Shown: positions 1-64,000 of the stretch, piece after piece
Position numbering within the stretch: the stretch's first letter is position 1
How the letters are laid out: every line of letters begins with the position of its first letter
Made by a program: the position numbers and the translations under genes
Assembly: GCF_014204535.1 (NCBI RefSeq)
Contig: NZ_JACHLR010000009.1
Span: 1 to 64,000 of the forward strand
From: Novosphingobium chloroacetimidivorans
GTDB taxonomy: Bacteria; Pseudomonadota; Alphaproteobacteria; Sphingomonadales; Sphingomonadaceae
Direction of reading: 5' to 3'
Length of the DNA: 64,000 bases
The notes under the pieces: model-generated
Seen by the model: the letters and a program-made list of their open reading frames with translations, nothing else
Databases searched by the model: none
Told to the model about the DNA's origin: nothing

Positions 1-2
1 CC

Positions 3-95
3 ACCCGCTACGACAAGCGAGATGATAACTTCCTCGCGTCAGTCCAACTTGCATCCATACGGATTTGGCTGCGACATAATGAGTCGGTGGCCTAG
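3..95 (+). pseudogene. C-terminal end of an IS5-type transposase, cut by the window edge
   Basis: Frame 3 from the window edge is open for 30 codons to a TAG. It encodes a tail beginning TRYDKRDDNFLASVQLAS, which matches the conserved C-terminal end of IS5-family DDE transposases (RYDK then FLA.VQLAS). Only this end is inside the window, so whether the element is intact or a remnant cannot be told. The terminator-like hairpin that follows and an inverted pair GCATTTTC/GAAAATGC near 140-182 fit the right end of such an element. Family assignment is by recall of the motif, not by search. Confidence 0.6.
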
Positions 96-133
96 AGCGC
101 CTTCACCATGAGTGCAGACGCTCTAGTTTTTTT
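92..133 (+). terminator. Rho-independent terminator after the transposase tail
   Basis: CTAGAGCG (92-99) and CGCTCTAG (119-126) form a perfect 8-bp stem with a 19-nt loop. It is followed directly by seven T residues (127-133). It overlaps the stop codon of the transposase tail and faces the right direction to end its transcript. Confidence 0.65.
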
Positions 134-139
134 GATGCC

Positions 140-187
140 GCATTTTCCGAGTCACTGACGTGAACGGTCAACTTGAAAATGCTCTAG
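140..187. repeat. Possible right end of the IS element
   Basis: GCATTTTC at 140-147 and GAAAATGC at 175-182 are inverted copies, and CTAG follows at 183-186. Terminal inverted repeats of IS5-like elements often sit just past the transposase gene. The left end is outside the window, so this is inference. Confidence 0.3.
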
Positions 188-204
188 CCGGAAACGTCGC
201 GTTC

Positions 205-266
205 TGACGAGAATCCCCTCCGTCACGCGCTACGCGCGCGCCACCTCCCCGGCTCGGGGAGGACAG
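205..266. repeat. Palindromic intergenic repeat, CCTCCCC/GGGGAGG type
   Basis: CCTCCCC (244-250) and GGGGAGG (256-262) flank a short loop, preceded by a GC-rich palindrome around 225-240. The same core recurs twice in the element at 18681-18834. It lies directly after the stop of the acyltransferase gene and could act as a transcript end. Confidence 0.5.
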
Positions 267-1490
267 CTAACCCGGAGCGCCCTCGGCGTCCTCTCCCGGA
301 GGCGTCTCGATCGGCGCTTGCGGCCGCCTGGCCGTGCGCTTCAGGCCGATCAGCGGGCGCAGCGGGCCGATCGCGCGTCCTGCGAAGTAGAACGCCAGCG
401 ACCCTGCCGCAGTGCCGAGCACCAAGGCCGCGAACTCGACGAGAGGTGACGGACGCAGCGCTCGCAGCCAATAGCCGATGAGCAGGATCAGGCTCTGGTG
501 GACGATGTAGAAAGGGAACACCGCTTCGGCCAATGTCGTGCGCCATCTGCCCTCGCGGTTCCAGAAGCGGTCGGCTATGCCGAACAGGGCGATGATCGCG
601 CCCCATGACTGCGTCGCACGCGCGATGCGGAACGGGTCCTGCCATTGGTCGGGGATGGGCGTGTCCCCCGGATAGCTCCACTCGTACGCCGAGACGCCCA
701 GGTAGCCGAGCACGGCCAACACGGCCGCCAGCTTCCATTGCCGGGCAATCGCCAGCCGCACCCCTTCCGACTTGCGGAGCAGCACGCCGAACAGGAACAT
801 CGGCAGGTAGGCCGCATGGGCGTGCAGATCGTTGACGAAGTCATGGTTGTCAGTCCAGCCACCCGGCAAGCGGCGCGCCAGATAGATCCAGCCGATCCCA
901 AGTGGCAGCAGCCACCAGCCCTCCAGCGCTCGCTCGACCGTGTCGTGCAGCCAGGTTCGCGCCCTCGCCGGCAGCAGCCTCAGCAAGCCGAGCACCAGCG
1001 TGTAGGCCAACAGGTAGACCACGAACCACAAGTGCATCCAGCTGGGCACGACGATGCCGTCGAGGTTGCGGAAGGTGAAGTAGTCGTGCGCGAGGAACCA
1101 CAGGTACGAATGGTCGTAGCCCTTGGCCATCGTCAGCCAGACCCACGGCTGCGGCGGCACGATCACCGCCATGCCGAACAGCAGCGGGATGCCGAGCCGG
1201 GCCAATCGGCCCCGCAGGAACCTGGCCGTCCCCCCCGCCCGCGCGAACACCGCCGCGCTGGCATAGCCCGAAATCGCAAACAGCAGCGACAGGCGCCAGG
1301 CGTTCAGCGCGAGGAGCGGATAGGCCACCCACTCGAACGTCCGCAGCGCCTTCAGCTCGTACGGCCATTTCGAGAAGACGAGCCCGACATGGTACAGGAT
1401 CAACAGCGCAAAGGCGCCGATGCGCAGCCAGTCCATCCCGTAGTGCCGTGACGACATCGGGCCTGCAGGCGTCGCGTAGTGAGCTGACAT
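267..1490 (-). CDS. Acyltransferase 3 family membrane protein
   Basis: A 407-residue polytopic membrane protein of the acyltransferase-3 (OafA/MdoC-like) family, which moves acyl groups onto sugars or glycans at the inner membrane. The opening MDWLRIGAFALLILYHVG is the typical first helix with its conserved Arg and His (residues 19-36). Roughly ten hydrophobic segments follow, with the usual ISGY motif after the second. The order resembles the OpgC/MdoC branch, but the acceptor cannot be named. The start at 1490 has GGAG a few bases upstream; an internal ATG at codon 12 is an alternative. It stands alone, beside a minus-strand MFS gene. Confidence 0.85.
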   Translation of the reverse strand: MSAHYATPAGPMSSRHYGMDWLRIGAFALLILYHVGLVFSKWPYELKALRTFEWVAYPLLALNAWRLSLLFAISGYASAAVFARAGGTARFLRGRLARLGIPLLFGMAVIVPPQPWVWLTMAKGYDHSYLWFLAHDYFTFRNLDGIVVPSWMHLWFVVYLLAYTLVLGLLRLLPARARTWLHDTVERALEGWWLLPLGIGWIYLARRLPGGWTDNHDFVNDLHAHAAYLPMFLFGVLLRKSEGVRLAIARQWKLAAVLAVLGYLGVSAYEWSYPGDTPIPDQWQDPFRIARATQSWGAIIALFGIADRFWNREGRWRTTLAEAVFPFYIVHQSLILLIGYWLRALRPSPLVEFAALVLGTAAGSLAFYFAGRAIGPLRPLIGLKRTARRPQAPIETPPGEDAEGAPG

Positions 1491-1635
1491 CGCGCTCCGA
1501 TCCCGGGCCGGTTCAATCGTGGGCCGCCCAAATCCTGAAGCGGCGCTGCTAGCAGCGCGCGCCCGCTGCTGGAATAGCGTTTCCGATCAGCCGTGCCGAA
1601 GCCGCCGCGCCTTCGTTCCGGAGCCGGTCACTGGC

Positions 1636-2910
1636 TCAGCCAGCGCCGGGGCTGCCCGCCTCGCCGCTCCAGCTTGGGTATGCGCGGAGCCCGAACAACA
1701 GCAGCGAGCTCAGCAACGTGATCCCGAACCCGCCCCAGAGCAGCACCTCGTAGCTTCCCCAGGTGTCGTGGATCCATCCGCCGAGGACTGGGCCGAGGCC
1801 CGAGCCCGCAGCGATCAGGCTGGCCATGGCGCCGAAGATCGTTCCGAACTTGCGCATGCCGGTATACGCGGCGGTCAGGTAGCCGACGAGCTGGAGCTTG
1901 GTGCCGCCCGCATAGCCGTTGATCATCATGGCGAGGACGATCACCGCCGTCGGCGCGCCGGGCCAGAGCAGCAGGACATACGTCATCGATGTCGCCGCGA
2001 TCGTGATCCCGCCAACCCAGCGCGCCGGATAGCGGTCCAGCAGCACGCCGGTGACCAGCTTGCCCAAGATCCCGACCAGCCCCGCCAGCCCTGCGTAAAA
2101 CGCAGCCGTGGTGCGACCGACGCCGACTTCCTCGAGAATGGGTATCTGGTGGACGATCAATGCGACCGTCGCGGTCATGATCACGAAGGTCGAGATCGCG
2201 ATGCGCCACAAGTCCGGATTTCGCCAGGCTTCCGACACACTCAGCCCGGGCACATCGAGCAGCGACGCGCTCGCACTGCAGGCGGGTTCGGCCATGCGCT
2301 TGCGCCGGCTGATGTCGTAGCCATCGCGCAGCCAGACGACGCTTAGCAGCACCGCCAGGGCGCCCCAGCCGAGCCCCAGCCACACGTAAGCACCGCGCCA
2401 GCCGAACGCGTCGATCAGGTAGTTGGTCAGGGGCGGCACAATTCCCTGCGCAAGCGCCGAGCCGGACAGCACGACTCCCAGCGCCAGCCCGCGACCGGCA
2501 TCGAAGGTGCTGTTGACCGCCGCCGTCCACACGGTCGACTTGGTGGCGAGCGCCGCCAGCGCGTAAAGCGTCCAGATCGCGAACCACTGGATGCGCGAAC
2601 CGGTGAGCAGGCTGAGCGAGGCGATCACTCCGGCCATCAGGATCAAGCCGGGGATCGCCATGCGCCGCGTCCCCCACTTGTCGATGAACACGCCGAACAG
2701 CGGCGAGCCGAGGAAGGTCAACACGGCCGTAATCGACACGCCGGACGACACCAGCGTACGGCTCCAGCCGAACTCGCGGCTGAGCGGCTCGATGAACAGG
2801 CCGGTGGAGGCAGTGATCACGGCGGTGAAGGAAAAGCCGATCGACGCCGCCGCCATCATGCGCCAGTGCTCGCCGAATTCGCGCCGCGCACCCTGGTTCC
2901 CGACCGCCAA
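1636..2910 (-). CDS. MFS transporter
   Basis: A 424-residue major facilitator protein with about twelve hydrophobic helices. Typical landmarks are present: FGWSRT in the first periplasmic loop, D-x-x-GTRR in the loop between helices 2 and 3, and FGWRGAY in the middle. It resembles the oxalate/formate or monocarboxylate type of carrier. It is clearly paralogous to the MFS protein at 43502-44758: both share EFGWSRT, LSGSA.AQ/GQ, LIDAFGWR.AY and a TxxSxxGT-type C-half. The substrate is unknown. A longer reading in another frame of this strand lacks these motifs and is a shadow. Confidence 0.88.
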   Translation of the reverse strand: MAVGNQGARREFGEHWRMMAAASIGFSFTAVITASTGLFIEPLSREFGWSRTLVSSGVSITAVLTFLGSPLFGVFIDKWGTRRMAIPGLILMAGVIASLSLLTGSRIQWFAIWTLYALAALATKSTVWTAAVNSTFDAGRGLALGVVLSGSALAQGIVPPLTNYLIDAFGWRGAYVWLGLGWGALAVLLSVVWLRDGYDISRRKRMAEPACSASASLLDVPGLSVSEAWRNPDLWRIAISTFVIMTATVALIVHQIPILEEVGVGRTTAAFYAGLAGLVGILGKLVTGVLLDRYPARWVGGITIAATSMTYVLLLWPGAPTAVIVLAMMINGYAGGTKLQLVGYLTAAYTGMRKFGTIFGAMASLIAAGSGLGPVLGGWIHDTWGSYEVLLWGGFGITLLSSLLLFGLRAYPSWSGEAGSPGAG

Positions 2911-3057
2911 ACCCTGCTCCTCGCACCTTGCGCTCTATGCGGCGCCGGCAGGGCTTATCCGGATTTTGGGCGACTGCCAAATATTGGAGCCGTGGTCAGA
3001 CCCGCTCGCGTGCCCCTCCCAGCGCATCACTCCCTGACGCCATCCCCTCCCTTCGTC

Positions 3058-3077
3058 ATTCCCGGGAAAGCGGGAAT
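3058..3077. repeat. Short REP-like inverted repeat
   Basis: ATTCCCG (3058-3064) and CGGGAAT (3071-3077) form a 7-bp stem with a 6-nt loop. This is the core of an intergenic palindrome seen in many proteobacterial genomes. Confidence 0.45.
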
Positions 3078-3220
3078 CCATCTCCAACGCTCGCTGCTTC
3101 CGCAGGTATGATGGGACCATCAAATCCTTCGCATTCGGCATGCTGCCAACTGGCATCGAGCTAATCGCATCTTACGCAGACGGATGCCTGCCTCAGCGGG
3201 AACGACGAGGAACAGGAACG

Positions 3221-3251
3221 GCCCGGCCATCCGCGGCGCGGACGACCGGGC
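3221..3251 (-). terminator. Terminator-like hairpin after the secreted protein gene
   Basis: Two 15-nt arms (3221-3235 and 3237-3251) pair along their whole length with only G-T wobbles. The hairpin lies 7 nt past the stop of the minus-strand gene at 3258, and T-rich sequence (CGTTCCTGTTCC) follows in that direction. Confidence 0.5.
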
Positions 3252-3257
3252 TGTTCT

Positions 3258-3701
3258 TCACGGTTGCGTCGCGCCAGCCTTTTCCTTGGGCGTCGTGACC
3301 TCGTGCTCCCTGGAGATCACCGGCTTCTCGCCCCGCTCCTTGTAGATCGACATCGAGTGCGACGTATCCGCGCCGTTCTTGCTGGCGCGGCTGCGAGACA
3401 TGGCGCGGGCGCGTTCATCTTCGTCGCGCGCGGTCGCGGTGGTCCGCTGGCTCGCGGTGTTCTGGTTGAAGGTGGCGCTGCCCTCGGTCGTCGCGGTGCC
3501 GCCGTTCGCGGCGCGCGCATCGCCGGTTCCCGAAACGCCGACGCTGTCGGGCGTGCCCGTGGCGCTGCCGCTCGTCGAGGCGGATACGTCGCCGGTGGTC
3601 GGAGTGGACGCGGAAGTGCCGGTAGTCGGCGCTTGCTGCGCCTGTGCCGCCGCGCAAATGCCGAGCGCGAGAGCGGAAGCGGTAAGGATGAGCTTGTTCA
3701 T
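3258..3701 (-). CDS. Secreted low-complexity protein, unknown function
   Basis: 147 residues if it starts at the ATG at 3701, chosen because GGGAGAC sits 7 nt upstream; an in-frame start five codons earlier would place that site inside the gene. The N-terminus (MNKLILTASALALGI, cut near AQA-QQ) is a clear Sec signal peptide. The mature part is Thr/Ser/Gly/Ala-rich and probably disordered, ending in a charged segment with DEDERARAMSRSR and a tail rich in Lys, Glu and Pro. I do not recognise a family. It is the last of three tandem minus-strand genes for small secreted proteins of similar bias. Confidence 0.72.
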   Translation of the reverse strand: MNKLILTASALALGICAAAQAQQAPTTGTSASTPTTGDVSASTSGSATGTPDSVGVSGTGDARAANGGTATTEGSATFNQNTASQRTTATARDEDERARAMSRSRASKNGADTSHSMSIYKERGEKPVISREHEVTTPKEKAGATQP

Positions 3702-3726
3702 GGCGATGTCTCCCATCGATGTTTTG

Positions 3727-4059
3727 TTATGGACCGGCGGGCGAGCGCCGCTCGTCGATCAAGATCGTGCAGCCACTCTCGTCGCGGTTGACAGTGATCG
3801 AGCGCTGTCCGTCCGAGGACGATGCGCTGCTGGACCGTGTGCTGCCGCTTCCCCGTGCCGAGACGGAGCTATGCGAGTTGACGCTGACATTGCCGGCGCC
3901 AGTTCTGCGCACGCTGCTCGCGTGCGTGGAGCCGTCATCCTTGACCCACGCCTCCTGCCGCGTTCCATCGGCAAGATAGTGAATGCGATGACACTGCCCG
4001 GCCGGCGCCGGACCGTTCGCGGACGCTGCAGTTGCAAGCATGAGCAGGAAGGCCGGCAT
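3727..4059 (-). CDS. Small secreted protein with paired cysteines, unknown function
   Basis: 110 residues. The N-terminus MPAFLLMLATAASA is a short signal peptide. The mature chain has a Cys near each end (in GQCHRIHYL and SGCTILID), so one disulfide is possible, with a Ser/Gly-rich middle. The start has GGAGAA 5-6 nt upstream. It lies between two other small secreted protein genes on the same strand, 25 nt before one and about 60 nt after the other, so the three may form one unit. No family is recognised. Confidence 0.62.
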   Translation of the reverse strand: MPAFLLMLATAASANGPAPAGQCHRIHYLADGTRQEAWVKDDGSTHASSVRRTGAGNVSVNSHSSVSARGSGSTRSSSASSSDGQRSITVNRDESGCTILIDERRSPAGP

Positions 4060-4080
4060 GACTGTTCTCCGCGAAAGCTC

Positions 4081-4102
4081 GGGGGCGGGCAGACCCGCCC
4101 CC
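4081..4102 (-). terminator. GC-rich hairpin between two secreted protein genes
   Basis: GGGGGCGGG (4081-4089) and CCCGCCCCC (4094-4102) form a perfect 9-bp stem with a CAGA loop. It follows the stop of the gene at 4120 and is followed on that strand by GAGCTTTCGC. The U-tract is weak, so it may attenuate rather than stop transcription. Confidence 0.45.
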
Positions 4103-4119
4103 TGCTCTTCGCCCCTCGT

Positions 4120-4569
4120 TCAGCGAGGCGTGGTCGTGCCGGTCGGCGCAGTGGGCGCGGTCGGGGTGGTCGAGTTCGCGGTCGCGTCTCCGTAGACTTC
4201 ACCGGTAGAGCCGTTGCGATCGGTCGAGCCATACGCGTCGACGGTGGTCGAGGTGGACTGGTCGCCCGTTCCGGTCGCGGTGCCGCCGGCGGTCACGCCG
4301 CCTGTCGCGCGGTTGCGATCGGTGTAGACCGTGCCCGAGCCATGCGTGCTTGCAGAGTTCGTCGCGTCGGAGTTGGTGCCGCGCTGGCGGTCTGCATGGT
4401 TGCGGTGCTTGCCGCGGGTCTGCGCACCGGCAGAAGCGCCGCCTGCGGCCGACCCTGCGGGCGTGGACGCACTTGCCCCACCGCTTGCCGTGCCAGTCGT
4501 ATCCTGCGCCATTGCAGGAACTGCCGCGAGACCAAGAGTCGCAGCCGAAACAATCAGAAGCTTACGCAT
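4120..4569 (-). CDS. Secreted Gly/Thr/Ser-rich protein, unknown function
   Basis: 149 residues. It starts MRKLLIVSAATLGLAAVPAMA, a textbook signal peptide cut after AMA, and GGAGAG lies 6 nt upstream of the ATG. The mature part is almost all Gly, Thr, Ser, Ala and Asn with a basic patch (RGKHRNHADRQR) near its start. It ends in repeated Pro-Thr (TTPTAPTAPTGTTTPR). It looks disordered. It is first of three tandem genes for small secreted proteins (4569 down to 3258). Function is unknown; an envelope or stress role is only a guess. Confidence 0.7.
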   Translation of the reverse strand: MRKLLIVSAATLGLAAVPAMAQDTTGTASGGASASTPAGSAAGGASAGAQTRGKHRNHADRQRGTNSDATNSASTHGSGTVYTDRNRATGGVTAGGTATGTGDQSTSTTVDAYGSTDRNGSTGEVYGDATANSTTPTAPTAPTGTTTPR

Positions 4570-4797
4570 GGGTACTCTCCAAAATACGCCGCCTTATGCT
4601 GGCGATGAGAGCCGCCTTCGTTGGCGGCTGCGGAGAGTAAGCGTATGGCCGAGCACTAAGTTCATGCGCTCGTCGACCGCCAATACCGTCTCGACCCCGT
4701 CTTTCACTCGGCTGAACGGAAGTGCCGACAAGTGTTCAGCGATTTCGCGATTGCAGATCGGCAGGGGTGTGTCTTCGGCCGACACACCCCGCCTATA

Positions 4798-5604
4798 TCA
4801 ACCCTCGTCAGGCTCGACCCATTTGGTGCGCGTCACGCGGGGCGAGAGATACTTCGTCGCGGTCCACCCGCCGTCCACCACGATCGACTGCCCGTTGATC
4901 ATCTCGCTGCCGGGTAGGCACAGGAATGCGATCACGCTGGCGATATCGTCAGGCTGCGCCAGCCGCGGATATGGCGTCGTCTCTACATTGGCGCGCTTGA
5001 AGCCCTCGTCCTCGAAGCGATGCGCGACCATGTCGGTCATGGTGACCCCCGGGGCGACGCAGTTCGAACGAATGCCACGCGGGCCGTACTCGCACGCCAT
5101 GTGCTCGGTCAGCGACTTCAAGCCGCCCTTGGCCGCCGAGTAGGCGCCGCCGCGACGACCGCCGATGTGCGCGAAGGTGCTGGTGACGTTCACCACGCTG
5201 GCGCCGGCGCCCAGGTGCGGGATGACATCGCGGCAGAGCCGGAACGGCGCCACCAGCATGATGTCCAGGAAATCGTCCAGCGTCGCGTCGTCGGTTTCGT
5301 CGAGCGGCTTGGGGCTGCCGACGCCGGCATTATTCACCAGCGCATCGATGCGGCCGAAGCGCTCGATCGCCTGGCGTACGATCTCGCCCGGCGCTCCAGG
5401 ATCGGTCAGGTCGGCGCTGATCGCCAGGACGTGGTCCGCATGGCCGATCTCGGCCTCGAGCGTCGCCAGCTTGTCCTTGCTGCGTCCAACGCCGACAATC
5501 GACCAGCCCTCGGCATGGAGCAGCTTGGCGGTGGCGAGCCCGATGCCGCTGCCCGCGCCGGTGATGATGGCGACCTTGCGGCCGTCTGCGTGCGTGTCGG
5601 TCAT
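4798..5604 (-). CDS. Short-chain dehydrogenase/reductase
   Basis: 268 residues of the classical SDR fold, an NAD(P)-dependent alcohol/ketone oxidoreductase. TGAGSGIG (15-22) binds the cofactor, NNAG is at 91-94, and the catalytic Ser142, Tyr155 and Lys159 (YSAAK) are in place. The C-terminus has the family's INGQSIVVDGG. The ATG at 5604 is chosen because GGAGAG lies 4 nt upstream and the Rossmann motif is at the usual depth; the open frame runs further upstream without homology. It is divergent from the CoA-transferase gene and may share its control region. The substrate is unknown. Confidence 0.9.
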   Translation of the reverse strand: MTDTHADGRKVAIITGAGSGIGLATAKLLHAEGWSIVGVGRSKDKLATLEAEIGHADHVLAISADLTDPGAPGEIVRQAIERFGRIDALVNNAGVGSPKPLDETDDATLDDFLDIMLVAPFRLCRDVIPHLGAGASVVNVTSTFAHIGGRRGGAYSAAKGGLKSLTEHMACEYGPRGIRSNCVAPGVTMTDMVAHRFEDEGFKRANVETTPYPRLAQPDDIASVIAFLCLPGSEMINGQSIVVDGGWTATKYLSPRVTRTKWVEPDEG

Positions 5605-5764
5605 GCGTCTCTCCTGATCCTTGTCGAGCGGCGTGATAACGGCAGCGGGGTGCAGCGTCGAGACGGCAGTGAACAACAGCGTTGGGTAGCAGCCCTCTTC
5701 ACCCGCGCCTCTGCTGCGATTAGGGAGTAGGCGAATCCGAACACAGGAATGGCGGCGGGGATCG
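5605..5764. promoter_or_regulatory. Divergent promoter region, SDR and CoA-transferase genes
   Basis: 160 nt separate two genes that point away from each other, so both promoters must lie here. I could not pick a convincing operator. Confidence 0.4.
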
Positions 5765-7063
5765 ATGATGGACGGCAGCGCAGGCTCGGCAACGACAGGA
5801 TCGAAGATCGCGGAACCGACGGGTGCGGAGCCGAAAGGCGCTCTGGCCGGCATCCGCGTCATCGATATGAGCCGCGTGTTCGCAGCGCCCGTCGGCGCGC
5901 AGATCCTGGGCGATCTTGGCGCAGACGTCATCAAGATCGAGCGCCCGGGCGTGGGCGACGACGGGCGCGGCTACGGCTTCAGCTGGGTGCCCGGCAAGGA
6001 CGGGATCGAGACGCGCCACTCGAGCTTCTTCACCGTCTCCAACCGCAACAAGCGATCGCTGACGCTCAACCACTCCAAGCCCGAGGGGCAGGAGGTGATC
6101 CGCAGGCTGGTCGAGACGGCGGACGTCCTGATCGAGAACTACAAGGTCGGCGACCTGAAGCGGTTCGGCCTCGACTACGAGAGCCTCAAGGCGATCAACC
6201 CGCGCCTGATCTATTGTTCGGTGACCGGCTATGGCCAGAGCGGACCGATGGCGGCGCTGCCCGGCTACGACGGCCTGTTCCAGGCGATCGGCGGCATGAT
6301 GGCGGTGACCGGCATCCCCGAAGGCCAACCCGGCGCCGGACCGCTCAAGACCGGGCCCAGCCTCGTCGACTTCGTCACCGGCCACAACACCGCCCTCGCG
6401 ATCATGGGCGCGCTGATGTACCGCGAGCGCACCGGTGAGGGGCAGTTCATCGACATCGCCCTGCTGGACAGCTCGGTGGCGATGGTCAGCCACATCATGC
6501 AGGACTACCTGATCAGCGGCACCGCGCCCCCGCGCCTGGGCAACGGGGGCAACGGCGGCGGTCCGGCCGACCTCATCTACTGCAGCGACGGGATCATCTA
6601 CCTGACCGCCGGCACCGACGAGCACTATCGGCGCTTGACCGTGCTGATGGAACAGCCCGAGCTCAACACCGATCCGCGCTTCGACAGCAACTTCAAGCGC
6701 GGCAAGACCAACCGGGCCGAGCTGATGGACATCATCAACACCTGGAGCCGCCAGTTCACCGCCGACGAGGTTCAGGCAAAGCTCGATGGCGCGGGCATCC
6801 CGGCCGCGCGCTACAACGAGCTGGCCGACGTGTGGAACGACCCGCAGGTCCAGCACCGCAACTTGCGCGCGACGACCCCGCACGCCTTTGCCGAAAGCGG
6901 GACGGTGGACCTGATCCAGAGCCCGCTCGCCCAGATGTCCGCCAGCCCGGCGACGATCCGCATGGCGCCACCGATGCTGGGCGAGCACAACGACGAAGTG
7001 CTGCGTGAGCTGGGCTACGACGACGCCGCGATTGCCGCGTTGAAGGACGCCAAGGTGGTGTGA
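5765..7063 (+). CDS. CaiB/BaiF-type CoA-transferase (family III)
   Basis: 432 residues. Family III CoA-transferases move CoA between carboxylic acids through an aspartyl-CoA intermediate. Landmarks are LAGIRVIDMSRVFAAPV.AQ.LGDLGADVIKIE near the N-terminus, NKRSLTLN, and GLFQAIGGMM. The Asp in PSLVDFVTG sits where the catalytic Asp is expected. A Gly-rich GNGGNGGG follows, as in formyl-CoA transferases. The length is normal for the family. The start could be either ATG of the pair at 5765/5768. It is divergent from an SDR and followed by a LysR gene, suggesting activation of an organic acid for breakdown. Confidence 0.92.
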   Translation: MMDGSAGSATTGSKIAEPTGAEPKGALAGIRVIDMSRVFAAPVGAQILGDLGADVIKIERPGVGDDGRGYGFSWVPGKDGIETRHSSFFTVSNRNKRSLTLNHSKPEGQEVIRRLVETADVLIENYKVGDLKRFGLDYESLKAINPRLIYCSVTGYGQSGPMAALPGYDGLFQAIGGMMAVTGIPEGQPGAGPLKTGPSLVDFVTGHNTALAIMGALMYRERTGEGQFIDIALLDSSVAMVSHIMQDYLISGTAPPRLGNGGNGGGPADLIYCSDGIIYLTAGTDEHYRRLTVLMEQPELNTDPRFDSNFKRGKTNRAELMDIINTWSRQFTADEVQAKLDGAGIPAARYNELADVWNDPQVQHRNLRATTPHAFAESGTVDLIQSPLAQMSASPATIRMAPPMLGEHNDEVLRELGYDDAAIAALKDAKVV

Positions 7064-7072
7064 GCCCTTCCA

Positions 7073-7240
7073 CCTTCCCCCGGGTCGGGGAAGGATAAGC
7101 AGGCTTGCGAGCCTGCTCGCTAGCCGGAGTTGGATGGGGGTGCAGGCGCCTGCCGGCCAGCTCCGGAAACCGCCATCCAAGCTACGCTAGCGCCTGACGG
7201 CGCATGCTGGGCTATCCTTCCCCCGGCCCGGGGGAAGGGG
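7073..7240. repeat. Compound intergenic inverted repeat, CCTTCCCCCGGG type
   Basis: The element starts with CCTTCCCC..GGGGAAGG and ends with CCTTCCCCCGG..GGGGGAAGG, each a small palindrome. Between them lie GTTGGATGGGGG-type sequence and further short inverted copies. The same arrangement recurs at 11804-11976 between other genes, so it is a mobile-like intergenic repeat. No coding sequence is seen in it. Confidence 0.6.
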
Positions 7241-7281
7241 AACTTGCCGGGCAAGTCGGACGCCATTAGGACAGCGCGACC

Positions 7282-8070
7282 ATGAAGCGCACCCACCTGC
7301 CCCTGAACGCCCTGCGCGTGTTCGATGCCGCAGCGCGCCACCTCTCGTTCACGCGCGCCGCGGACGAGCTTGCCGTCACCCCCGCGGCGGTCGGCCAGCA
7401 GATCCGCGCGCTGGAAGACGTACTGGGCGTGGTACTGTTCCGCCGCACCAGCAAGGGCCTTGAACTGACGGAAGAAGCCGGCGCCGGCCTGGAAGCGCTG
7501 CGCTCTGGCTTCCTGCATTTCGAGGGCGCGGTCCAGGCGATGCAGGCCGGCCAGTCCAGCCACGTCTACACCATCGCCGCCCCGCGCGAGTTCTTCGCCG
7601 CCTGGCTGGCGCCCCGGCTCGCGGCTTTCCGCAAGGACAATCCACAGGTGCGCTTCATCATCGTCGACGGCGAGATGACCGACTTCACCGAGGCGAACCT
7701 CGACCTTGCCGTGCGCTGGACCGAGGGACCAGGCGACCTGGAAGGCGTGGCGCTGGGTGCGGCGGAGCAAGTCGTGGTGGGCACCGGCGACTGGATCGGC
7801 TGGCCGGGCGACATCAACCCTGGTGATGACACCGAAGCCCCGGCTATCGTCGTAGGCGATGCCGGACAGGCCATGTCCGCCGCGATCTCCGGACTAGGCC
7901 GCGCGCGCGTTCCGCTGTTGCTGGCGCAGGAGATGCAGCAGACCGGCCGCATCGGTGCGCTCGATGCACCCGAACCGGCCCGTCGCGGCTACTGGCTGGT
8001 CGCTCCTGCCCCGCAATGGCGGCAGAAGAAAGTGCGCGCACTCGTCGCGGCGCTGACCGGCGAAGGCTGA
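7282..8070 (+). CDS. LysR family regulator, GcvA-like
   Basis: 262 residues, somewhat short for the family. The N-terminal winged helix-turn-helix (about residues 5-65) is clear: LNALRVFDAAARHLSFTRAA, then AVTPAAVGQQIRALE and LFRRTSKGLELTEEA. This form is typical of GcvA-like members. The effector domain follows (YTIAAPREFFAAWLAPRL) but seems shortened in its second half. It lies downstream of the CoA-transferase gene and upstream of a Rieske oxygenase on the other strand, so either may be its target. The inducer is unknown. Confidence 0.88.
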   Translation: MKRTHLPLNALRVFDAAARHLSFTRAADELAVTPAAVGQQIRALEDVLGVVLFRRTSKGLELTEEAGAGLEALRSGFLHFEGAVQAMQAGQSSHVYTIAAPREFFAAWLAPRLAAFRKDNPQVRFIIVDGEMTDFTEANLDLAVRWTEGPGDLEGVALGAAEQVVVGTGDWIGWPGDINPGDDTEAPAIVVGDAGQAMSAAISGLGRARVPLLLAQEMQQTGRIGALDAPEPARRGYWLVAPAPQWRQKKVRALVAALTGEG

Positions 8071-8082
8071 CAGCTTGCACCA

Positions 8083-8198
8083 CGTCGTCCCGGGCTTGAC
8101 TCGGGACCGGTCACGCAAGTGACGAGCCTTTCGTCGGGGCAGAAGGAAAACGAGCTCGCAAGATGGGCAACCGGTCCCGGGTCAAGCCCGGGACCGGT
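8083..8198. repeat. Two 29-nt palindromic repeats in opposite orientation
   Basis: A 29-nt unit at 8083-8111 and its inverted copy at 8170-8198 share the core GTCCCGGG..CCCGGGAC. The same unit occurs at 25899, 31478, 56474 and 61849. Here the pair lies between the convergent ends of the LysR gene and the Rieske oxygenase gene. Confidence 0.65.
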
Positions 8199-8223
8199 TG
8201 CCGTCAGCTAGGTACGGTTCGGC

Positions 8224-9678
8224 TCAGAACCCAAGATCCTCAATCTTGCCATCGAAGTTGCCGCCCAGCAGGTTGTTCGCCTTGGCCAGGTTCTCTTGCG
8301 GCACGCCGGCCAGATAGCCGTCGATGATCCGCTGGTAGTTGCTGATCAGGCCTTCGACATTCTTCGACAGGCGCATGAACTCGAAGCCCTTGGCATGCAC
8401 GCCCTTCTGCTGGAGGGGAATGTTGGCATAGTCCTGCCGCGGGATCGGCGGGAAATCCTGGCTGTCGAACGGCAGCACGATCGGCTCCATGACCGGATCG
8501 GGCTCCTGGCCTTCGGGGAAGAAGGTGAGCGACCATAGCTCGAAGAAGCAGCTCTCCGGCCCGAGCGGCCGGATGCGATAGGCCGACATCGAGCTGAAGT
8601 ACGGCAGCAGGAAGTAGTGCGGGAACAGGAACTCGACCGCATGGATCGGATCGGTCTGCGCCACGGTGCAAAGATCGGGGATCGGCTCGCCCTTGGCCTT
8701 CAGCCGCTCGGTGACCTGGTGCATCACCGTGCCCAGCCACATCATGATCGCCATGTTCTTGTCTTCGGGCAGCCCCTCGGTCGCATTCCGAAGCGTCTTG
8801 GCAATCTCCACCTCCTTGGGGTGGAGCATGCCGGCCATGCCTTCGCTCAACAGTTCCATCGACCGGATCTGCATGTCGATGTTTTCCTGCACCGTCAGGT
8901 TCGGGTCGGCCAGCATAGGTCCGCCGGCCGAGGCCGTCACGCCCTCGGGACGCGCGACCTTGTACATCGTATCGTACATCATCGGCGTGGCGTGTTGCAG
9001 CTGCGGATGCGTCTGCATCACGTGGTAGCCTTCCATGAAGGCCTCCATCGCGATCTTCCAGTTGGCCGGCAGCACCGTGCCGTAGCACCATTCGGCCTTG
9101 AGATGCTGGACGTTGTGCGCTTCCAGCCGATCGGCGACCGGACCCAGGCTCTCCTTGACGGACGGCGCATCATCGTCGTGATTGATCCACACGCAGCCGC
9201 CCCAGACTTCGGCGCGGCACGGGATCAGGTTGATGTCGTCTGCGTCGAGCTGGCGATCGGAGAACAAATGTTTGCCGTAGACCAGCGTGTTCTCGCCATC
9301 CATGTTCCAGCGCCAGCCGTGGAACGGGCAGACGAAGCCGCTCTTGGCGCAGTTGCCATGGGCGACCGCGTGCGAGGCGCCGATGGTGGTGCCCCCGGCG
9401 ATCGGCACGCCGCGGTGGCGGCATGCGTTGTGGAACGCCTTGACGCCGGAAGTCGTCTTGACGACGATGACCGACTTGCCGACGTTCTCGTACTCGATCC
9501 AGTCGCCGATATCCTGCAGCTGCTCCTCGCGGCAGGCCATCTGCCACACGTGCGGCCACAGATGCTCGACCTCCGCATCGTAGAACGCCTGGTCGTAATA
9601 GCGGGGCGCCGGGATCCGCTCGGGATCCTCGATCGGAAAGGGCACGGACCGCAGCCCGCCTTCAGGTGATTTGAGCAC
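8224..9678 (-). CDS. Rieske-type aromatic ring-hydroxylating oxygenase, alpha subunit
   Basis: 484 residues. The Rieske cluster ligands are C86-x-H88 (CRHRG) and C117-x2-H120 (CPFHGW), and the mononuclear iron site is marked by E216, H219 and H224 (FMEGYHVMQTH). This is the catalytic subunit of an oxygenase that needs separate electron carriers. No beta subunit, ferredoxin or reductase gene is adjacent, which suits the alpha-only branch (choline/carnitine or phthalate oxygenase-like). The long C-terminal half fits the family. It is transcribed away from the nitronate monooxygenase gene. The substrate is not evident. Confidence 0.9.
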   Translation of the reverse strand: MLKSPEGGLRSVPFPIEDPERIPAPRYYDQAFYDAEVEHLWPHVWQMACREEQLQDIGDWIEYENVGKSVIVVKTTSGVKAFHNACRHRGVPIAGGTTIGASHAVAHGNCAKSGFVCPFHGWRWNMDGENTLVYGKHLFSDRQLDADDINLIPCRAEVWGGCVWINHDDDAPSVKESLGPVADRLEAHNVQHLKAEWCYGTVLPANWKIAMEAFMEGYHVMQTHPQLQHATPMMYDTMYKVARPEGVTASAGGPMLADPNLTVQENIDMQIRSMELLSEGMAGMLHPKEVEIAKTLRNATEGLPEDKNMAIMMWLGTVMHQVTERLKAKGEPIPDLCTVAQTDPIHAVEFLFPHYFLLPYFSSMSAYRIRPLGPESCFFELWSLTFFPEGQEPDPVMEPIVLPFDSQDFPPIPRQDYANIPLQQKGVHAKGFEFMRLSKNVEGLISNYQRIIDGYLAGVPQENLAKANNLLGGNFDGKIEDLGF

Positions 9679-9900
9679 TCCCGGACCTCATCGTTTGCGA
9701 GTCATGTTTTGCTGGACGACTGTATAGCACGAGTGCCGCGAAACAACGTGTCTTCGCATGGATCATCGCCCCCGCGCTCGCTTCCGACCCGCAGGCATGC
9801 CCGGGGGCGCACCGACCGAGTTCGGGCTTGCAGCAGGGCCATGCTGCGGACAAAGGCTGCCGGACGGCGCGTAACCGTGGCGAGGGAGGCAAGAAGCACA

Positions 9901-10881
9901 ATGGCGTTCAAGACCCGCATCACCGAGCTGCTCGAGATCGAGCATCCGATCGTCCAGGGCGGCATGCAGGGCGTCGGCTATGCCGAACTGGCCAGCGCGG
10001 TGTCGAATGCCGGTGGCCTCGGCACGCTGACCGCCCTCACACAGCCCAGCCCCGAGGCGCTGCGCGAGGAGATCGAGCGCTGCCGGTCGATGACCGACAG
10101 GCCGTTCGCGGTGAACATCACCGTGCTGCCCACGATCCTGCCGCCCGACTACGCCGGCTATGCCCGCGCGGCGATCGACGCCGGCGTGAAGGTGATCGAA
10201 ACCGCCGGAACGCAGCAGGTCCGCGAGATCTGGGAGATGGCGAAGCCGCACGGGATCAAGATCCTGCACAAGTGCACCGCGGTGCGCCATGCACTCTCGG
10301 CCGAGCGCGGGGGATGCGACGTGATCTCGATCGACGGCTTCGAATGTGCCGGGCACCCGGGTGAGGACGATATCCCCGGCCTGATCCTGATCCCCGCCGC
10401 CGCCGACAAGGTGAAGATCCCGCTCCTCGCCAGCGGCGGCATCGGCGACGCGCGCGGCTTCCTGGCCGCACTGGCGCTCGGCGCCGAGGGCGTGAACATG
10501 GGCACCCGTTTCTGCGCCACGCAGGAAGCGCCAATCCATCCCAACGTGAAGGCCAAGTACGTCGAGAACGACGAGCGCGGCACCAACCTCATCTTCCGCA
10601 AGTTCAAGAACACCGCGCGCGTCGGCAAGAACTCGGTCTCGGACAAGGTGGTCGAGATCTCGAACCGGCCGGATGCGACCTTCGAGGACATCCGCCCCTA
10701 CGTCGCGGGTGCGGTGGGGCGCGAGCTGCTGCAGAGTGGCGATCTCGACAAGGGCATTTTCTGGGCCGGCATGGTCCAGGGCCTGATCCACGACATCCCC
10801 ACGTGCCAGGAGCTGATCGACAGTATCATCGGCGGCGCCGAGGCAATCGCGCGCGAGCGCATTGGAGGAATGCTGGTCTAG
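9901..10881 (+). CDS. Nitronate monooxygenase (2-nitropropane dioxygenase family)
   Basis: 326 residues of an FMN-binding TIM barrel that oxidises alkyl nitronates such as propionate-3-nitronate. Seen are IVQGGMQGVGYAELASAVS, AGGLGTL, GFECAGHPGE with the family His at 152, LASGGIGDARG for the FMN phosphate, and GVNMGTRFCAT. The ATG at 9901 is chosen because GAGGGAGG lies about a dozen bases upstream; the open frame extends earlier with no homology. It probably protects against or uses nitro compounds. Some relatives are only annotated oxidoreductases, so the substrate is inferred from family. Confidence 0.9.
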   Translation: MAFKTRITELLEIEHPIVQGGMQGVGYAELASAVSNAGGLGTLTALTQPSPEALREEIERCRSMTDRPFAVNITVLPTILPPDYAGYARAAIDAGVKVIETAGTQQVREIWEMAKPHGIKILHKCTAVRHALSAERGGCDVISIDGFECAGHPGEDDIPGLILIPAAADKVKIPLLASGGIGDARGFLAALALGAEGVNMGTRFCATQEAPIHPNVKAKYVENDERGTNLIFRKFKNTARVGKNSVSDKVVEISNRPDATFEDIRPYVAGAVGRELLQSGDLDKGIFWAGMVQGLIHDIPTCQELIDSIIGGAEAIARERIGGMLV

Positions 10882-10897
10882 AGGCAAGCAGCCCCAT

Positions 10898-10974
10898 CTC
10901 CGTTCGTGTCGAGCGAAGTCGAGACACGCCAGCGCTGTTTGAGCGTGTCTCGACTTCGCTCGACACGAACGGAG
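10898..10974. repeat. Perfect 32-bp inverted repeat between two plus-strand genes
   Basis: The arms 10898-10929 and 10943-10974 are exact reverse complements, with a 13-nt loop. Such a hairpin is very stable in RNA. It lies between the nitronate monooxygenase and crotonase genes and could end the first transcript or protect its 3' end. No U-tract follows. Confidence 0.75.
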
Positions 10975-11013
10975 CTAAGGTCATAGAGCCTTTTCGAGTA
11001 AACAGGAGCCGAA

Positions 11014-11796
11014 ATGACCTACCAGCACATCCTGTTCACCATCGAGGACGGCGTCGCGCGGCTCTCGCTGAACGACCCCAAGACCATGAACGGCGTGACC
11101 GAAGCGATGGGGACCGAAATGGTCGACGCGCTCGACATCGCTGCGGCGCAAGCGCGCGCAGTGCTGATCACCGGTGAGGGCAAAGGCTTCTGCTCGGGCG
11201 CGAACCTCTCGGCCGCGCAGGACATGCTGGCCGATCCGCGCCGCGATATCGGCGGCCAGCTCGACCGCGTGTTCAACCCGGTGCAGTTGGCGATCAAGCG
11301 CATGGAGCAGCCGGTGATCACTGCCATTCGCGGCCCCGCTGCCGGCTATGGCGCAGGCCTGGCCGCAGCGGGCGACGTGGTGCTGATGAGCGACAACGCC
11401 TTCTTCTTCTGCGCCTTCGCCCATGTCGGGCTGGTGCCGGATGGGGGCGCGACCTGGCTGCTTGCCAAGGCGGTCGGCCGGGTGCGGGCGATGCGCATGA
11501 TGCTGCTGGGAGAGAAGATCGACGCGCAGACCGCGCTCGATTGGGGCCTCGCGACCAATGTCGTGCCGGACGATCAGCTCGATGCCGAGGCGATGAAGCT
11601 GGCGCGGCAGCTCGCGAACGGGCCCAAGTCGCTCGGGCTAATCAAGCGCATGGCGTGGGATGCACTCGATTGCGATTACGAGACCGCATTGCAGGCCGAA
11701 CGCCGCGGCCAGCGCGATGCGGGCCGGACGGAGGACTTCCTGGAGGGCGTCGCCGCGTTCGTCGAAAAGCGCAAGCCGAGCTTCAAGGGGCGGTAG
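11014..11796 (+). CDS. Enoyl-CoA hydratase/isomerase family protein, PaaG-like
   Basis: 260 residues of the crotonase fold. The oxyanion-hole segments are FCSGANLS (59-66) and RGPAAGYGAGLA (106-117). The two glutamates used by true enoyl-CoA hydratases are missing: by alignment to rat crotonase their places hold Phe135 and Arg161. Asp143 in VPDGGA is kept, as in PaaG-type isomerases, so a double-bond isomerase fits better than a hydratase. The start has AGGAG upstream. It follows the nitronate monooxygenase gene after a strong hairpin. The substrate is unknown. Confidence 0.85.
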   Translation: MTYQHILFTIEDGVARLSLNDPKTMNGVTEAMGTEMVDALDIAAAQARAVLITGEGKGFCSGANLSAAQDMLADPRRDIGGQLDRVFNPVQLAIKRMEQPVITAIRGPAAGYGAGLAAAGDVVLMSDNAFFFCAFAHVGLVPDGGATWLLAKAVGRVRAMRMMLLGEKIDAQTALDWGLATNVVPDDQLDAEAMKLARQLANGPKSLGLIKRMAWDALDCDYETALQAERRGQRDAGRTEDFLEGVAAFVEKRKPSFKGR

Positions 11797-11803
11797 TTCC
11801 CTA

Positions 11804-11976
11804 CCTTCCCCCGGGTCGGGGGAAGGATACGAAGCCTTGGTCGCGCAGCGGCCTAGGCGAAGTTGGATGGGGGGCCATGGCTATCGTGCGCGCGAGAGGC
11901 CCTTACCCCCACCCCACTTCGGCTAGGCGGCAAGCCGCCAAGCCTGCGTAACCCTCCCCCGACCCGGGGGAGGGAG
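11804..11976. repeat. Compound intergenic inverted repeat, second copy
   Basis: It is built like the element at 7073-7240: CCTTCCCCCGGGTCGGGGGAAGG at the left, GAAGTTGGATGGGGG inside, and CCCTCCCCCGACCCGGGGGAGGG at the right. It lies between the convergent crotonase gene and the gene at 11982. Confidence 0.6.
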
Positions 11977-11981
11977 TAGCG

Positions 11982-12452
11982 CTACTCCCCGCAGTCCAGC
12001 GATAGTGCAGCAGTCTTCACCTGCATGCGGAACCGCGCATGGAAGGTCAGCTTGCCCGCACAGCCTACATCGCGCAGCCACAGCGCGTTGTGCAACGCGC
12101 CCTGATACGGCACCAGCAGGTTCGTGATCGTCCGCTTGGCCAGCGTCTTGCCGGCCTTGTCGGTCACCCAGATCTCGAGCGGATCGTCCACCGATTGCTC
12201 GTCGACACCGCTGCCGGTGAGCTTCACATCGACCAGCAAATCCGACGCCGCATCGTCGACCGGCCCTTCGCCGATCACCGTGTTCCAGCCGACGAACGGC
12301 TCCTTGCGCGCGAGGAGATCGTCCGACAGCTTGCCACTGGTCTGGTAGAACAGCCGAGCCTCGATCCCGCCGATGCGGACGGGCCTGGCAGGTGGCCCAG
12401 CCGCGCTGGCGGAGGCAAATAGCCCCAGCGCCAGCGCGGCGAGCACTCGCAT
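11982..12452 (-). CDS. Small secreted protein after sdhA, unknown function
   Basis: 156 residues with a signal peptide ([17 protein letters not shown]). The mature part has two Cys (DVGCAGKL and SLDCGE), probably one disulfide, and reads like a small beta-rich domain. Its ATG overlaps the sdhA stop codon by one base (TGATG), so it is translationally coupled to sdhA. No family is recognised. The position suggests a sphingomonad-specific companion of the sdh operon, where sdhB would be expected to follow. Confidence 0.75.
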   Translation of the reverse strand: MRVLAALALGLFASASAAGPPARPVRIGGIEARLFYQTSGKLSDDLLARKEPFVGWNTVIGEGPVDDAASDLLVDVKLTGSGVDEQSVDDPLEIWVTDKAGKTLAKRTITNLLVPYQGALHNALWLRDVGCAGKLTFHARFRMQVKTAALSLDCGE

Positions 12453-14275
12453 CAGTATACGCGGGCCTTGGGCTTGATGTACTCGACGTCGTCGGTCAGC
12501 GTGTATTCGTGGACCGGACGGTAGTCGAGGCGGACTGCGCCGCCCTTGCCGCCCCAGCCATCGAACCAGGCGGCGGTGTGCTTCATCCAGTTGGCGTCGT
12601 CGCGGTTGGGGAAGTCCTCGTGCGCGTGGGCGCCGCGGCTTTCCTTGCGGTTGTGCGCGCCGTGCATGGTGACGGTCGCCTGGCTGATCAGGTTGTCGAG
12701 CTCCATGGTCTCGACCAGGTCCGAGTTCCAGATCAGGCCGCGATCGGAGACGTGGACGTCTTCCATGCGCTTGTAGGTGGCGGCGAGCTTGTCCTTGCCC
12801 TCGGCCATCAGCTCGTCGTTGCGGAACACCGCCGCGTGCTGCGACATGGTGCGCTGCATCTCGGCGCGGATCTGCGCCGTCGGCGAGCCGCCCTTGGCGT
12901 TGCGGAAGTGGTCGAGGCGGGTGAGCGCCAGGTCGGCCGAGTCCTTGGGCAGTTCCTCAAAGGCTTCGCCCGGCTTGATGTTGTCCTTGAGGTAGAGGCC
13001 GGTCGCGCGGCCGAACACCACGAGGTCGATCAGCGAGTTCGAGCCGAGGCGGTTGGCGCCGTGCACCGAGACGCATGCCGCCTCGCCCACCGCGAACAGG
13101 CCCTCGACCGGTGTCTCCGGGTTGCCGTCCGGACCGATCGTCATCACGCGGCCGTTAAAGTCGCACGGGATGCCGCCCATGTTGTAGTGCACGGTTGGCA
13201 CGACGGGCAGCGGCTGGCGGGTCAGATCGACGCCGGCGAAGATCTTGCCGCTCTCGGTGATGCCCGGCAGACGCTCGGCCAGCACTTCGGGCGCGATATG
13301 ATCGAGGTGGAGGAAGATGTGGTCCTTGTTCGGACCCACGCCGCGGCCTTCGCGGATTTCCAGCGCCATCGAGCGGCTGACGACGTCGCGGCTGGCGAGG
13401 TCCTTGGCCGAGGGAGCGTAGCGCTCCATGAAGCGCTCGCCTTCGGAGTTGGTCAGGTACCCGCCCTCGCCACGCGCACCCTCGGTGATGAGAACGCCCG
13501 CGCCGTAGATGCCGGTCGGGTGGAACTGCACGAACTCCATGTCCTGCAGCGGCAGGCCGGCGCGCAGCACCATGCCGCCGCCATCGCCGGTGCAGGTGTG
13601 GGCCGAAGTGGCGGTGAAATAGCAGCGGCCATAGCCACCGGTCGCCAGCACCACGGCCTTGGCGCGGAAGCGATGGATGGTGCCATCGTCCATGCACAGC
13701 GCGATCACGCCGACGCACTTGCCATTGTCCATGATCAGGTCGATGGCGAAGTATTCGATGAAGAAGTCCGCCGCGTACTTCAGGCTCTGCTGGTACAGCG
13801 CGTGGAGCATGGCGTGACCGGTACGGTCGGCTGCGGCGCACGTGCGCTGGACCGGCGGGCCCTCGCCCATGTTCTGCATGTGGCCGCCGAACGGGCGCTG
13901 GTAGATCGTACCGTCGGCATTGCGGCTGAAGGGCACGCCGGCGTGCTCCAGCTCGTAGACCGCGGCAGGCGCCTCGCGCACCATGTACTCGATCGCGTCC
14001 TGGTCGCCCAGCCAGTCCGACCCCTTGACGGTGTCGTACATGTGCCAGGTCCAGTGATCCGGCGTGTTGTTCTTGAGGCTGGCGGCGATGCCGCCCTGCG
14101 CCGCGACGGTGTGCGAGCGAGTGGGGAACACCTTGGTGATGCACGCGGTCTTCAGCCCGGCCTCGGCCGAGCCCATGGTGGCGCGCAGGCCCGAACCGCC
14201 GGCACCGACGACGACGGTGTCGTAGGTGTGGTCGATGATCTTGTAGGCGGGCTGGGTGGTGGAAGCAGTAGCCAT
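12452..14275 (-). CDS. sdhA: Succinate dehydrogenase flavoprotein subunit
   Basis: 607 residues, normal for SdhA, which oxidises succinate to fumarate in the TCA cycle as part of membrane complex II. The FAD-binding [12 protein letters not shown] begins at residue 21, and His55 in [10 protein letters not shown] is the residue that carries covalent [14 protein letters not shown] and the C-terminal YRPVHEYTL are also present. The ATG at 14275 has GGGAGG 8 nt upstream and lies one base after the sdhD stop. Order is sdhC-sdhD-sdhA then a small secreted protein; no sdhB is found in the window. Confidence 0.97.
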
Positions 14276-14276
14276 C

Positions 14277-14660
14277 TTATGCGCCTCCCAGCGCAAGGCG
14301 GATGACGCAGAACAGGCCGAACGCGGCCGCTGCGAAGCAAACGAGGTTGAGGGCGATGAGCGAGGCGAACTTGTTGCCTTCCTCATGCACGTAGTCTTCG
14401 ATCACCACGCGCAAGCCCTGCTGCGCATGCCAGACGTTGACGACGATGAAGAGCGCCAGCGCCGTGGCCGCGAGCGGCGAGGCCAGCCACTCACGCAAGG
14501 CGGCATAGCCGAAGTTCGGCAGCATCAGCAGCGAGGCGCCGAACCACAGTGTCAGCAGCAGGCTGCCCACCGAGGTGTAGCGGAATGACAGCCAGTGATG
14601 CGCGCCGTTGTGTGCCGAGCCCTTGCCGCGCACGCGGCCGATGGAAGTTCCGTTGCCCAT
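14277..14660 (-). CDS. sdhD: Succinate dehydrogenase membrane anchor subunit
   Basis: 127 residues with three hydrophobic helices (about 24-48, 60-80, 98-122). It anchors SdhAB and helps bind haem b and quinone. [12 protein letters not shown] near the start and [18 protein letters not shown], with the expected His and Asp, mark the family. GGAAGG precedes the start. It begins 13 nt after sdhC and ends 1 nt before sdhA. Confidence 0.92.
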
Positions 14661-14673
14661 GTCTTGTCCTTCC

Positions 14674-15102
14674 TCAGCGCAGCAGCAGCGCGGCCCAGAA
14701 CACCGCGGTCAGGATCACGCCCAGCGCGGTGCAGATGGTGGCCCAGCGCTTGTTCGTGTCCAGCTCGTAGCCGGCGCCGGTATCGAGCACGAAGTGGCGG
14801 ATGCCGGTAATGCCATGCGCGATCACCGAATAGCTGATGCCCAAGAGGATCAGGATGCCGAGCGGCGAATCCGCCAGGTCGACGAACTTCGCGTATGCCG
14901 CGGGTCCTGCGACGAGCGCGCCCAGCCACCAAAGCAACACGAAGATCCCCACGCTCGCGGCGATGCCGGTGGCGCGGTGGAGGATCGAGGACAGCATCCC
15001 CGGGCCCCAGCGCCAGATCTGCAGGTGCGGTGAGAGCGGACGGTTCCTGGTCCCGGCTTGCTGAGCCATGCTTGATCGAGTCCCCTGTGTCATGGGTGTC
15101 AT
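14674..15102 (-). CDS. sdhC: Succinate dehydrogenase cytochrome b556 subunit
   Basis: Up to 142 residues with three transmembrane helices. RPLSPHLQIWRW and SSILHRATGI (Ser39, Arg43, quinone site) are the SdhC signature, and His96 in HGITGIRHF is the likely haem ligand. The start is uncertain: 15102 has no clear ribosome site, and the ATG at 15069 (12th codon) fits other SdhC proteins better. First gene of sdhCDA. Confidence 0.92.
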   Translation of the reverse strand: MTPMTQGTRSSMAQQAGTRNRPLSPHLQIWRWGPGMLSSILHRATGIAASVGIFVLLWWLGALVAGPAAYAKFVDLADSPLGILILLGISYSVIAHGITGIRHFVLDTGAGYELDTNKRWATICTALGVILTAVFWAALLLR

Positions 15103-15272
15103 GCCTTAGGGCTTCACCGGCCCTTATTGCCCCTCCCCTTAGCCGAATTGCTGCACTGCGCAAGGCTTGCGGACGCGGATTGCGGTCGGGTCCGGCCGCC
15201 ACTCTGGCCAATGCCGATGGGCGGCCCTAAGGGGCAGGAAACGCACCCCGAAGACAACGATAAAGAAGACAC

Positions 15273-16184
15273 GTGAGTCGCACCCACAAGATGACCCTGC
15301 TCGCAGGCCGGCATGCCGTCGAGGCGGCGTTGGTCGCGCACGAGGACCGCGCGGACTGGGATGCCGAGATCGTCCTGGCCGGCACCGAGATCGCGGAGAA
15401 CCGTCCCGACGACTGGAAACTCGAGGCATGGCTGCCGCGCGAGCCCTCCGATGAGGACCGCGCCGCAGTACTCGGGCTGTTCGCCGGCACCAAACCCGAA
15501 CTGACCATCGAGCAGCTCGAGGACGAGGACTGGGTCGCCGTCAGCCAGTCCGACCTGGAGCCGATCCGCGCCGGTCGCTTCGTGGTCCGCACGCCCGAAC
15601 ACCCGGCGCAAGAGGTGCCAGGGACAGTCGAGTTCGTGATCCCCGCCAGCCAGGCCTTCGGCACCGGCCATCACGAGACGACCGCCGGCTGCCTCGCCAT
15701 GCTCGACGCGATGAAGCAGCGCGGCGTGGTTGTGCGCAACCATCTCGACGTCGGCACCGGCACCGGGCTGCTCGCGTTCGCGGCGATGGCGCTCTGGCCG
15801 CGCGCCAGTGCGACCGCGAGCGACATCGACGCGGTCTGCGCGGACGTGGTGGACGACAACGCGGCGGCCAACGGCATACCGCTTGGCGCCCGGCCGGGCG
15901 CGCTGGTGATGACGGTGGCGGACGGCCTCGACCATCCGCTGATCGCGGCGCGAGGGCCTTATGACCTGGTCATGGCCAACATCCTCGCCGGCCCGTTGGT
16001 CGAGCTTGCGCCGGACTTCGGCAAGGCCCTGGTGCCCGGCGGGAACCTGCTCCTCGCCGGTCTGCTGAGCACGCAGGAAGCCGCCGTGCGTGCCGCCTGC
16101 CGCCGCGCCGGACTGCGGCTTGCCGCGCGCATCGTCTCGGGCGACTGGTCGATCCTGTGGCTGCGACGCCGGCACAGCGCCTGA
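15273..16184 (+). CDS. prmA: Ribosomal protein L11 methyltransferase
   Basis: 303 residues. PrmA trimethylates ribosomal protein L11 using S-adenosylmethionine. FGTGHHETT, LDVGTGTGLLAFAA (SAM motif I) and MANILAGPL (catalytic NxL-type motif) are all present in order. The frame opens with GTG at 15273; an ATG at 15291 is an alternative. It is divergent from sdhC, and the next gene overlaps its end. Confidence 0.93.
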   Translation: MSRTHKMTLLAGRHAVEAALVAHEDRADWDAEIVLAGTEIAENRPDDWKLEAWLPREPSDEDRAAVLGLFAGTKPELTIEQLEDEDWVAVSQSDLEPIRAGRFVVRTPEHPAQEVPGTVEFVIPASQAFGTGHHETTAGCLAMLDAMKQRGVVVRNHLDVGTGTGLLAFAAMALWPRASATASDIDAVCADVVDDNAAANGIPLGARPGALVMTVADGLDHPLIAARGPYDLVMANILAGPLVELAPDFGKALVPGGNLLLAGLLSTQEAAVRAACRRAGLRLAARIVSGDWSILWLRRRHSA

Positions 16185-16918
16185 TCCGGCGCGCCGCCCA
16201 CTGGCTCGGCTGGGCGATCGCCGGGCTTGCGCTCGCGGTCGTGCTCTATCTGTTGGCGGCCTGGCTCGGCTCGTCGATCCCGCGCAACGGCGACTGGCGG
16301 GAGCCGACATCAGGTGGAGTGTTGATTGGCGTCGAAACCAACGGCGTGCACACCGCCCTCGTGCTGCCGCTGGTCACCCCCGCCAAGGATTGGCGGCGCG
16401 ACTTCCCGCTATCGGACGTGGCACGGCCCGATCGGCCCTATACGCACGTCTCGATCAGTTGGGGCGAGCGCGCGGTGTTTCTCGATACGCCGACGTGGTG
16501 GGACTTGAAGCCAAGCACCGTGCTTCGCGTGCTCACTCGCGGTGGCGACGGGTTGGCGCACATCGCCTTCTATGCGCGCCCGGCCGCGTCGGAGGAGCTG
16601 CGCCCGATTCGCCTCTCCGCTAACCAGTATGCGCGGCTGGTCGCATCGATCGAGGCACAGTTGCCGCGTTCCCGACCGATGCGGCGCCACGCGGGCTATG
16701 GTGCGTCGGATGTGTTCTACGAAGTCGGCGGCCGGTACACGGCCGTTAACACTTGCAACCAGTGGACCGGCAATCGGCTGGCGGATGCTGGCGTGCGGAT
16801 CGGTCGTTGGACCCCGCTCGCCAGCGGCGTGATGAAGTGGGCCGCGCGGCCTGCCCTACCCGACGCGCTGGTCGCCGATCGCGCCGTCAGCGGCACGGCT
16901 CGAGCACGATGGCCTTGA
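16157..16918 (+). CDS. DUF2459 (TIGR02117) family membrane-anchored protein
   Basis: About 253 residues. A single N-terminal membrane helix (residues 15-38) is followed by a periplasmic domain. HTALVLPL, HVSISWGERAVFLDTPTW and NTCNQWT are the signature of the uncharacterised DUF2459/TIGR02117 family. The family's Cys in NTCNQW suggests a papain-like or NlpC-like catalytic centre, but no activity is established as far as I know. It starts with GTG and overlaps the 3' end of prmA by 28 nt, so the two are probably cotranscribed. Confidence 0.82.
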   Translation: MAATPAQRLIRRAAHWLGWAIAGLALAVVLYLLAAWLGSSIPRNGDWREPTSGGVLIGVETNGVHTALVLPLVTPAKDWRRDFPLSDVARPDRPYTHVSISWGERAVFLDTPTWWDLKPSTVLRVLTRGGDGLAHIAFYARPAASEELRPIRLSANQYARLVASIEAQLPRSRPMRRHAGYGASDVFYEVGGRYTAVNTCNQWTGNRLADAGVRIGRWTPLASGVMKWAARPALPDALVADRAVSGTARARWP

Positions 16919-17216
16919 CCTGCACCGAGTGACTGGCGAGCTCGGCCAGGCTGCCGGCGTCGAGCGGCTGGTCGAAGGCGAAGCCGATCCGGTCCTCCAC
17001 GATCCACCGGACGACGCCGCTTACCGCCGGGTTCGAGCTCAGCAGGCACCTCAGTCGACATCCCGACTTGGGTGTCGGTCCCGTGGTGACGAACTGACAA
17101 CCGTCTTCCGTGACATGGCGCGCTATGCCGTGGAGCGTGCCGGCCGCGTCTCCACGTGTCGCCGCCTCGCCGACGGGAGTCGGTCTTCGCGGGAAGTGGT
17201 GGGTGGCGACGGTCAT
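16887..17216 (-). CDS. Small PilZ-like domain protein
   Basis: 109 residues from the ATG at 17216, chosen for AAGGAA about 9 nt upstream; an ATG at 17267 would add 17 residues. The C-terminal half (GCRLRCLL, SGVVRWIVEDRIGFAFDQPL) matches the end of the PilZ fold as found in sphingomonad proteins. The Arg-rich c-di-GMP motif near the start is not clear (PRRPTPVGEAATRGD), so binding is uncertain. It is convergent with and overlaps the DUF2459 gene by 32 nt, and is divergent from sciP, a cell-cycle gene. Confidence 0.65.
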   Translation of the reverse strand: MTVATHHFPRRPTPVGEAATRGDAAGTLHGIARHVTEDGCQFVTTGPTPKSGCRLRCLLSSNPAVSGVVRWIVEDRIGFAFDQPLDAGSLAELASHSVQVKAIVLEPCR

Positions 17217-17340
17217 CGATTGCGGTTCCTTGCTGCGGAAACCGGTAATTAGGACAGGTAAACGCATCGTTTACATCTTGGCGGCTTTCCACAGCAATCG
17301 CTGCCCGCAGAAATCAGCCGAAAACCGTAAAGACAGTAAA

Positions 17341-17374
17341 CGTGCGTTAACTGTGTGAAACAAGCGCACGTTAA
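17341..17374. promoter_or_regulatory. Repeated TTAAC motif with inverted arms upstream of sciP
   Basis: CGTGCG-TTAAC at 17341-17351 and CGCACG-TTAAC at 17365-17375 lie between the PilZ-like gene and sciP. CtrA of alphaproteobacteria binds TTAA half-sites. The spacing of 24 nt between halves is not the classical N7, so these may be two half-sites rather than one full box. Confidence 0.4.
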
Positions 17375-17432
17375 CCTTTTCAGCCAATTCTATGCGGGAT
17401 TTCCAGGGGGCTGGATCTGAGGCTGAAGAGGC

Positions 17433-17741
17433 ATGACAATGCTGGATAGCGCAACCGACAAGCCCGTGTCCGTCATCGGGCCGCTGGGCGAAGAACTGAA
17501 GAAGGATGACCTGCCGCCGCCCGAGACTTCGCGCTGGGTGGTGCGACGTAAGGCGCAAGTCGTCGCGGCCGTGAACGGCGGCCTGCTCACCATGCGCGAG
17601 GCCTGCGAGCGCTATGGGCTGACGCTGGAGGAGCTGGCGTCCTGGCAGCGCGCGATCGATCGTGAAGGCATGCCGGGCCTGCGCGCGACGCGGGTGCAGC
17701 ACTATCGCCAGCTGCACGAGCGCGAGAGCCGCAGGGCGTAA
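17433..17741 (+). CDS. sciP: SciP-type CtrA inhibitor (DUF1153)
   Basis: 102 residues. In Caulobacter SciP binds the master cell-cycle regulator CtrA and blocks its transcriptional activity in G1. The family core is here: LPPPETSRWVVRRKAQVV, AVNGGLLTMREACERYGL, SWQRAIDREGMPGLRATR and QHYR. The helix-turn-helix spans about residues 36-72. The length is normal. The upstream region carries TTAA motifs, fitting CtrA feedback. The opposite-strand neighbour is a PilZ-like gene. Confidence 0.93.
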   Translation: MTMLDSATDKPVSVIGPLGEELKKDDLPPPETSRWVVRRKAQVVAAVNGGLLTMREACERYGLTLEELASWQRAIDREGMPGLRATRVQHYRQLHERESRRA

Positions 17742-17744
17742 AGT

Positions 17745-17767
17745 CTGATCCTGCGAAGCTGGATCAG
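17745..17767 (+). terminator. Hairpin just after sciP
   Basis: CTGATCC (17745-17751) and GGATCAG (17761-17767) form a 7-bp stem with a 9-nt loop, four bases after the sciP stop. No U-tract follows, so termination is unproven. Confidence 0.35.
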
Positions 17768-17892
17768 GCGCGAGCCGGTGCCGCATCCACGTTAGTGGAT
17801 CTAACTCGAAAGTCCCCCCGGCGCGCGGCGTGGGTAGGCTGGCAAGGCTTGCCCGCGCCGCCGCAAAGGACTAAGCGCGCGAACATTCCCGT

Positions 17893-18030
17893 CATTGGGG
17901 AGTAGCCGACCGCTGGCGGCAGCGGGCCGCACGTCAACATACTTGGCCGAGAGGTCATGGCGTGCGAAGGGTGGCGCAAAGGTCGAGGGTTCGACCGGCG
18001 CCGTTCGGGCGAGACCAATGGCATGGTGCC
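17893..18030 (+). ncRNA. yybP-ykoY manganese riboswitch
   Basis: The leader carries the conserved landmarks of this class in order: GGGGAGTAGCC (17897-17907), CGTCAACATACT (17932-17943), a GGCCGAGAGG segment, and GAGACCA (18011-18017) closing the aptamer. Members of the class bind Mn2+ and switch on manganese exporters. The gene directly downstream is a UPF0016 protein, a known partner of this riboswitch. A hairpin just before the start codon (18038-18084) may be the expression platform. Confidence 0.9.
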
Positions 18031-18037
18031 TTCTGCC

Positions 18038-18084
18038 GGCCGGGCGGGAGGCGCGATGCCATTGTATTTGTCTCACGCCCGGCC
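18038..18084 (+). promoter_or_regulatory. Candidate expression-platform hairpin of the Mn riboswitch
   Basis: GGCCGGGCG (18038-18046) and CGCCCGGCC (18076-18084) are perfect complements. The second arm ends 17 nt before the ATG and abuts the only G-rich stretch (TGGAAA). The pairing could hide the ribosome site when manganese is low. Confidence 0.5.
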
Positions 18085-18101
18085 TGGAAAAACGCCCTCC
18101 C

Positions 18102-18671
18102 ATGGAAGCCCTCCTCACATCGACCCTGGTGGTCGCCCTCGCCGAGATCGGCGACAAGACGCAGCTCCTCGCCATCGTCCTCGCAGCGCGGTTCAAGCGG
18201 CCGATGCCGATCGTGCTGGGCATTCTTTGCGCCACCCTCGCCAACCACTTCCTCGCCGCCCTGGTGGGCGAGCAGGCCGCTTCGTTCCTGGACGGCCTGT
18301 GGTTCCGCTATGCGGTCGCCGCGTCGTTCATCGCCATGGCCTTGTGGACGCTGATCCCCGACAAGCTCGACGAGGACGCGGAGAAGCCCGCACGCTTCGG
18401 AGCCTTCCTGACCACGCTCGTCGCGTTCTTCCTGGTCGAGATGGGCGACAAGACGCAGATCGCTACCGTGGCGCTGGGCGCCCGCTTCCACAGCGTGCTG
18501 CCGGTCATGCTGGGTACGACGCTCGGCATGATGATCGCCAACGTGCCCGCGGTGTTCTTCGGCCACGAACTGATCCGCCGCGTGCCGCTGCACGTGGTGC
18601 GCTGGGTGGCGGCGGGGCTGTTCCTGCTGATCGGCGTGTGGCTGCTGGTGCAGACGCTGGGTTGGGTTTGA
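18102..18671 (+). CDS. UPF0016/GDT1 family cation exporter, probably for manganese
   Basis: 189 residues with six hydrophobic helices in two repeats. Each repeat carries the family's E-x-G-D-[KR]-[TS] motif: EIGDKTQLLAIVLAAR (residues 14-29) and EMGDKTQIATVALGAR near residue 112. The family (TMEM165/GDT1, bacterial MneA/MntX-like) moves Mn2+ or Ca2+. Control by the yybP-ykoY riboswitch directly upstream makes manganese export the best call. The ATG at 18102 is chosen because the protein begins right at the first motif helix; an upstream in-frame extension would lie inside the riboswitch. Confidence 0.9.
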   Translation: MEALLTSTLVVALAEIGDKTQLLAIVLAARFKRPMPIVLGILCATLANHFLAALVGEQAASFLDGLWFRYAVAASFIAMALWTLIPDKLDEDAEKPARFGAFLTTLVAFFLVEMGDKTQIATVALGARFHSVLPVMLGTTLGMMIANVPAVFFGHELIRRVPLHVVRWVAAGLFLLIGVWLLVQTLGWV

Positions 18672-18680
18672 GGACACAAC

Positions 18681-18834
18681 TTGTCCTCCCCGGCGCGGGG
18701 AGGGGGACCGCGCGAAGCGTGGTGGAGGGGAGTCTCGCCATCTCCGGACCTTGCCGGCAAGCATGCGTAAGGACCCGAGTCCCCACCACCCCTCGCTGCG
18801 CGAGCGGTCCCCCTCCCCGTGCCGGGGAGGACAA
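18681..18834. repeat. Nested intergenic inverted repeat, CCTCCCC type
   Basis: It begins TTGTCCTCCCCG and ends with the inverted counterpart CGGGGAGGACAA. Each end has its own CCTCCCC/GGGGAGG palindrome (18685-18703 and 18812-18830) followed inward by GGGGGACCGC and its complement. The core is the same as at 244-262. It separates the manganese exporter from the convergent ligA gene. Confidence 0.6.
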
Positions 18835-18908
18835 GGTGCTCTTAGACCCTCCCCTGCAAGGGGAGGATCTGCCTCCCCCTCCTGTTCAGAGGAAAAGGCC
18901 GACGCCAG

Positions 18909-22699
<3,791 letters not shown>

Positions 22700-22714
22700 G
22701 TTCGCTTCGCGTTC
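22700..22714. promoter_or_regulatory. Candidate LexA (SOS) box at the recN start
   Basis: GTTC-GCTTCGC-GTTC read on the plus strand fits the alphaproteobacterial LexA site GTTC-N7-GTTC exactly. It touches the recN start codon at 22699. recN is a classical SOS gene, which supports the call. Being so close to the ATG, the site would lie in the leader or imply a very short leader. Confidence 0.6.
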
Positions 22715-22910
22715 TAGCGCGATGCGCGCCATGCGTCACCCGGCTTGTCTCCGGCTCGCGGCAAGGGGATGCACGGCCGGAACACTCCTACTTAACGCCT
22801 CGACATAACATAAGATGCATGGTGTCGAGACCGCCAGTTCGCCCCCGGCATCCCCGTTCTACGAAGTCACGGTGAATGCAGGGGAAAAATTTGCCTCCGG
22901 ATTCCTACGG

Positions 22911-25388
22911 TCAGAAGCTGTACTTGATCGTACCGCCCCAGGTGCGCTGGTCCCCGGGCTGACCGGCGATCAGGCCGGTGTTGCCGGGCGCGACTTGCAG
23001 CAGGTCGATGTAGTCCACGTCGAAGGCATTGCGCACCCAGCCGAACACATCGAAGTCGTCCGCCCGGAAGCCGGCGCGGAAGTTGGTCAGCGCATAGCCC
23101 TTCACCTCGGTGTAGATCGAGGGCGAGGCGTTCGAGTTCCACTTCGAGCGGTAATTGCCGTCAACGCCGAAGTAGATCTGCCCCTCCTTGCTCAACAATT
23201 CGACCGGCGCGTTGACTTCGGCGCCATAGGAGAACGCCCACTTCGATACGCCGGGCAGGCCCTGCCCTGAGATGTCGCACTGACGCGGGCTGAGCGCGCC
23301 GGGAACGCCTGGCTGCGAGTAGTTTGCCGGAGCGCCCGCAGGCTGCAGCGTACCGCCCGAGAGTTCCGGCGGGCACGGCGCGTTGGTGAACTTCTTGTAC
23401 TTGGCGTCGGTGTAGGCGCCATTGGCGTAAGCGGTGAAGCGATCGCTCGGGCGCACCTTGAAGTCCGCCTCGATACCTTGTGAGCGCACCTTCTCGGCAT
23501 TGGCGAGATAGCCGCGCACGGTGCCGAACTGGCCGCCGTTCACCGTCGCCTGGAAGTTCTTGATCTCGGTGCGGAAGGCGGTGAGGTTGAAGGTCGCACG
23601 GCGATCCCAGAACTGCGTCTTCAAGCCGACTTCGAAGTGGTGGACCGATTCGGGCTTAACCGTGCCGGCATCGTAGTTGACGGTGTTGTCGGCGTTGAGC
23701 GGCAGGCCGTTCTGGTTGATGCCCAACGTCTTGAAGCTCTTGGCATATGTCGCGTAGGCCAGCACGTCACGCGCGATTTTGTAGTTGACGTTGAAATCGT
23801 ACGTGAAGTTCCAAGCGCTGTCGGACGGCGCGCTGATCTGCGGCTGGTACACACCGCACTGCGCCGCCAGCACCGAGCCAGCCGCCGGGGCGGGGCTGCA
23901 GCTGATCACCTGGCCTTGGCCGTTGGTCACGACGCGCTGGTAGAAGCCGGACTTCTTGTCGTAGTTGAGGCGGACGCCCGGCTGGATCGTCAGCTCGGGC
24001 GTCACGTGCCAGGCCACCTGGCCGAACAGCGCCGCGCTGGTGCTCTTGAGGTACTGAGTGTTGCTGGCGGTCAGACCCTGGAGGATCGCCGGCTGGCTCG
24101 CCTGCGCGCCGGTCAGGCTCCAGCGGCTGGCGTCGGCGCCCTGCTGCTCGGTGCCCTGCGTGTCGATGCGCTGCTTGAAGCCGAACAGGCCAGCGACGAA
24201 GTCGAACTTGTCGCTGCTGTAGTTGTAGCGGAACTCCTGACTGTACTGGTCCTGCTGCGAGGGGTTCTGCGACTTGGAAACGATCGACAGGCCCGTGAAG
24301 TCACGGTCGTTCTCGGGCTTCCAGTCCCAGAAACGCCAGGCGCTGACCGAGGTGAAGGTGCCGCTGCCGGTGTCCCAGACCACGCGGGCCGAGGCGCCGC
24401 CGATCTTGTTGCCCGCGTTCAGGCTGCTGTCGAGATCGGACAGGCGATCGTACGGGTTGCGGCTGGGCACGGCGTAGGGCGCGACGCCGCGCGCGGCACG
24501 GTCAACGTTGATCGCCGCGACCAGCGCGTCGTACTGGCGATTGAGTGCGCGCTGCGTGCGGCCCACGCGCACAAAGACGGTACCGACGCCCTCGGGGTTC
24601 TGCTTGCTGTAATCGCCCGAGAGGGTGATGCTGACATCGTCGTTAGGCTTGAACAGCAGCTGGCCGCGCAGGCCCAGGTTGTCCTGCTCGTTGATGTAGC
24701 GGTCGGTCGTGGTGTTGAAGTAGATGCCACGACGGCTGGTGGTGGCGAGCGCCAGGCGGGCGGCGATCTTGTCGGTCAGCGGGCCGGACACCGCGGCCTT
24801 GGCCTGCCTGTAGTCGAGGTTGCCGGCCGAGACTTCGGCGCGTGCCTCAAAGTCGAAGGTCGGCTGGTTGGTCGTGATGTTGATCGCGCCGGCGGTGGTG
24901 TTCTTGCCATAGAGCGTGCCCTGCGGACCGCGCAGCACTTCGACTTGCGCGACGTCGAGGAAGTCGAACACGGCGGCGGCGACGCGCGAGTTGTAGACGT
25001 CGTCGATGTAGATGCCGACGCCCTGCTCGAAGCCGTCGCTGGTCAGGCCGAACGGCACGCCGAGACCACGGATGTTGACCGAGGTGTTGCGCGGGTTGGA
25101 GCTGTAGACCTGGAGCGTGGGCGCCAGCTGCTGCAGCTTCTGGACGTTGAAGTTGCCCGTCGCCTCGATGCTGTCACCCCTGATGACGGAAATCGCCAGC
25201 GGCACCGCCTGCGCCGTTTCCTGACGGCGACGCGCGGTGACGATGATGACGTCACCAGACGCGGCGCGGGAGGACACCCCGCCGTCCTGAGCCGGCTGCT
25301 CGGCCGGCGCGGCCTCTGCGGCAAAGGCCTGGACCGGCGCGATAAGCGCGGTCGATGCAATCAAGCTTAGGCGAACGAACGCTTTCAT
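22911..25388 (-). CDS. TonB-dependent outer membrane receptor
   Basis: 825 residues. The N-terminus MKAFVRLSLIASTALIAP is a signal peptide. The TonB box region (GDVIIVTARRR) follows, then the plug (VPLAISVIRGD, NIRGLGVP, EVLRGPQGTLYGKNTTAGAIN) and a long 22-strand barrel ending in the usual Phe (GGTIKYSF). It imports a ligand across the outer membrane using TonB energy. It belongs to the broad sphingomonad type often tied to aromatic or sugar uptake; the ligand is unknown. The start at 25388 has GAAGGAT upstream. YezD and an Rrf2 regulator precede it. Confidence 0.95.
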   Translation of the reverse strand: MKAFVRLSLIASTALIAPVQAFAAEAAPAEQPAQDGGVSSRAASGDVIIVTARRRQETAQAVPLAISVIRGDSIEATGNFNVQKLQQLAPTLQVYSSNPRNTSVNIRGLGVPFGLTSDGFEQGVGIYIDDVYNSRVAAAVFDFLDVAQVEVLRGPQGTLYGKNTTAGAINITTNQPTFDFEARAEVSAGNLDYRQAKAAVSGPLTDKIAARLALATTSRRGIYFNTTTDRYINEQDNLGLRGQLLFKPNDDVSITLSGDYSKQNPEGVGTVFVRVGRTQRALNRQYDALVAAINVDRAARGVAPYAVPSRNPYDRLSDLDSSLNAGNKIGGASARVVWDTGSGTFTSVSAWRFWDWKPENDRDFTGLSIVSKSQNPSQQDQYSQEFRYNYSSDKFDFVAGLFGFKQRIDTQGTEQQGADASRWSLTGAQASQPAILQGLTASNTQYLKSTSAALFGQVAWHVTPELTIQPGVRLNYDKKSGFYQRVVTNGQGQVISCSPAPAAGSVLAAQCGVYQPQISAPSDSAWNFTYDFNVNYKIARDVLAYATYAKSFKTLGINQNGLPLNADNTVNYDAGTVKPESVHHFEVGLKTQFWDRRATFNLTAFRTEIKNFQATVNGGQFGTVRGYLANAEKVRSQGIEADFKVRPSDRFTAYANGAYTDAKYKKFTNAPCPPELSGGTLQPAGAPANYSQPGVPGALSPRQCDISGQGLPGVSKWAFSYGAEVNAPVELLSKEGQIYFGVDGNYRSKWNSNASPSIYTEVKGYALTNFRAGFRADDFDVFGWVRNAFDVDYIDLLQVAPGNTGLIAGQPGDQRTWGGTIKYSF

Positions 25389-25504
25389 GTTTCCAAATCC
25401 TTCGTAGGAAATTGGCAGCCCCGGTCTTTCTCCGGCCCCCACCGTTGAGTTGAGATCTTGCATTGTCGGGCACGCCCCCCCGCCCCCGCAGGCAGGCGCG
25501 CGCG

Positions 25505-25702
25505 TCAGGTGAAGCGCTGGCGCTCCGTGACGTCGAGCTGCACCACCTTTCCGTCGTGAACGGTGAGGTGGACCGCACCATATCTCAGGCGCGACAGAGC
25601 ATCGGCGACCGCTGCCAGGGTGGCGTTGTGCGCGGCCTCGCCCCGCGTCGCACCATTGGCGCGATCTATCCTGGTGGGTTCAGTGGTGTTCGGCAGTCCC
25701 AT
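25505..25702 (-). CDS. YezD-family small protein (DUF2292)
   Basis: 65 residues. The C-terminal half, ALSRLRYGAVHLTVHDGKVV followed by QLDVTERQRF, is the DUF2292/YezD core. The family is small and uncharacterised and is often found beside sulfate or sulfonate uptake genes. GGGAG lies 7 nt upstream of the ATG. It sits between the TonB receptor and an Rrf2 regulator on the same strand, with a TauD/TfdA dioxygenase not far off, suggesting a sulfur-supply unit. That link is inference. Confidence 0.85.
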   Translation of the reverse strand: MGLPNTTEPTRIDRANGATRGEAAHNATLAAVADALSRLRYGAVHLTVHDGKVVQLDVTERQRFT

Positions 25703-25728
25703 GAGTCGCTCCCTTCGGCGACCCGTCT

Positions 25729-25813
25729 AACTCTACTTTGAAGATAGACAACGCAAGTTGATGTTGCATGCGCCCAAGCGAAACTTTGTTGAGCCAACTC
25801 GAACGGTAGAGTT
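25729..25813. promoter_or_regulatory. Inverted pair AACTCTAC/GTAGAGTT upstream of yezD
   Basis: AACTCTAC (25729-25736) and GTAGAGTT (25806-25813) are exact inverted copies flanking an AT-richer stretch in an otherwise GC-rich region. It lies between the Rrf2 gene and yezD, where a promoter is expected. The Rrf2-family protein encoded next to it is a candidate binder. Confidence 0.4.
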
Positions 25814-25898
25814 TTCCTGAGCGTCTCCGAAAGGGCTAGCTCCGGCAGATTGCGCGCGCAGGCAGGCACCCGCCACCAAGTGGTTCATCGTTGCCGGA

Positions 25899-25927
25899 AC
25901 CGGTCCCGGGTCGGGCCCGGGACGACG
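25899..25927. repeat. 29-nt palindromic repeat
   Basis: Carries GTCCCGGG (25903-25910) and CCCGGGAC (25916-25923) with flanks ACCG and GACG, the consensus form of the family found at 8083, 8170, 31478, 56474 and 61849. It lies just past the stop of the Rrf2 gene. Confidence 0.65.
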
Positions 25928-25933
25928 ATGCAT

Positions 25934-26377
25934 TCAGGCTTCCGGCTCACCCACAAACGGCGGCTCGGGCACGATCGGGTCGGCCAGGGACATGCGGTCG
26001 AGCATCGTGGCCATTTCGTCGCGCAGCAACAGCATCAGGCCGCGCAGGCGGCAGTCGGCCTCTGGCAGGCAATTGGCGCAAGTCTCGTGCGCGTTGCGGC
26101 TGGCGCAGGGAACCAGCGCGAGGCTGCCGCGGGTAATGCGGATGATGTCGCCATAGCGGATGTCGACCGGGGGCAGCGCCAGCTCGTATCCCCCGGACCG
26201 CCCACGGTGGGAGATCACGATGCCTTCGCGCACCAGTTCGGACAGGATGACGGTGAGGAACTTGCGCGGGATGTTCTGCGTGGTCGCGACTTCGTCGAGC
26301 CGGACCGGACCCTGCTTGTAGCGGTCGGCCAGGTGCTGGAGAGCGCGGATCGTGTAGCGGGTCTTCTGCGAGAGCAT
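25934..26377 (-). CDS. Rrf2 family transcriptional regulator
   Basis: 147 residues. The N-terminal winged helix is typical: MLSQKTRYTIRALQHLA, IPRKFLTVILSELVREGIV, RGRSGGYELA. Further on there are four Cys (in PCASR, ETCANC and ADCRL), enough for an Fe-S cluster as in IscR/NsrR, although spacing differs from IscR. It could sense iron-sulfur, redox or sulfur status. It precedes yezD and the TonB receptor on the same strand and probably controls them. No clear ribosome site precedes the ATG at 26377. Confidence 0.88.
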   Translation of the reverse strand: MLSQKTRYTIRALQHLADRYKQGPVRLDEVATTQNIPRKFLTVILSELVREGIVISHRGRSGGYELALPPVDIRYGDIIRITRGSLALVPCASRNAHETCANCLPEADCRLRGLMLLLRDEMATMLDRMSLADPIVPEPPFVGEPEA

Positions 26378-26451
26378 GCCCGCAGACTCAACGCCTGCGG
26401 AACGCGAATGTCAACTTCGTAGCTTGATGGCAGCGCAGTTAAGCGTGCACC

Positions 26452-27249
26452 TCAGGACGCGATCACCTCGGGCGCATGGCGGCCGAGCAGCTTGTAGGCG
26501 CGCTCATACCAGACGCTGCCGGGATAGTTGCGCTGCAGCACGGCGGCCGCCTTCTGCGCCTCGTCCGGCACGCCGAGCGACATGTAGCCCTCGACCAGGC
26601 GATAGAGCGCTTCGGGTGCGTGGCTGGTGGTCTGGTAGTTGTCGACGACGTTGCGGAAGCGCAGGCTGGCCGCGAGCCACTTGCCGCTGCGCTCGTAATA
26701 GCGGCCGATCGTCATCTCCTTGCCCGCCAGGTGATCGTTGACCAGGTCAAGCTTGATCTTGGCGTCGGAGGCGAAGCTGGTGGTGGGATAGCGGCGCACC
26801 ACGTCGGTCAGCGCCTGCTTGGCCTGCAAGGTGATCTTCTGGTCGCGCGTCACATCGCTGATCTGCTCGTAGTAGCACACCGCGATCAGGTAGTAGGCGT
26901 AAGGCGCGTCCTTATTGCCCGGGTGGATCGAAAGGAACCGCTCGGCCGATTGCACCGCCTTGTTGTAATCGCGCGCGACGTAGTAGCTGAACGCGCTCAT
27001 CAGCTGGGCGCGGCGGGCCCAGGGCGAATAAGGGTGCTGGCGCTCCACCTCGTCGAACAGCGCTGCGGCCTGCTTGGTCTGGCCTCTGTCCAGCCGGTCC
27101 TGCGCTGCGGTATAGAGCGTATCGACATCGCGCGCGACGTAGGCAGTGTCCTTCTTGGCACCACCGCGCCCCGCGCACCCGGCCGTCAGGATCATCGCTC
27201 CTGCAGCGGCGGCGAACAGGACGGGCTTCAATCGCGAATGGTCGAGCAT
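26452..27249 (-). CDS. bamD: Outer membrane assembly lipoprotein BamD
   Basis: 265 residues. BamD is the essential lipoprotein partner of BamA in inserting outer membrane proteins. A lipoprotein signal ends in LTAGC with Cys25 as the lipidated residue. Tetratricopeptide repeats follow: YTAAQDRLDRGQTKQAAALF, DEVERQHPYSPWARRAQLM, and AYYLIAVCYYEQI. The length fits the family. In many alphaproteobacteria it directly precedes recN; here a TonB receptor, yezD and an Rrf2 gene lie between. Confidence 0.93.
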   Translation of the reverse strand: MLDHSRLKPVLFAAAAGAMILTAGCAGRGGAKKDTAYVARDVDTLYTAAQDRLDRGQTKQAAALFDEVERQHPYSPWARRAQLMSAFSYYVARDYNKAVQSAERFLSIHPGNKDAPYAYYLIAVCYYEQISDVTRDQKITLQAKQALTDVVRRYPTTSFASDAKIKLDLVNDHLAGKEMTIGRYYERSGKWLAASLRFRNVVDNYQTTSHAPEALYRLVEGYMSLGVPDEAQKAAAVLQRNYPGSVWYERAYKLLGRHAPEVIAS

Positions 27250-27347
27250 GGCGGGTCTATAGCTAGGGTGCGGCTGAACGCCAAGTGAAAGGCGGGGCGG
27301 CTTTCAACAGGTTGGAAGCAGGTTAGCGACCGGGTCGACGCGGTCCT

Positions 27348-28196
27348 TCATGCGTAGGCGAATGCCTCTTCGCCCTCAAGCTTGGTGCGGTGCATCATGC
27401 GGCCGCAGGTCGGGTCGTAGGATTCGGCGCGGTGCATGGTGCCGGTGTTGTCCCAGATCACCAGGTCGCCGATCTCCCATTCATGGCTGTAGGTGAAGTC
27501 GGGCCCGGTCGCCCAGTCGCGCAGGCCGTGGATGATCCTGGCGCTCTCCATCGGGCTCTTGCCCTCCACCGCGACGGCGGTGCAGCCGATCACCAGGCTC
27601 TTGCGGCCCGACTTGTGCTTCCAAACCAGTGGCAGCACTTGCTCGCCGATGCCCATGTAGCCCTGCAGCTTGGCCAGGCTTGGCTCCGGCTCGTAATAGA
27701 ACAGCGACTGCCAGGGGCCGTGGATGACCTTGTACTTTTCGTACTCGGCCTGCTTGTCTTCCGGCAGAGCCTCGAAGGCGCTGTAGGTGTTGGCAAAGCC
27801 GGTGTTGCCGGTGCCCTTGGGCGAAGGCTTGATGCAGGACAGCAGCGAGGCAAGGATCGGCACGTCGTTGCGAGTGCCGTCGATGTGCCAATAGAGCGAG
27901 CCCTTCAGATACTCGGCGGCGGACGGGTTCTCCTTGGCGTCGAGGGTGATCTTGGTGATCGTCTCGCCATCGTCGCCCTCGGGCGCGAACGTGCCGAGGG
28001 TCTTGGTGAAGGCCACCTGCTCCTCGCTGGTGAAGCCGATCCGTGGGAATACCAGAACGCCGCGCGCTTCGAGCAGATCGCGGATCTCCCCAGCGATCTC
28101 GCCGGAGAGCAGTTCATCCTTGGTGTTGAGCACGCGCGAGCCGATCCTGGGCTTGATCTCTTCGGCGCGAAGGACGGTTTTGGTGGTGACGGACAT
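27348..28196 (-). CDS. TauD/TfdA family 2-oxoglutarate-dependent dioxygenase
   Basis: 282 residues. These Fe(II) enzymes use 2-oxoglutarate and O2 to hydroxylate substrates such as taurine, alkylsulfates or phenoxy acids. The iron ligands are His104 and Asp106 (YWHIDGT) and His255 (WDNTGTMHRA). Arg270 (MMHRTKL) is placed to bind 2-oxoglutarate. The substrate cannot be told. A TetR gene lies upstream on the same strand, and the nearby YezD gene hints at organosulfur use, though this is only context. Confidence 0.92.
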   Translation of the reverse strand: MSVTTKTVLRAEEIKPRIGSRVLNTKDELLSGEIAGEIRDLLEARGVLVFPRIGFTSEEQVAFTKTLGTFAPEGDDGETITKITLDAKENPSAAEYLKGSLYWHIDGTRNDVPILASLLSCIKPSPKGTGNTGFANTYSAFEALPEDKQAEYEKYKVIHGPWQSLFYYEPEPSLAKLQGYMGIGEQVLPLVWKHKSGRKSLVIGCTAVAVEGKSPMESARIIHGLRDWATGPDFTYSHEWEIGDLVIWDNTGTMHRAESYDPTCGRMMHRTKLEGEEAFAYA

Positions 28197-28313
28197 GAAC
28201 GTTCTCTCCCGGGCGACCTTATGGGAACACTGTTCTTGCGCTATAGCGCGCCCAGACCCGTCTCGTCCAGCGACGTCATGGCGATCAGGTAGATCGCGGC
28301 GGCCGCATGCGGC

Positions 28314-28934
28314 TCAGGCCTGCTGGTTGTCCTCCTGCGGCCTGGTCCGCGCGCGATCGGTGAGCCGGCCGAGCCAGTCGCGCACGAAATCCAGCGCCTC
28401 CTGGTGGCCCGATTGCACCCCCAGGTTCTCTTCCATGACGATCGCTCGGCCGATGCCGGCGAGAACGACGCTGAGGCCGGCCGGCGGACAACCGTCCGGA
28501 CCCAGCAGGCGATCGCCGAGGACATGGCTCAGGATCTCGACCTGCCGCCGGCGCATCGCCTCGCTGTGCTCGGCCATCGTCGCGCGCAGGGCTTCGCGGT
28601 GATTGGCCATGGCCATGAATTCGAGCGCCATGGCGGTGCGGCTGGTATCGACGAAGAAGCGCCACAACGCCGCCACGGGATCGTCCGAGGCGAGCGCCTC
28701 CTCGATCATCCGGTCGCTCTCCGCCGCGCCCTTGCGGGACACCTCGATCAGCAAGTCGTCGGTGGTGGGGAAGTAGTAGTGCACCAGCGAGGGCTTGAGC
28801 CCGGCGCGTGCCGCGATGCGCCGCGTGCTGACGGACGCGGAGCCTTCGTCACGGATGAGATCCTCGGCCGCCTTGACGATGAGCGCCCGCGTGGCGGACG
28901 TCTCTGCTCCAATCCTGCGCGCTGCGACCGCCAT
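28314..28934 (-). CDS. TetR family transcriptional regulator
   Basis: 206 residues. The N-terminal helix-turn-helix (about residues 14-60) is typical: TRALIVKAAEDLIRDEG, SVSTRRIAARAGLKPSLVHY, YFPTTDDLL. The helical ligand domain follows. It is the first of a minus-strand run with the dioxygenase gene (117 nt apart) and most likely controls it. The ligand is unknown. Confidence 0.9.
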   Translation of the reverse strand: MAVAARRIGAETSATRALIVKAAEDLIRDEGSASVSTRRIAARAGLKPSLVHYYFPTTDDLLIEVSRKGAAESDRMIEEALASDDPVAALWRFFVDTSRTAMALEFMAMANHREALRATMAEHSEAMRRRQVEILSHVLGDRLLGPDGCPPAGLSVVLAGIGRAIVMEENLGVQSGHQEALDFVRDWLGRLTDRARTRPQEDNQQA

Positions 28935-29095
28935 GGCAAATCCTTCCTCGCCACGCGTTGCGGGAGTGTGTCGGCCAAGTCAACTCGGGGGCGGGCGCGG
29001 GGTGGCTCGGTCGCTTGCAGAGGCCCTGCCTTCACCAAGCTTCAACGCTATCCACGTACACACGCCCGCTACGAGGCTGGCGGAGGATCGCTCGG

Positions 29096-30334
29096 GTGGA
29101 CGGATCAAGGGCGGATCGGCACGCCAGGTGGGTGCGGGCCTGGCCGCTGCTGCTGGGCGCGCTGGGCTTGCTGCTGGTGCTGCATCACCTCGCCGAGTTC
29201 GCGCAAGTGCTGCGCGAGGGTGTCGGGCAGGCATCGCTGACGCTCGACTTCCGCACCTACATGTGCGGCAGCGCCGACCTGATCCGTCCCTACGACATCT
29301 GTCACAACGACGAATTCGTCAGCGGCTTCGTCTATCCGCCGCCATCGATCCTGTACTTTCACGCGCTGTCCCGCCTGCCGATCCAGACCGCGTTCCTGAT
29401 CCACTCGGGCATCGTGGCGCTGTGTCTCGCCGCGGCCTGTGCGATGATCGTGGCGCTGCTGCCGGAGGGCCGCCGGCACTCGTGGACGGCCATCGTCATG
29501 GGACTGGGGATCGCACCCATCGGCACTTGCCTCGCGGCCGGGCAAGTCAACGTGCTGCTGATGGTCAGCGCCGTTGCCGGCGTGTGGTTCGCCTCGCGCC
29601 AAATGCCGGGCCGAGCCGGCGTCGCGATCGCGCTGGGCTTCTGGCTCAAGATCTACCCGGCGCTCGTCCCGGCGCTGTTCCTGACCCGCGCCAAGCTGCC
29701 TGCCGCCGTGGCCACGGTGCTGTGGACGATCGCCATCGGCCTTGCCGGGTTGCTGTGGGCCGCGCCCGAGCTCTACCGGCAGTACTTCGTGGAGCTGTTG
29801 CCGCACGCGCAGGGCTACACGATGCCCGGCGTCGCCTACTCGATCGCGGGGGCCGCAGCGTATATTGCCGCCGGCGGCGGCGCGCCGGTGCAGCACTTCG
29901 TGCCGATCCCAGAGGCGGTCCAGTGGCTCTCGAAGGCCGTGCTCGGCGCCGGCATCCTGGCCGCCATGGCGCACCAGCGGCTGACGCAGGACTCCCGGCC
30001 GCTCGACAGCCTCAACGTCCTGCTGTGCGCCTCGCTGATCGCCGCGCCCAACGCCTGGGGCTATCACTACGCGATGATCCTGCCCGCGATCGTCGCCGCC
30101 CTCGCCCGCGAATTCGCACGTCCGACCTGGGCGCTGCCGCTGGTCCTCGGCTGCTGGCTGGCGCTGGTCGTGCCGGGCTGGACCGACCCGCCCGGCCTGA
30201 TCGCCAGCCAGCCGCTGCTGAACGTGCCCTTCCGCGAACGCTACGCCTTGGCGGCGGCGGTGCTGCTGGTGCTGACGATGCTGCAACTAATGCCGGTGCG
30301 ACCCGCAGCTCGATCGCGGCAAGAGCGCTCGTAA
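29096..30334 (+). CDS. GT87/DUF2029-type membrane glycosyltransferase-like protein
   Basis: 412 residues from the GTG at 29096, chosen because GGAGG lies 9 nt upstream and the first helix follows at once; the frame is open to 28958. About ten hydrophobic helices are present. DFRTYMCG near the first periplasmic loop, VYPPPSILYF, and GFWLKIYPAL match the GT87/DUF2029 family of polyprenyl-phosphate-sugar dependent transferases. It would act at the membrane in glycan or glycolipid synthesis. It has no glycan genes beside it and is divergent from the TetR gene. Confidence 0.82.
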   Translation: MDGSRADRHARWVRAWPLLLGALGLLLVLHHLAEFAQVLREGVGQASLTLDFRTYMCGSADLIRPYDICHNDEFVSGFVYPPPSILYFHALSRLPIQTAFLIHSGIVALCLAAACAMIVALLPEGRRHSWTAIVMGLGIAPIGTCLAAGQVNVLLMVSAVAGVWFASRQMPGRAGVAIALGFWLKIYPALVPALFLTRAKLPAAVATVLWTIAIGLAGLLWAAPELYRQYFVELLPHAQGYTMPGVAYSIAGAAAYIAAGGGAPVQHFVPIPEAVQWLSKAVLGAGILAAMAHQRLTQDSRPLDSLNVLLCASLIAAPNAWGYHYAMILPAIVAALAREFARPTWALPLVLGCWLALVVPGWTDPPGLIASQPLLNVPFRERYALAAAVLLVLTMLQLMPVRPAARSRQERS

Positions 30335-30537
30335 CCGGCCTGGGCTAAAAGCGGGAGAACCTGCCGGACCCGTCCCGCCCCCGCGCAGGTGGGGCCGCTG
30401 CTCTAAAAAAGCGCTGCGCAAGATAGAACAAGCGAGTTACCCGCCTTCGCGGCCGACGGGATCGGGGTGGAAGCCGCGCCCCCAGCAACCGAGGCCTCCC
30501 AGCCTCAGGCGACGCAAGCGGGCAACCCTTGCCCTTC

Positions 30538-31404
30538 CTATCCGCCGATGAAGTCTAGTATCTGCGGCACCAGCTTGGGCCAGCTGCGGAACAGCGTGTG
30601 GCCTTCCGTGCCCGCCATCGTCTGGCCCGAGCGGTAGTTCCACTCGTTGTCCTCCCACGGCGGATCCTGCATCAGCGAGTGCGGCACCAGGCGATGCACC
30701 CACTCGCTGGTGGCGCGGGTGTGCGACAGGTCGCTCTTGCCGCTGCGGAACACCAGCACCGGCATCGTCAGACGGGCGAAGTCGCGCGGCGTCATGCCCG
30801 GCACCGGCGAGACTTCGGACGGCACGTAGGCCGCCGCCCAGCGCTGCATCACTTCGATGAACTTGGCGGGATCCTGCGCCTTGATGAATGCGCGCGATTG
30901 CTCGCTCTTCTGGAAGTTCTCGGCCCAGGAGGTCGCCTTCATCACTGCTTCCATGCCACCCACGCTGGCCAGCGTGCCCGCCTCCCCGCAGTAGTAGGTC
31001 GCCAGCTGCATGAGCCCGATCGGATCGCCCGAGATCCACCACAGCACCAGATGCGAGCAGATCTCGGGATCGCGCGCCGCCGCGAGCATCGACACCCGCG
31101 ATCCGCCCGAGCCGCCGGCGATCACCGTGGGCCCGAGATCCAGCTTGCGGATGAGCCCGGCGAGCGCCTCTGCCTGGGTTTCGGACTCGCTCGCGCCCAG
31201 CAGTGTCGCATCGGAGTAGCCGCAGTTCGGGCGATCGTAGATCAGCACGCGCTTGCCCGCCTTGACGAACTCCTCCGCCATTTCGCGCAAACCGGGCACG
31301 TCCATCGTGAAGCGACCGCCGGGGGTCAGCGCGACGGCGGGATCGCCTTCCTTGCCGAGCAGCTCGTAAGCGATGTTGATCCCGTTGACGTCGATCTTCT
31401 GCAT
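30538..31404 (-). CDS. Alpha/beta hydrolase
   Basis: 288 residues. The start at 31404 is set by GGGAGAG 5 nt upstream; the open frame extends 21 codons further. The nucleophile elbow is GGSGGSR with Ser99. LIYDRPNCGYSD lies before it, and a likely catalytic His is in GTEGHTLF near the end. The family splits esters, lactones or C-C bonds of ring-cleavage products. It is third in a minus-strand run after the LLM monooxygenase and the hydroxy-acid dehydrogenase, so it may hydrolyse an intermediate of the same pathway. Confidence 0.88.
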   Translation of the reverse strand: MQKIDVNGINIAYELLGKEGDPAVALTPGGRFTMDVPGLREMAEEFVKAGKRVLIYDRPNCGYSDATLLGASESETQAEALAGLIRKLDLGPTVIAGGSGGSRVSMLAAARDPEICSHLVLWWISGDPIGLMQLATYYCGEAGTLASVGGMEAVMKATSWAENFQKSEQSRAFIKAQDPAKFIEVMQRWAAAYVPSEVSPVPGMTPRDFARLTMPVLVFRSGKSDLSHTRATSEWVHRLVPHSLMQDPPWEDNEWNYRSGQTMAGTEGHTLFRSWPKLVPQILDFIGG

Positions 31405-31477
31405 GGCGCTCTCCCAAACCTGTTTGAAGTACCGTTCAATGTCGGCGCCGGGTTGGCAAGTCCCCACGGGCGGATAT

Positions 31478-31506
31478 CGTCGTACCGGGCTTAACCCGGA
31501 ACGACG
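31478..31506. repeat. 29-nt palindromic repeat, diverged copy
   Basis: It begins CGTCGTACCGGG and ends CCCGGAACGACG, the inverse orientation of the consensus with one change per arm. It lies between the hydrolase gene and the hydroxy-acid dehydrogenase gene. Its last four bases overlap no coding sequence. Confidence 0.6.
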
Positions 31507-32655
31507 CTACGCCAGATAACTGCGATCCAGGTCGTGGAGCCGATTTACGCCGACCATTGCCATCGCCACGTCGATCTCGTTCGCAAGCAAGGCGATGGCG
31601 TGCGAAGCGCCCTCCTCTCCGCCGGCAGCGCAGCCGTAGAGGGTCGCGCGGCCGATCAGCACCGCCTTGGCGCCGATGGCCAGCGCCTTGACGATGTCGG
31701 CTCCGCGCCGCACCCCACTGTCGAACAGCACGGTGAGGTCCTTGCCCACGGCATCGACGATCGCCGGCAGCACCGTGATCGCCGGCGGCGAACTGTCGAA
31801 ATTGCGCCCACCGTGGTTCGAGACTGCGATGCCATCGACGCCATGCTCCACCGCGAGCCTTGCGTCCTCGACGCTGAGAATACCCTTCAGCACCAGCTTG
31901 CCCTGCCAACGCCGGCGCAGCTCGGCGACATCGTCCCAGCACACCGACGCCGAGTTCGCGACGCGGCTGACGACCCCGGTCAGCTTGCCCCCTACCGCCG
32001 CGGGGTAATTCGCGAACTGCGGCAGCCCACCGTTCAGGTAGTAGCGCGCGATCACCGAGGCGAACCAGCTCGGGCGCTTTAGAAAGTCGCCGACCAGCGT
32101 GGCATTTGGGCGGATCGGGTTCGACATGCCGGCGCGCTTGTTGAACTCGCGCAGCGGCCACATCGGGGTGTCGACGGTGAGCACCAGCACGTCGGCGCCG
32201 CTCTCTCCAGCGGCATCGACCACGCGCCAGGACAAGTCGCGCCGCTCCCACAAGTACATCTGCATCCAGTGGCCGGACGTGGCGCACCGGGCGATGTCGG
32301 CGAAGCTGGTGGTCGAGCTGGTGGTCTGGGTGAAGGGGATGCCCGCCCTGGCTGCCGCCGTCGCGATCGCCCGCTCGCCTCGGTATGACAGCAGGTCGGA
32401 CACACCCGTAGGTGCGATGACGATAGGCAACGGCTGCTTGCGGCCGAACAGTTCGATGGAGGGATCGCGCTCGGCAACGTTGCGCAGCGTGCGCGGGATC
32501 AGGTTGATCGCCTGAAGCGCGGCGACGTTGCGGGCGATCAGCAGGTCGTCTTCCGTGCCGCGTTCGATGAACTCGAAGATGGCGCGCGGCAAGCGACGCC
32601 GCGCCAGCTCGCGCAGTTGCGCGATGTTGTGCGCCTTTGCCGCGTAAGTTCCCAC
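31507..32655 (-). CDS. FMN-dependent alpha-hydroxy-acid oxidase/dehydrogenase
   Basis: 382 residues of the L-lactate/mandelate/glycolate dehydrogenase family. It has IAPTGVSDLLSYRGE, MQMYLW, LVLTVDTP, Lys257 (LVLKGI), His281 as the catalytic base and Arg284 (SNHGGR), then FDSGVRRGADIVKALAIGA for FMN. It oxidises a 2-hydroxy acid to the 2-oxo acid. The gene starts 10 nt after the LLM monooxygenase stop, so the two are cotranscribed. Which hydroxy acid is used cannot be told; a mandelate-like or lactate substrate is possible. Confidence 0.92.
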   Translation of the reverse strand: MGTYAAKAHNIAQLRELARRRLPRAIFEFIERGTEDDLLIARNVAALQAINLIPRTLRNVAERDPSIELFGRKQPLPIVIAPTGVSDLLSYRGERAIATAAARAGIPFTQTTSSTTSFADIARCATSGHWMQMYLWERRDLSWRVVDAAGESGADVLVLTVDTPMWPLREFNKRAGMSNPIRPNATLVGDFLKRPSWFASVIARYYLNGGLPQFANYPAAVGGKLTGVVSRVANSASVCWDDVAELRRRWQGKLVLKGILSVEDARLAVEHGVDGIAVSNHGGRNFDSSPPAITVLPAIVDAVGKDLTVLFDSGVRRGADIVKALAIGAKAVLIGRATLYGCAAGGEEGASHAIALLANEIDVAMAMVGVNRLHDLDRSYLA

Positions 32656-32665
32656 GCGCGCTGCG

Positions 32666-33973
32666 TCAGTTCAGGCCGAGGTTGGCGCGGAAGGTCGTGC
32701 CTTCGTACTCGGTGCGGTAGACGCCCTTCTGCTGCAGGATCGGCACGACCTGGTCGACGAAGTCCTCGACCGAGGAGGCCATGACGGTGGGCGTCATGTT
32801 GTAGCCGTAGCAGCCCGTTTCGCGCCAGATCTGCTCCAGGCGATCCGCCACCTGCTCGGGCGTGCCGACGATCTGCGGCTTGCCGACTGCAAGCCCCCAG
32901 CGGATCGCCACTTCGCGCAAGGTAAGCGGCTTGTCGCCAGCGATGTTGGAGAAGGCCTTCATCAAGCCTTGCGAGGCCTGCGTCTCGATCTCGGCCAGCG
33001 GCTGGTCCAGGTCCATGCCGGCGAAGTCCACGCCCATTGTGCCCGAAAGGCGCGCCAGGCAGCCGTCGATCGGCAGGCGCTCGACCAGATCCTGCAGCTT
33101 GCGCCTGGCCTCCTCCTCCGTGCCGCCGACGATCGGCTGGACGCCGAAGCTGACGGCCGGCGTTGTCTTCCCCGCGGTCCGGGCCGCTTGCGCCAGGTCG
33201 GTCATGAACCGCTTCATGCCCGCGACGTTCGGCTGGATCGAGAACACCACGTCGGCGTGGCTCACCGCGAACTGCTGGCCCCGGCCCGAGCTGCCCGCCT
33301 GGAACAACACGGGATGGCCCTGCGGCGAAGGCAGCACCGGCGAGACGGTCTGGCAGGAGAAGAACTCTCCCTGGTGGTCGATGAACTCGACCTTGTCCGG
33401 GTCGGCATAGATGCCAGCTTCCCGGTCGGCCACAACGGCGCCCGGCTTCACCGAGTTCCACAGCTTGTAGCAGACCTCCATGTACTCGTCGGCGCGGTCG
33501 TAGCGGCGGTCGTGGTCGAGCTGGTGCAGGCCCAGCGCGCGATGCTCGCCGCGCAAGTGCCCGGTGACGATGTTCCAGCCGACCCGCCCGCCGGACAGGT
33601 AGTCCAAGGTGCCCAGCTGACGCACGATGGTCCACGGCTGGTACGAACTGGTCGACATCGTCGCCGCCAGGCCCAGGTGCGTCGTTGCCGCGGCGAGCGC
33701 GCTCAGCAGTACCACCGGATCGAAGCATGGCCAGCACACGCCGTACTTCACCGCATCCTCGTGGCTGTCGCGATAGCGGTCGAACACGCCGGGGGTATCC
33801 GCGAAGAAAACACCGTCGAACTTGCCGCGCTCCAGAGTGCGGGCCAGATCCTGCCACAGCTTCAACTCACCAAGCGCTTCGAGGCGGTTGTCGCCCGGCG
33901 CCGCCCAGCTCAGCAAAGTGTGGTTGACCGGCGAATTGATCAGGAAGCTGACGAGGTGGATGTGCTTGTTCAT
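32666..33973 (-). CDS. LLM-class FMN-dependent monooxygenase (NtaA/SnaA/DszA type)
   Basis: 435 residues from the ATG at 33973, chosen by homology (MNKHIHLVSFLINSPVNH); the frame opens 14 codons earlier and no clear ribosome site is seen. It has the marks of the NtaA/DszA branch: FDGVFFADTPGV, SSYQPWTIVRQLGTLDYLSG, GRVGWNIVTG, and FQAGSSGRG. Members use FMNH2 from a separate reductase to attack nitrilotriacetate, sulfones and similar compounds. No flavin reductase is adjacent. It leads an operon with the hydroxy-acid dehydrogenase and hydrolase genes. It is not of the F420 type. Confidence 0.9.
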   Translation of the reverse strand: MNKHIHLVSFLINSPVNHTLLSWAAPGDNRLEALGELKLWQDLARTLERGKFDGVFFADTPGVFDRYRDSHEDAVKYGVCWPCFDPVVLLSALAAATTHLGLAATMSTSSYQPWTIVRQLGTLDYLSGGRVGWNIVTGHLRGEHRALGLHQLDHDRRYDRADEYMEVCYKLWNSVKPGAVVADREAGIYADPDKVEFIDHQGEFFSCQTVSPVLPSPQGHPVLFQAGSSGRGQQFAVSHADVVFSIQPNVAGMKRFMTDLAQAARTAGKTTPAVSFGVQPIVGGTEEEARRKLQDLVERLPIDGCLARLSGTMGVDFAGMDLDQPLAEIETQASQGLMKAFSNIAGDKPLTLREVAIRWGLAVGKPQIVGTPEQVADRLEQIWRETGCYGYNMTPTVMASSVEDFVDQVVPILQQKGVYRTEYEGTTFRANLGLN

Positions 33974-34064
33974 GCGAACGGCCGATCTGCTTGTGGATCC
34001 TCTCGTCCGGGTCATGTGCGCTCAGCAAACCGGCAGCAAGCGAAATCGGCCGTAATGTATCCAA

Positions 34065-34526
34065 TCAGTGTGAATTTGCTGTGGCCGTCCAGTCCGGGTA
34101 CCTACGCCCGAGACGAAGCTGGCGGGATCGATGGGCTGATAGACCGACAGTCAATGCGACGAGTTGCACGAGCGACGCACAGGCATCGATCCACTCACAC
34201 GCCGCACGAGCTTCCCTTCCCAACACCTGCAGCAACACATGAGCGGCGATGGCGATGATCTGGCCTCCGCCAAGCCACAGGGGATACACCCGATTGGCTC
34301 TCAATGCGACTGCACAGAACAAAATCAGCAGGCTCAACTCCAGCGCGAAGTAGACGCTGAAGTGCTCGGTTGAAAATTCGCGGCCGATCAGCACGGCGCA
34401 GCCCTCCTCCAATAGGAGATTGCCGAGGAACGCCGTCGTGAGAACACGTTCCGGAGCCGAGCCATAGCGGGTCGCGAGCGCGCAGGTGGCGGCAGCGGCC
34501 AGCAGCAACAGGTCCTGGAACATCAC
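34065..34526 (-). CDS. Small integral membrane protein, unknown function
   Basis: 153 residues with about four or five hydrophobic helices (roughly 3-20, 27-47, 58-75, 83-103, 113-130) and a basic C-terminal tail. No family is recognised. It follows the gene for a membrane-anchored LuxR-type regulator by 39 nt on the same strand. The pairing suggests a membrane sensor or partner for that regulator, which is inference only. Confidence 0.7.
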   Translation of the reverse strand: MMFQDLLLLAAAATCALATRYGSAPERVLTTAFLGNLLLEEGCAVLIGREFSTEHFSVYFALELSLLILFCAVALRANRVYPLWLGGGQIIAIAAHVLLQVLGREARAACEWIDACASLVQLVALTVGLSAHRSRQLRLGRRYPDWTATANSH

Positions 34527-34565
34527 GATCGCGCCGGCACGCGCAAGACAGCTTGCCGCGGATGG

Positions 34566-35054
34566 TCAGCCATCGCCCGTCAGCGCCCGCGCCACGCCGA
34601 GACTGGCCAGCGCCACCAGCAACAGCCCTGCCGCAATCACCACCATGGCGGCGAGACGGTTCAATCCGGCGTTCGGCCCCACCATCGCGCCTGGCAGGAT
34701 CCAATCGGCCGCGTACCTTTGGAAGGCTCCGACCAGCGGGTCGGATTGTAGCGCGTCCACGCTGGGCGGGATCGGCGTGCAATCGAAGAAGCCGCTTTCG
34801 AGATAGCGGCGGTAGGCGCGGGCAAGCTCCGCGCGTGGCGGATAGCCGGCCCGATTGCGTACTGTCTCGATCCGCTGCACGATCGCACTTTCTGAGACCT
34901 GCAATCGCACCGCAATTTCCTTGCTTGTACGATTTTCAGCCAGGCACGCAAAAACTTCATGTTGCTTGGCAGTCATCCTGCTGAATACTTCATGGTATGA
35001 CTGACTGTGCAAGTGCTCAACAGGCACTTCGTCTTGAGCCGCAGTATCATTCAT
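34566..35054 (-). CDS. LuxR-type helix-turn-helix protein with a C-terminal membrane anchor
   Basis: 162 residues. The N-terminal part is a GerE/LuxR-like DNA-binding domain (about 25-85): MTAKQHEVFACLAENRTSKE, IAVRLQVSESAIVQRIETVR. A linker follows, and one hydrophobic helix near the C-terminus (about 132-156, NRLAAMVVIAAGLLLVALAS). There is no receiver or ligand domain. A DNA-binding protein held to the membrane by its tail is unusual. The next gene encodes a polytopic membrane protein that may control it. Confidence 0.78.
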   Translation of the reverse strand: MNDTAAQDEVPVEHLHSQSYHEVFSRMTAKQHEVFACLAENRTSKEIAVRLQVSESAIVQRIETVRNRAGYPPRAELARAYRRYLESGFFDCTPIPPSVDALQSDPLVGAFQRYAADWILPGAMVGPNAGLNRLAAMVVIAAGLLLVALASLGVARALTGDG

Positions 35055-35246
35055 CTAACGCCGTTGCCCCCCAGTCCGGGCGGCAGCGTCGCGCTGCCCT
35101 GTTTTACCTATGTTTACAAAGGGGCTGCGGCGTCAAGGGCAAACGCTACCTCACCGCCAACGGCTCATCGTAATTCTTCTTTTTACTTCGCCACACAGGT
35201 GGGGATGCCGACAGGATGAGCCCGCGCCGGCATCGGCGATCACAGC

Positions 35247-35969
35247 TCAGGCGTCGTCCTGCCAGCTGCAGTCCTTGATCTCCAATCCCATCTCCGCAGC
35301 GGCTTCGCGGAAGCCGAGGATGTCGAAGGGACGTTCGCCCGCTTCGATCCGTGCCCGGATCCCGACCTCGGCCCGGGCGCGCTTCTCCGCGCCTTCGACC
35401 GCGTGCCGCAGCAGCGCGCGAGGGATGATCAGCACGCCATCGGTGTCGGCACAGACGACATCGCCGGGCTCTACCAGCACGCCATCGACCGTGAGGGGCA
35501 CGTTCACCGCCGCGGGGCCGCGCTTCTCCGGGTGCTCGACCGAAACCGCCGTCGACCAGATCGGAAATCCGAGCTCGCGAATGGCATCGATGTCACGGGC
35601 GGCGCCTTCGACCACCGTGCCGACAAGACCCTGTTTCTTGGCGAAGCCGCAAGCGACATCGCCCCAAAGCGCGCCCTGGTGACCGCCGCCATTGGTCAGC
35701 ACCAGCACGTCACCTGCCTGCGCGACTTCCAGTGCGCAGTGGATTGCCAGGTTGTCGCCCGGGTAGTTCCAGGCAGTGATCGCCGGTCCTACGACCGTGC
35801 CCTGCCCGTTCTGGCGTGCCTGCATGCGCGGGCTCATCAGGCACATCCGGCCAGCAACCGCGCCGAGGCCCTCGTGGAGGTCGGCGATGCCGAACTTGCG
35901 GGCGCGTTCGATCAAGGCAGGGTCGGGGCGAGGTATACGTTTGTAGACGACGGACTTGAGGGGACGCAT
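35247..35969 (-). CDS. RraA family protein (HMG/CHA aldolase-like)
   Basis: 240 residues from the ATG at 35969, which has GGAGAG 4 nt upstream. The fold shared by RraA and class II 4-hydroxy-4-methyl-2-oxoglutarate aldolases is clear: GIADLHEGLGAV, NLAIHCALEVAQAGDVLVLT, GALWGDVACGFAKKQGLVGT, VVEGAARDIDAI, then DVVCADTDGVLIIP. The GxVVEGxxRD motif with Arg and Asp binds metal and pyruvate in the aldolases, so an aldolase or decarboxylase role in catabolism is more likely than RNase control. It lies 130 nt downstream of fbiC on the same strand. Confidence 0.85.
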   Translation of the reverse strand: MRPLKSVVYKRIPRPDPALIERARKFGIADLHEGLGAVAGRMCLMSPRMQARQNGQGTVVGPAITAWNYPGDNLAIHCALEVAQAGDVLVLTNGGGHQGALWGDVACGFAKKQGLVGTVVEGAARDIDAIRELGFPIWSTAVSVEHPEKRGPAAVNVPLTVDGVLVEPGDVVCADTDGVLIIPRALLRHAVEGAEKRARAEVGIRARIEAGERPFDILGFREAAAEMGLEIKDCSWQDDA

Positions 35970-36099
35970 GGCACTCTCCGCATGGCTTACGTGCTTATCA
36001 GCAAGCCATTCTCTCGCACCTGAGCGCCACCCGCACAACGCCAATATATACATTTGCTGCGTCTAGCTGCTCTCCTTCACAGCAAAGATCTGCAAGAGA

Positions 36100-38427
36100 T
36101 CAGACCAGTTGTGCCACCGCACGCGCCTCGGCCTCGCCATAGAGGGTGGTGCGCCGCTTCAGCGGTCGACCTGCCATTGCCGCCGCCGCTCGCAAGTCGT
36201 CGACGCTGACGTCCTGGCCATGGCTGGCGCCCGCGGCGCGGCTGATGCTCTCGTTCATCAGGACACCGCCCAGGTCGTTGGCGCCGGCCGCGAGAACCGC
36301 CGCGGCACCTTCGACGCCCAGCTTCACCCACGAGCACTGGATCGAGGAGATCGACCCATGCAGGGCGAGCCGCGCGACCGCGTGCATCATCACCGCCTCG
36401 CGCCACGTCGGACCCTTGCGGCTCTGGCCGCGCCGATAGAACGGCGCTTCCATGTGGACGAGCGGCAGCGGCACGAACTCGGTGAAGCCGCCGGTCCGGT
36501 CCTGCTGGCGACGCAGCGCGAGCAGGTGCCGCGCCCAGTGCTCGGGCCGTTCCAGGTGGCCGAACATGATCGTCGAGGTCGTCGGCAGGCCCACCTGATG
36601 CGCGGCGCCGACCACGTCCAGCCACTCCTGCGTCGTCAGCTTGTCCGGGCAGATCTGGGCGCGGATGTCGTCGCACAGGATCTCGGCGGCCGTGCCGGGG
36701 AGCGAGCCGAGGCCCGCGTCCTTCAGCATGCGCAGGTAGTCCGACACTGCCATGCCCAGCGTACGCGCGCCTTGGCTGACCTCCAGCGGCGAGAAGGCGT
36801 GGACATGCAGGTCGGGACACTCCGCCTTCACCGCGCGCAGGATCGCCAGGTAAGTCTCGCCTGTATACCGCGGGTGGATGCCGCCTTGCAGGCAGACTTC
36901 GGTCGCGCCGCGCTCCACCGCCTCACGCGCGCGGCCCGCGATCTCGCCGAGATCGAGATCATAGGGTTTGTCGCGCAGGCCGCCTTTGCTGCTGGTCTTG
37001 GAAAAGGCGCAGAACGAGCAGGCGTGCGTGCAGATGTTGGTGTAGTTGATGTTGCGGTTGATGACGTACGTCACCGCCTCGCCGCTCACTTGCGCACGCA
37101 GGGCATCGGCGGCGTCGACCACCGCTTGCGCCGCCGCATCGCGCGTGGCGAACAGCGCGACGATTTCGTCTTCGCCAAGCCCCTCGCCCGCAGCCGCGCG
37201 GTCGAGGATGCGGTGCAGTTCGATGGCGACCGGACCATCATGGCGCGCGCCCAGGGGCCAACTCGGCGTGCCTGGCGCCGGATCCGGAACGCCCGGGCTC
37301 CAGCGGCTGTCGCGGCCCAGCCCTTCGCTGTCGGACAGCTTCAGCACGGCAGGACGCAGCGCCGGATCGATCCACGAGCGGTCGTCGGTAGCGACGAAGC
37401 GCGGGTAGACGGTCAGCCGCTCGACCAGTGGCAGGCCTGCTCGCGCGCAGATCGCGGCCAGGCGCTCGACCTCCGGCCATGGTGCCTCCGGGTTCACGTG
37501 GTCCTGCGTGACCGGCGAGATTCCGCCCCAGTCGTCGATGCCGCAGTCGATCAGCTCGGACAGACGCTCGTCGTTCAAATTGGGCGGCGCCTGCACCGAA
37601 ACCTCGTCGGGCAGCACGATCCGCGCGGCTGCAATGACGCGCAGGAAGTCGGACTCGGTCGCCTCGGACGCCTCGGCCATCTTCGTGCCGGGCTTGGGGC
37701 AGAAGTTCTGGACGATCACTTCCGCCAAATGGCCATGCTCGACATGAAGGTCGCGAAGGGCCAGCAGCGCCTCGATCCGCTCCTCCGCCGTCTCGCCGAT
37801 GCCGATCAGGATGCCGCTGGTCATCGGCACGCGCGCGCGACCGGCGGCGGCGATAGAGGCAAGGCGTACCGCGGGCACCTTGTCGGGCGAACCGTGGTGA
37901 CAGGCGCCTTTCTCCAGCAACCGGTCCGACGTGCTCTCCAGCATCAGCCCGCCAGAGGCCATGACGGGACGCAGCATGCTCCAGTCGTCCTCGTCGAGCA
38001 CGCCGGCGTTGACGTGCGGCAGCAGGCCGGTTTCCTTGAGCACCAGCTCGGCGCAGTGGCGCACGTAGTCGATGGTGCGCTCGAACCCATGCTCGGCCAA
38101 CCATTCGCGCGCCACCGCGTAGCGGCGCTCGGGTGCATCGCCGAGCGTGAAGAGCGCTTCCTTGCAGCCCGCGGCCGCACCCTGGCGGGCGATCTCCAGC
38201 ACTTGGCCGGGCGTGAGGTACGGCGCTTCCAGCCGCGAGGGCGTGGTCGCGAAGGTGCAGTAGTGGCACACGTCCGTGCACAGGCGGGTGAGCGGGATGA
38301 AGACCTTGCGCGAATAGGTCATCCGCATGGGGCGGGACCGGTCGCGGCGCATGCGGGCCTCGGCCTGAAGCTCGGCCAGCGGAGCGGAAAGGAGTCGGTT
38401 CGTCAGTGCACGGTCAGCGGGCGCCAT
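36100..38427 (-). CDS. fbiC: FbiC, CofG/CofH fusion: 7,8-didemethyl-8-hydroxy-5-deazariboflavin synthase
   Basis: 775 residues. FbiC makes the deazaflavin chromophore (Fo) of coenzyme F420 from tyrosine and a pyrimidine precursor. It holds two radical-SAM domains, each with CxxxCxxC: C50/C54/C57 (CTDVCHYC) in the CofG half and C466/C470/C473 (CTHACSFC) in the CofH half. GTKM and PNLN follow in the first, and GGIHP and MFGHLE in the second. The fused form is usual in bacteria, whereas archaea have separate genes. It overlaps the cofD end by 14 nt and forms cofE-cofD-fbiC. Both clusters look intact. Confidence 0.96.
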   Translation of the reverse strand: MAPADRALTNRLLSAPLAELQAEARMRRDRSRPMRMTYSRKVFIPLTRLCTDVCHYCTFATTPSRLEAPYLTPGQVLEIARQGAAAGCKEALFTLGDAPERRYAVAREWLAEHGFERTIDYVRHCAELVLKETGLLPHVNAGVLDEDDWSMLRPVMASGGLMLESTSDRLLEKGACHHGSPDKVPAVRLASIAAAGRARVPMTSGILIGIGETAEERIEALLALRDLHVEHGHLAEVIVQNFCPKPGTKMAEASEATESDFLRVIAAARIVLPDEVSVQAPPNLNDERLSELIDCGIDDWGGISPVTQDHVNPEAPWPEVERLAAICARAGLPLVERLTVYPRFVATDDRSWIDPALRPAVLKLSDSEGLGRDSRWSPGVPDPAPGTPSWPLGARHDGPVAIELHRILDRAAAGEGLGEDEIVALFATRDAAAQAVVDAADALRAQVSGEAVTYVINRNINYTNICTHACSFCAFSKTSSKGGLRDKPYDLDLGEIAGRAREAVERGATEVCLQGGIHPRYTGETYLAILRAVKAECPDLHVHAFSPLEVSQGARTLGMAVSDYLRMLKDAGLGSLPGTAAEILCDDIRAQICPDKLTTQEWLDVVGAAHQVGLPTTSTIMFGHLERPEHWARHLLALRRQQDRTGGFTEFVPLPLVHMEAPFYRRGQSRKGPTWREAVMMHAVARLALHGSISSIQCSWVKLGVEGAAAVLAAGANDLGGVLMNESISRAAGASHGQDVSVDDLRAAAAMAGRPLKRRTTLYGEAEARAVAQLV

Positions 38428-39379
38428 GGTCTTCCAGTTCGATGCGGGCAGCTGCCAGTGCTACGCGCGCAAGCCTCTCCCGATCATTGGCTTCGCACAT
38501 GACTGTTCCCGTTATCGTGACCGAAAGGCCAAGCGCGCGCAACCCCTCTGCGTCGCCCGCGTCGGCTTCGTCGATGATCAGGTGGTCGGCCAAGCCGCTG
38601 TAATGCCGGGCGATGGCCAGGTTGTTCGCCTCCGCGCCCAGTTCGGCCAGCAGCTTCCCGAGCGGCCCTTTCAGCGCCTTGCCGCCGACCAGCGGCGACA
38701 CCACGACCAGCGGCACCGAGCGGTTCCGCAAGGCCTCGCGAACCCCGTCAACCGCCAGGATCGGGTCGACGCTAAGGTAGGGATTGGAGGGGCAGACGAT
38801 CACCGCGGCTAGGTCCGGCCGGGCCAGCGCAGCGGCCAGCGGGCGCGAGGGCCGCGCACCCGGGACGCCGTCGAAGCGGATCGCGCGGGCGACCGGACGA
38901 CACTGCTCGCGCACGAAGTAGTGCTGGAAGTCCAGGATGCCGTCTGCCGTGACCACTTGCGTGCGGACTGGATCGTCGCTCATCGGAACGATCGCGTGCG
39001 CGATGCCGAGCCCCTGCGTAAGCCGCGTGGTGACCTGAGACAGCGTCTCGCCCGCACGCAGCCGCCAAGATCGGGCCAGATGCATGCCGAGATCGCGATC
39101 GCCGAGGTTGAACCAGTCCTCCTCGCCCAGTGCGCGCAGCATCGCCATGGCCTGCCACGTCTCGCCCGCGACCCCCCAGCCGCGCTCCGTGTCGTTGAGA
39201 CCGGCCATGGCATACGTCACCGAGTCGATGTCCGGGCAGATGGTGAGGCCCAGGTGTTCGAAGTCGTCGCCCGTGTTGACGGCGATGGTCAGGTCCTCGG
39301 GCGAGAGCACGGCCGCCAGGCCCGCCGCCAGCTTTGCGCCGCCCACGCCGCCGGACAGTGCCAGGACGTGGCCGCTCAT
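38414..39379 (-). CDS. cofD: CofD/FbiA, 2-phospho-L-lactate transferase
   Basis: 321 residues. CofD joins the phospho-lactyl (or phospho-enolpyruvyl) part to Fo, giving F420-0 or its dehydro form. LALSGGVGGAKLAAGL at the N-terminus, NTGDDFEHLGLTICPDIDS, WFNLGDRDL, and VICPSNPYLSVDPIL are the family motifs. The length is normal. It overlaps cofE upstream by 4 nt (ATGA) and fbiC downstream by 14 nt, so the three are translated as one unit. Confidence 0.96.
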   Translation of the reverse strand: MSGHVLALSGGVGGAKLAAGLAAVLSPEDLTIAVNTGDDFEHLGLTICPDIDSVTYAMAGLNDTERGWGVAGETWQAMAMLRALGEEDWFNLGDRDLGMHLARSWRLRAGETLSQVTTRLTQGLGIAHAIVPMSDDPVRTQVVTADGILDFQHYFVREQCRPVARAIRFDGVPGARPSRPLAAALARPDLAAVIVCPSNPYLSVDPILAVDGVREALRNRSVPLVVVSPLVGGKALKGPLGKLLAELGAEANNLAIARHYSGLADHLIIDEADAGDAEGLRALGLSVTITGTVMCEANDRERLARVALAAARIELEDHGAR

Positions 39380-40149
39380 CGGAACATGTCCTGCGCGATC
39401 GGTCGCAGTCCGCTGGCCGCGCCCGGGCCGTCATCTTCGCCGACCCACGCGCCACACCCCCGCACCAGCGCCGCGGGCGTGCCCTCGTCGCTTTCACCCA
39501 TCGCCAGCGCGGCGATCGCGGCAATCGAATCCGCCACTGCGATCTGCGTCGCCTGCAAGGTGCGGCCGAACAGGTCGACGCCGGTGCCGCGCCTGTCCTC
39601 GACCACGGTGAGCCCGGCGCAGCCGATCGCCGTCCCCACCGTGCCCACCCGCCAGGCCCGGCCCATGCTGTCGGCGATCACCACGGCGGGCCGCACGCCG
39701 GTCAGCGCGGCGATCTCGGCTCGCAGGGCGCGGGCGGACGCATCGGGGTCGACCGGCCAGAGCAGCACGGTGCCGCTATCCCCGCCGTCCACGTTCGAGG
39801 CGTCGATCCCGGCGTTCGCCAGAACGTGCCCGGTACGGTGGCGGGCAACGATCGCGACGGGCGTGGTGCGCAGCAGTTCCGTGCTCTCATCCAGGATGAG
39901 CTGCACCATCTCGGGCTCTCGCCCCGTCTCCGCAGCGATCCGGCGGGCCTCCTCGCCCACCTCGACCGTCGACAATGCGACGAGCCGCCCCTCGCGCTTC
40001 GAAACGATCTTCTGGGCAACGACCACGATATCGCCGGACGCCAGCACTTCGCCGGCGCGATCAATCGCCGCGCAGACCTCTCGTGCGACGTCTGTGCCGG
40101 CTGCGAAAAGCGGCATGCCGTGCAGGGAAATGGCGCGGATCGCAGTCAC
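39376..40149 (-). CDS. cofE: CofE, F420-0:gamma-glutamyl ligase
   Basis: 257 residues. CofE adds glutamates to F420-0 with GTP. VVVAQKIVSKREGR, ILDESTELLR, SNVDGG and ADSMGRAWRVGTVGTAIG are typical. It is the single-domain form: the C-terminal FMN-binding domain of mycobacterial FbiB (about 450 residues), which reduces dehydro-F420-0, is absent. That bears on which three-carbon precursor this organism uses. It is first gene of the leftward unit and divergent from the F420 reductase gene. Confidence 0.95.
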   Translation of the reverse strand: MTAIRAISLHGMPLFAAGTDVAREVCAAIDRAGEVLASGDIVVVAQKIVSKREGRLVALSTVEVGEEARRIAAETGREPEMVQLILDESTELLRTTPVAIVARHRTGHVLANAGIDASNVDGGDSGTVLLWPVDPDASARALRAEIAALTGVRPAVVIADSMGRAWRVGTVGTAIGCAGLTVVEDRRGTGVDLFGRTLQATQIAVADSIAAIAALAMGESDEGTPAALVRGCGAWVGEDDGPGAASGLRPIAQDMFR

Positions 40150-40283
40150 CGGGCCCGCCTTGGCTGAGGATGTCCCGATTGCATCGATGCTCCCAAACGT
40201 GGACTATTCGTTGGCATCGCCAAGCCGCTATCGGCAATGCCCATGGCCGCGCAACAGGCAAATGGACGGGAGACGGACGAGAC
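40150..40283. promoter_or_regulatory. Divergent promoter region of the F420 locus
   Basis: These 134 nt separate cofE (left) and the F420:NADP reductase gene (right), so they must drive both arms. A short inverted pair TTGGCATCGCCAAG lies near 40210-40225. No known operator was recognised. Confidence 0.45.
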
Positions 40284-40934
40284 ATGGCATCCATCGCGGT
40301 AATCGGGGGAACCGGCGCCCTCGGCAAGGGCATCGCGCGCAGGCTGGTCAAGGCCGGGCACGAGGTGACGATCGGCTCCCGCTCTGCCGAGAAGGCGCAA
40401 GCCACGGCGCAAGAACTGGGCGCGGCCGGTTTTGCCGCCAATGCCGAGGCAGCGCAGGGCAAGGACGTGGTCATCGTCACCGTGCCGCACGCCTCACAGG
40501 GCGACACCCTGGCGCAGATCCGGCCGCACGTCGGCAACGCGATCGTAGTCGACACCACCGTTCCGCTGGTGCCGCCCAAGGTCATGCGCGTGCAGCTTCC
40601 CGCCGAGGGCAGCGCGGCGCAGCAGGCGCAGGCACACCTGGGCGCCGACGTGCGACTGGTGACCGCGTTCCACAACGTCTCGGCCCACCATCTCGACAGC
40701 GATCATGCGATCGAGTGCGATGTGCTCGTGTTCTCCGACGACGTCGAGGCGCGCAAGACGATCGTCGACCTGTGCCCGGGCATGGGCCTGCGCGGGCTTG
40801 CGGGTGGAGCCCTGGCGAACTCGGCCGCGGCCGAGGCGCTGACTTCGATCCTGATCTACATGAACAAGACCTACAAGGCCGACGGCGCCGGCATCCGCTT
40901 CACCAACCTGACGGAGGCTCCGGCGATCCCGTGA
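40284..40934 (+). CDS. npdG: F420:NADP oxidoreductase (NPDR/NpdG/Fno)
   Basis: 216 residues. The enzyme moves hydride between NADPH and F420. The Rossmann motif is VIGGTGALGKGIARRL, followed by GSRSAEKA to bind the NADP phosphate. VTVPHASQ, VVDTTVPL and TAFHNVSAHHL are family marks. The ATG at 40284 is set by GGGAGACGG upstream; the frame is open far earlier but that part overlaps cofE. It ends in GTGA with cofC. In the cell it would supply reduced F420 to the LLM oxidoreductase encoded downstream. Confidence 0.93.
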   Translation: MASIAVIGGTGALGKGIARRLVKAGHEVTIGSRSAEKAQATAQELGAAGFAANAEAAQGKDVVIVTVPHASQGDTLAQIRPHVGNAIVVDTTVPLVPPKVMRVQLPAEGSAAQQAQAHLGADVRLVTAFHNVSAHHLDSDHAIECDVLVFSDDVEARKTIVDLCPGMGLRGLAGGALANSAAAEALTSILIYMNKTYKADGAGIRFTNLTEAPAIP

Positions 40935-41611
40935 CGCCGTCGGCGCCTCTCTGCTGGGCGGTCATCGCGGTCAAGGCACCGGGAGAGGGGAAGACGCGCC
41001 TCGCCGGCGTGCTGGATGCCAGCGCGCGCGAGCGGCTGGTCACGGCGATGCTGAAGCGAGTAGTGGACGCGGCGCAGGGCTGCCACGCGGTGGAGCGAGT
41101 GTGCCTGGTAGGGCCCTCGAACCACGGGCTGGCGGTCACCTTGCTGAACGATGAGGGCGCCGGCTTGAACGAGGCGTTGTCGTCGGCGACGCAGCAACTG
41201 CAAGGCGCGTACGGCAGCGACGAAGCTGTCGGCGAAAGCGCGCGAGATGGCGCAACCGATCCTGTATCAAGTCCGGGACGACGTTGGCCGGCACCGCAGC
41301 GCGTGATCGTGCTCGCAGGAGATCTGCCGCAGGTCGATGCGGCCGATCTCGCCATGCTCGCCGACGTGCCGGACGATGCCATCGCGATTGCCCCCGATCG
41401 CCATGGCACCGGCACCAATGCGCTGTCGCTGCCCGCTTCCGCGATCGCCGATTTTGCCTTTCGGTTCGGCACCGGCAGCTTCGCCGCGCACCGTGGCGAG
41501 GCCTGGCGGCTTGGATACAAGGCGAACGTCCAGCTCAGCGCCGGGCTGGAGAAAGATATAGACGAGCCGGCAGACTTGCCGGATGCGATCGACTGCCTGG
41601 AAGAAGCATAG
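40931..41611 (+). CDS. cofC: CofC/FbiD, 2-phospho-L-lactate (or PEP) guanylyltransferase
   Basis: 226 residues from a GTG start overlapping the previous stop by 4 nt. CofC activates the three-carbon phospho-acid with GTP for CofD. AVIAVKAPGEGKTRLAGVL is the nucleotide motif, GLNEAL lies at 78-83, then VIVLAGDLPQ and APDRHGTGTNAL. Between GLNEAL and VIVLAGDLP there are about 25 extra residues (92-121). They include a stretch coded by a decayed 29-nt palindromic repeat at 41255-41283. The catalytic segments flank it unharmed, so the protein is probably active. Confidence 0.93.
   Translation: MTPSAPLCWAVIAVKAPGEGKTRLAGVLDASARERLVTAMLKRVVDAAQGCHAVERVCLVGPSNHGLAVTLLNDEGAGLNEALSSATQQLQGAYGSDEAVGESARDGATDPVSSPGRRWPAPQRVIVLAGDLPQVDAADLAMLADVPDDAIAIAPDRHGTGTNALSLPASAIADFAFRFGTGSFAAHRGEAWRLGYKANVQLSAGLEKDIDEPADLPDAIDCLEEA
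41255..41283. repeat. Decayed 29-nt palindromic repeat inside cofC
   Basis: It matches the consensus of the intergenic family at 24 of 29 positions, counted by eye, including the full right arm GTCCGGGACGACG-type end. It keeps the reading frame of cofC and codes for about residues 109-118 (TDPVSSPGRR). Confidence 0.5.
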
Positions 41612-41630
41612 CCAAGAGCCGAGGGAGAGA

Positions 41631-42488
41631 ATGGATACAAACGACATCAAGCTCACTGGCATGGCCGCATTCGTCACCGGCGGCGGTGGCGGCATCGGAC
41701 GGGCCTCGGCGCTGTGCCTTGCCGACATGGGCGCGGACGTCGCCGTGGTCGACATCATTCCAGAGCGCTGCGAGCAGATGGTCGCAGAGATCGAGCGCCG
41801 CGGCGGCAAGGCCCTGGGATTGCCGGTCAACGTCATGGAAGTCGGCCCGCTGCAGGATGCGGTCGCCCGCGCCGCGGACGCATTCGGCCGCATGGACGTG
41901 CTGGTCAACAATGCAGGCGGCGTCACCCGCCGGCCGTTCCTCGACCTGCAGGAGAAGAACTGGCGCCGGCACATCGATCTCAACCTGATCAGCAACCTTG
42001 CCGCCACGCAAGCCGCGGTGCCGGTGATGATCCGGGGTGGGCGCGGCGGGTCGGTGATCAACGTCAGCAGCATCGAAGGCTCGCGTGCGGCGCCGGGCTA
42101 CGCCGTCTATGCAGCGTGCAAGGCCGGCATCAACAACCTGACGCGCACGCTCGCGCTCGAGTTCGCCGAGCATGGCATCCGCGTCAACACGATCGCGCCC
42201 GACTTCACCCGCACTTCGGGCACCAATGGCCAGTTTACCGGCCCCATCGACGAGAGCCAGTGGCCCCCGCTCAGCGAGTCCGCACTCGACTCGATCCGCC
42301 GCCGCATCCCGCTCGGGCGCACCGGGCTGGAGGAGGAGTGCGGCAAGGTGGTCGCGTTCCTCGCCTCCTCGCTCGCCAGCTATGTCACCGGCACGATCAT
42401 CCCGGTCGACGGCGGCTCCTGGGCCTCGAGCGGGTGGGTGCGCAACGCCAACGAAGACTGGGTGCTGCCACCGGAAATCGCGCGCTGA
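41631..42488 (+). CDS. Short-chain dehydrogenase/reductase in the F420 locus
   Basis: 285 residues of a classical SDR. TGGGGGIG (16-23) binds NAD(P), NNAGG is at 93-97, and Ser147, Tyr160 and Lys164 form the catalytic set. GTIIPVDGGSWASSGW is near the end. The ATG at 41631 has GAGGGAGAG directly upstream. It follows cofC by 19 nt and precedes the LLM oxidoreductase by 28 nt, so it belongs to the operon. It probably oxidises or reduces an alcohol or ketone in the same pathway, using NAD(P) rather than F420. Confidence 0.9.
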   Translation: MDTNDIKLTGMAAFVTGGGGGIGRASALCLADMGADVAVVDIIPERCEQMVAEIERRGGKALGLPVNVMEVGPLQDAVARAADAFGRMDVLVNNAGGVTRRPFLDLQEKNWRRHIDLNLISNLAATQAAVPVMIRGGRGGSVINVSSIEGSRAAPGYAVYAACKAGINNLTRTLALEFAEHGIRVNTIAPDFTRTSGTNGQFTGPIDESQWPPLSESALDSIRRRIPLGRTGLEEECGKVVAFLASSLASYVTGTIIPVDGGSWASSGWVRNANEDWVLPPEIAR

Positions 42489-42516
42489 CCCTTACGCCAT
42501 CATCAGGAACCCACTC

Positions 42517-43437
42517 ATGACCTTCACTCTCAGCACCACCCTGCCCTTCGACCACATCCAGCATCCCGACGAATTCGTGTCGATGGATGCGGTGCACCAG
42601 TGCGCGAAGGCGATCGAGCAGGCCGGCTTCTACGCCGGCACCGTCACCGACCATCCAGTGCCATCGGCACGCTGGCTCGACAGCGCCGGCCACTATGCGC
42701 AGGACCCCTTCGTCATGCTCTCGATGGTCGGCGCGGTGACGACCACGCTGCGGCTGCAGACCAACATCCTGGTGCTGCCCTATCGCAATCCCTTCATCAC
42801 CGCGCGCATGGTCTCCTCGCTGGACCGCTTCACCAACGGCCGCGTGATCCTGGGGCTCGGCGCCGGATACCTGAAGGCCGAGTACAAGGCGCTCGGCGTG
42901 GAGTTCGACAACCGCAACGACCTGATGGACGAGTACATGCGAGCCATGAAGCTCGCCTGGACCGGGGAAGACTTCGAGTTCGAGGGCACCGGCTACAAGG
43001 CTCTCGGCAATCGCATGCTGCCCACCCCCGTGCAGACGCCGCACCCGCCGCTGCTGGTAGGCGGCAACTCAAAGCGCGCGCTGCGTCGCGCCGTCGAACT
43101 GGGCGATGCGTGGCACCCGTTCTTCGTCCCCAAGCAGGTGACCGACACCGCGCGCACCGCGAACCTGTCGGAGGACCAGGACATCGTCGACGCCATCGCC
43201 TACATGGCCGAGCACGCCGCAAAGATCGGGCGCGAAACGCCGCCCAAGGTCATCGCCTCGTCCACGTTCACGCTCCAGGGTAATTGGAGCGCACAGGAAG
43301 CGCTCGACCACTACGCGCAGCTGAAATCGCTCGGAGTCGATGGCTCGGGCGCCAGTATCTACACCGACAATCGCACCGAATATTGCGAGCAGGCGCTGAG
43401 GTTCGGCGAGGACGTAATCGCCAAAATCGACTTCTGA
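42517..43437 (+). CDS. LLM-class oxidoreductase, F420-dependent type (TIGR03619-like)
   Basis: 306 residues of the luciferase-like fold. FYAGTVTDHPVP, TTTLRLQTNILVLPYRNPF, ARMVSSLDRFTNGRVILGLG, AGYLKAEYKALG, and TPHPPLLVGGNSKRALRRA are typical of the F420-dependent branch annotated TIGR03619, rather than of FMN monooxygenases. Location directly after the F420 reductase, cofC and SDR genes supports F420 as cofactor. It would transfer hydride from F420H2 to, or to F420 from, an unknown substrate. The start has AGGAAC about 12 nt upstream. Confidence 0.9.
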   Translation: MTFTLSTTLPFDHIQHPDEFVSMDAVHQCAKAIEQAGFYAGTVTDHPVPSARWLDSAGHYAQDPFVMLSMVGAVTTTLRLQTNILVLPYRNPFITARMVSSLDRFTNGRVILGLGAGYLKAEYKALGVEFDNRNDLMDEYMRAMKLAWTGEDFEFEGTGYKALGNRMLPTPVQTPHPPLLVGGNSKRALRRAVELGDAWHPFFVPKQVTDTARTANLSEDQDIVDAIAYMAEHAAKIGRETPPKVIASSTFTLQGNWSAQEALDHYAQLKSLGVDGSGASIYTDNRTEYCEQALRFGEDVIAKIDF

Positions 43438-43501
43438 TCGGACGTGTGTCTATCACCGGCAAGCGGATAACAAGCACGCAGCGCCACGAGGGGGTGTCGG
43501 G

Positions 43502-44758
43502 ATGGAACAGGCGCTGACGGCACGGACCGAGTGGAAACGATCGTGGCCGACCGTGCTTGCGGCCATGATCGGCATGTCGTTCTATTCGGTGATCACCTTC
43601 TCGCTGAGCACCTTCATGGGGCCGCTGGAGCGTGAGTTTGGCTGGAGCCGCACCGCGCTGTCTTCCGGACTGACGATCTTCGCCGGCATTTCGATGCTCG
43701 GTGGCCCATTCGTCGGTGCGCTGCTGGACCGCTTGGGAACGCGCAAGATCGCCATTGCCGGCCTGGCGCTGTGCGGCTGTATCTTCGCCGCCTTCGGCAC
43801 GCTGACCGGTGCGCTCTGGCAGTGGATCACGCTCTACGTCGCCTATGGCCTGTGCGCGTTGCTGTTCAAGTCGACGGTGTGGAGCGCGGGCATCTCCAGT
43901 GTGTTCACCCAGGGCCGCAGCCTGGCGCTGGCGGTGATGCTCAGCGGATCGGCGATCGGGCAGACGCTAGCACCGATGATCGCCCATGCGCTGATCGATG
44001 CCTTCGGCTGGCGCATGGCCTACGTCGCCATGGGCCTGGGCTGGGCCGGCGTGTCGCTGCTTCTGGTGGTGCCGCTCTACTTCGACGCCAAGGCGCGCAT
44101 CGCTCGCGGCCCCGCTGGAGACGGCGTCCCTGCCGCGAAGATCGTGCTACCCGGCCTGACGATCCGCGAGGCGAGCCGCGACAGCCGCGTGATCCGCATC
44201 GGCGTGGCGGCCCTGCTCGCCTCCGTGGTCGGCTCCGGCGTAACCGTCCACCTCGTGCGCATCGTCTCGGAAACGGGCATTCCGATGAACCGCGCCGTGG
44301 AGATCGCGGCCCTTGCCGGAGTGGCGGGGCTGGTCGGCAAGCTCGCGGTCGGCTGGCTGCTCGACAAGGTGCAGGGCAGCGTGCTGCCATTCTCCGGCTT
44401 CGCCATCGGAGCTTTCGGTCACTTCCTGCTGATCGGCTTGTTCGAGGGGATCGCGCCCAAGATCGTCGGCGTCATGTGCGTCGGCTTCGCCGGCGGCGCG
44501 GGGCTCCAGATCGCGACGTATCTCGCCAGCCGTTATGCCGGGATGCGCAACTTCGGCGCCATCCTCGGCACGATCAGCTCGGCGATGATGGCCGGCACCG
44601 CGCTCGGCCCTCTCTTCGCCGGCATGGTCCACGATGCGACCGGCAGCTACGACATGCTGGAGTCGATCGCCGCACCGGTCATGCTGCTGGCCGCGTTCCT
44701 GTTCGTCGGGCTCGGCCCCTACCCGGTGTTCCGGAACCCGGAGGACCAGGTCGCCTGA
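43502..44758 (+). CDS. MFS transporter closing the F420 operon
   Basis: 418 residues with about twelve helices. EFGWSRTALSSG, DRLGTRKIAIAG, LSGSAIGQTLAPM and DAFGWRMAYVAMGLGW are recognisable. It is a paralogue of the MFS protein at 1636-2910. It is the last gene of the rightward operon and could carry the substrate or product of the SDR/LLM pair. The stop at 44758 directly abuts the stop of the convergent thiE gene, so the two transcripts meet with no spacer. Confidence 0.88.
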   Translation: MEQALTARTEWKRSWPTVLAAMIGMSFYSVITFSLSTFMGPLEREFGWSRTALSSGLTIFAGISMLGGPFVGALLDRLGTRKIAIAGLALCGCIFAAFGTLTGALWQWITLYVAYGLCALLFKSTVWSAGISSVFTQGRSLALAVMLSGSAIGQTLAPMIAHALIDAFGWRMAYVAMGLGWAGVSLLLVVPLYFDAKARIARGPAGDGVPAAKIVLPGLTIREASRDSRVIRIGVAALLASVVGSGVTVHLVRIVSETGIPMNRAVEIAALAGVAGLVGKLAVGWLLDKVQGSVLPFSGFAIGAFGHFLLIGLFEGIAPKIVGVMCVGFAGGAGLQIATYLASRYAGMRNFGAILGTISSAMMAGTALGPLFAGMVHDATGSYDMLESIAAPVMLLAAFLFVGLGPYPVFRNPEDQVA

Positions 44759-45403
44759 TCAGGCGCGCGCTGCTCCGATGGCCTCGTGGAAGGCCCTGAC
44801 TGCCACGGCCTCGTCTCCGTTCCACACCGCGCCACTAACCGCCAGGAAGTCCGCGCCCGCCCTCACCAGCGGCGCGCAATTCGCGGGCGTGATGCCGCCG
44901 ATCGCGACGCAGGGCAGTTCGAACACAGCTTGCCACCATTCGAGCAGGTCGAGGCCGGCGGTGTGCTTCACGTCCTTGGTTGTCGTCGGATAGAAAGCGC
45001 CGAAAGCGACGTAGTCGGCGCCCAGATCGCCCGCCTCCATCGCCATGTGCCGGCTGTCGTGGCACGTCACGCCGATCTGGGCGTCACGGCCGAGTTCCTG
45101 GCGCGCTTCGACCGGGTCGCCGTCGTCCTGGCCCAGATGGACGCCATCGGCGCCGAGGCGCTTGGCGAGGCTGATCGAATCGTTGACGATGAAGGTCACG
45201 TCACGCGCGGCACAGATCGCCTGCAGCGGCTCCGCGAGGCGCGCGGCCTCATGCTGGTCGATATCCTTGACCCGAAACTGGAATGCACTGACCGGCCCCG
45301 CATCCAACGCCCGGGCAAGCCGATCCGGAAAGCCGCCGCCGACCTCCAGTGGCGATATCAGGTAGAGGTGGCACTCGGGCGGCGGATCGTCTTTGTCGAA
45401 CAT
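44759..45403 (-). CDS. thiE: Thiamine-phosphate synthase
   Basis: 214 residues. ThiE joins the thiazole and pyrimidine phosphates to give thiamine phosphate. The TIM barrel shows FQFRVKD, FIVNDSISLAKRLGADGVHL with GQDD, IGVTCHDSRHMA, YVAFGAFYPTTTK (phosphate and substrate binding) and AIGGITPANC. The standard substitution QLRxK to QFRVK is mild. A GTG precedes the ATG at 45403; the ATG is used. No TPP riboswitch is seen upstream. Confidence 0.93.
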   Translation of the reverse strand: MFDKDDPPPECHLYLISPLEVGGGFPDRLARALDAGPVSAFQFRVKDIDQHEAARLAEPLQAICAARDVTFIVNDSISLAKRLGADGVHLGQDDGDPVEARQELGRDAQIGVTCHDSRHMAMEAGDLGADYVAFGAFYPTTTKDVKHTAGLDLLEWWQAVFELPCVAIGGITPANCAPLVRAGADFLAVSGAVWNGDEAVAVRAFHEAIGAARA

Positions 45404-45480
45404 CACCGCGCTCTAGCCCGAGCGAGCGAGCCCGCCAAGCGTTCGGCATCCATTCAGCCGGCAAACTGGACCGAGGGTGC

Positions 45481-45873
45481 ATGAGAACGAAGCTCCTTGC
45501 CGCGATGGCCCTGACCCTGACCGGCTGCGCTGCCACAGTGCCGCCATCCCCATCCGTCGGGCAAGCGGACGGGCTCACCCGCGCCGCGCTCGGGCAGACG
45601 GTCGGAGTGGGCGGCCCGAAGGTGACGCCCCTTGCGTTGCTGGAGGACAGCCGCTGTCCTGCGAACGTCCGGTGCGTGTGGGCCGGGCGCGTACGCCTGA
45701 GCGTCCGCGTGGATCTTGGCAGCGGTAGCCAGGTGCGTGAACTGACGCTAGGCGCACCCGTTCCGGTCGCGGATGGAACTCTGGAACTGGTGGAGGTGTT
45801 GCCCGAGAAGGTCGCAGGCACCATCGCACCACAGGATTACCGCTTCGGCTTCCGCTTCATGGGTGGGTTGTAG
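45481..45873 (+). CDS. Small lipoprotein, unknown function
   Basis: 130 residues. The signal peptide ends in LTLTGC with Cys16 as the likely lipidated residue. The mature part contains SRCPANVRCVWAGRVRL, with two Cys that probably pair, and a beta-rich C-terminus ending in YRFGFRFMGG. The CP..V.CVWAG pattern recurs in small uncharacterised alphaproteobacterial lipoproteins. It is divergent from thiE and convergent with tsf. Function is unknown. Confidence 0.78.
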   Translation: MRTKLLAAMALTLTGCAATVPPSPSVGQADGLTRAALGQTVGVGGPKVTPLALLEDSRCPANVRCVWAGRVRLSVRVDLGSGSQVRELTLGAPVPVADGTLELVEVLPEKVAGTIAPQDYRFGFRFMGGL

Positions 45874-45915
45874 GCGCTCCTCTCCCGGCCGGGGAGCAAC
45901 GCAACGCAAAGCAAA

Positions 45916-45943
45916 CGGGCCGGAAGCTCACGCCTCCGACCCG
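45916..45943 (-). terminator. Rho-independent terminator of the rpsB-tsf unit
   Basis: On the minus strand a 12-bp stem with two G-T pairs (arms 45932-45943 and 45916-45927, loop GTGA) is followed by TTTGCTTTGCG. It begins 30 nt past the tsf stop. Confidence 0.7.
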
Positions 45944-45973
45944 CTCGTACTACTCGCAATAATAAGCCGAAGA

Positions 45974-46894
45974 TCAGCCCTGCAGCGCGGCGACCTCGGC
46001 CGCGAAGTCGCTGACCTGCTTCTCGATGCCTTCGCCCAGCTGGAAGCGCACGAAGTCCTTCAGGACGATCTTCGTGCCCGCTTCCTTGCCGGCCTGGTCC
46101 ACGACCTGCTGGATCGGCGTCTTGTTGTCGATCACGTAGATCTGGCTGAGCAGCGCGTTCTCCTTGGCGTACTTCGCCACGGCGCCATCGACCATCTTCG
46201 CCTGCACGGCCTCGGGCTTGCCGCTCTCGGCTGCCTTCTCGGCCGCGACCTTGCGCTCGCGCTCGATCAGGTCGGCGTCGAGATCGTCGGCGTTCAGCGC
46301 CAGCGGGAATGCCGCGGCGATGTGCATCGCGATCTGCTTGCCCAGCGCCTCGAGCACTTCGACCGATGCCTCGGATTCAAGCGCGACGAGCACGCCGATC
46401 TTGCCCAGGTTCGGCGCGGCGGCGTTGTGCATGTAGGGCACGACGAGACCCTTCGACACTTCGACGGTCTTGATGCGGCGGATCTGCTGGTTCTCGCCGA
46501 TCGTGGCGACGTTGTTGGTCAGCGCATCGCCGACGGTGCCGCCGGTCGGGTAGGCTGCGGCCTTGAGAGCCTCGACGTCATCGCCCGACACGTCGAGCGC
46601 GGCCTGCGTGGCGTTACGCACGAAGTCCTGGAACTGGTCGTTCTTGGCGACGAAGTCGGTCTCGGAGTTGACTTCGACGGCCACGCCCTTGGTGCCGGTC
46701 ACGGCGACGCCGACCAGGCCCTCTGCCGCGGTGCGGCTGGACTTCTTGGCGGCAGCGGCCAGACCCTTGGAGCGCAGCGCGTCGACTGCGGCTTCGAAAT
46801 CGCCGTCCGTCTCGGTCAGCGCCTTCTTGCAGTCCATCATGCCGGCGCCGGTGCGCTCGCGCAGGTTCTTCACGTCAGCGGCGGTGTAAGCCAT
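45974..46894 (-). CDS. tsf: Translation elongation factor Ts
   Basis: 306 residues. EF-Ts recycles EF-Tu by nucleotide exchange. The N-terminal UBA-like segment ([21 protein letters not shown]), then GLVGV and [10 protein letters not shown], are the family signature. A coiled-coil region lies near 170-230. AGAGGAA precedes the ATG. It follows rpsB on the same strand by about 110 nt, the usual order in bacteria. Confidence 0.97.
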
Positions 46895-47003
46895 CGCTCA
46901 AATTCCTCTTGCTTGAATGGGCAGGCGCGCCGGGCCCTGTGGACCCGGCGCGCGACATTTCGATGACGAAGCATCGGCTCGCGTCGGGCTTGCGCCCAAC
47001 GGC

Positions 47004-47756
47004 TTACGCCTCGACGGTTTCCTCGACCGGCACGTCCAGCGCGCCGATGTCGACGCCCGAATCGACCACGCCCTCGCGGTGCCCCTTGGTCGCGGCCTGG
47101 GCAACGGCTTCGCAGTACAGGCGCACGGCGCGGCTGGCGTCGTCGTTCGCCGGGATCGGAAACGCGATGCCCTGCGGGTTCACGTTGGTATCAAGGATGG
47201 CGACGACCGGGATGCCGAGCACGTTGGCCTCCTTGATCGCCAGGTCTTCCTTGTTGGCGTCGATCACGAACATCACGTCCGGAATGCCGCCCATGTCGCG
47301 GATGCCGCCGAGCGACAGCTCGAGCTTGTCACGCTCGCGGGTCAGCTGAAGGATTTCCTTCTTGGTCAGGCCGTGGGTGTCGCCCGAAAGCTGCTCTTCC
47401 AGCGACTTCAGACGCTTGATCGAGCCAGAGATCGTTTTCCAGTTGGTGAGCATGCCGCCCAGCCAGCGGTGGTTGACGAAATGCTGGCCGCACGAGCGCG
47501 CGGCCTGGGCGATCGGCTCCTGCGCCTGGCGCTTGGTGCCGACAAACAGCACCTTGCCGCCGGCCTGGACCGTCGAGGAGATGAAATCGAGCGCGCGGGC
47601 GAACAGCGGCACGGTCTGCGACAGGTCGATGATGTGGATGCCGTTGCGGGCGCCGAAGATGTACGGCTTCATCCGCGGGTTCCAGCGGTGGGTCTGGTGG
47701 CCGAAGTGCGAGCCGGCCTCGATCAGTTGCTGCATGGTGACGACAGGTGCCGCCAT
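47004..47756 (-). CDS. rpsB: 30S ribosomal protein S2
   Basis: 250 residues. S2 binds the 30S subunit near the head-body junction. [28 protein letters not shown]-like [28 protein letters not shown], and [18 protein letters not shown] are family marks. The ATG at 47756 is set by GGAAAGGAAA about 7 nt upstream; the open frame extends 35 codons further without homology. It leads the rpsB-tsf operon. Confidence 0.97.
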
Positions 47757-48137
47757 AAGTATTTCCTTTCCGGTTGAAGGCCTTCGCGATGGAAAGCCGG
47801 CCTCTGGGATGCTGGAACCGTGCGGAGACCCCGCTGCGGCACCGGTGTCGGTGCATCCCATGTGGATTCGCTGCGGCCCTTGCCACCCGTGAATCGGGAG
47901 GAAAGGCCGCGGCGCGCTGCCTCTACAGGCTTCGGCACGGCAAATCTACCGTCATCTCGTCGCGCCCGCACTTCATCTCGCCTCAAAGTGGATGATTATC
48001 GCACCAGTACAGGAACTTATCATGGTTAATCCGTATTTGACGGGTATCGACCAAGATCAGCGCGCTCGAAAAAGACGGAGCGGGCGATCTACCGGCCGGG
48101 AAGATAACAGGTCGAACGACCTGTCCGGAGACGCCGT
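47757..48137. other. rpsB leader and intergenic stretch
   Basis: 381 nt between the divergent rpsB and the small membrane protein at 48138. The part next to rpsB is GC-rich with no clear structure. The middle is AT-richer around 47990-48040 and probably contains promoters. No gene is supported. Confidence 0.45.
48107..48124 (+). promoter_or_regulatory. Palindrome next to the ribosome site of the 92-aa protein
   Basis: ACAGGTCG (48107-48114) and CGACCTGT (48117-48124) are exact inverted copies with two bases between. The palindrome ends 2 nt before the GGAG at 48127-48130. It may be a protein operator or, in RNA, a hairpin that affects translation. Confidence 0.4.
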
Positions 48138-48416
48138 ATGAGCATCATCGCCCCGATCCTGTTCGCCCTTGTGGGTCTTGCCGCAATGCTTGTGATCTCG
48201 CGTTGCGTCGCGTCCAATGTCGACGCGGTTCTCGAACTCAAGCGGCAGGTCGCGATGGCTGCATACGGCAGCGAAGTGATCGTCAATTTCCGCGAGCCAG
48301 AGCTGGACCTCGATCCGATGTCTAACGTGCGCCGCCCCCGTCAATCGCGCCATGCCCTGCCCAAGCCCATCACGCACCGCCTGCACCAGTTCGCAAAGCC
48401 GCGTTCCGTCGCTTGA
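48138..48416 (+). CDS. Small membrane protein, unknown function
   Basis: 92 residues. One N-terminal hydrophobic helix (MSIIAPILFALVGLAAMLVI) is followed by a short amphipathic part and a basic tail rich in Arg, Pro and His. GGAG lies 7 nt before the ATG. A palindrome sits just upstream of that site. No family is recognised. It is plausible as a gene because of its ribosome site and membrane helix, but conservation cannot be checked here. Confidence 0.5.
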   Translation: MSIIAPILFALVGLAAMLVISRCVASNVDAVLELKRQVAMAAYGSEVIVNFREPELDLDPMSNVRRPRQSRHALPKPITHRLHQFAKPRSVA

Positions 48417-48869
48417 GGGCATTGTGCGACCAACGCGAATGGCTTTTCTAGCGATGGTCGGATACGACTACGGTTACTAGCGCTTGCGAGGCGTGGTTCG
48501 TCCGACTGCAATTGGATCATACCAGCTCGAATTTCTCGGCGTCTGATGGTGAGCTGGCTCGGATCAGGTTTTGATCCCGGTAACACATATCCTGGCGATC
48601 AGTCGGTAGCCAAAGTTCGGCATCACCTTTCCGCCAAACACCGCGCCTCGCAAGGCCGTGACCAGTAAGCGCGCTCGGTTTGTGAGAGCAACGCCAGCTA
48701 TCCCCGCACGTCTTTGATCCATCACCGTTCCTCGCTGCGATCACGAATCGGTTGACGAGCCGAACAAACCATGAACATTGTTCCGTTAGAACATCGATAG
48801 AACGGATATGGCTGATCCACAAGCTATCCACAGCTTCTCAGCAGATCCGTCCATCAAGGAGACAATGCC
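48417..48869. other. AT-richer intergenic stretch with an SOS box
   Basis: 453 nt with lower GC than the surroundings. A minus-strand reading of about 100 codons exists but shows no motif. The right part holds the candidate LexA box (48789-48803), a CTATCCACAG sequence close to a DnaA box, and the ribosome site of the gene at 48870. Confidence 0.45.
48789..48803. promoter_or_regulatory. Candidate LexA (SOS) box upstream of a small membrane protein
   Basis: GAAC-ATCGATA-GAAC fits the alphaproteobacterial LexA site (GAAC-N7-GAAC) exactly. It is 66 nt before the ATG at 48870. Another GAAC and GTTC lie just to its left. Confidence 0.55.
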
Positions 48870-49145
48870 ATGCTGACCAGTGCGTGCGCCTTCCTTTTCG
48901 CGCTCGGAGCGTTTGCCGCGCTCGCCGCGATCGCAGCAACGCTGCATGACTTCGCGCCCGATGTCGCAGCGCTACGCGTGCGTCGGCTGACCGGGGAGCG
49001 CCCGCTGCTCGTCACCTGGCGAATACTGTCGACGCCGGCGATCGGATCGCCAGTCGTTGCGCTCAGGGCCTCGGGCCCGGGGCGGAAGGCTGCTGGTCAT
49101 GCTGACCTGCATGCGAAACCGGGCTCGCTGAGGCACGCCGCCTGA
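48870..49145 (+). CDS. Small membrane protein with an SOS-type promoter, unknown function
   Basis: 91 residues. The N-terminus MLTSACAFLFALGAFAALAA IAATL is one membrane helix, and the rest is Arg-rich and probably cytoplasmic. AAGGAGAC lies 8 nt before the ATG, a strong ribosome site. A LexA-type box lies upstream. Small SOS-induced membrane proteins in Caulobacter (SidA, DidA) block division, which suggests but does not show a similar role. The last 83 nt overlap the convergent end of pssA. Confidence 0.6.
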   Translation: MLTSACAFLFALGAFAALAAIAATLHDFAPDVAALRVRRLTGERPLLVTWRILSTPAIGSPVVALRASGPGRKAAGHADLHAKPGSLRHAA

Positions 49146-49896
49146 TCTTCAGATAGCGCAGAACGCCAAGCGGGATGAGCGCAAGATAGGCGAGGGTAAT
49201 TCCGGCCAGCGTCAGCCAGGGCTCGGTCAGCAGCGCTGCCATCAGGAGGCCGATCAGTGCCAGCAGGCCGATGCGCAAGTGATTGGGCGGGCGCACACGA
49301 GACCAGCTGAACGTCGGCAAGTTGGAGATCAGCAGGAACGCGACCAGCAGCATCCAGATGCCGACTCCGCCAGGATGGGCAAACTCCTCGCGGCCACTTG
49401 CCAGCCAGATGTAGATCGGCAGGAAGGCAAGGCCCGCACCGACCGGAGCCGGAACCCCGGTCAGGAAGCCGGCTTGCTTGTGCGGCTGGTCAAGACTGTC
49501 CAGCCGGGCGTTGAAGCGCGCGAGGCGCAGCACGCAGCAGATCGCGAAAGCCAGCGCCGCGATCCAGCCGAAACTGGGCTGCTCGCGCAAGGACCAGAGA
49601 TAGACGATCAACGCCGGCGCCACGCCGAACGAAATCGAATCGGCCAGACTGTCGAGCTCCGCACCGAAGCGTGACTGCGCCTTGAGCAACCGTGCAGCGC
49701 GGCCGTCGATGCCGTCGAGCAGACCCGCAAGGATCACGGCTTGCACCGACTTCTCGAAATCGCCGGCGATGGCGAAACGAATCCCGGTCAGGCCCGAGCA
49801 GAGCGCCGCCGCGGTGATCGCGTTGGGCACGAGTGCGCGCAGGCTGAGGCTGCGAGCCAGCCGCCGCTCCGCGCGCTGGTGGTCGCGATCGATCAT
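49063..49896 (-). CDS. pssA: CDP-diacylglycerol-serine O-phosphatidyltransferase
   Basis: 277 residues from the ATG at 49896, chosen by homology and GAGAG upstream; the frame opens at 49989. PssA makes phosphatidylserine at the inner membrane. The CDP-alcohol phosphatidyltransferase motif DGxxARx8Gx3Dx3D is complete (DGRAARLLKAQSRFGAELD then SLAD), surrounded by about eight helices. The gene follows psd by 34 nt, so phosphatidylethanolamine synthesis is encoded in one unit. Confidence 0.94.
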   Translation of the reverse strand: MIDRDHQRAERRLARSLSLRALVPNAITAAALCSGLTGIRFAIAGDFEKSVQAVILAGLLDGIDGRAARLLKAQSRFGAELDSLADSISFGVAPALIVYLWSLREQPSFGWIAALAFAICCVLRLARFNARLDSLDQPHKQAGFLTGVPAPVGAGLAFLPIYIWLASGREEFAHPGGVGIWMLLVAFLLISNLPTFSWSRVRPPNHLRIGLLALIGLLMAALLTEPWLTLAGITLAYLALIPLGVLRYLKIRRRASASPVSHAGQHDQQPSAPGPRP

Positions 49897-49930
49897 GGCC
49901 GCACTCTCATGGGCATGGACAGGGCTGTGC

Positions 49931-50689
49931 TCATTGCGCGATCCCCTCGATGACCCGCGCGTCACCCAATTCGGCCAGCACCGTCTCACCGGCGATGACC
50001 TTCTGGCCCAGCAGAACGCGCGGTTCGGTGCCTAGCGGGAGGTAGACATCGACGCGGCTGCCGAACCGGATCAGGCCCACCCGCTGCCCGCCTGCGATCA
50101 TGTCGCCCGGCTTGACGAACGGGACGATGCGCCGTGCGATCAGTCCGGCGATCTGGGTGAAGCACAAGGTCACGCCATCGCCACGCTCGATCATCACGTG
50201 CTGGCGCTCGTTCTCCTCGCTCGCCTTGTCGAGATCGGCGTTCACGAACTTGCCGGGAATGTAGACCACGCGCCGCACCGTGCCGCCGATCGGCGCGCGA
50301 TTGATGTGGACGTCGAACACACTCATGAAGATCGACACCCGCGTCACCGGCTCTGGATCGAGCGGACGGGTGCCGCTGCCATCGTCCATGGTCAGCTCAC
50401 GCGGCGGCGGGACTTTCCGGATGAGGGTCACCAGTCCATCGGCCGGCGACACAATCGCACGCTCATCCTGAGGCACCACCCGCTGCGGGTCGCGGAAGAA
50501 GGCGAGCACGCCCAGCGTCAGCACGGCCAGGGGCCAGGCAAGCCACGACCAGCCCAGGATGACCGTGAACAAGCACACGCCGGCCACGATCGCGCCGAAC
50601 TTGCGTCCTTCGGAATGGATCGACGGCCAGCGCCACGACGCTTCGCCGCGTCCCTGATTGTCTAGGATTTCGCCGGGCATTCCATCCAT
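49931..50689 (-). CDS. psd: Phosphatidylserine decarboxylase proenzyme
   Basis: 252 residues. Psd turns phosphatidylserine into phosphatidylethanolamine. It cuts itself at Gly210-Ser211 ([11 protein letters not shown]) to make the pyruvoyl group. FFRDPQR, SPADGLV, and [15 protein letters not shown] are family motifs. An N-terminal membrane helix spans about 32-64. This is the short type of bacterial Psd. GGGAGG lies 13 nt before the start. pssA follows. Confidence 0.95.
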
Positions 50690-50837
50690 CTAGGCTGTGC
50701 GCCCTCCCACCGCAATGACGCGAAGGGAAATGCCCCGGGGTCATGGTTGTTTCTGGCAGAGCGCGATCGACACCGTCGTCTTGAGTGCGCAGTGGCCGAC
50801 GTTGAGCGTTGCAAGTTTGCGATAACGGAAAGGCGGG

Positions 50838-50923
50838 TGGTGGACAGGGCTGGATTCGAACCAGCGTACGCTTGCACGGGCAGATTTACAGTCTGCTGCC
50901 TTTAACCACTCGGCCACCTGTCC
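50838..50923 (-). tRNA. tRNA-Tyr (GTA)
   Basis: A complete 86-nt tRNA on the minus strand. The acceptor stem is GGACAGG/CCTGTCC, the anticodon GTA lies at 50887-50889 in CAGACTGTAAATCTG, there is a long variable arm as in bacterial tRNA-Tyr, the T-arm has GGTTCGAATCC, and CCA is encoded at the 3' end (50838-50840). Confidence 0.97.
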
Positions 50924-51098
50924 ACACCGTTTCCGCGGTTGGCGGGAGACCCGCCGTACAGTGCCCGAAGGCACCGCGTCGCCGAGAGGTGGCGCCAATG
51001 CCCAAGCGAGCCTTGCCTGTCAATGGGGTGACTGGCAGGGAGCGCCGCATTCGAGAAATTGGCGCGGACGATCGGCGCCGGGTTGGAAGGACCAGGAC

Positions 51099-51908
51099 AT
51101 GGCTAAGGGCGGCGACTCCACAGGAGCAGGAGGCAAGGCGCTACGCGGCCGCGCGGGCCGGATGAAGAACGGGCGCGGCTCGGGCCGGGCCTCCTCGGGC
51201 GCGGTTCGGCTGTGGGGTCGGCACGCGGTAGAGGCCGCGCTGCTCAACCCTGACCGCGTCCACCGCAAGCTGTGGGCAACGCGCGACGGCGTCGAATCGC
51301 TGAACGGCGACCTGCCTCCCGATTTTCCCGTAGAATGGGCCCAACCCGCCGATCTCGCGCGCCTGGTCGCGCGCGACGCACCGCACCAGGGGCTGGTGCT
51401 CGAATGCGAGCCGCTCGACGACGTGTTCCTCGCCGACGTGCTCGAGGGAGAGGCGCAGCGTCCGATCCTGGTGCTCGACCAAGTGACCGACCCGCACAAC
51501 GTTGGCGCGCTGATGCGCACGGCCGCCGCCTTCGATGCCGTCGCCGTGGTGACGCAGGACCGACATGCTCCGCCCGAATCGGGCACGCTGGCCAAGTCGG
51601 CATCGGGGGCGCTGGAGATCGTGCCCTGGGTGCGGGTGGTGAACCTCGCTCGTGCTCTGGAGGAGATCGCAGAGGCCGGGTACTGGCGCATCGGGCTTGC
51701 CGGCGAGGCACAGATGACCCTGGCCGAGGCGCTGCCGGCCGGTCCGGTCGCGCTGGTCCTCGGCGCCGAGGGCGAAGGCATGCGCCACAACATCGCGCAG
51801 CACTGCGATTCGCTGGCGCGGCTGCCGATCCACGAGGCGATGGAGAGCCTCAACGTCAGCAATGCCGGCGCCATCGCGCTCTACGCCGTGGCGACGCGGG
51901 TCGTGTAG
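51099..51908 (+). CDS. rlmB: 23S rRNA (guanosine-2'-O-)-methyltransferase RlmB/TrmH family
   Basis: 269 residues from the ATG at 51099, with GGAAGGACCAGG upstream; the frame is open earlier and overlaps the region beside the tRNA. A basic N-terminal tail is followed by the substrate-binding domain (RLWGRHAVEAALL) and the SPOUT domain: LDQVTDPHNVGALMRTA, LVLGAEGEGMR and LNVSNAGAIALY, the three TrmH motifs with the SAM-binding knot. RlmB methylates G2251 of 23S rRNA. The paralogue TrmH of tRNA is less likely because of the N-terminal domain. Confidence 0.92.
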   Translation: MAKGGDSTGAGGKALRGRAGRMKNGRGSGRASSGAVRLWGRHAVEAALLNPDRVHRKLWATRDGVESLNGDLPPDFPVEWAQPADLARLVARDAPHQGLVLECEPLDDVFLADVLEGEAQRPILVLDQVTDPHNVGALMRTAAAFDAVAVVTQDRHAPPESGTLAKSASGALEIVPWVRVVNLARALEEIAEAGYWRIGLAGEAQMTLAEALPAGPVALVLGAEGEGMRHNIAQHCDSLARLPIHEAMESLNVSNAGAIALYAVATRVV

Positions 51909-52475
51909 GCAATCGTCTGGAACGCCCCGGACAGAGAGAGCGTGAGTCAGTAACGACGCCGGATCGCTGCAGCGCCCGCCTCGCTCTGCTTGCTCTTGCT
52001 GGCCGTGCCGGCTGGTCCCGGGCTAGTTCGTCTGGGACCTCGGCATGCGGCACGACGGCACCTTCTCGTCGGCGCGCGCACGAACGCGGCGCTCAGCGCA
52101 TTGCTGCGGCATCAGCTCTGAGCCGAGCGTGCGAGGCTCGCCCTGGATTTTCGGGCCGGTGTCGCGTTAACCTTTAGACTGCTTCAACGGGACGCGTCGC
52201 ATCACACTGCGTGCGCACTCGCGCGCAAAGCCGCAGTCGGCGCAGCATTCTACTTGCCTCACCGCCCCCGCACTTACGCGACATGGTTAATCGCTTCAGC
52301 TTTCTTGGGCCGTTGTCCCTACACCGCGCCAAGCGTCGCCTTAGCCAGAATGTCCGCATAGCGCCCTTCGCCGGGCAACGCACACGCCGCGGCGGATCTT
52401 CAATCTCGAGAGTGGCCCGCACGTCGGTCATCGGCGGCGGTCAGCGCGCTCACGAGTCCTTTTCGGGGCGCAAAG
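51909..52475. other. 567-nt intergenic stretch, no supported gene
   Basis: Several short open frames exist on both strands, but none has a ribosome site with a protein-like start. One hydrophobic stretch near 51975-52030 lacks a start codon in frame. Two GTTAA-type motifs (near 52167 and 52285) may belong to the promoter of the beta-helix gene. Confidence 0.4.
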
Positions 52476-54251
52476 ATGAAATACGGTGTAAAGTCGAAGT
52501 CGATGATCATGTTGCTGCCTCTGCTGGCGGCCTGCTCGGGGTCGGATGGAGAAGCCCCGGTTGCTGCGGCGCCGGAGCTGGGAACCGCCGTCGCGGCGCA
52601 GAGCGTCACCCAGCCCTCCGCGGCCATCAAGCCGTTGAGCGACTTCGACGTCTGGGCCCGGCGCCTGATGGCAGACCGGATGAGCCCTATCGTCGCTGCG
52701 GCGGGCGACCTCTCGCAGGCATGGGTCGGCGCCGATAGCCGCACCGCCAACGTGGTCGTGCGCGCACCGCGTACCGCCGGCAAGGCGACCGTTGCCATCA
52801 GCGCTCCGGCTGCGGGCGGCGACGCCACGCCGGTGTTCCAGAACGCGATCGCGCAGCTCAAGAAGCAAGGCGGCGGCGTGCTGAAGGTCGCACCCGGCGA
52901 GTACGTGTTCCGCACGCTTAACACGATCAACAACAGCGCGCACCTGCTGCTCACCGGCCTCGCCGACGTCGACATCCAGGCGACCGACGCCAATTTTGTC
53001 TTCCAGAACAACGCCGACGGCATTTTCATCCAGGATAGCCAGCGCGTGCGCATTTTCGGCGCCAAGATGCGCGATTCGCGTTTTCTTTCCGGCACCGGTC
53101 GCATGAAGCTGGTCAACGGCGAGATGCGCCTGATTCTCGATCAGCCCCTGCCCGACGGCGTCAGCATCGTCGGGGTTGGGCCGATGAACGAAGGAAGCCG
53201 CACCTGGCCGCAGACGCAGAAGCGCTCGGTGTTCTTCCCCGGTGGCAACCAGGCCGTGCGAATCGACAGCCGCACTTTCACCGGTCCCGAATTCAAGGTT
53301 ATGCCGGACGGTCAGTTCGTTTCGATCAAGTACACATACTACGGCAACCGCGCGGTCTACATCCGTGACAGCTACACCGGCACCAACGAGGACATCGTGC
53401 TCGATGGTGTGCGCATCGGCTCGATCGGCGGCATCGGCGTTCTGATCAAGTCGCGCGGCCGCGGCTTCGCGGTCCAGAACTCGTCGTTCGCCGCGGACGC
53501 GGGCCGGCCGATGAGCACCAACTTCGACGGCATCCACGTGATCTCCGCCGCAGGCGACATCCTGATCCGCGGCAACTCGATCCTGCACACGGGGGACGAC
53601 CCGATCAACTTGCGCTCGATCATCCACAAGGTGACCGCGCTCAACACCAACAGCGTCACCATCAACAACGACGCACGCATGGTGCGCAAGGCCGACGAGC
53701 TGGCGTTCTTCAACAAGAGCGGCGAGTACCTGGGTCGCCGGGTCGTCACCAGCGCGCCGGTGATCGGCAATAGCGACACGGTGACATTCGGCCTCGCGGC
53801 CGGCGAGCCTTACGGGGAAGCCGCCTATGCGCGGGACATCAACATGACTCCGCGCCGCTTCGCGGTGGTCAACAACACCATCGCCGAGACGGTCGGCCGC
53901 GGCATGCTGATCCAGGTTGCCAATGGCTTGATCCAGAACAACACGCTGCGCAACCTGCCGCGCACCGCGATCCGCCTGCTGACCAGCTTCGATCCGTGGC
54001 TGGAAGGGGCCGGTGCGATCAACGTGCGGATCAGCAACAACACCATCGAGGGCGGCCGTGCGGAACAGGGCTTCAGCTTCGTGACCGGCATCATCACCTC
54101 GATCGGGGAAGTGGTTTCGGCCAAGATCCCGACCAACATGCACAACGGTCCGCTCAGGATCGACGGCAACAAGTTCATCGCGCCGAACACGGCCTGTCTG
54201 GCGCTCTACAACGCCAAGGACGTGGTGCAGCAGAACAACACCTGCGGATGA
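52476..54251 (+). CDS. Right-handed beta-helix lipoprotein
   Basis: 591 residues. The N-terminus ends in LLPLLAAC with Cys20 as a lipidation site. A disordered Ala/Pro-rich segment follows. After residue 100 there is a long parallel beta-helix of the pectate-lyase-like type: FQNAIAQLKKQGGGVLKVAPG, then repeated turns such as NSILHTGDDPINL, NNTIAETVGRGM, and NNTLRNLPRTAI. GDDPINLRS is a common active-site-like turn in such proteins. It may cut or bind a polysaccharide at the cell surface; the substrate is unknown. The LOV-HTH gene follows. Confidence 0.82.
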   Translation: MKYGVKSKSMIMLLPLLAACSGSDGEAPVAAAPELGTAVAAQSVTQPSAAIKPLSDFDVWARRLMADRMSPIVAAAGDLSQAWVGADSRTANVVVRAPRTAGKATVAISAPAAGGDATPVFQNAIAQLKKQGGGVLKVAPGEYVFRTLNTINNSAHLLLTGLADVDIQATDANFVFQNNADGIFIQDSQRVRIFGAKMRDSRFLSGTGRMKLVNGEMRLILDQPLPDGVSIVGVGPMNEGSRTWPQTQKRSVFFPGGNQAVRIDSRTFTGPEFKVMPDGQFVSIKYTYYGNRAVYIRDSYTGTNEDIVLDGVRIGSIGGIGVLIKSRGRGFAVQNSSFAADAGRPMSTNFDGIHVISAAGDILIRGNSILHTGDDPINLRSIIHKVTALNTNSVTINNDARMVRKADELAFFNKSGEYLGRRVVTSAPVIGNSDTVTFGLAAGEPYGEAAYARDINMTPRRFAVVNNTIAETVGRGMLIQVANGLIQNNTLRNLPRTAIRLLTSFDPWLEGAGAINVRISNNTIEGGRAEQGFSFVTGIITSIGEVVSAKIPTNMHNGPLRIDGNKFIAPNTACLALYNAKDVVQQNNTCG

Positions 54252-54421
54252 TCGAGCACGCCGGCCACTCACTGGGTGGCCGGCCTATCGTCCTGGAGCA
54301 TGGAACCGGCGCGACGCTCCGGAAAGTCGACCTTCGCGTTCGTCCGATGGCGGGAAATTGCGATGTTAATGATCGGCCACGCGAACTTCACAGTGATCGC
54401 AAAGTTGCTAAACAGTACCAC

Positions 54422-55018
54422 ATGTCTCCGCGTGTCATGATCGAACACAGCCCGCTCGCGGCTGTCATCAGCAACCCCCGCCTCCCCGACAACCCCATCA
54501 TCGAATGCAACGTGCCCTTCCTGGAACTCACGGGCTACAGTCGAGACGAGGTTATCGGCCGCAACTGCCGCTTCCTGTCGGGTCCGGACACCGAACCGTG
54601 GCTGAGCGACAAGATGCGCGAATCGATCCATGCGCAAAAGCCGGTGCTGGTGGAGATCCTGAACTATCGCAAGAACGGCACCTCGTTCCGCAATGCAGTC
54701 ATGGTGGTGCCGCTGTTCGACGAGGATGGCGAGCTGCAATACTACCTCGGCTCGCAAGTGGAGGTGCCCAAGGGCGCCGGCTATCTGAACGGCAGCGCCG
54801 AAGGGCTGTCCTCGTCCAAGGGCAAGGTCGAAACGCTGACGGCACGCCAGCGCGAGATCCTGATCCAGATGGCCGACGGCAAGCTGAACAAACAGATCGC
54901 ATTCGACCTGGGCCTGAGCGAGCGCACCGTAAAGATGCACCGCGCCGCCCTGTTTCGGGCGCTGGGCGTGAAGACCAGCGCCGATGCGATCCGGATTGCG
55001 GTAGAGGCGGGGCACTGA
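54422..55018 (+). CDS. LOV-HTH blue-light transcription factor, EL222-like
   Basis: 198 residues. The LOV domain (about 5-115) carries GRNCRFLSG with Cys49, the residue that bonds flavin in blue light, and the strands EILNYRKNGTSFRNAV and YYLGSQVEV. A LuxR-type helix-turn-helix (about 136-198) follows: LTARQREILIQMADGKLNKQ, DLGLSERTVKMHR. Order and sequence match Erythrobacter EL222, which dimerises and binds DNA in light. The ATG at 54422 is chosen by domain fit; an ATG at 54346 and one at 54437 are alternatives, and no clear ribosome site is seen. It lies 170 nt after the beta-helix gene. Confidence 0.92.
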   Translation: MSPRVMIEHSPLAAVISNPRLPDNPIIECNVPFLELTGYSRDEVIGRNCRFLSGPDTEPWLSDKMRESIHAQKPVLVEILNYRKNGTSFRNAVMVVPLFDEDGELQYYLGSQVEVPKGAGYLNGSAEGLSSSKGKVETLTARQREILIQMADGKLNKQIAFDLGLSERTVKMHRAALFRALGVKTSADAIRIAVEAGH

Positions 55019-55421
55019 CGGAGCATCGCGCGGCTGGCTGACAGCACTCCGTTGCGTTCGCGTTGAGGCCGGCAAGATCAAGCTCGAGTTTATCGGTTAA
55101 GGCCCTGCTCGACTTGGTCGTCTATGCCGACACGGCCGTTGTCACCGGCGTTGATCACCTCGGCGACACCGCCTTGGGCCAAAGGCAACATGAGCTTGCG
55201 CTCCACCGACGGGCTGATCCATCGCGAAGGGCGCTGGCAGCGGATGCTGCAACAGGCGACGAAGACGTCGAAGTTCTGAGGCATGCCAGCATCGTCTCGC
55301 GCGCGAACTTTGACAGGTTTCGCCCAATATCGGACGTCACAGTGGGTGCGGTGACCGTGCACGATGCACTTCACTATAGGCCGACATTGCAAGCCGGACC
55401 GCTTCGTCGCAGATAGCACTG
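55019..55421. other. 403-nt intergenic stretch, no supported gene
   Basis: Open frames on both strands show no domain. The segment near 55300-55345 (ACTTTGACAGGTTTCGCCCAATAT) resembles a non-coding sequence often repeated in alphaproteobacteria, which gives rise to spurious small proteins. Confidence 0.35.
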
Positions 55422-56216
55422 ATGGCTGAGCAAACTGACGTTGTTGATGTCGGCGATCAGGCTCGTGCCGAGTTGGCAGACCTAATCGACCGGCAGATGA
55501 GCCCGCTCGGCTTGGCCGCAATGCATGCGCTTGCCCCCGAGCCCGGCCATACCGTGCTGGACGTGGGGTGTGGGGCAGGTCAGACAATCCTGCAACTGGC
55601 AGACCGAGTTGGCCCGTCCGGTCGGATAATCGGAGTTGATCTAGCTCCCCGCGTGCTGGCCGTTGCGCGCCGAAGAACGGCTCACCTGCCGCAAGTGGAG
55701 TTGCTTCAGCAGGATGCCGGTGCCCTCCCGCTGGCCTCGCAAAGTTTGGACCGGGTATTCTCGCGTTTCGGAACGATGTTCTTCACCAGCCCCGTTGCGG
55801 CCTTTGCCAACATGCGCAGGATGTTGAGGCCGGGCGGAAGGGTTGCGTTCGTCTGCTGGCGATCAATGCATGAGAACGAACTCGACGTCTTTTGTGTCGA
55901 GGCTGCCGGATTGCCGATCAACGTCGACGTGTCGCCGTTCAGCTTTGAGAGTGCCGCCGCTGTTGAGCAGGTGCTTGGTTTGGCAGGGTTCTACGAGATC
56001 AAGGTCTCCGCCTACGACGCGCAGATCTCCTGTGGCGACGTAGAGGCAACGTTGAAGGTAGTGACACGCGTCGGCGCGCTGGGGAAAGCACTTCGAGAGA
56101 ACCCTGCGCTGCTTGCTGACGCCGAAGAGCCGGTGCGCGCGGCCCTGACTGCGCGTGAGCAGAGCGGCTCGGTCCATCTGGGCGCTGCGACGTGGATCGT
56201 TGTCGCCACTGCATAA
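55422..56216 (+). CDS. Class I SAM-dependent methyltransferase (UbiE-like)
   Basis: 264 residues. Motif I is VLDVGCGAGQTILQLA (about 46-61), then GVDLAPRVLAVAR, a QDAGALPLASQSLDRVFSRF segment and RMLRPGGRVAFVCWR. This is the UbiE/COQ5-type fold that methylates small molecules. The C-terminal third is specific and of unknown role. It stands alone between the LOV-HTH gene and secA. The substrate is unknown. Confidence 0.85.
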   Translation: MAEQTDVVDVGDQARAELADLIDRQMSPLGLAAMHALAPEPGHTVLDVGCGAGQTILQLADRVGPSGRIIGVDLAPRVLAVARRRTAHLPQVELLQQDAGALPLASQSLDRVFSRFGTMFFTSPVAAFANMRRMLRPGGRVAFVCWRSMHENELDVFCVEAAGLPINVDVSPFSFESAAAVEQVLGLAGFYEIKVSAYDAQISCGDVEATLKVVTRVGALGKALRENPALLADAEEPVRAALTAREQSGSVHLGAATWIVVATA

Positions 56217-56259
56217 TGAACGCTGGCTTCCGGCAGCTTTCCACCCCAAAGCAGCCGTC

Positions 56260-56280
56260 ACCCTGAACTTGTTTCAGGGT
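56260..56280. repeat. Inverted repeat ACCCTGAA/TTTCAGGGT
   Basis: An 8-bp stem with a short loop, the core of a palindrome common between genes in sphingomonads. A decayed partner lies about 85 nt to the right. Confidence 0.5.
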
Positions 56281-56473
56281 CCATCAGGCCGACTGCCGGC
56301 ACTCTGATCAGCAGACCGCCTTTGCGTCTTGAGCGGGCAGCGTCAGAGCGTCACGGCGCGATGGATGCTGAAACAAGTTCGGCATGACGAGTTTGGTGGA
56401 GCACGCCGGCTCCACCCCAGGTCAGACAGAGTCACCCGCAGGTTGCCACCCCGAAAGTGTGCTCTGTGTCGTA

Positions 56474-56502
56474 ACCGGTCCCGGGTCGAGCCCGGGACGA
56501 CG
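56474..56502. repeat. 29-nt palindromic repeat
   Basis: GTCCCGGG (56478-56485) and CCCGGGAC (56491-56498) with flanks ACCG and GACG, the consensus form of the family. It lies 24 nt past the secA stop and could end its transcript. Confidence 0.65.
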
Positions 56503-56526
56503 CCAACCTGCACCGCTGCTCGGATC

Positions 56527-59265
56527 TCAGCTCAGTGCGCCGTGGCAGTGCTTGTACTTGTTCCCAGACCCACAGGGGCACGGCGCGTTGCGGCTGATCG
56601 TCAGGTCGGCATAGGGGTTCTCGCCCGAGGCGCCCGGGCCCACGGCCGCCTGTGGCGCGCTGGCAAGAGCGCCGAACAGCGCGGCCTGACGCGCGGAGCC
56701 GTCACCGTCCGCCGAATCGTCGAAGCCGGTCAGCGGATCGATGTGGCCGGTCAGGAAGTCGGGCAATTCCGGCAGGTCCATCGGCTCGGGCATGCGCAGT
56801 TCGCTGACCGACAGGATGCGGGTCACGTCCTCGCGGATCGTTTCCAACATGCGCTCGAACAGGCTGAACGCCTCCTGCTTGTACTCGTTGATCGGCGTCT
56901 TCTGCGCATAGGCACGCAGGAAGACCACTTGGCGCAGCGCGTCGAGGGTGGCGAGGTGCTCCTTCCAGAAATGGTCGAGCCGATCGAGCAGGATGCTCTT
57001 CTCGACCTGGCGCCAGATCGTCGGGTCATCCTGCGACATCTTCGCGGCCATGTGCTCGTCGGCGAGCGCGGCGACACGCTCCTCCACGACCTCGGGATCG
57101 ACACCGTCTTCCTCGATCCAGGCCTCGATGGGGATCTCGATGCCAAGCACGTCCAGCGCGCGCGCCTTCAGCTGCTCGACGTTCCAGTTCTCCGGATAGG
57201 AGTTGGGCGGGCAGGCATCGGCGACGATCGCGTTGACGGTGTCCTGACGCATCTCGACCACGACATCGTCGACCGTCTCGGCATCCATGATGTCCGAGCG
57301 TTGCTCGTAGATGACCTTGCGCTGGTCGTTCATCACGTCATCGTACTCGACGACCTGCTTGCGCACTTCGTAGTTGCGCGCCTCGACCTTCTTCTGCGCG
57401 GTCTCGATCGCCTTGCTCAGCCACTTCGAACCGATCGCCTCGCCATCGGCGAGATTGCTGTTCATCATGCGCGAGAACAGCGTGTCGGGGCCGAAGATGC
57501 GCAGCAGATCGTCCTCCAGGCAGAGGTAGAACTTGGACAGACCCGGATCGCCCTGACGGCCCGAGCGGCCGCGCAGCTGGTTGTCGATGCGGCGGCTCTC
57601 ATGGCGCTCGGTGCCGATCACGCACAGGCCACCGGCAGCGAGCACTTGCGCCTTCTCGGCCGCGACCTCGGCCTTGATCTTGGACAGGGCTTCGTCGCGC
57701 TCAGGCCCCTCGGGCATGTCGCGCAGCTCGTCCTCGACGCGGAACTCGACGTTGCCGCCCAGCTGGATGTCGGTGCCGCGGCCGGCCATGTTGGTGGCGA
57801 TGGTGACTGCGTTGAGCCGGCCCGCCTGCGCCACGATGTGCGCCTCCATCTCATGGAAGCGCGCGTTGAGCACGTTGTGCTGCACGCCTTCCTTGGTCAG
57901 GAAGTCCGACAGCAGCTCCGATTTTTCGATGGAGACGGTGCCGACCAGCACCGGCTGGCCGCTTTCGTAGCGCTCGCGGATCAGTTTTGCGATGGCGGCG
58001 AACTTGTCGAGCGTGTTCTTGTAGAACTCGTCCTCCTCGTCGACGCGGCGCACCGGCACGTTGGTCGGGATGGTGACGACGTTGATCTTGTAGATGTCGA
58101 AGAACTCGGCCGCTTCGGTCGCCGCGGTGCCGGTCATGCCCGAGAGCTTGGGGTACATGCGGAAGTAATTCTGGAAGGTGATCGAGGCCATGGTCTGGTT
58201 CTCGGGCTCGATCTGCACGCCCTCCTTGGCCTCCACCGCCTGGTGCAACCCGTTCGACCAGCGCCGCCCGTCCATCATGCGGCCGGTGAACTCGTCGATG
58301 ATGACGACCTTGCCGTCTTTCACGATGTAGTCGATGTCGCGCTTGAACATGACCACCGCCTTGAGCGCCTGGTCGAGGTGGTGGACCACCTGCGTGTTCT
58401 CGACATCGTAGAGGTTGGAGCCTTCGAGCAGCCCGGCCGCCTCAAGGATGCGCTCGGTCTTCTCGACGCCGTCCTCGGTCAGCGTGACGCTCTTGCTCTT
58501 CTCGTCGGTCTCGTAGTCCTCCGGATCGAGCGTCTTCACGATCGCGTCGACCTGCATGTAGAGGTCGCTCTTGTCGTCCGTCGGACCCGAAATGATCAGC
58601 GGCGTGCGCGCCTCGTCGATGAGGATCGAGTCCACCTCGTCGACGATCGCGAAGTTGAAGGGCCGCTGCACCATCTGGCTGCGGTCGTGCTTCATGTTGT
58701 CGCGCAGGTAGTCGAACCCGAACTCGTTGTTCGTGCCGTAGGTGATGTCGGCCGCGTAAGCCTCGCGCCGCTCGTACTCGTTGAGATTGGGCACGATAAC
58801 GCCCACCGTCAGGCCGAGGAAGCCGTGGACCTGGCCCATCTGCTCGGCGTCGCGGCGAGCGAGGTAGTCGTTCACCGTGACGATGTGGACGCCCTTGCCC
58901 TCCAGCGCGTTGAGGTAGGTGGCGAGCGTCGCCACCAGCGTCTTGCCCTCACCCGTGCGCATCTCCGCGATCTCGCCGCGGTGGAGCACGATGCCGCCGA
59001 TCATCTGGACGTCGAAGTGGCGCATGCCGAGCACGCGCCTGGCCGCCTCGCGCACCGTGGCGAAGGCCTCGGGCAGGATGTCGTCGAGCGTGCTGCCGGC
59101 CGAGAGCTGCTGACGGAACTTCTGCGTCTGCGCGGAAAGCTCGTCGTCGCTCATCGCCGAGATGGTCGGCTCGAAATCGGCGATCTGGCGCACGAGCTTG
59201 TCGAGCGACTTGACGTAGCGCTCGTTGGACGAGCCGAAGATGGACTTGACGATGGCCCCAAGCAT
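56527..59265 (-). CDS. secA: Preprotein translocase ATPase SecA
   Basis: 912 residues, normal for SecA, the motor that drives proteins through SecYEG. Walker A is GEGKT (105-109) in [10 protein letters not shown], Walker B is [16 protein letters not shown], followed by [13 protein letters not shown] and [19 protein letters not shown] in the second ATPase half. The C-terminal zinc site [12 protein letters not shown] is complete. The ATG at 59265 has AGGAAT upstream. It stands alone, so regulation is from its own promoter. Confidence 0.98.
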
Positions 59266-59362
59266 GGCGGGATTCCTGTAATTTGAAGATGCTGGCGCAC
59301 GAACGCGCAAGAGGCGCCCACGGTGTCGCGGCGCCGGATCAATCTATGGCAAGCGGTGGCGC

Positions 59363-59641
59363 TTACTCGCGCGCGCGGTCTATCCCGATGCGCACGCCCA
59401 CGAAGGCGAGCGTCGGTGCATGCTCCGCACCCTCGTCGTCCGCGACCATGCGGGCATGGCGCCGTCCCGGCTCAGGCAGGCGCGCCAGCTCCACGGGAGC
59501 GGCCGGAGCCCTCACGGCAGCAGGTGCGACGATCGCCACGGCCGCCGTCTGCGGCGCGCAGCCACGCGCCTGGGCCGGCGCAAGCTGCGCAGCCAGGCCC
59601 GTCAACAGGGCCAGCAAAGTCAGGAACAGGCGGTTCGCCAT
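59363..59641 (-). CDS. Small secreted protein, unknown function
   Basis: 92 residues. MANRLFLTLLALLTGLAAQL is a signal peptide, cut near AQA-RG. The mature part is Ala/Pro-rich, then charged (ARMVADDEGAEHAPTLAFVG) and ends VRIGIDRARE. One Cys follows the cut site. No family is recognised, and no strong ribosome site precedes the ATG. It lies between secA and another small gene on the same strand. Confidence 0.52.
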   Translation of the reverse strand: MANRLFLTLLALLTGLAAQLAPAQARGCAPQTAAVAIVAPAAVRAPAAPVELARLPEPGRRHARMVADDEGAEHAPTLAFVGVRIGIDRARE

Positions 59642-59704
59642 CGTCGCCGGAGATAGTCGCGGCGCGCCCGGGTGTCCACCACGTGCGACGAAAACGGTGG
59701 AGAC

Positions 59705-59923
59705 TTACTTGACCTTCGGCTGCGGTGCCTGCGTCGCAAGCATGTCGCTCGGCACGGACCCGCTCTCCATCGGCACCGTCCAGATCGCCACGTTGAGGAC
59801 CATGATCGCGGCCAGGATCAGCATGAGCCAGCCCTGCTTGCGCAAGCCGCGGCGAAACATGAACCAGGCGCCGACGACCAGGCCGATGCTGCACAAGACC
59901 AGGAGCGAGAGAGCGATATCCAT
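59705..59923 (-). CDS. Small two-helix membrane protein, unknown function
   Basis: 72 residues. Two hydrophobic helices (about 4-22 and 32-49) are joined by a basic loop (FRRGLRKQG), followed by a polar tail. GAGAAGG lies close to the ATG. It is divergent from the DUF885 gene. The sequence reads like a conserved small membrane protein of the group, but no function is known. Confidence 0.65.
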   Translation of the reverse strand: MDIALSLLVLCSIGLVVGAWFMFRRGLRKQGWLMLILAAIMVLNVAIWTVPMESGSVPSDMLATQAPQPKVK

Positions 59924-60006
59924 GGCCTTCTCGTTAGCCGCGTGCCGCTGCGAACGCGAGAGGGCTGGACGTTGACTTGACCCTTCGCGGTTCGCATCGT
60001 GGCATT

Positions 60007-61842
60007 ATGCAAAAGACCGGTATGACGCGCCGCCTGGCGGTGCAGGCGATCGCCGCGAGCGGTGCCACCCTCTCGCTTCCCTCACAAGTCCTGTCCGCAC
60101 CTCAGCCTTCCGGCGATGTCGCGGCGCAGCTCGATGCCATGGCCTGGAACCTGCTGGCCCTGAAGCCGGAGAGGGCGACATCGAAGGGCGTCGACAAGGG
60201 CGCGCATGCCGCGCTGCGGGGTCGGGTGGAAGATCGCTCGATAGCCGGGCAAAGGTCGATCGCGCGGCAGCTTCGCAAGGACCTGACGTCGTTGGAGCGG
60301 ATCGACACGACGCGCCTCGACCCGGCGCGGCGCACCGACGTGGAGGTCGTGCGCAGTGCATATGCGACGGCGCTCGACGGCTTCGCCCTGCCCTATGGCG
60401 ATGTCGCGGTGGGTGATTGGCGGAATGCGCCTTACGTCGTCATCCAGAATGCAGGCGCCTACCTGGACGTGCCGCGCATGCTCGGCGCAGACCAGCCCGT
60501 GGCCGATGCGGCCGATCTGGAGGCGTTCCTGGCGCGGCTGGGTGCATTCGGCGAGCAGCTCGACGGCGAGACCGAGCGGACCCGCGCGGCTGCGCAAGCG
60601 GGGCTGATCCCGCCGGACTTCCTGCTCGGCAAGACGCTGACGCAGCTGCAGGCGACGCTTGCCGACGCACGCGCTCCTGATGGTGGTACGCTGGTCAAGG
60701 CGATCGGGCGGCGCAAGATGGATGTGCCCGGGCGTTGGGAACTACGGGCACGCGAGCTCGTCATTGCGAGGGTGGTGCCGGCGCTGGAGCGGCAGATCGC
60801 CGAGATCGAACGCCAGCGCCCGCGTGCCACAAGCGCGCCGGGCATGCGCGAGCGGCCGCACGGCGAAGCCTATTACGCCTGGGCGCTGCGGGCGAGCACG
60901 ACCACGCGCATGATGCCTGAGGAGATTCACCAGCTCGGCGTGCAGCAATTGGCCGAGATCCACGCGCGGATGGACCCGCTCCTGCGCCAGCTGGGCTATA
61001 CGTCAGGCACAGTCGCCGAACGGGCGATCGCTTTGCAGCGCGACCCGCGTTTTGCCTATCCGACCGGCGATGCAGGCCGCAAGGCGATCGTCGCCGCCAT
61101 GGAAGAGCGCTTGGCCTTCATCCGCACCCGCCTGCCTCGCGCCTTCCGCCGCGTGGTCGACGCCAAGGTCGAGATCCGCCGCCTACCCGAAGCCGAGGAA
61201 GCCGGCGCACCGCCGGCCTATGGCGGGCCCGGCTCGATCGACGGCTCGATCCCGGGGCGCATCTGGGTAAACTTGGGCGACACGACGATGCACAACAAGG
61301 CGAACATCGGCGACCTCGTTTTTCACGAAGGCGTGCCGGGCCACGTGTATCAAGGCAACTACACGCTCTCGCAACCGCTGATCCGCAGCATCCTGGCATT
61401 CAACGCCTACTCCGAAGGCTGGGCGCTCTATGCCGAGCAGCTGGCCGATGAACTGGGCGCTTACGACGGCGATCCGGCCGGACAGGTGGGCTACCTCTCG
61501 GGCCTGGCATGGCGGGCTGTACGGCTGGTGATCGACACCGGCATTCACGCCAAGGGCTGGTCTCGCGAGCAGGCGCGGCAGGCTTTTGTCCAGGCGACCG
61601 GGCTGCCGGTGGCGACAGCGGCGTCGGAGGTGGATCGGTACTGCTCTTGGCCGGGCCAAGCTTGCGGCTACAAGGTGGGGCACAACGAGATCAACCGGCA
61701 ACGGGACCGAGCCAGGACGGCACTCGGCGCGCGGTATGACCTGCGCGACTTCGACCAGGCGGTGGTCGAGGGCGGCAACGTGCCGCTCGACGTGCTGGCT
61801 GGGAACGTCGAGCGCTACATCGCCGGTGCGAAGCAGGTGTGA
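60007..61842 (+). CDS. DUF885 family secreted peptidase-like protein
   Basis: 611 residues from the ATG at 60007; a second ATG at 60022 starts the signal peptide directly (MTRRLAVQAIAASGATLSL, cut near LSA). The domain is DUF885, related to zinc metallopeptidases. HEGVPGH (440-446) and the downstream Glu470 in YSEGWALYAEQ are placed as metal ligands and catalytic residues. KVGHNEINRQRDRAR near the C-terminus is also typical. It is probably periplasmic and may cut peptides, but no member's substrate is certain to me. It is convergent with pckA. Confidence 0.87.
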   Translation: MQKTGMTRRLAVQAIAASGATLSLPSQVLSAPQPSGDVAAQLDAMAWNLLALKPERATSKGVDKGAHAALRGRVEDRSIAGQRSIARQLRKDLTSLERIDTTRLDPARRTDVEVVRSAYATALDGFALPYGDVAVGDWRNAPYVVIQNAGAYLDVPRMLGADQPVADAADLEAFLARLGAFGEQLDGETERTRAAAQAGLIPPDFLLGKTLTQLQATLADARAPDGGTLVKAIGRRKMDVPGRWELRARELVIARVVPALERQIAEIERQRPRATSAPGMRERPHGEAYYAWALRASTTTRMMPEEIHQLGVQQLAEIHARMDPLLRQLGYTSGTVAERAIALQRDPRFAYPTGDAGRKAIVAAMEERLAFIRTRLPRAFRRVVDAKVEIRRLPEAEEAGAPPAYGGPGSIDGSIPGRIWVNLGDTTMHNKANIGDLVFHEGVPGHVYQGNYTLSQPLIRSILAFNAYSEGWALYAEQLADELGAYDGDPAGQVGYLSGLAWRAVRLVIDTGIHAKGWSREQARQAFVQATGLPVATAASEVDRYCSWPGQACGYKVGHNEINRQRDRARTALGARYDLRDFDQAVVEGGNVPLDVLAGNVERYIAGAKQV

Positions 61843-61848
61843 AACGTG

Positions 61849-61877
61849 CGTGGTCCCGGGTCGAGCCCGGGACCACG
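61849..61877. repeat. 29-nt palindromic repeat
   Basis: GTGGTCCCGGG and CCCGGGACCAC form its arms. It is a member of the 29-nt family with an extended stem, lying 6 nt past the DUF885 stop between convergent genes. Confidence 0.65.
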
Positions 61878-61905
61878 CTGGCCGCCGAACTCTCTGCGCA
61901 CCCCC

Positions 61906-61942
61906 AAAAGACAAGCGCCGCAACGTCGAAACGTTGCGGCGC
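61906..61942 (-). terminator. Rho-independent terminator of pckA
   Basis: On the minus strand a perfect 12-bp stem (61931-61942 with 61915-61926) around a TTCG loop is followed by TTGTCTTTT. It starts 37 nt after the pckA stop. Confidence 0.8.
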
Positions 61943-61978
61943 CGTCGCCTCCCCGTCGGGAGGAAACTCGAACCGGGA

Positions 61979-63592
<1,614 letters not shown>

Positions 63593-63816
63593 GATGTTGA
63601 CGCTCGGGGAAAAGCGCCAGGACGGCGAGTAAATAGAGAATCGTCGTTGCCGATAAGCGGCCCGCCTCATCCCGTCAAATCGACGTGAACTGCGAGCAAT
63701 GTAGCACATCCATAACGGTGTCGCATCTGTTTACGCACGTTGTCAGTACCCCCCGAAGTGTCTACCGGTCGGACTTGTCCCATTGCCGGACCCTAGCACG
63801 CCACTTGCAGGCTAAC
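63593..63816. promoter_or_regulatory. Divergent promoter region, pckA and chvI
   Basis: 224 nt between two genes facing apart. The middle (63690-63750) is AT-richer than the flanks and should contain both promoters. No specific site is proposed. Confidence 0.4.
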
Positions 63817-64000
63817 ATGACCACCCCACCACCGAACCAGAACGACATCCAGAACGGAGCAGGCTCATCGCCGCCCCGCCAGCAGACGGTGGCGCTGGTG
63901 GATGACGATCGCAACATCCTGACAGCAGTGTCGATCGGCCTGCAGGCGGAAGGCTTCGCCACGCGCGTCTATGCCGATGGCGAGACCGCGCTCAAGGCCT
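63817..64000 (+). CDS. chvI: Response regulator ChvI, N-terminal part only
   Basis: The first 61 codons lie in the window. A Pro/Gln-rich tail of about 23 residues is followed by the start of a receiver domain: [20 protein letters not shown], with the acidic residues at 29-31, then [19 protein letters not shown]. The match to ChvI/CtrA-class OmpR regulators and the place next to pckA support ChvI, partner of the sensor ChvG in envelope and acid response. The phosphorylated Asp and DNA-binding domain are outside the window. Confidence 0.88.

Follow-up and report, generated by a model that had tools for sequence, protein, structure and literature searches.

Our analysis points, with some reservation, to an EL222-type one-component blue-light transcription factor in Novosphingobium chloroacetimidivorans that probably activates the photoreactivation genes phr and dprp via a palindromic operator. 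The protein is encoded in the 64,000-nucleotide stretch that was analyzed (contig NZ_JACHLR010000009.1, positions 1 to 64,000; here termed the window) and combines a LOV sensor with a helix-turn-helix (HTH) domain. By analogy with EL222, blue light would cause a flavin-Cys49 adduct to form in the LOV domain, and the adduct would free the HTH for dimerization and for binding to an 18-bp palindrome with the core TGNCCNWWNGGNCA. This palindrome, centered approximately 41 bp upstream of the target start codons, would precede two predicted targets, namely, a PF00875 photolyase gene (phr, on contig C14) and a PF04244 photolyase-related gene (dprp, on the window's contig). The bound LOV-HTH protein would activate these photoreactivation genes, and the repair enzymes would be induced by the same light that drives their reaction.

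Domain architecture and conserved residues

The LOV-HTH open reading frame proposed in the initial annotation was recovered at exactly 54422 to 55018 (plus strand; 198 amino acids plus stop), an extent in agreement with the PDB and Pfam matches and with the starts of orthologs. Both Pfam domains scored above the cut-off. PAS_9 covers residues 22 to 112 (E value, 1.3e-17) of a LOV (PAS) domain spanning approximately residues 6 to 115 (54437 to 54766, plus strand), as delimited by this match, the EL222 alignment, and the strands and helices of the structure model. The GerE/LuxR-type HTH domain covers residues 138 to 193 (54833 to 55000, plus strand; E value, 1.1e-16). The two domains form a single chain of about 200 residues in which Pfam detected no further domain, including no MerR-type DNA-binding domain of the LitR/CarH class. 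An alternative start, ATG 54347 (223 amino acids), found no support. Position 54422 is supported by an in-frame stop in N. fluoreni, four codons before the equivalent start, and by the many orthologs that begin at the same short MSxxxMI N terminus.

The photoactive cysteine was said to be kept, and this is the case. Cys49 (codon 54566 to 54568, plus strand) lies within GRNCRFL, which carries the GxNCRF cysteine motif of the LOV domain, and Asn48, Cys49, and Arg50 are invariant in an alignment of 40 sequences; we take the role of Cys49 in flavin adduct formation from what is known of the LOV family. In the same alignment, the HTH residues Lys157, Gln158, Glu167, Arg168, Thr169, Lys171, Met172, and His173 are invariant. 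Residues 167 to 181 (ERTVKMHRAALFRAL; 54920 to 54964, plus strand) form a helix in the model that is kept in 103 orthologs and that, judged by its likeness to LuxR/NarL HTH domains, is probably the recognition helix, so that the LuxR-type DNA-binding helix is also retained as claimed. Since both the LOV domain and the LuxR-type HTH are intact, the protein is most naturally read as a transcription factor under blue-light control, and the sequence features, including the adduct cysteine and the conserved recognition helix, support the blue-light regulator that had been proposed.

Among 163 PDB sequences, EL222 of Erythrobacter litoralis HTCC2594 was the top match (8a5r, E value of 1.6e-64; 3p7n, 3.2e-64), followed by a LOV domain at 2.4e-30. 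EL222 was also first in the fold search (53 to 54% identity), with an rmsd of 15 over the whole length that reflects a different positioning of the two domains in the single-chain model; single LOV domains superpose at 0.5 to 2 Å. The two proteins share the domain order, the LOV cysteine motif, the HTH, and the recognition helix. The statement that the sequence follows EL222 closely is true of both domains (residues 6 to 197 aligned), but it does not extend to the N terminus, which is longer in EL222, nor to the linker. The N-terminal extension and the helical J-alpha linker of EL222, neither of which we take as defining the family, are not matched in the window protein, with the loss of the helix being a prediction.

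A variant linker between the two domains

Residues 116 to 133 (54767 to 54820, plus strand), where a J-alpha helix is modeled in the ortholog L048, are Gly/Ser rich in the window protein and in its N. fluoreni ortholog. The window protein has Gly128, compared with Arg in 89 of 103 sequences, and Ser132, compared with Ala in 99 of 103; these family residues, Arg128 and Ala132, are lost in both proteins. AlphaFold predicts a coil for the window linker, with pLDDT values below 50 at residues 120 to 130, whereas L048 has a helix at residues 117 to 135 (block means of 84 to 92). Neither protein retains the conserved linker sequence modeled in L048 as a J-alpha helix. Such a degenerate linker predicts that dark control may differ in the window protein, which, if the proposed regulation is right, would offer a natural linker variant for study.

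This region also bears on the possibility that the LOV-HTH protein has lost its normal response to light and is instead constitutive or responsive to redox state or flavin levels, with its operator unchanged. The low-confidence coil, the loss of Arg128 and Ala132, and the short N terminus would fit such a change. However, conservation extends to Cys49 and the flavin pocket, which would be unexpected after a long loss of photosensing, and the N terminus is equally short in many orthologs; we consider altered sensing quite improbable.

Distribution and gene neighborhood

The genome contains a single LOV-HTH protein and, according to a search of this genome, two further LOV proteins, both histidine kinases with the same type of LOV domain (43 to 45% identity) and a HisKA_2/HWE kinase output. 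LOV-HTH matches over both domains were found in 22 of 61 genomes (own, genus, and order), all 22 belonging to the window's genus, and two further genomes (G021 and G032) matched in the LOV domain only. Among 199 genomes sampled from the family, 49 had a LOV-HTH protein with an E value of 1e-45 or better. A scan of named genomes gave 258 relatives, the best 80 of which were kept; these are mostly from sphingomonads, with some from acetic acid bacteria. The nearest named ortholog is that of N. fluoreni (83%). One locus, L101 (CAJCHR010000172.1), is titled Actinobacteria bacterium; its LOV-HTH match is the same as that of G026:C172 of the window's genus, and it is probably mislabeled.

Neighboring genes were counted in 81 loci (the 80 fetched plus the window) with a simple ORF caller and single-linkage clustering, and the counts are therefore rough. 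A folE gene was found near LOV-HTH in 33 loci, in 27 of which it is divergent and lies less than 600 bp upstream, and an FAD amine-oxidase-like gene was found in 34. Other neighbors were DPRP (10 loci), photolyase (9), short-chain dehydrogenase/reductase (SDR) (10), and a fasciclin-like gene (7). Pfam was run on examples of the folE and FAD genes and, from the window's genome, on the DPRP and photolyase genes; the names SDR and fasciclin, as well as the assignment of the photolyase cluster in the remaining loci, come from recognition of the sequence. In Pseudomonas putida and P. mendocina, LitR/PplR together with a short LOV protein controls similar kinds of genes, the light-induced set given in PMC9758184 comprising photolyase, SDR, FAD-dependent oxidoreductase, GTP cyclohydrolase I, and a cryptochrome-like protein. 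In that system, a MerR-type DNA-binding protein acts with a separate LOV protein, whereas sensor and HTH form one chain in the window protein.

The window and N. fluoreni loci have no folE, FAD, DPRP, photolyase, SDR, or fasciclin-like neighbors. They share genes that by eye resemble tsf, rpsB, two phospholipid genes, an RNA methyltransferase gene, a beta-helix gene, secA, and pckA. The right-handed beta-helix gene (NosD-like, a weak match; 52476 to 54251) is directly upstream of LOV-HTH, as it is in N. fluoreni. Between LOV-HTH and secA is a methyltransferase gene (55422 to 56216) that is missing at the equivalent place in N. fluoreni, and it was thus gained in the window's lineage or lost in N. 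fluoreni. In nine other loci (L070, L071, L072, L073, L079, L090, L095, L098, and L118), the gene downstream of LOV-HTH is convergent and by eye resembles that of an HWE-type histidine kinase with membrane segments; the distance is less than 600 bp in seven of the nine.

An operator-like palindrome upstream of LOV-HTH genes

When the published 12-bp consensus of EL222 was used as a scan, 46 of 103 LOV-HTH promoters had a site with at most one mismatch, compared with 22.5 expected from Markov shuffles. Since this excess was only weak, a motif was sought de novo by expectation maximization for a palindrome in the 200 bp upstream of the 103 LOV-HTH starts (82 after the removal of near copies). 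The resulting motif, CATGNCCNAAAGGGCA, with the core TGNCCNWWNGGNCA, was estimated to be present in 82% of these promoters, and its log-likelihood was 277, compared with 61 to 72 in four shuffled sets. For the same 77 loci, the log-likelihood was 262 in the real promoters and 156 in a control stretch 1,000 to 1,200 bp upstream; that the latter exceeds the shuffles is probably due to related coding sequence in that stretch. The box starts 51 to 56 bp before the start codon in 25 of the 35 nonredundant promoters with a site of at least 14 bits. At a threshold of at least 14.5 bits, there were 69 sites in 1.14 Mb, 43 of which fall within 210 bp upstream of LOV-HTH. Among the remaining 26, 11 are within 250 bp upstream of a neighboring photolyase (3 sites), SDR (2 sites), or fasciclin-like gene (6 sites).

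The palindrome resembles, at the sequence level, the published EL222 operator C120, which scored 11.3 bits on the ortholog motif, a value matched by 0.045% of shuffles; the peak B site of EL222 did not fit (-2.1 bits), both sites being taken from PMC10521638. The LOV-HTH genes of the window and of N. fluoreni have no good box in their own promoters (2.4 and -1.2 bits, respectively). At many LOV-HTH promoters, e.g., in L019, L021, L044, and L061, a conserved CAA precedes the box. In the window's genome, neither the phr box nor the dprp box has this CAA, which may belong to the divergent folE promoter. The fasciclin-like genes of L060, L074, L100, L112, L113, and L115 have an operator-like site 32 to 147 bp upstream and are possible further members of the regulon.

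Candidate targets in the genome

The exact core occurs at 14 sites in the 4.61-Mb genome, compared with 20 for the reversed control; it is not enriched, and most of the 14 sites are therefore probably due to chance. One of them, C14:21779-21792, is just before the only PF00875 photolyase gene found. The corresponding phr box, ACTGGCCATAAGGGCAGG (16.6 bits), begins 50 bp before the ATG. The PF04244 gene was fetched next because DPRP genes neighbor LOV-HTH in relatives; only one was found, on the window's own contig and 57 kb away. Its box, CCCGTCCCAAAGGGCAGG (14.5 bits; C9:111130-111147), begins 52 bp before the ATG and differs from the exact core at one base. In its 16-kb stretch, each of the two boxes is the sole site of at least 10 bits, and N. 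fluoreni has a phr site at the equivalent place that is weaker (10.7 bits). The only folE found in the genome has no comparable box, the best site in its locus (10.5 bits) falling within another gene about 1 kb upstream.

If the leader is short, a box with its center about 41 bp ahead of the start codon would be near the -35 element. According to PMC9614035, engineered EL222 promoters are activated when the operator is upstream of -35 and repressed when it is located between -35 and -10. Activation by the bound LOV-HTH protein is thus likely but not certain.

Within the window, no site of at least 9 bits was found between 38534 and 59440. This argues against a role of the LOV-HTH protein in controlling the adjoining beta-helix or methyltransferase gene. 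The beta-helix gene adjoins LOV-HTH also in N. fluoreni, as such control would suggest, but the methyltransferase gene does not occupy the equivalent place there, and we find this explanation scarcely credible.

An operator-like site, CGTGACCGAAAGGCCAAG (38516 to 38533; 15.1 bits), is located at the 3' end of cofD and, on the minus strand, approximately 88 bp upstream of the gene for CofGH (FO synthase). Comparable sites occur about once per 40 to 60 kb, and it is quite possible that this one is due to chance. The region from 36100 to 40149 contains F420/FO biosynthesis genes in an alphaproteobacterium, with CofGH and CofD above the NCBIfam cut-off, followed by an ORF that is cofE-like by eye. 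Some photolyases use FO as a light-harvesting pigment. No cofD or fbiC was seen by eye in 20 kb from N. fluoreni.

Co-occurrence of the photolyase box with LOV-HTH

We scored the best site within 250 bp upstream of each photolyase gene, using a threshold of 10 bits. A box was found in 15 of the 22 scored genomes with LOV-HTH, in 11 of these beginning 40 to 56 bp before the start. When genomes were treated as independent, this compares with 0 of 13 genomes without LOV-HTH in the genus (Fisher, 6e-5) and 0 of 29 overall (5e-8). N. fluoreni (G061) was added to the scored set, G018 (LOV-HTH but no photolyase match) was left out, and G021 and G032 were counted as lacking LOV-HTH. Five of 56 photolyase places were left out (G043, G052, two of G057, and the second of G047), and G024b, the second photolyase of a LOV-HTH genome, was excluded from the LOV-negative count.

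In the family sample, 39 of the 49 LOV-HTH genomes were scored; the ten left out were G000 (scored before), three without a listed position, and six without a photolyase match or unlisted. The LOV-negative set comprised 41 genomes from 32 genera, hand-picked from about 123 photolyase genomes. Boxes were found in 7 of 39 genomes with LOV-HTH and in 0 of 41 without it (Fisher, 0.005; rank test, 0.02; genomes again treated as independent), compared with 0 of 39 and 2 of 41 in a control stretch further upstream. One of the seven boxes scored exactly 10.0 bits, and four were more than 110 bp upstream. Divided by identity to the window protein, a split chosen after seeing the data, boxes were present in 4 of 8 genomes at 60% or more and in 3 of 31 below. 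On the photolyase tree, there was one supported independent pair only (six on the best tree), which leaves the comparison underpowered; random pairings placed the box with the regulator in 0.8 and the opposite in none.

The association is correlational, with shared ancestry not fully controlled, as would be expected if the box belonged to another regulator sharing the photolyase regulon and LOV-HTH merely co-occurred with it. However, the box is densest directly upstream of LOV-HTH and resembles the EL222 operator; we take LOV-HTH itself to be the probable binder and consider another regulator very improbable.

The 32 of 39 scored LOV-HTH genomes outside the genus that have no photolyase box favor a further alternative, namely, that the protein is an ordinary EL222-type light regulator with other target genes, the phr and dprp boxes being relics or chance sites. 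The departure of the gene from the folE neighborhood without a box of its own and the chance-level frequency of the core in the genome would agree with this. Against it are the isolation of the two boxes in their 16-kb stretches, their positions at -50 and -52, and the retention of the phr box, albeit weaker, at the equivalent place in N. fluoreni. We consider other targets unlikely and retain phr and dprp as the probable ones.

DISCUSSION

In favor of light-dependent binding and activation at phr and dprp, we counted the kinship to EL222, the de novo palindrome, the fit of C120, the phr and dprp boxes, the co-occurrence, the recurrent neighbors, and the parallel in Pseudomonas. Against it, with respect to the sites, we counted the lack of an own box, the unenriched core, the mismatch in the dprp core, the weak N. 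fluoreni phr box, and the misfit of peak B and, with respect to context, the boxless genomes outside the genus, the distant boxes, the underpowered tree, the boxless folE, and the degenerate linker. The neighbors of the orthologs, the de novo palindrome, the boxes at phr and dprp, and their co-occurrence with LOV-HTH are new. In the literature searched, and leaving aside overlap with the main target study on EL222, we found no report of photolyase control by a LOV-HTH protein. In that study, light reportedly activates two genes beside a binding site.

A broader scenario, which we advance tentatively and with more doubt than the activation of phr and dprp, is that LOV-HTH in sphingomonads and acetic acid bacteria serves as the one-component switch by which blue light controls a photoreactivation regulon (photolyases and, in many species, also FolE, an FAD oxidoreductase, and an SDR), one protein doing the job of LitR and a separate LOV protein in Pseudomonas. 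The regulator of the window's lineage would have moved and lost its own operator and J-alpha helix, with its control in trans of the two photolyase-family genes retained.

EL222 is a common tool in optogenetics, but to our knowledge little is known of its natural role. The initial annotation had remarked that few natural targets of such proteins are known; the candidate operator and candidate targets bear on this point, and the operator together with its two candidate targets makes the natural role of EL222-type proteins testable. If the proposed regulation is true, it would represent a second wiring of blue light to DNA photorepair, beside that of LitR with a separate LOV protein.
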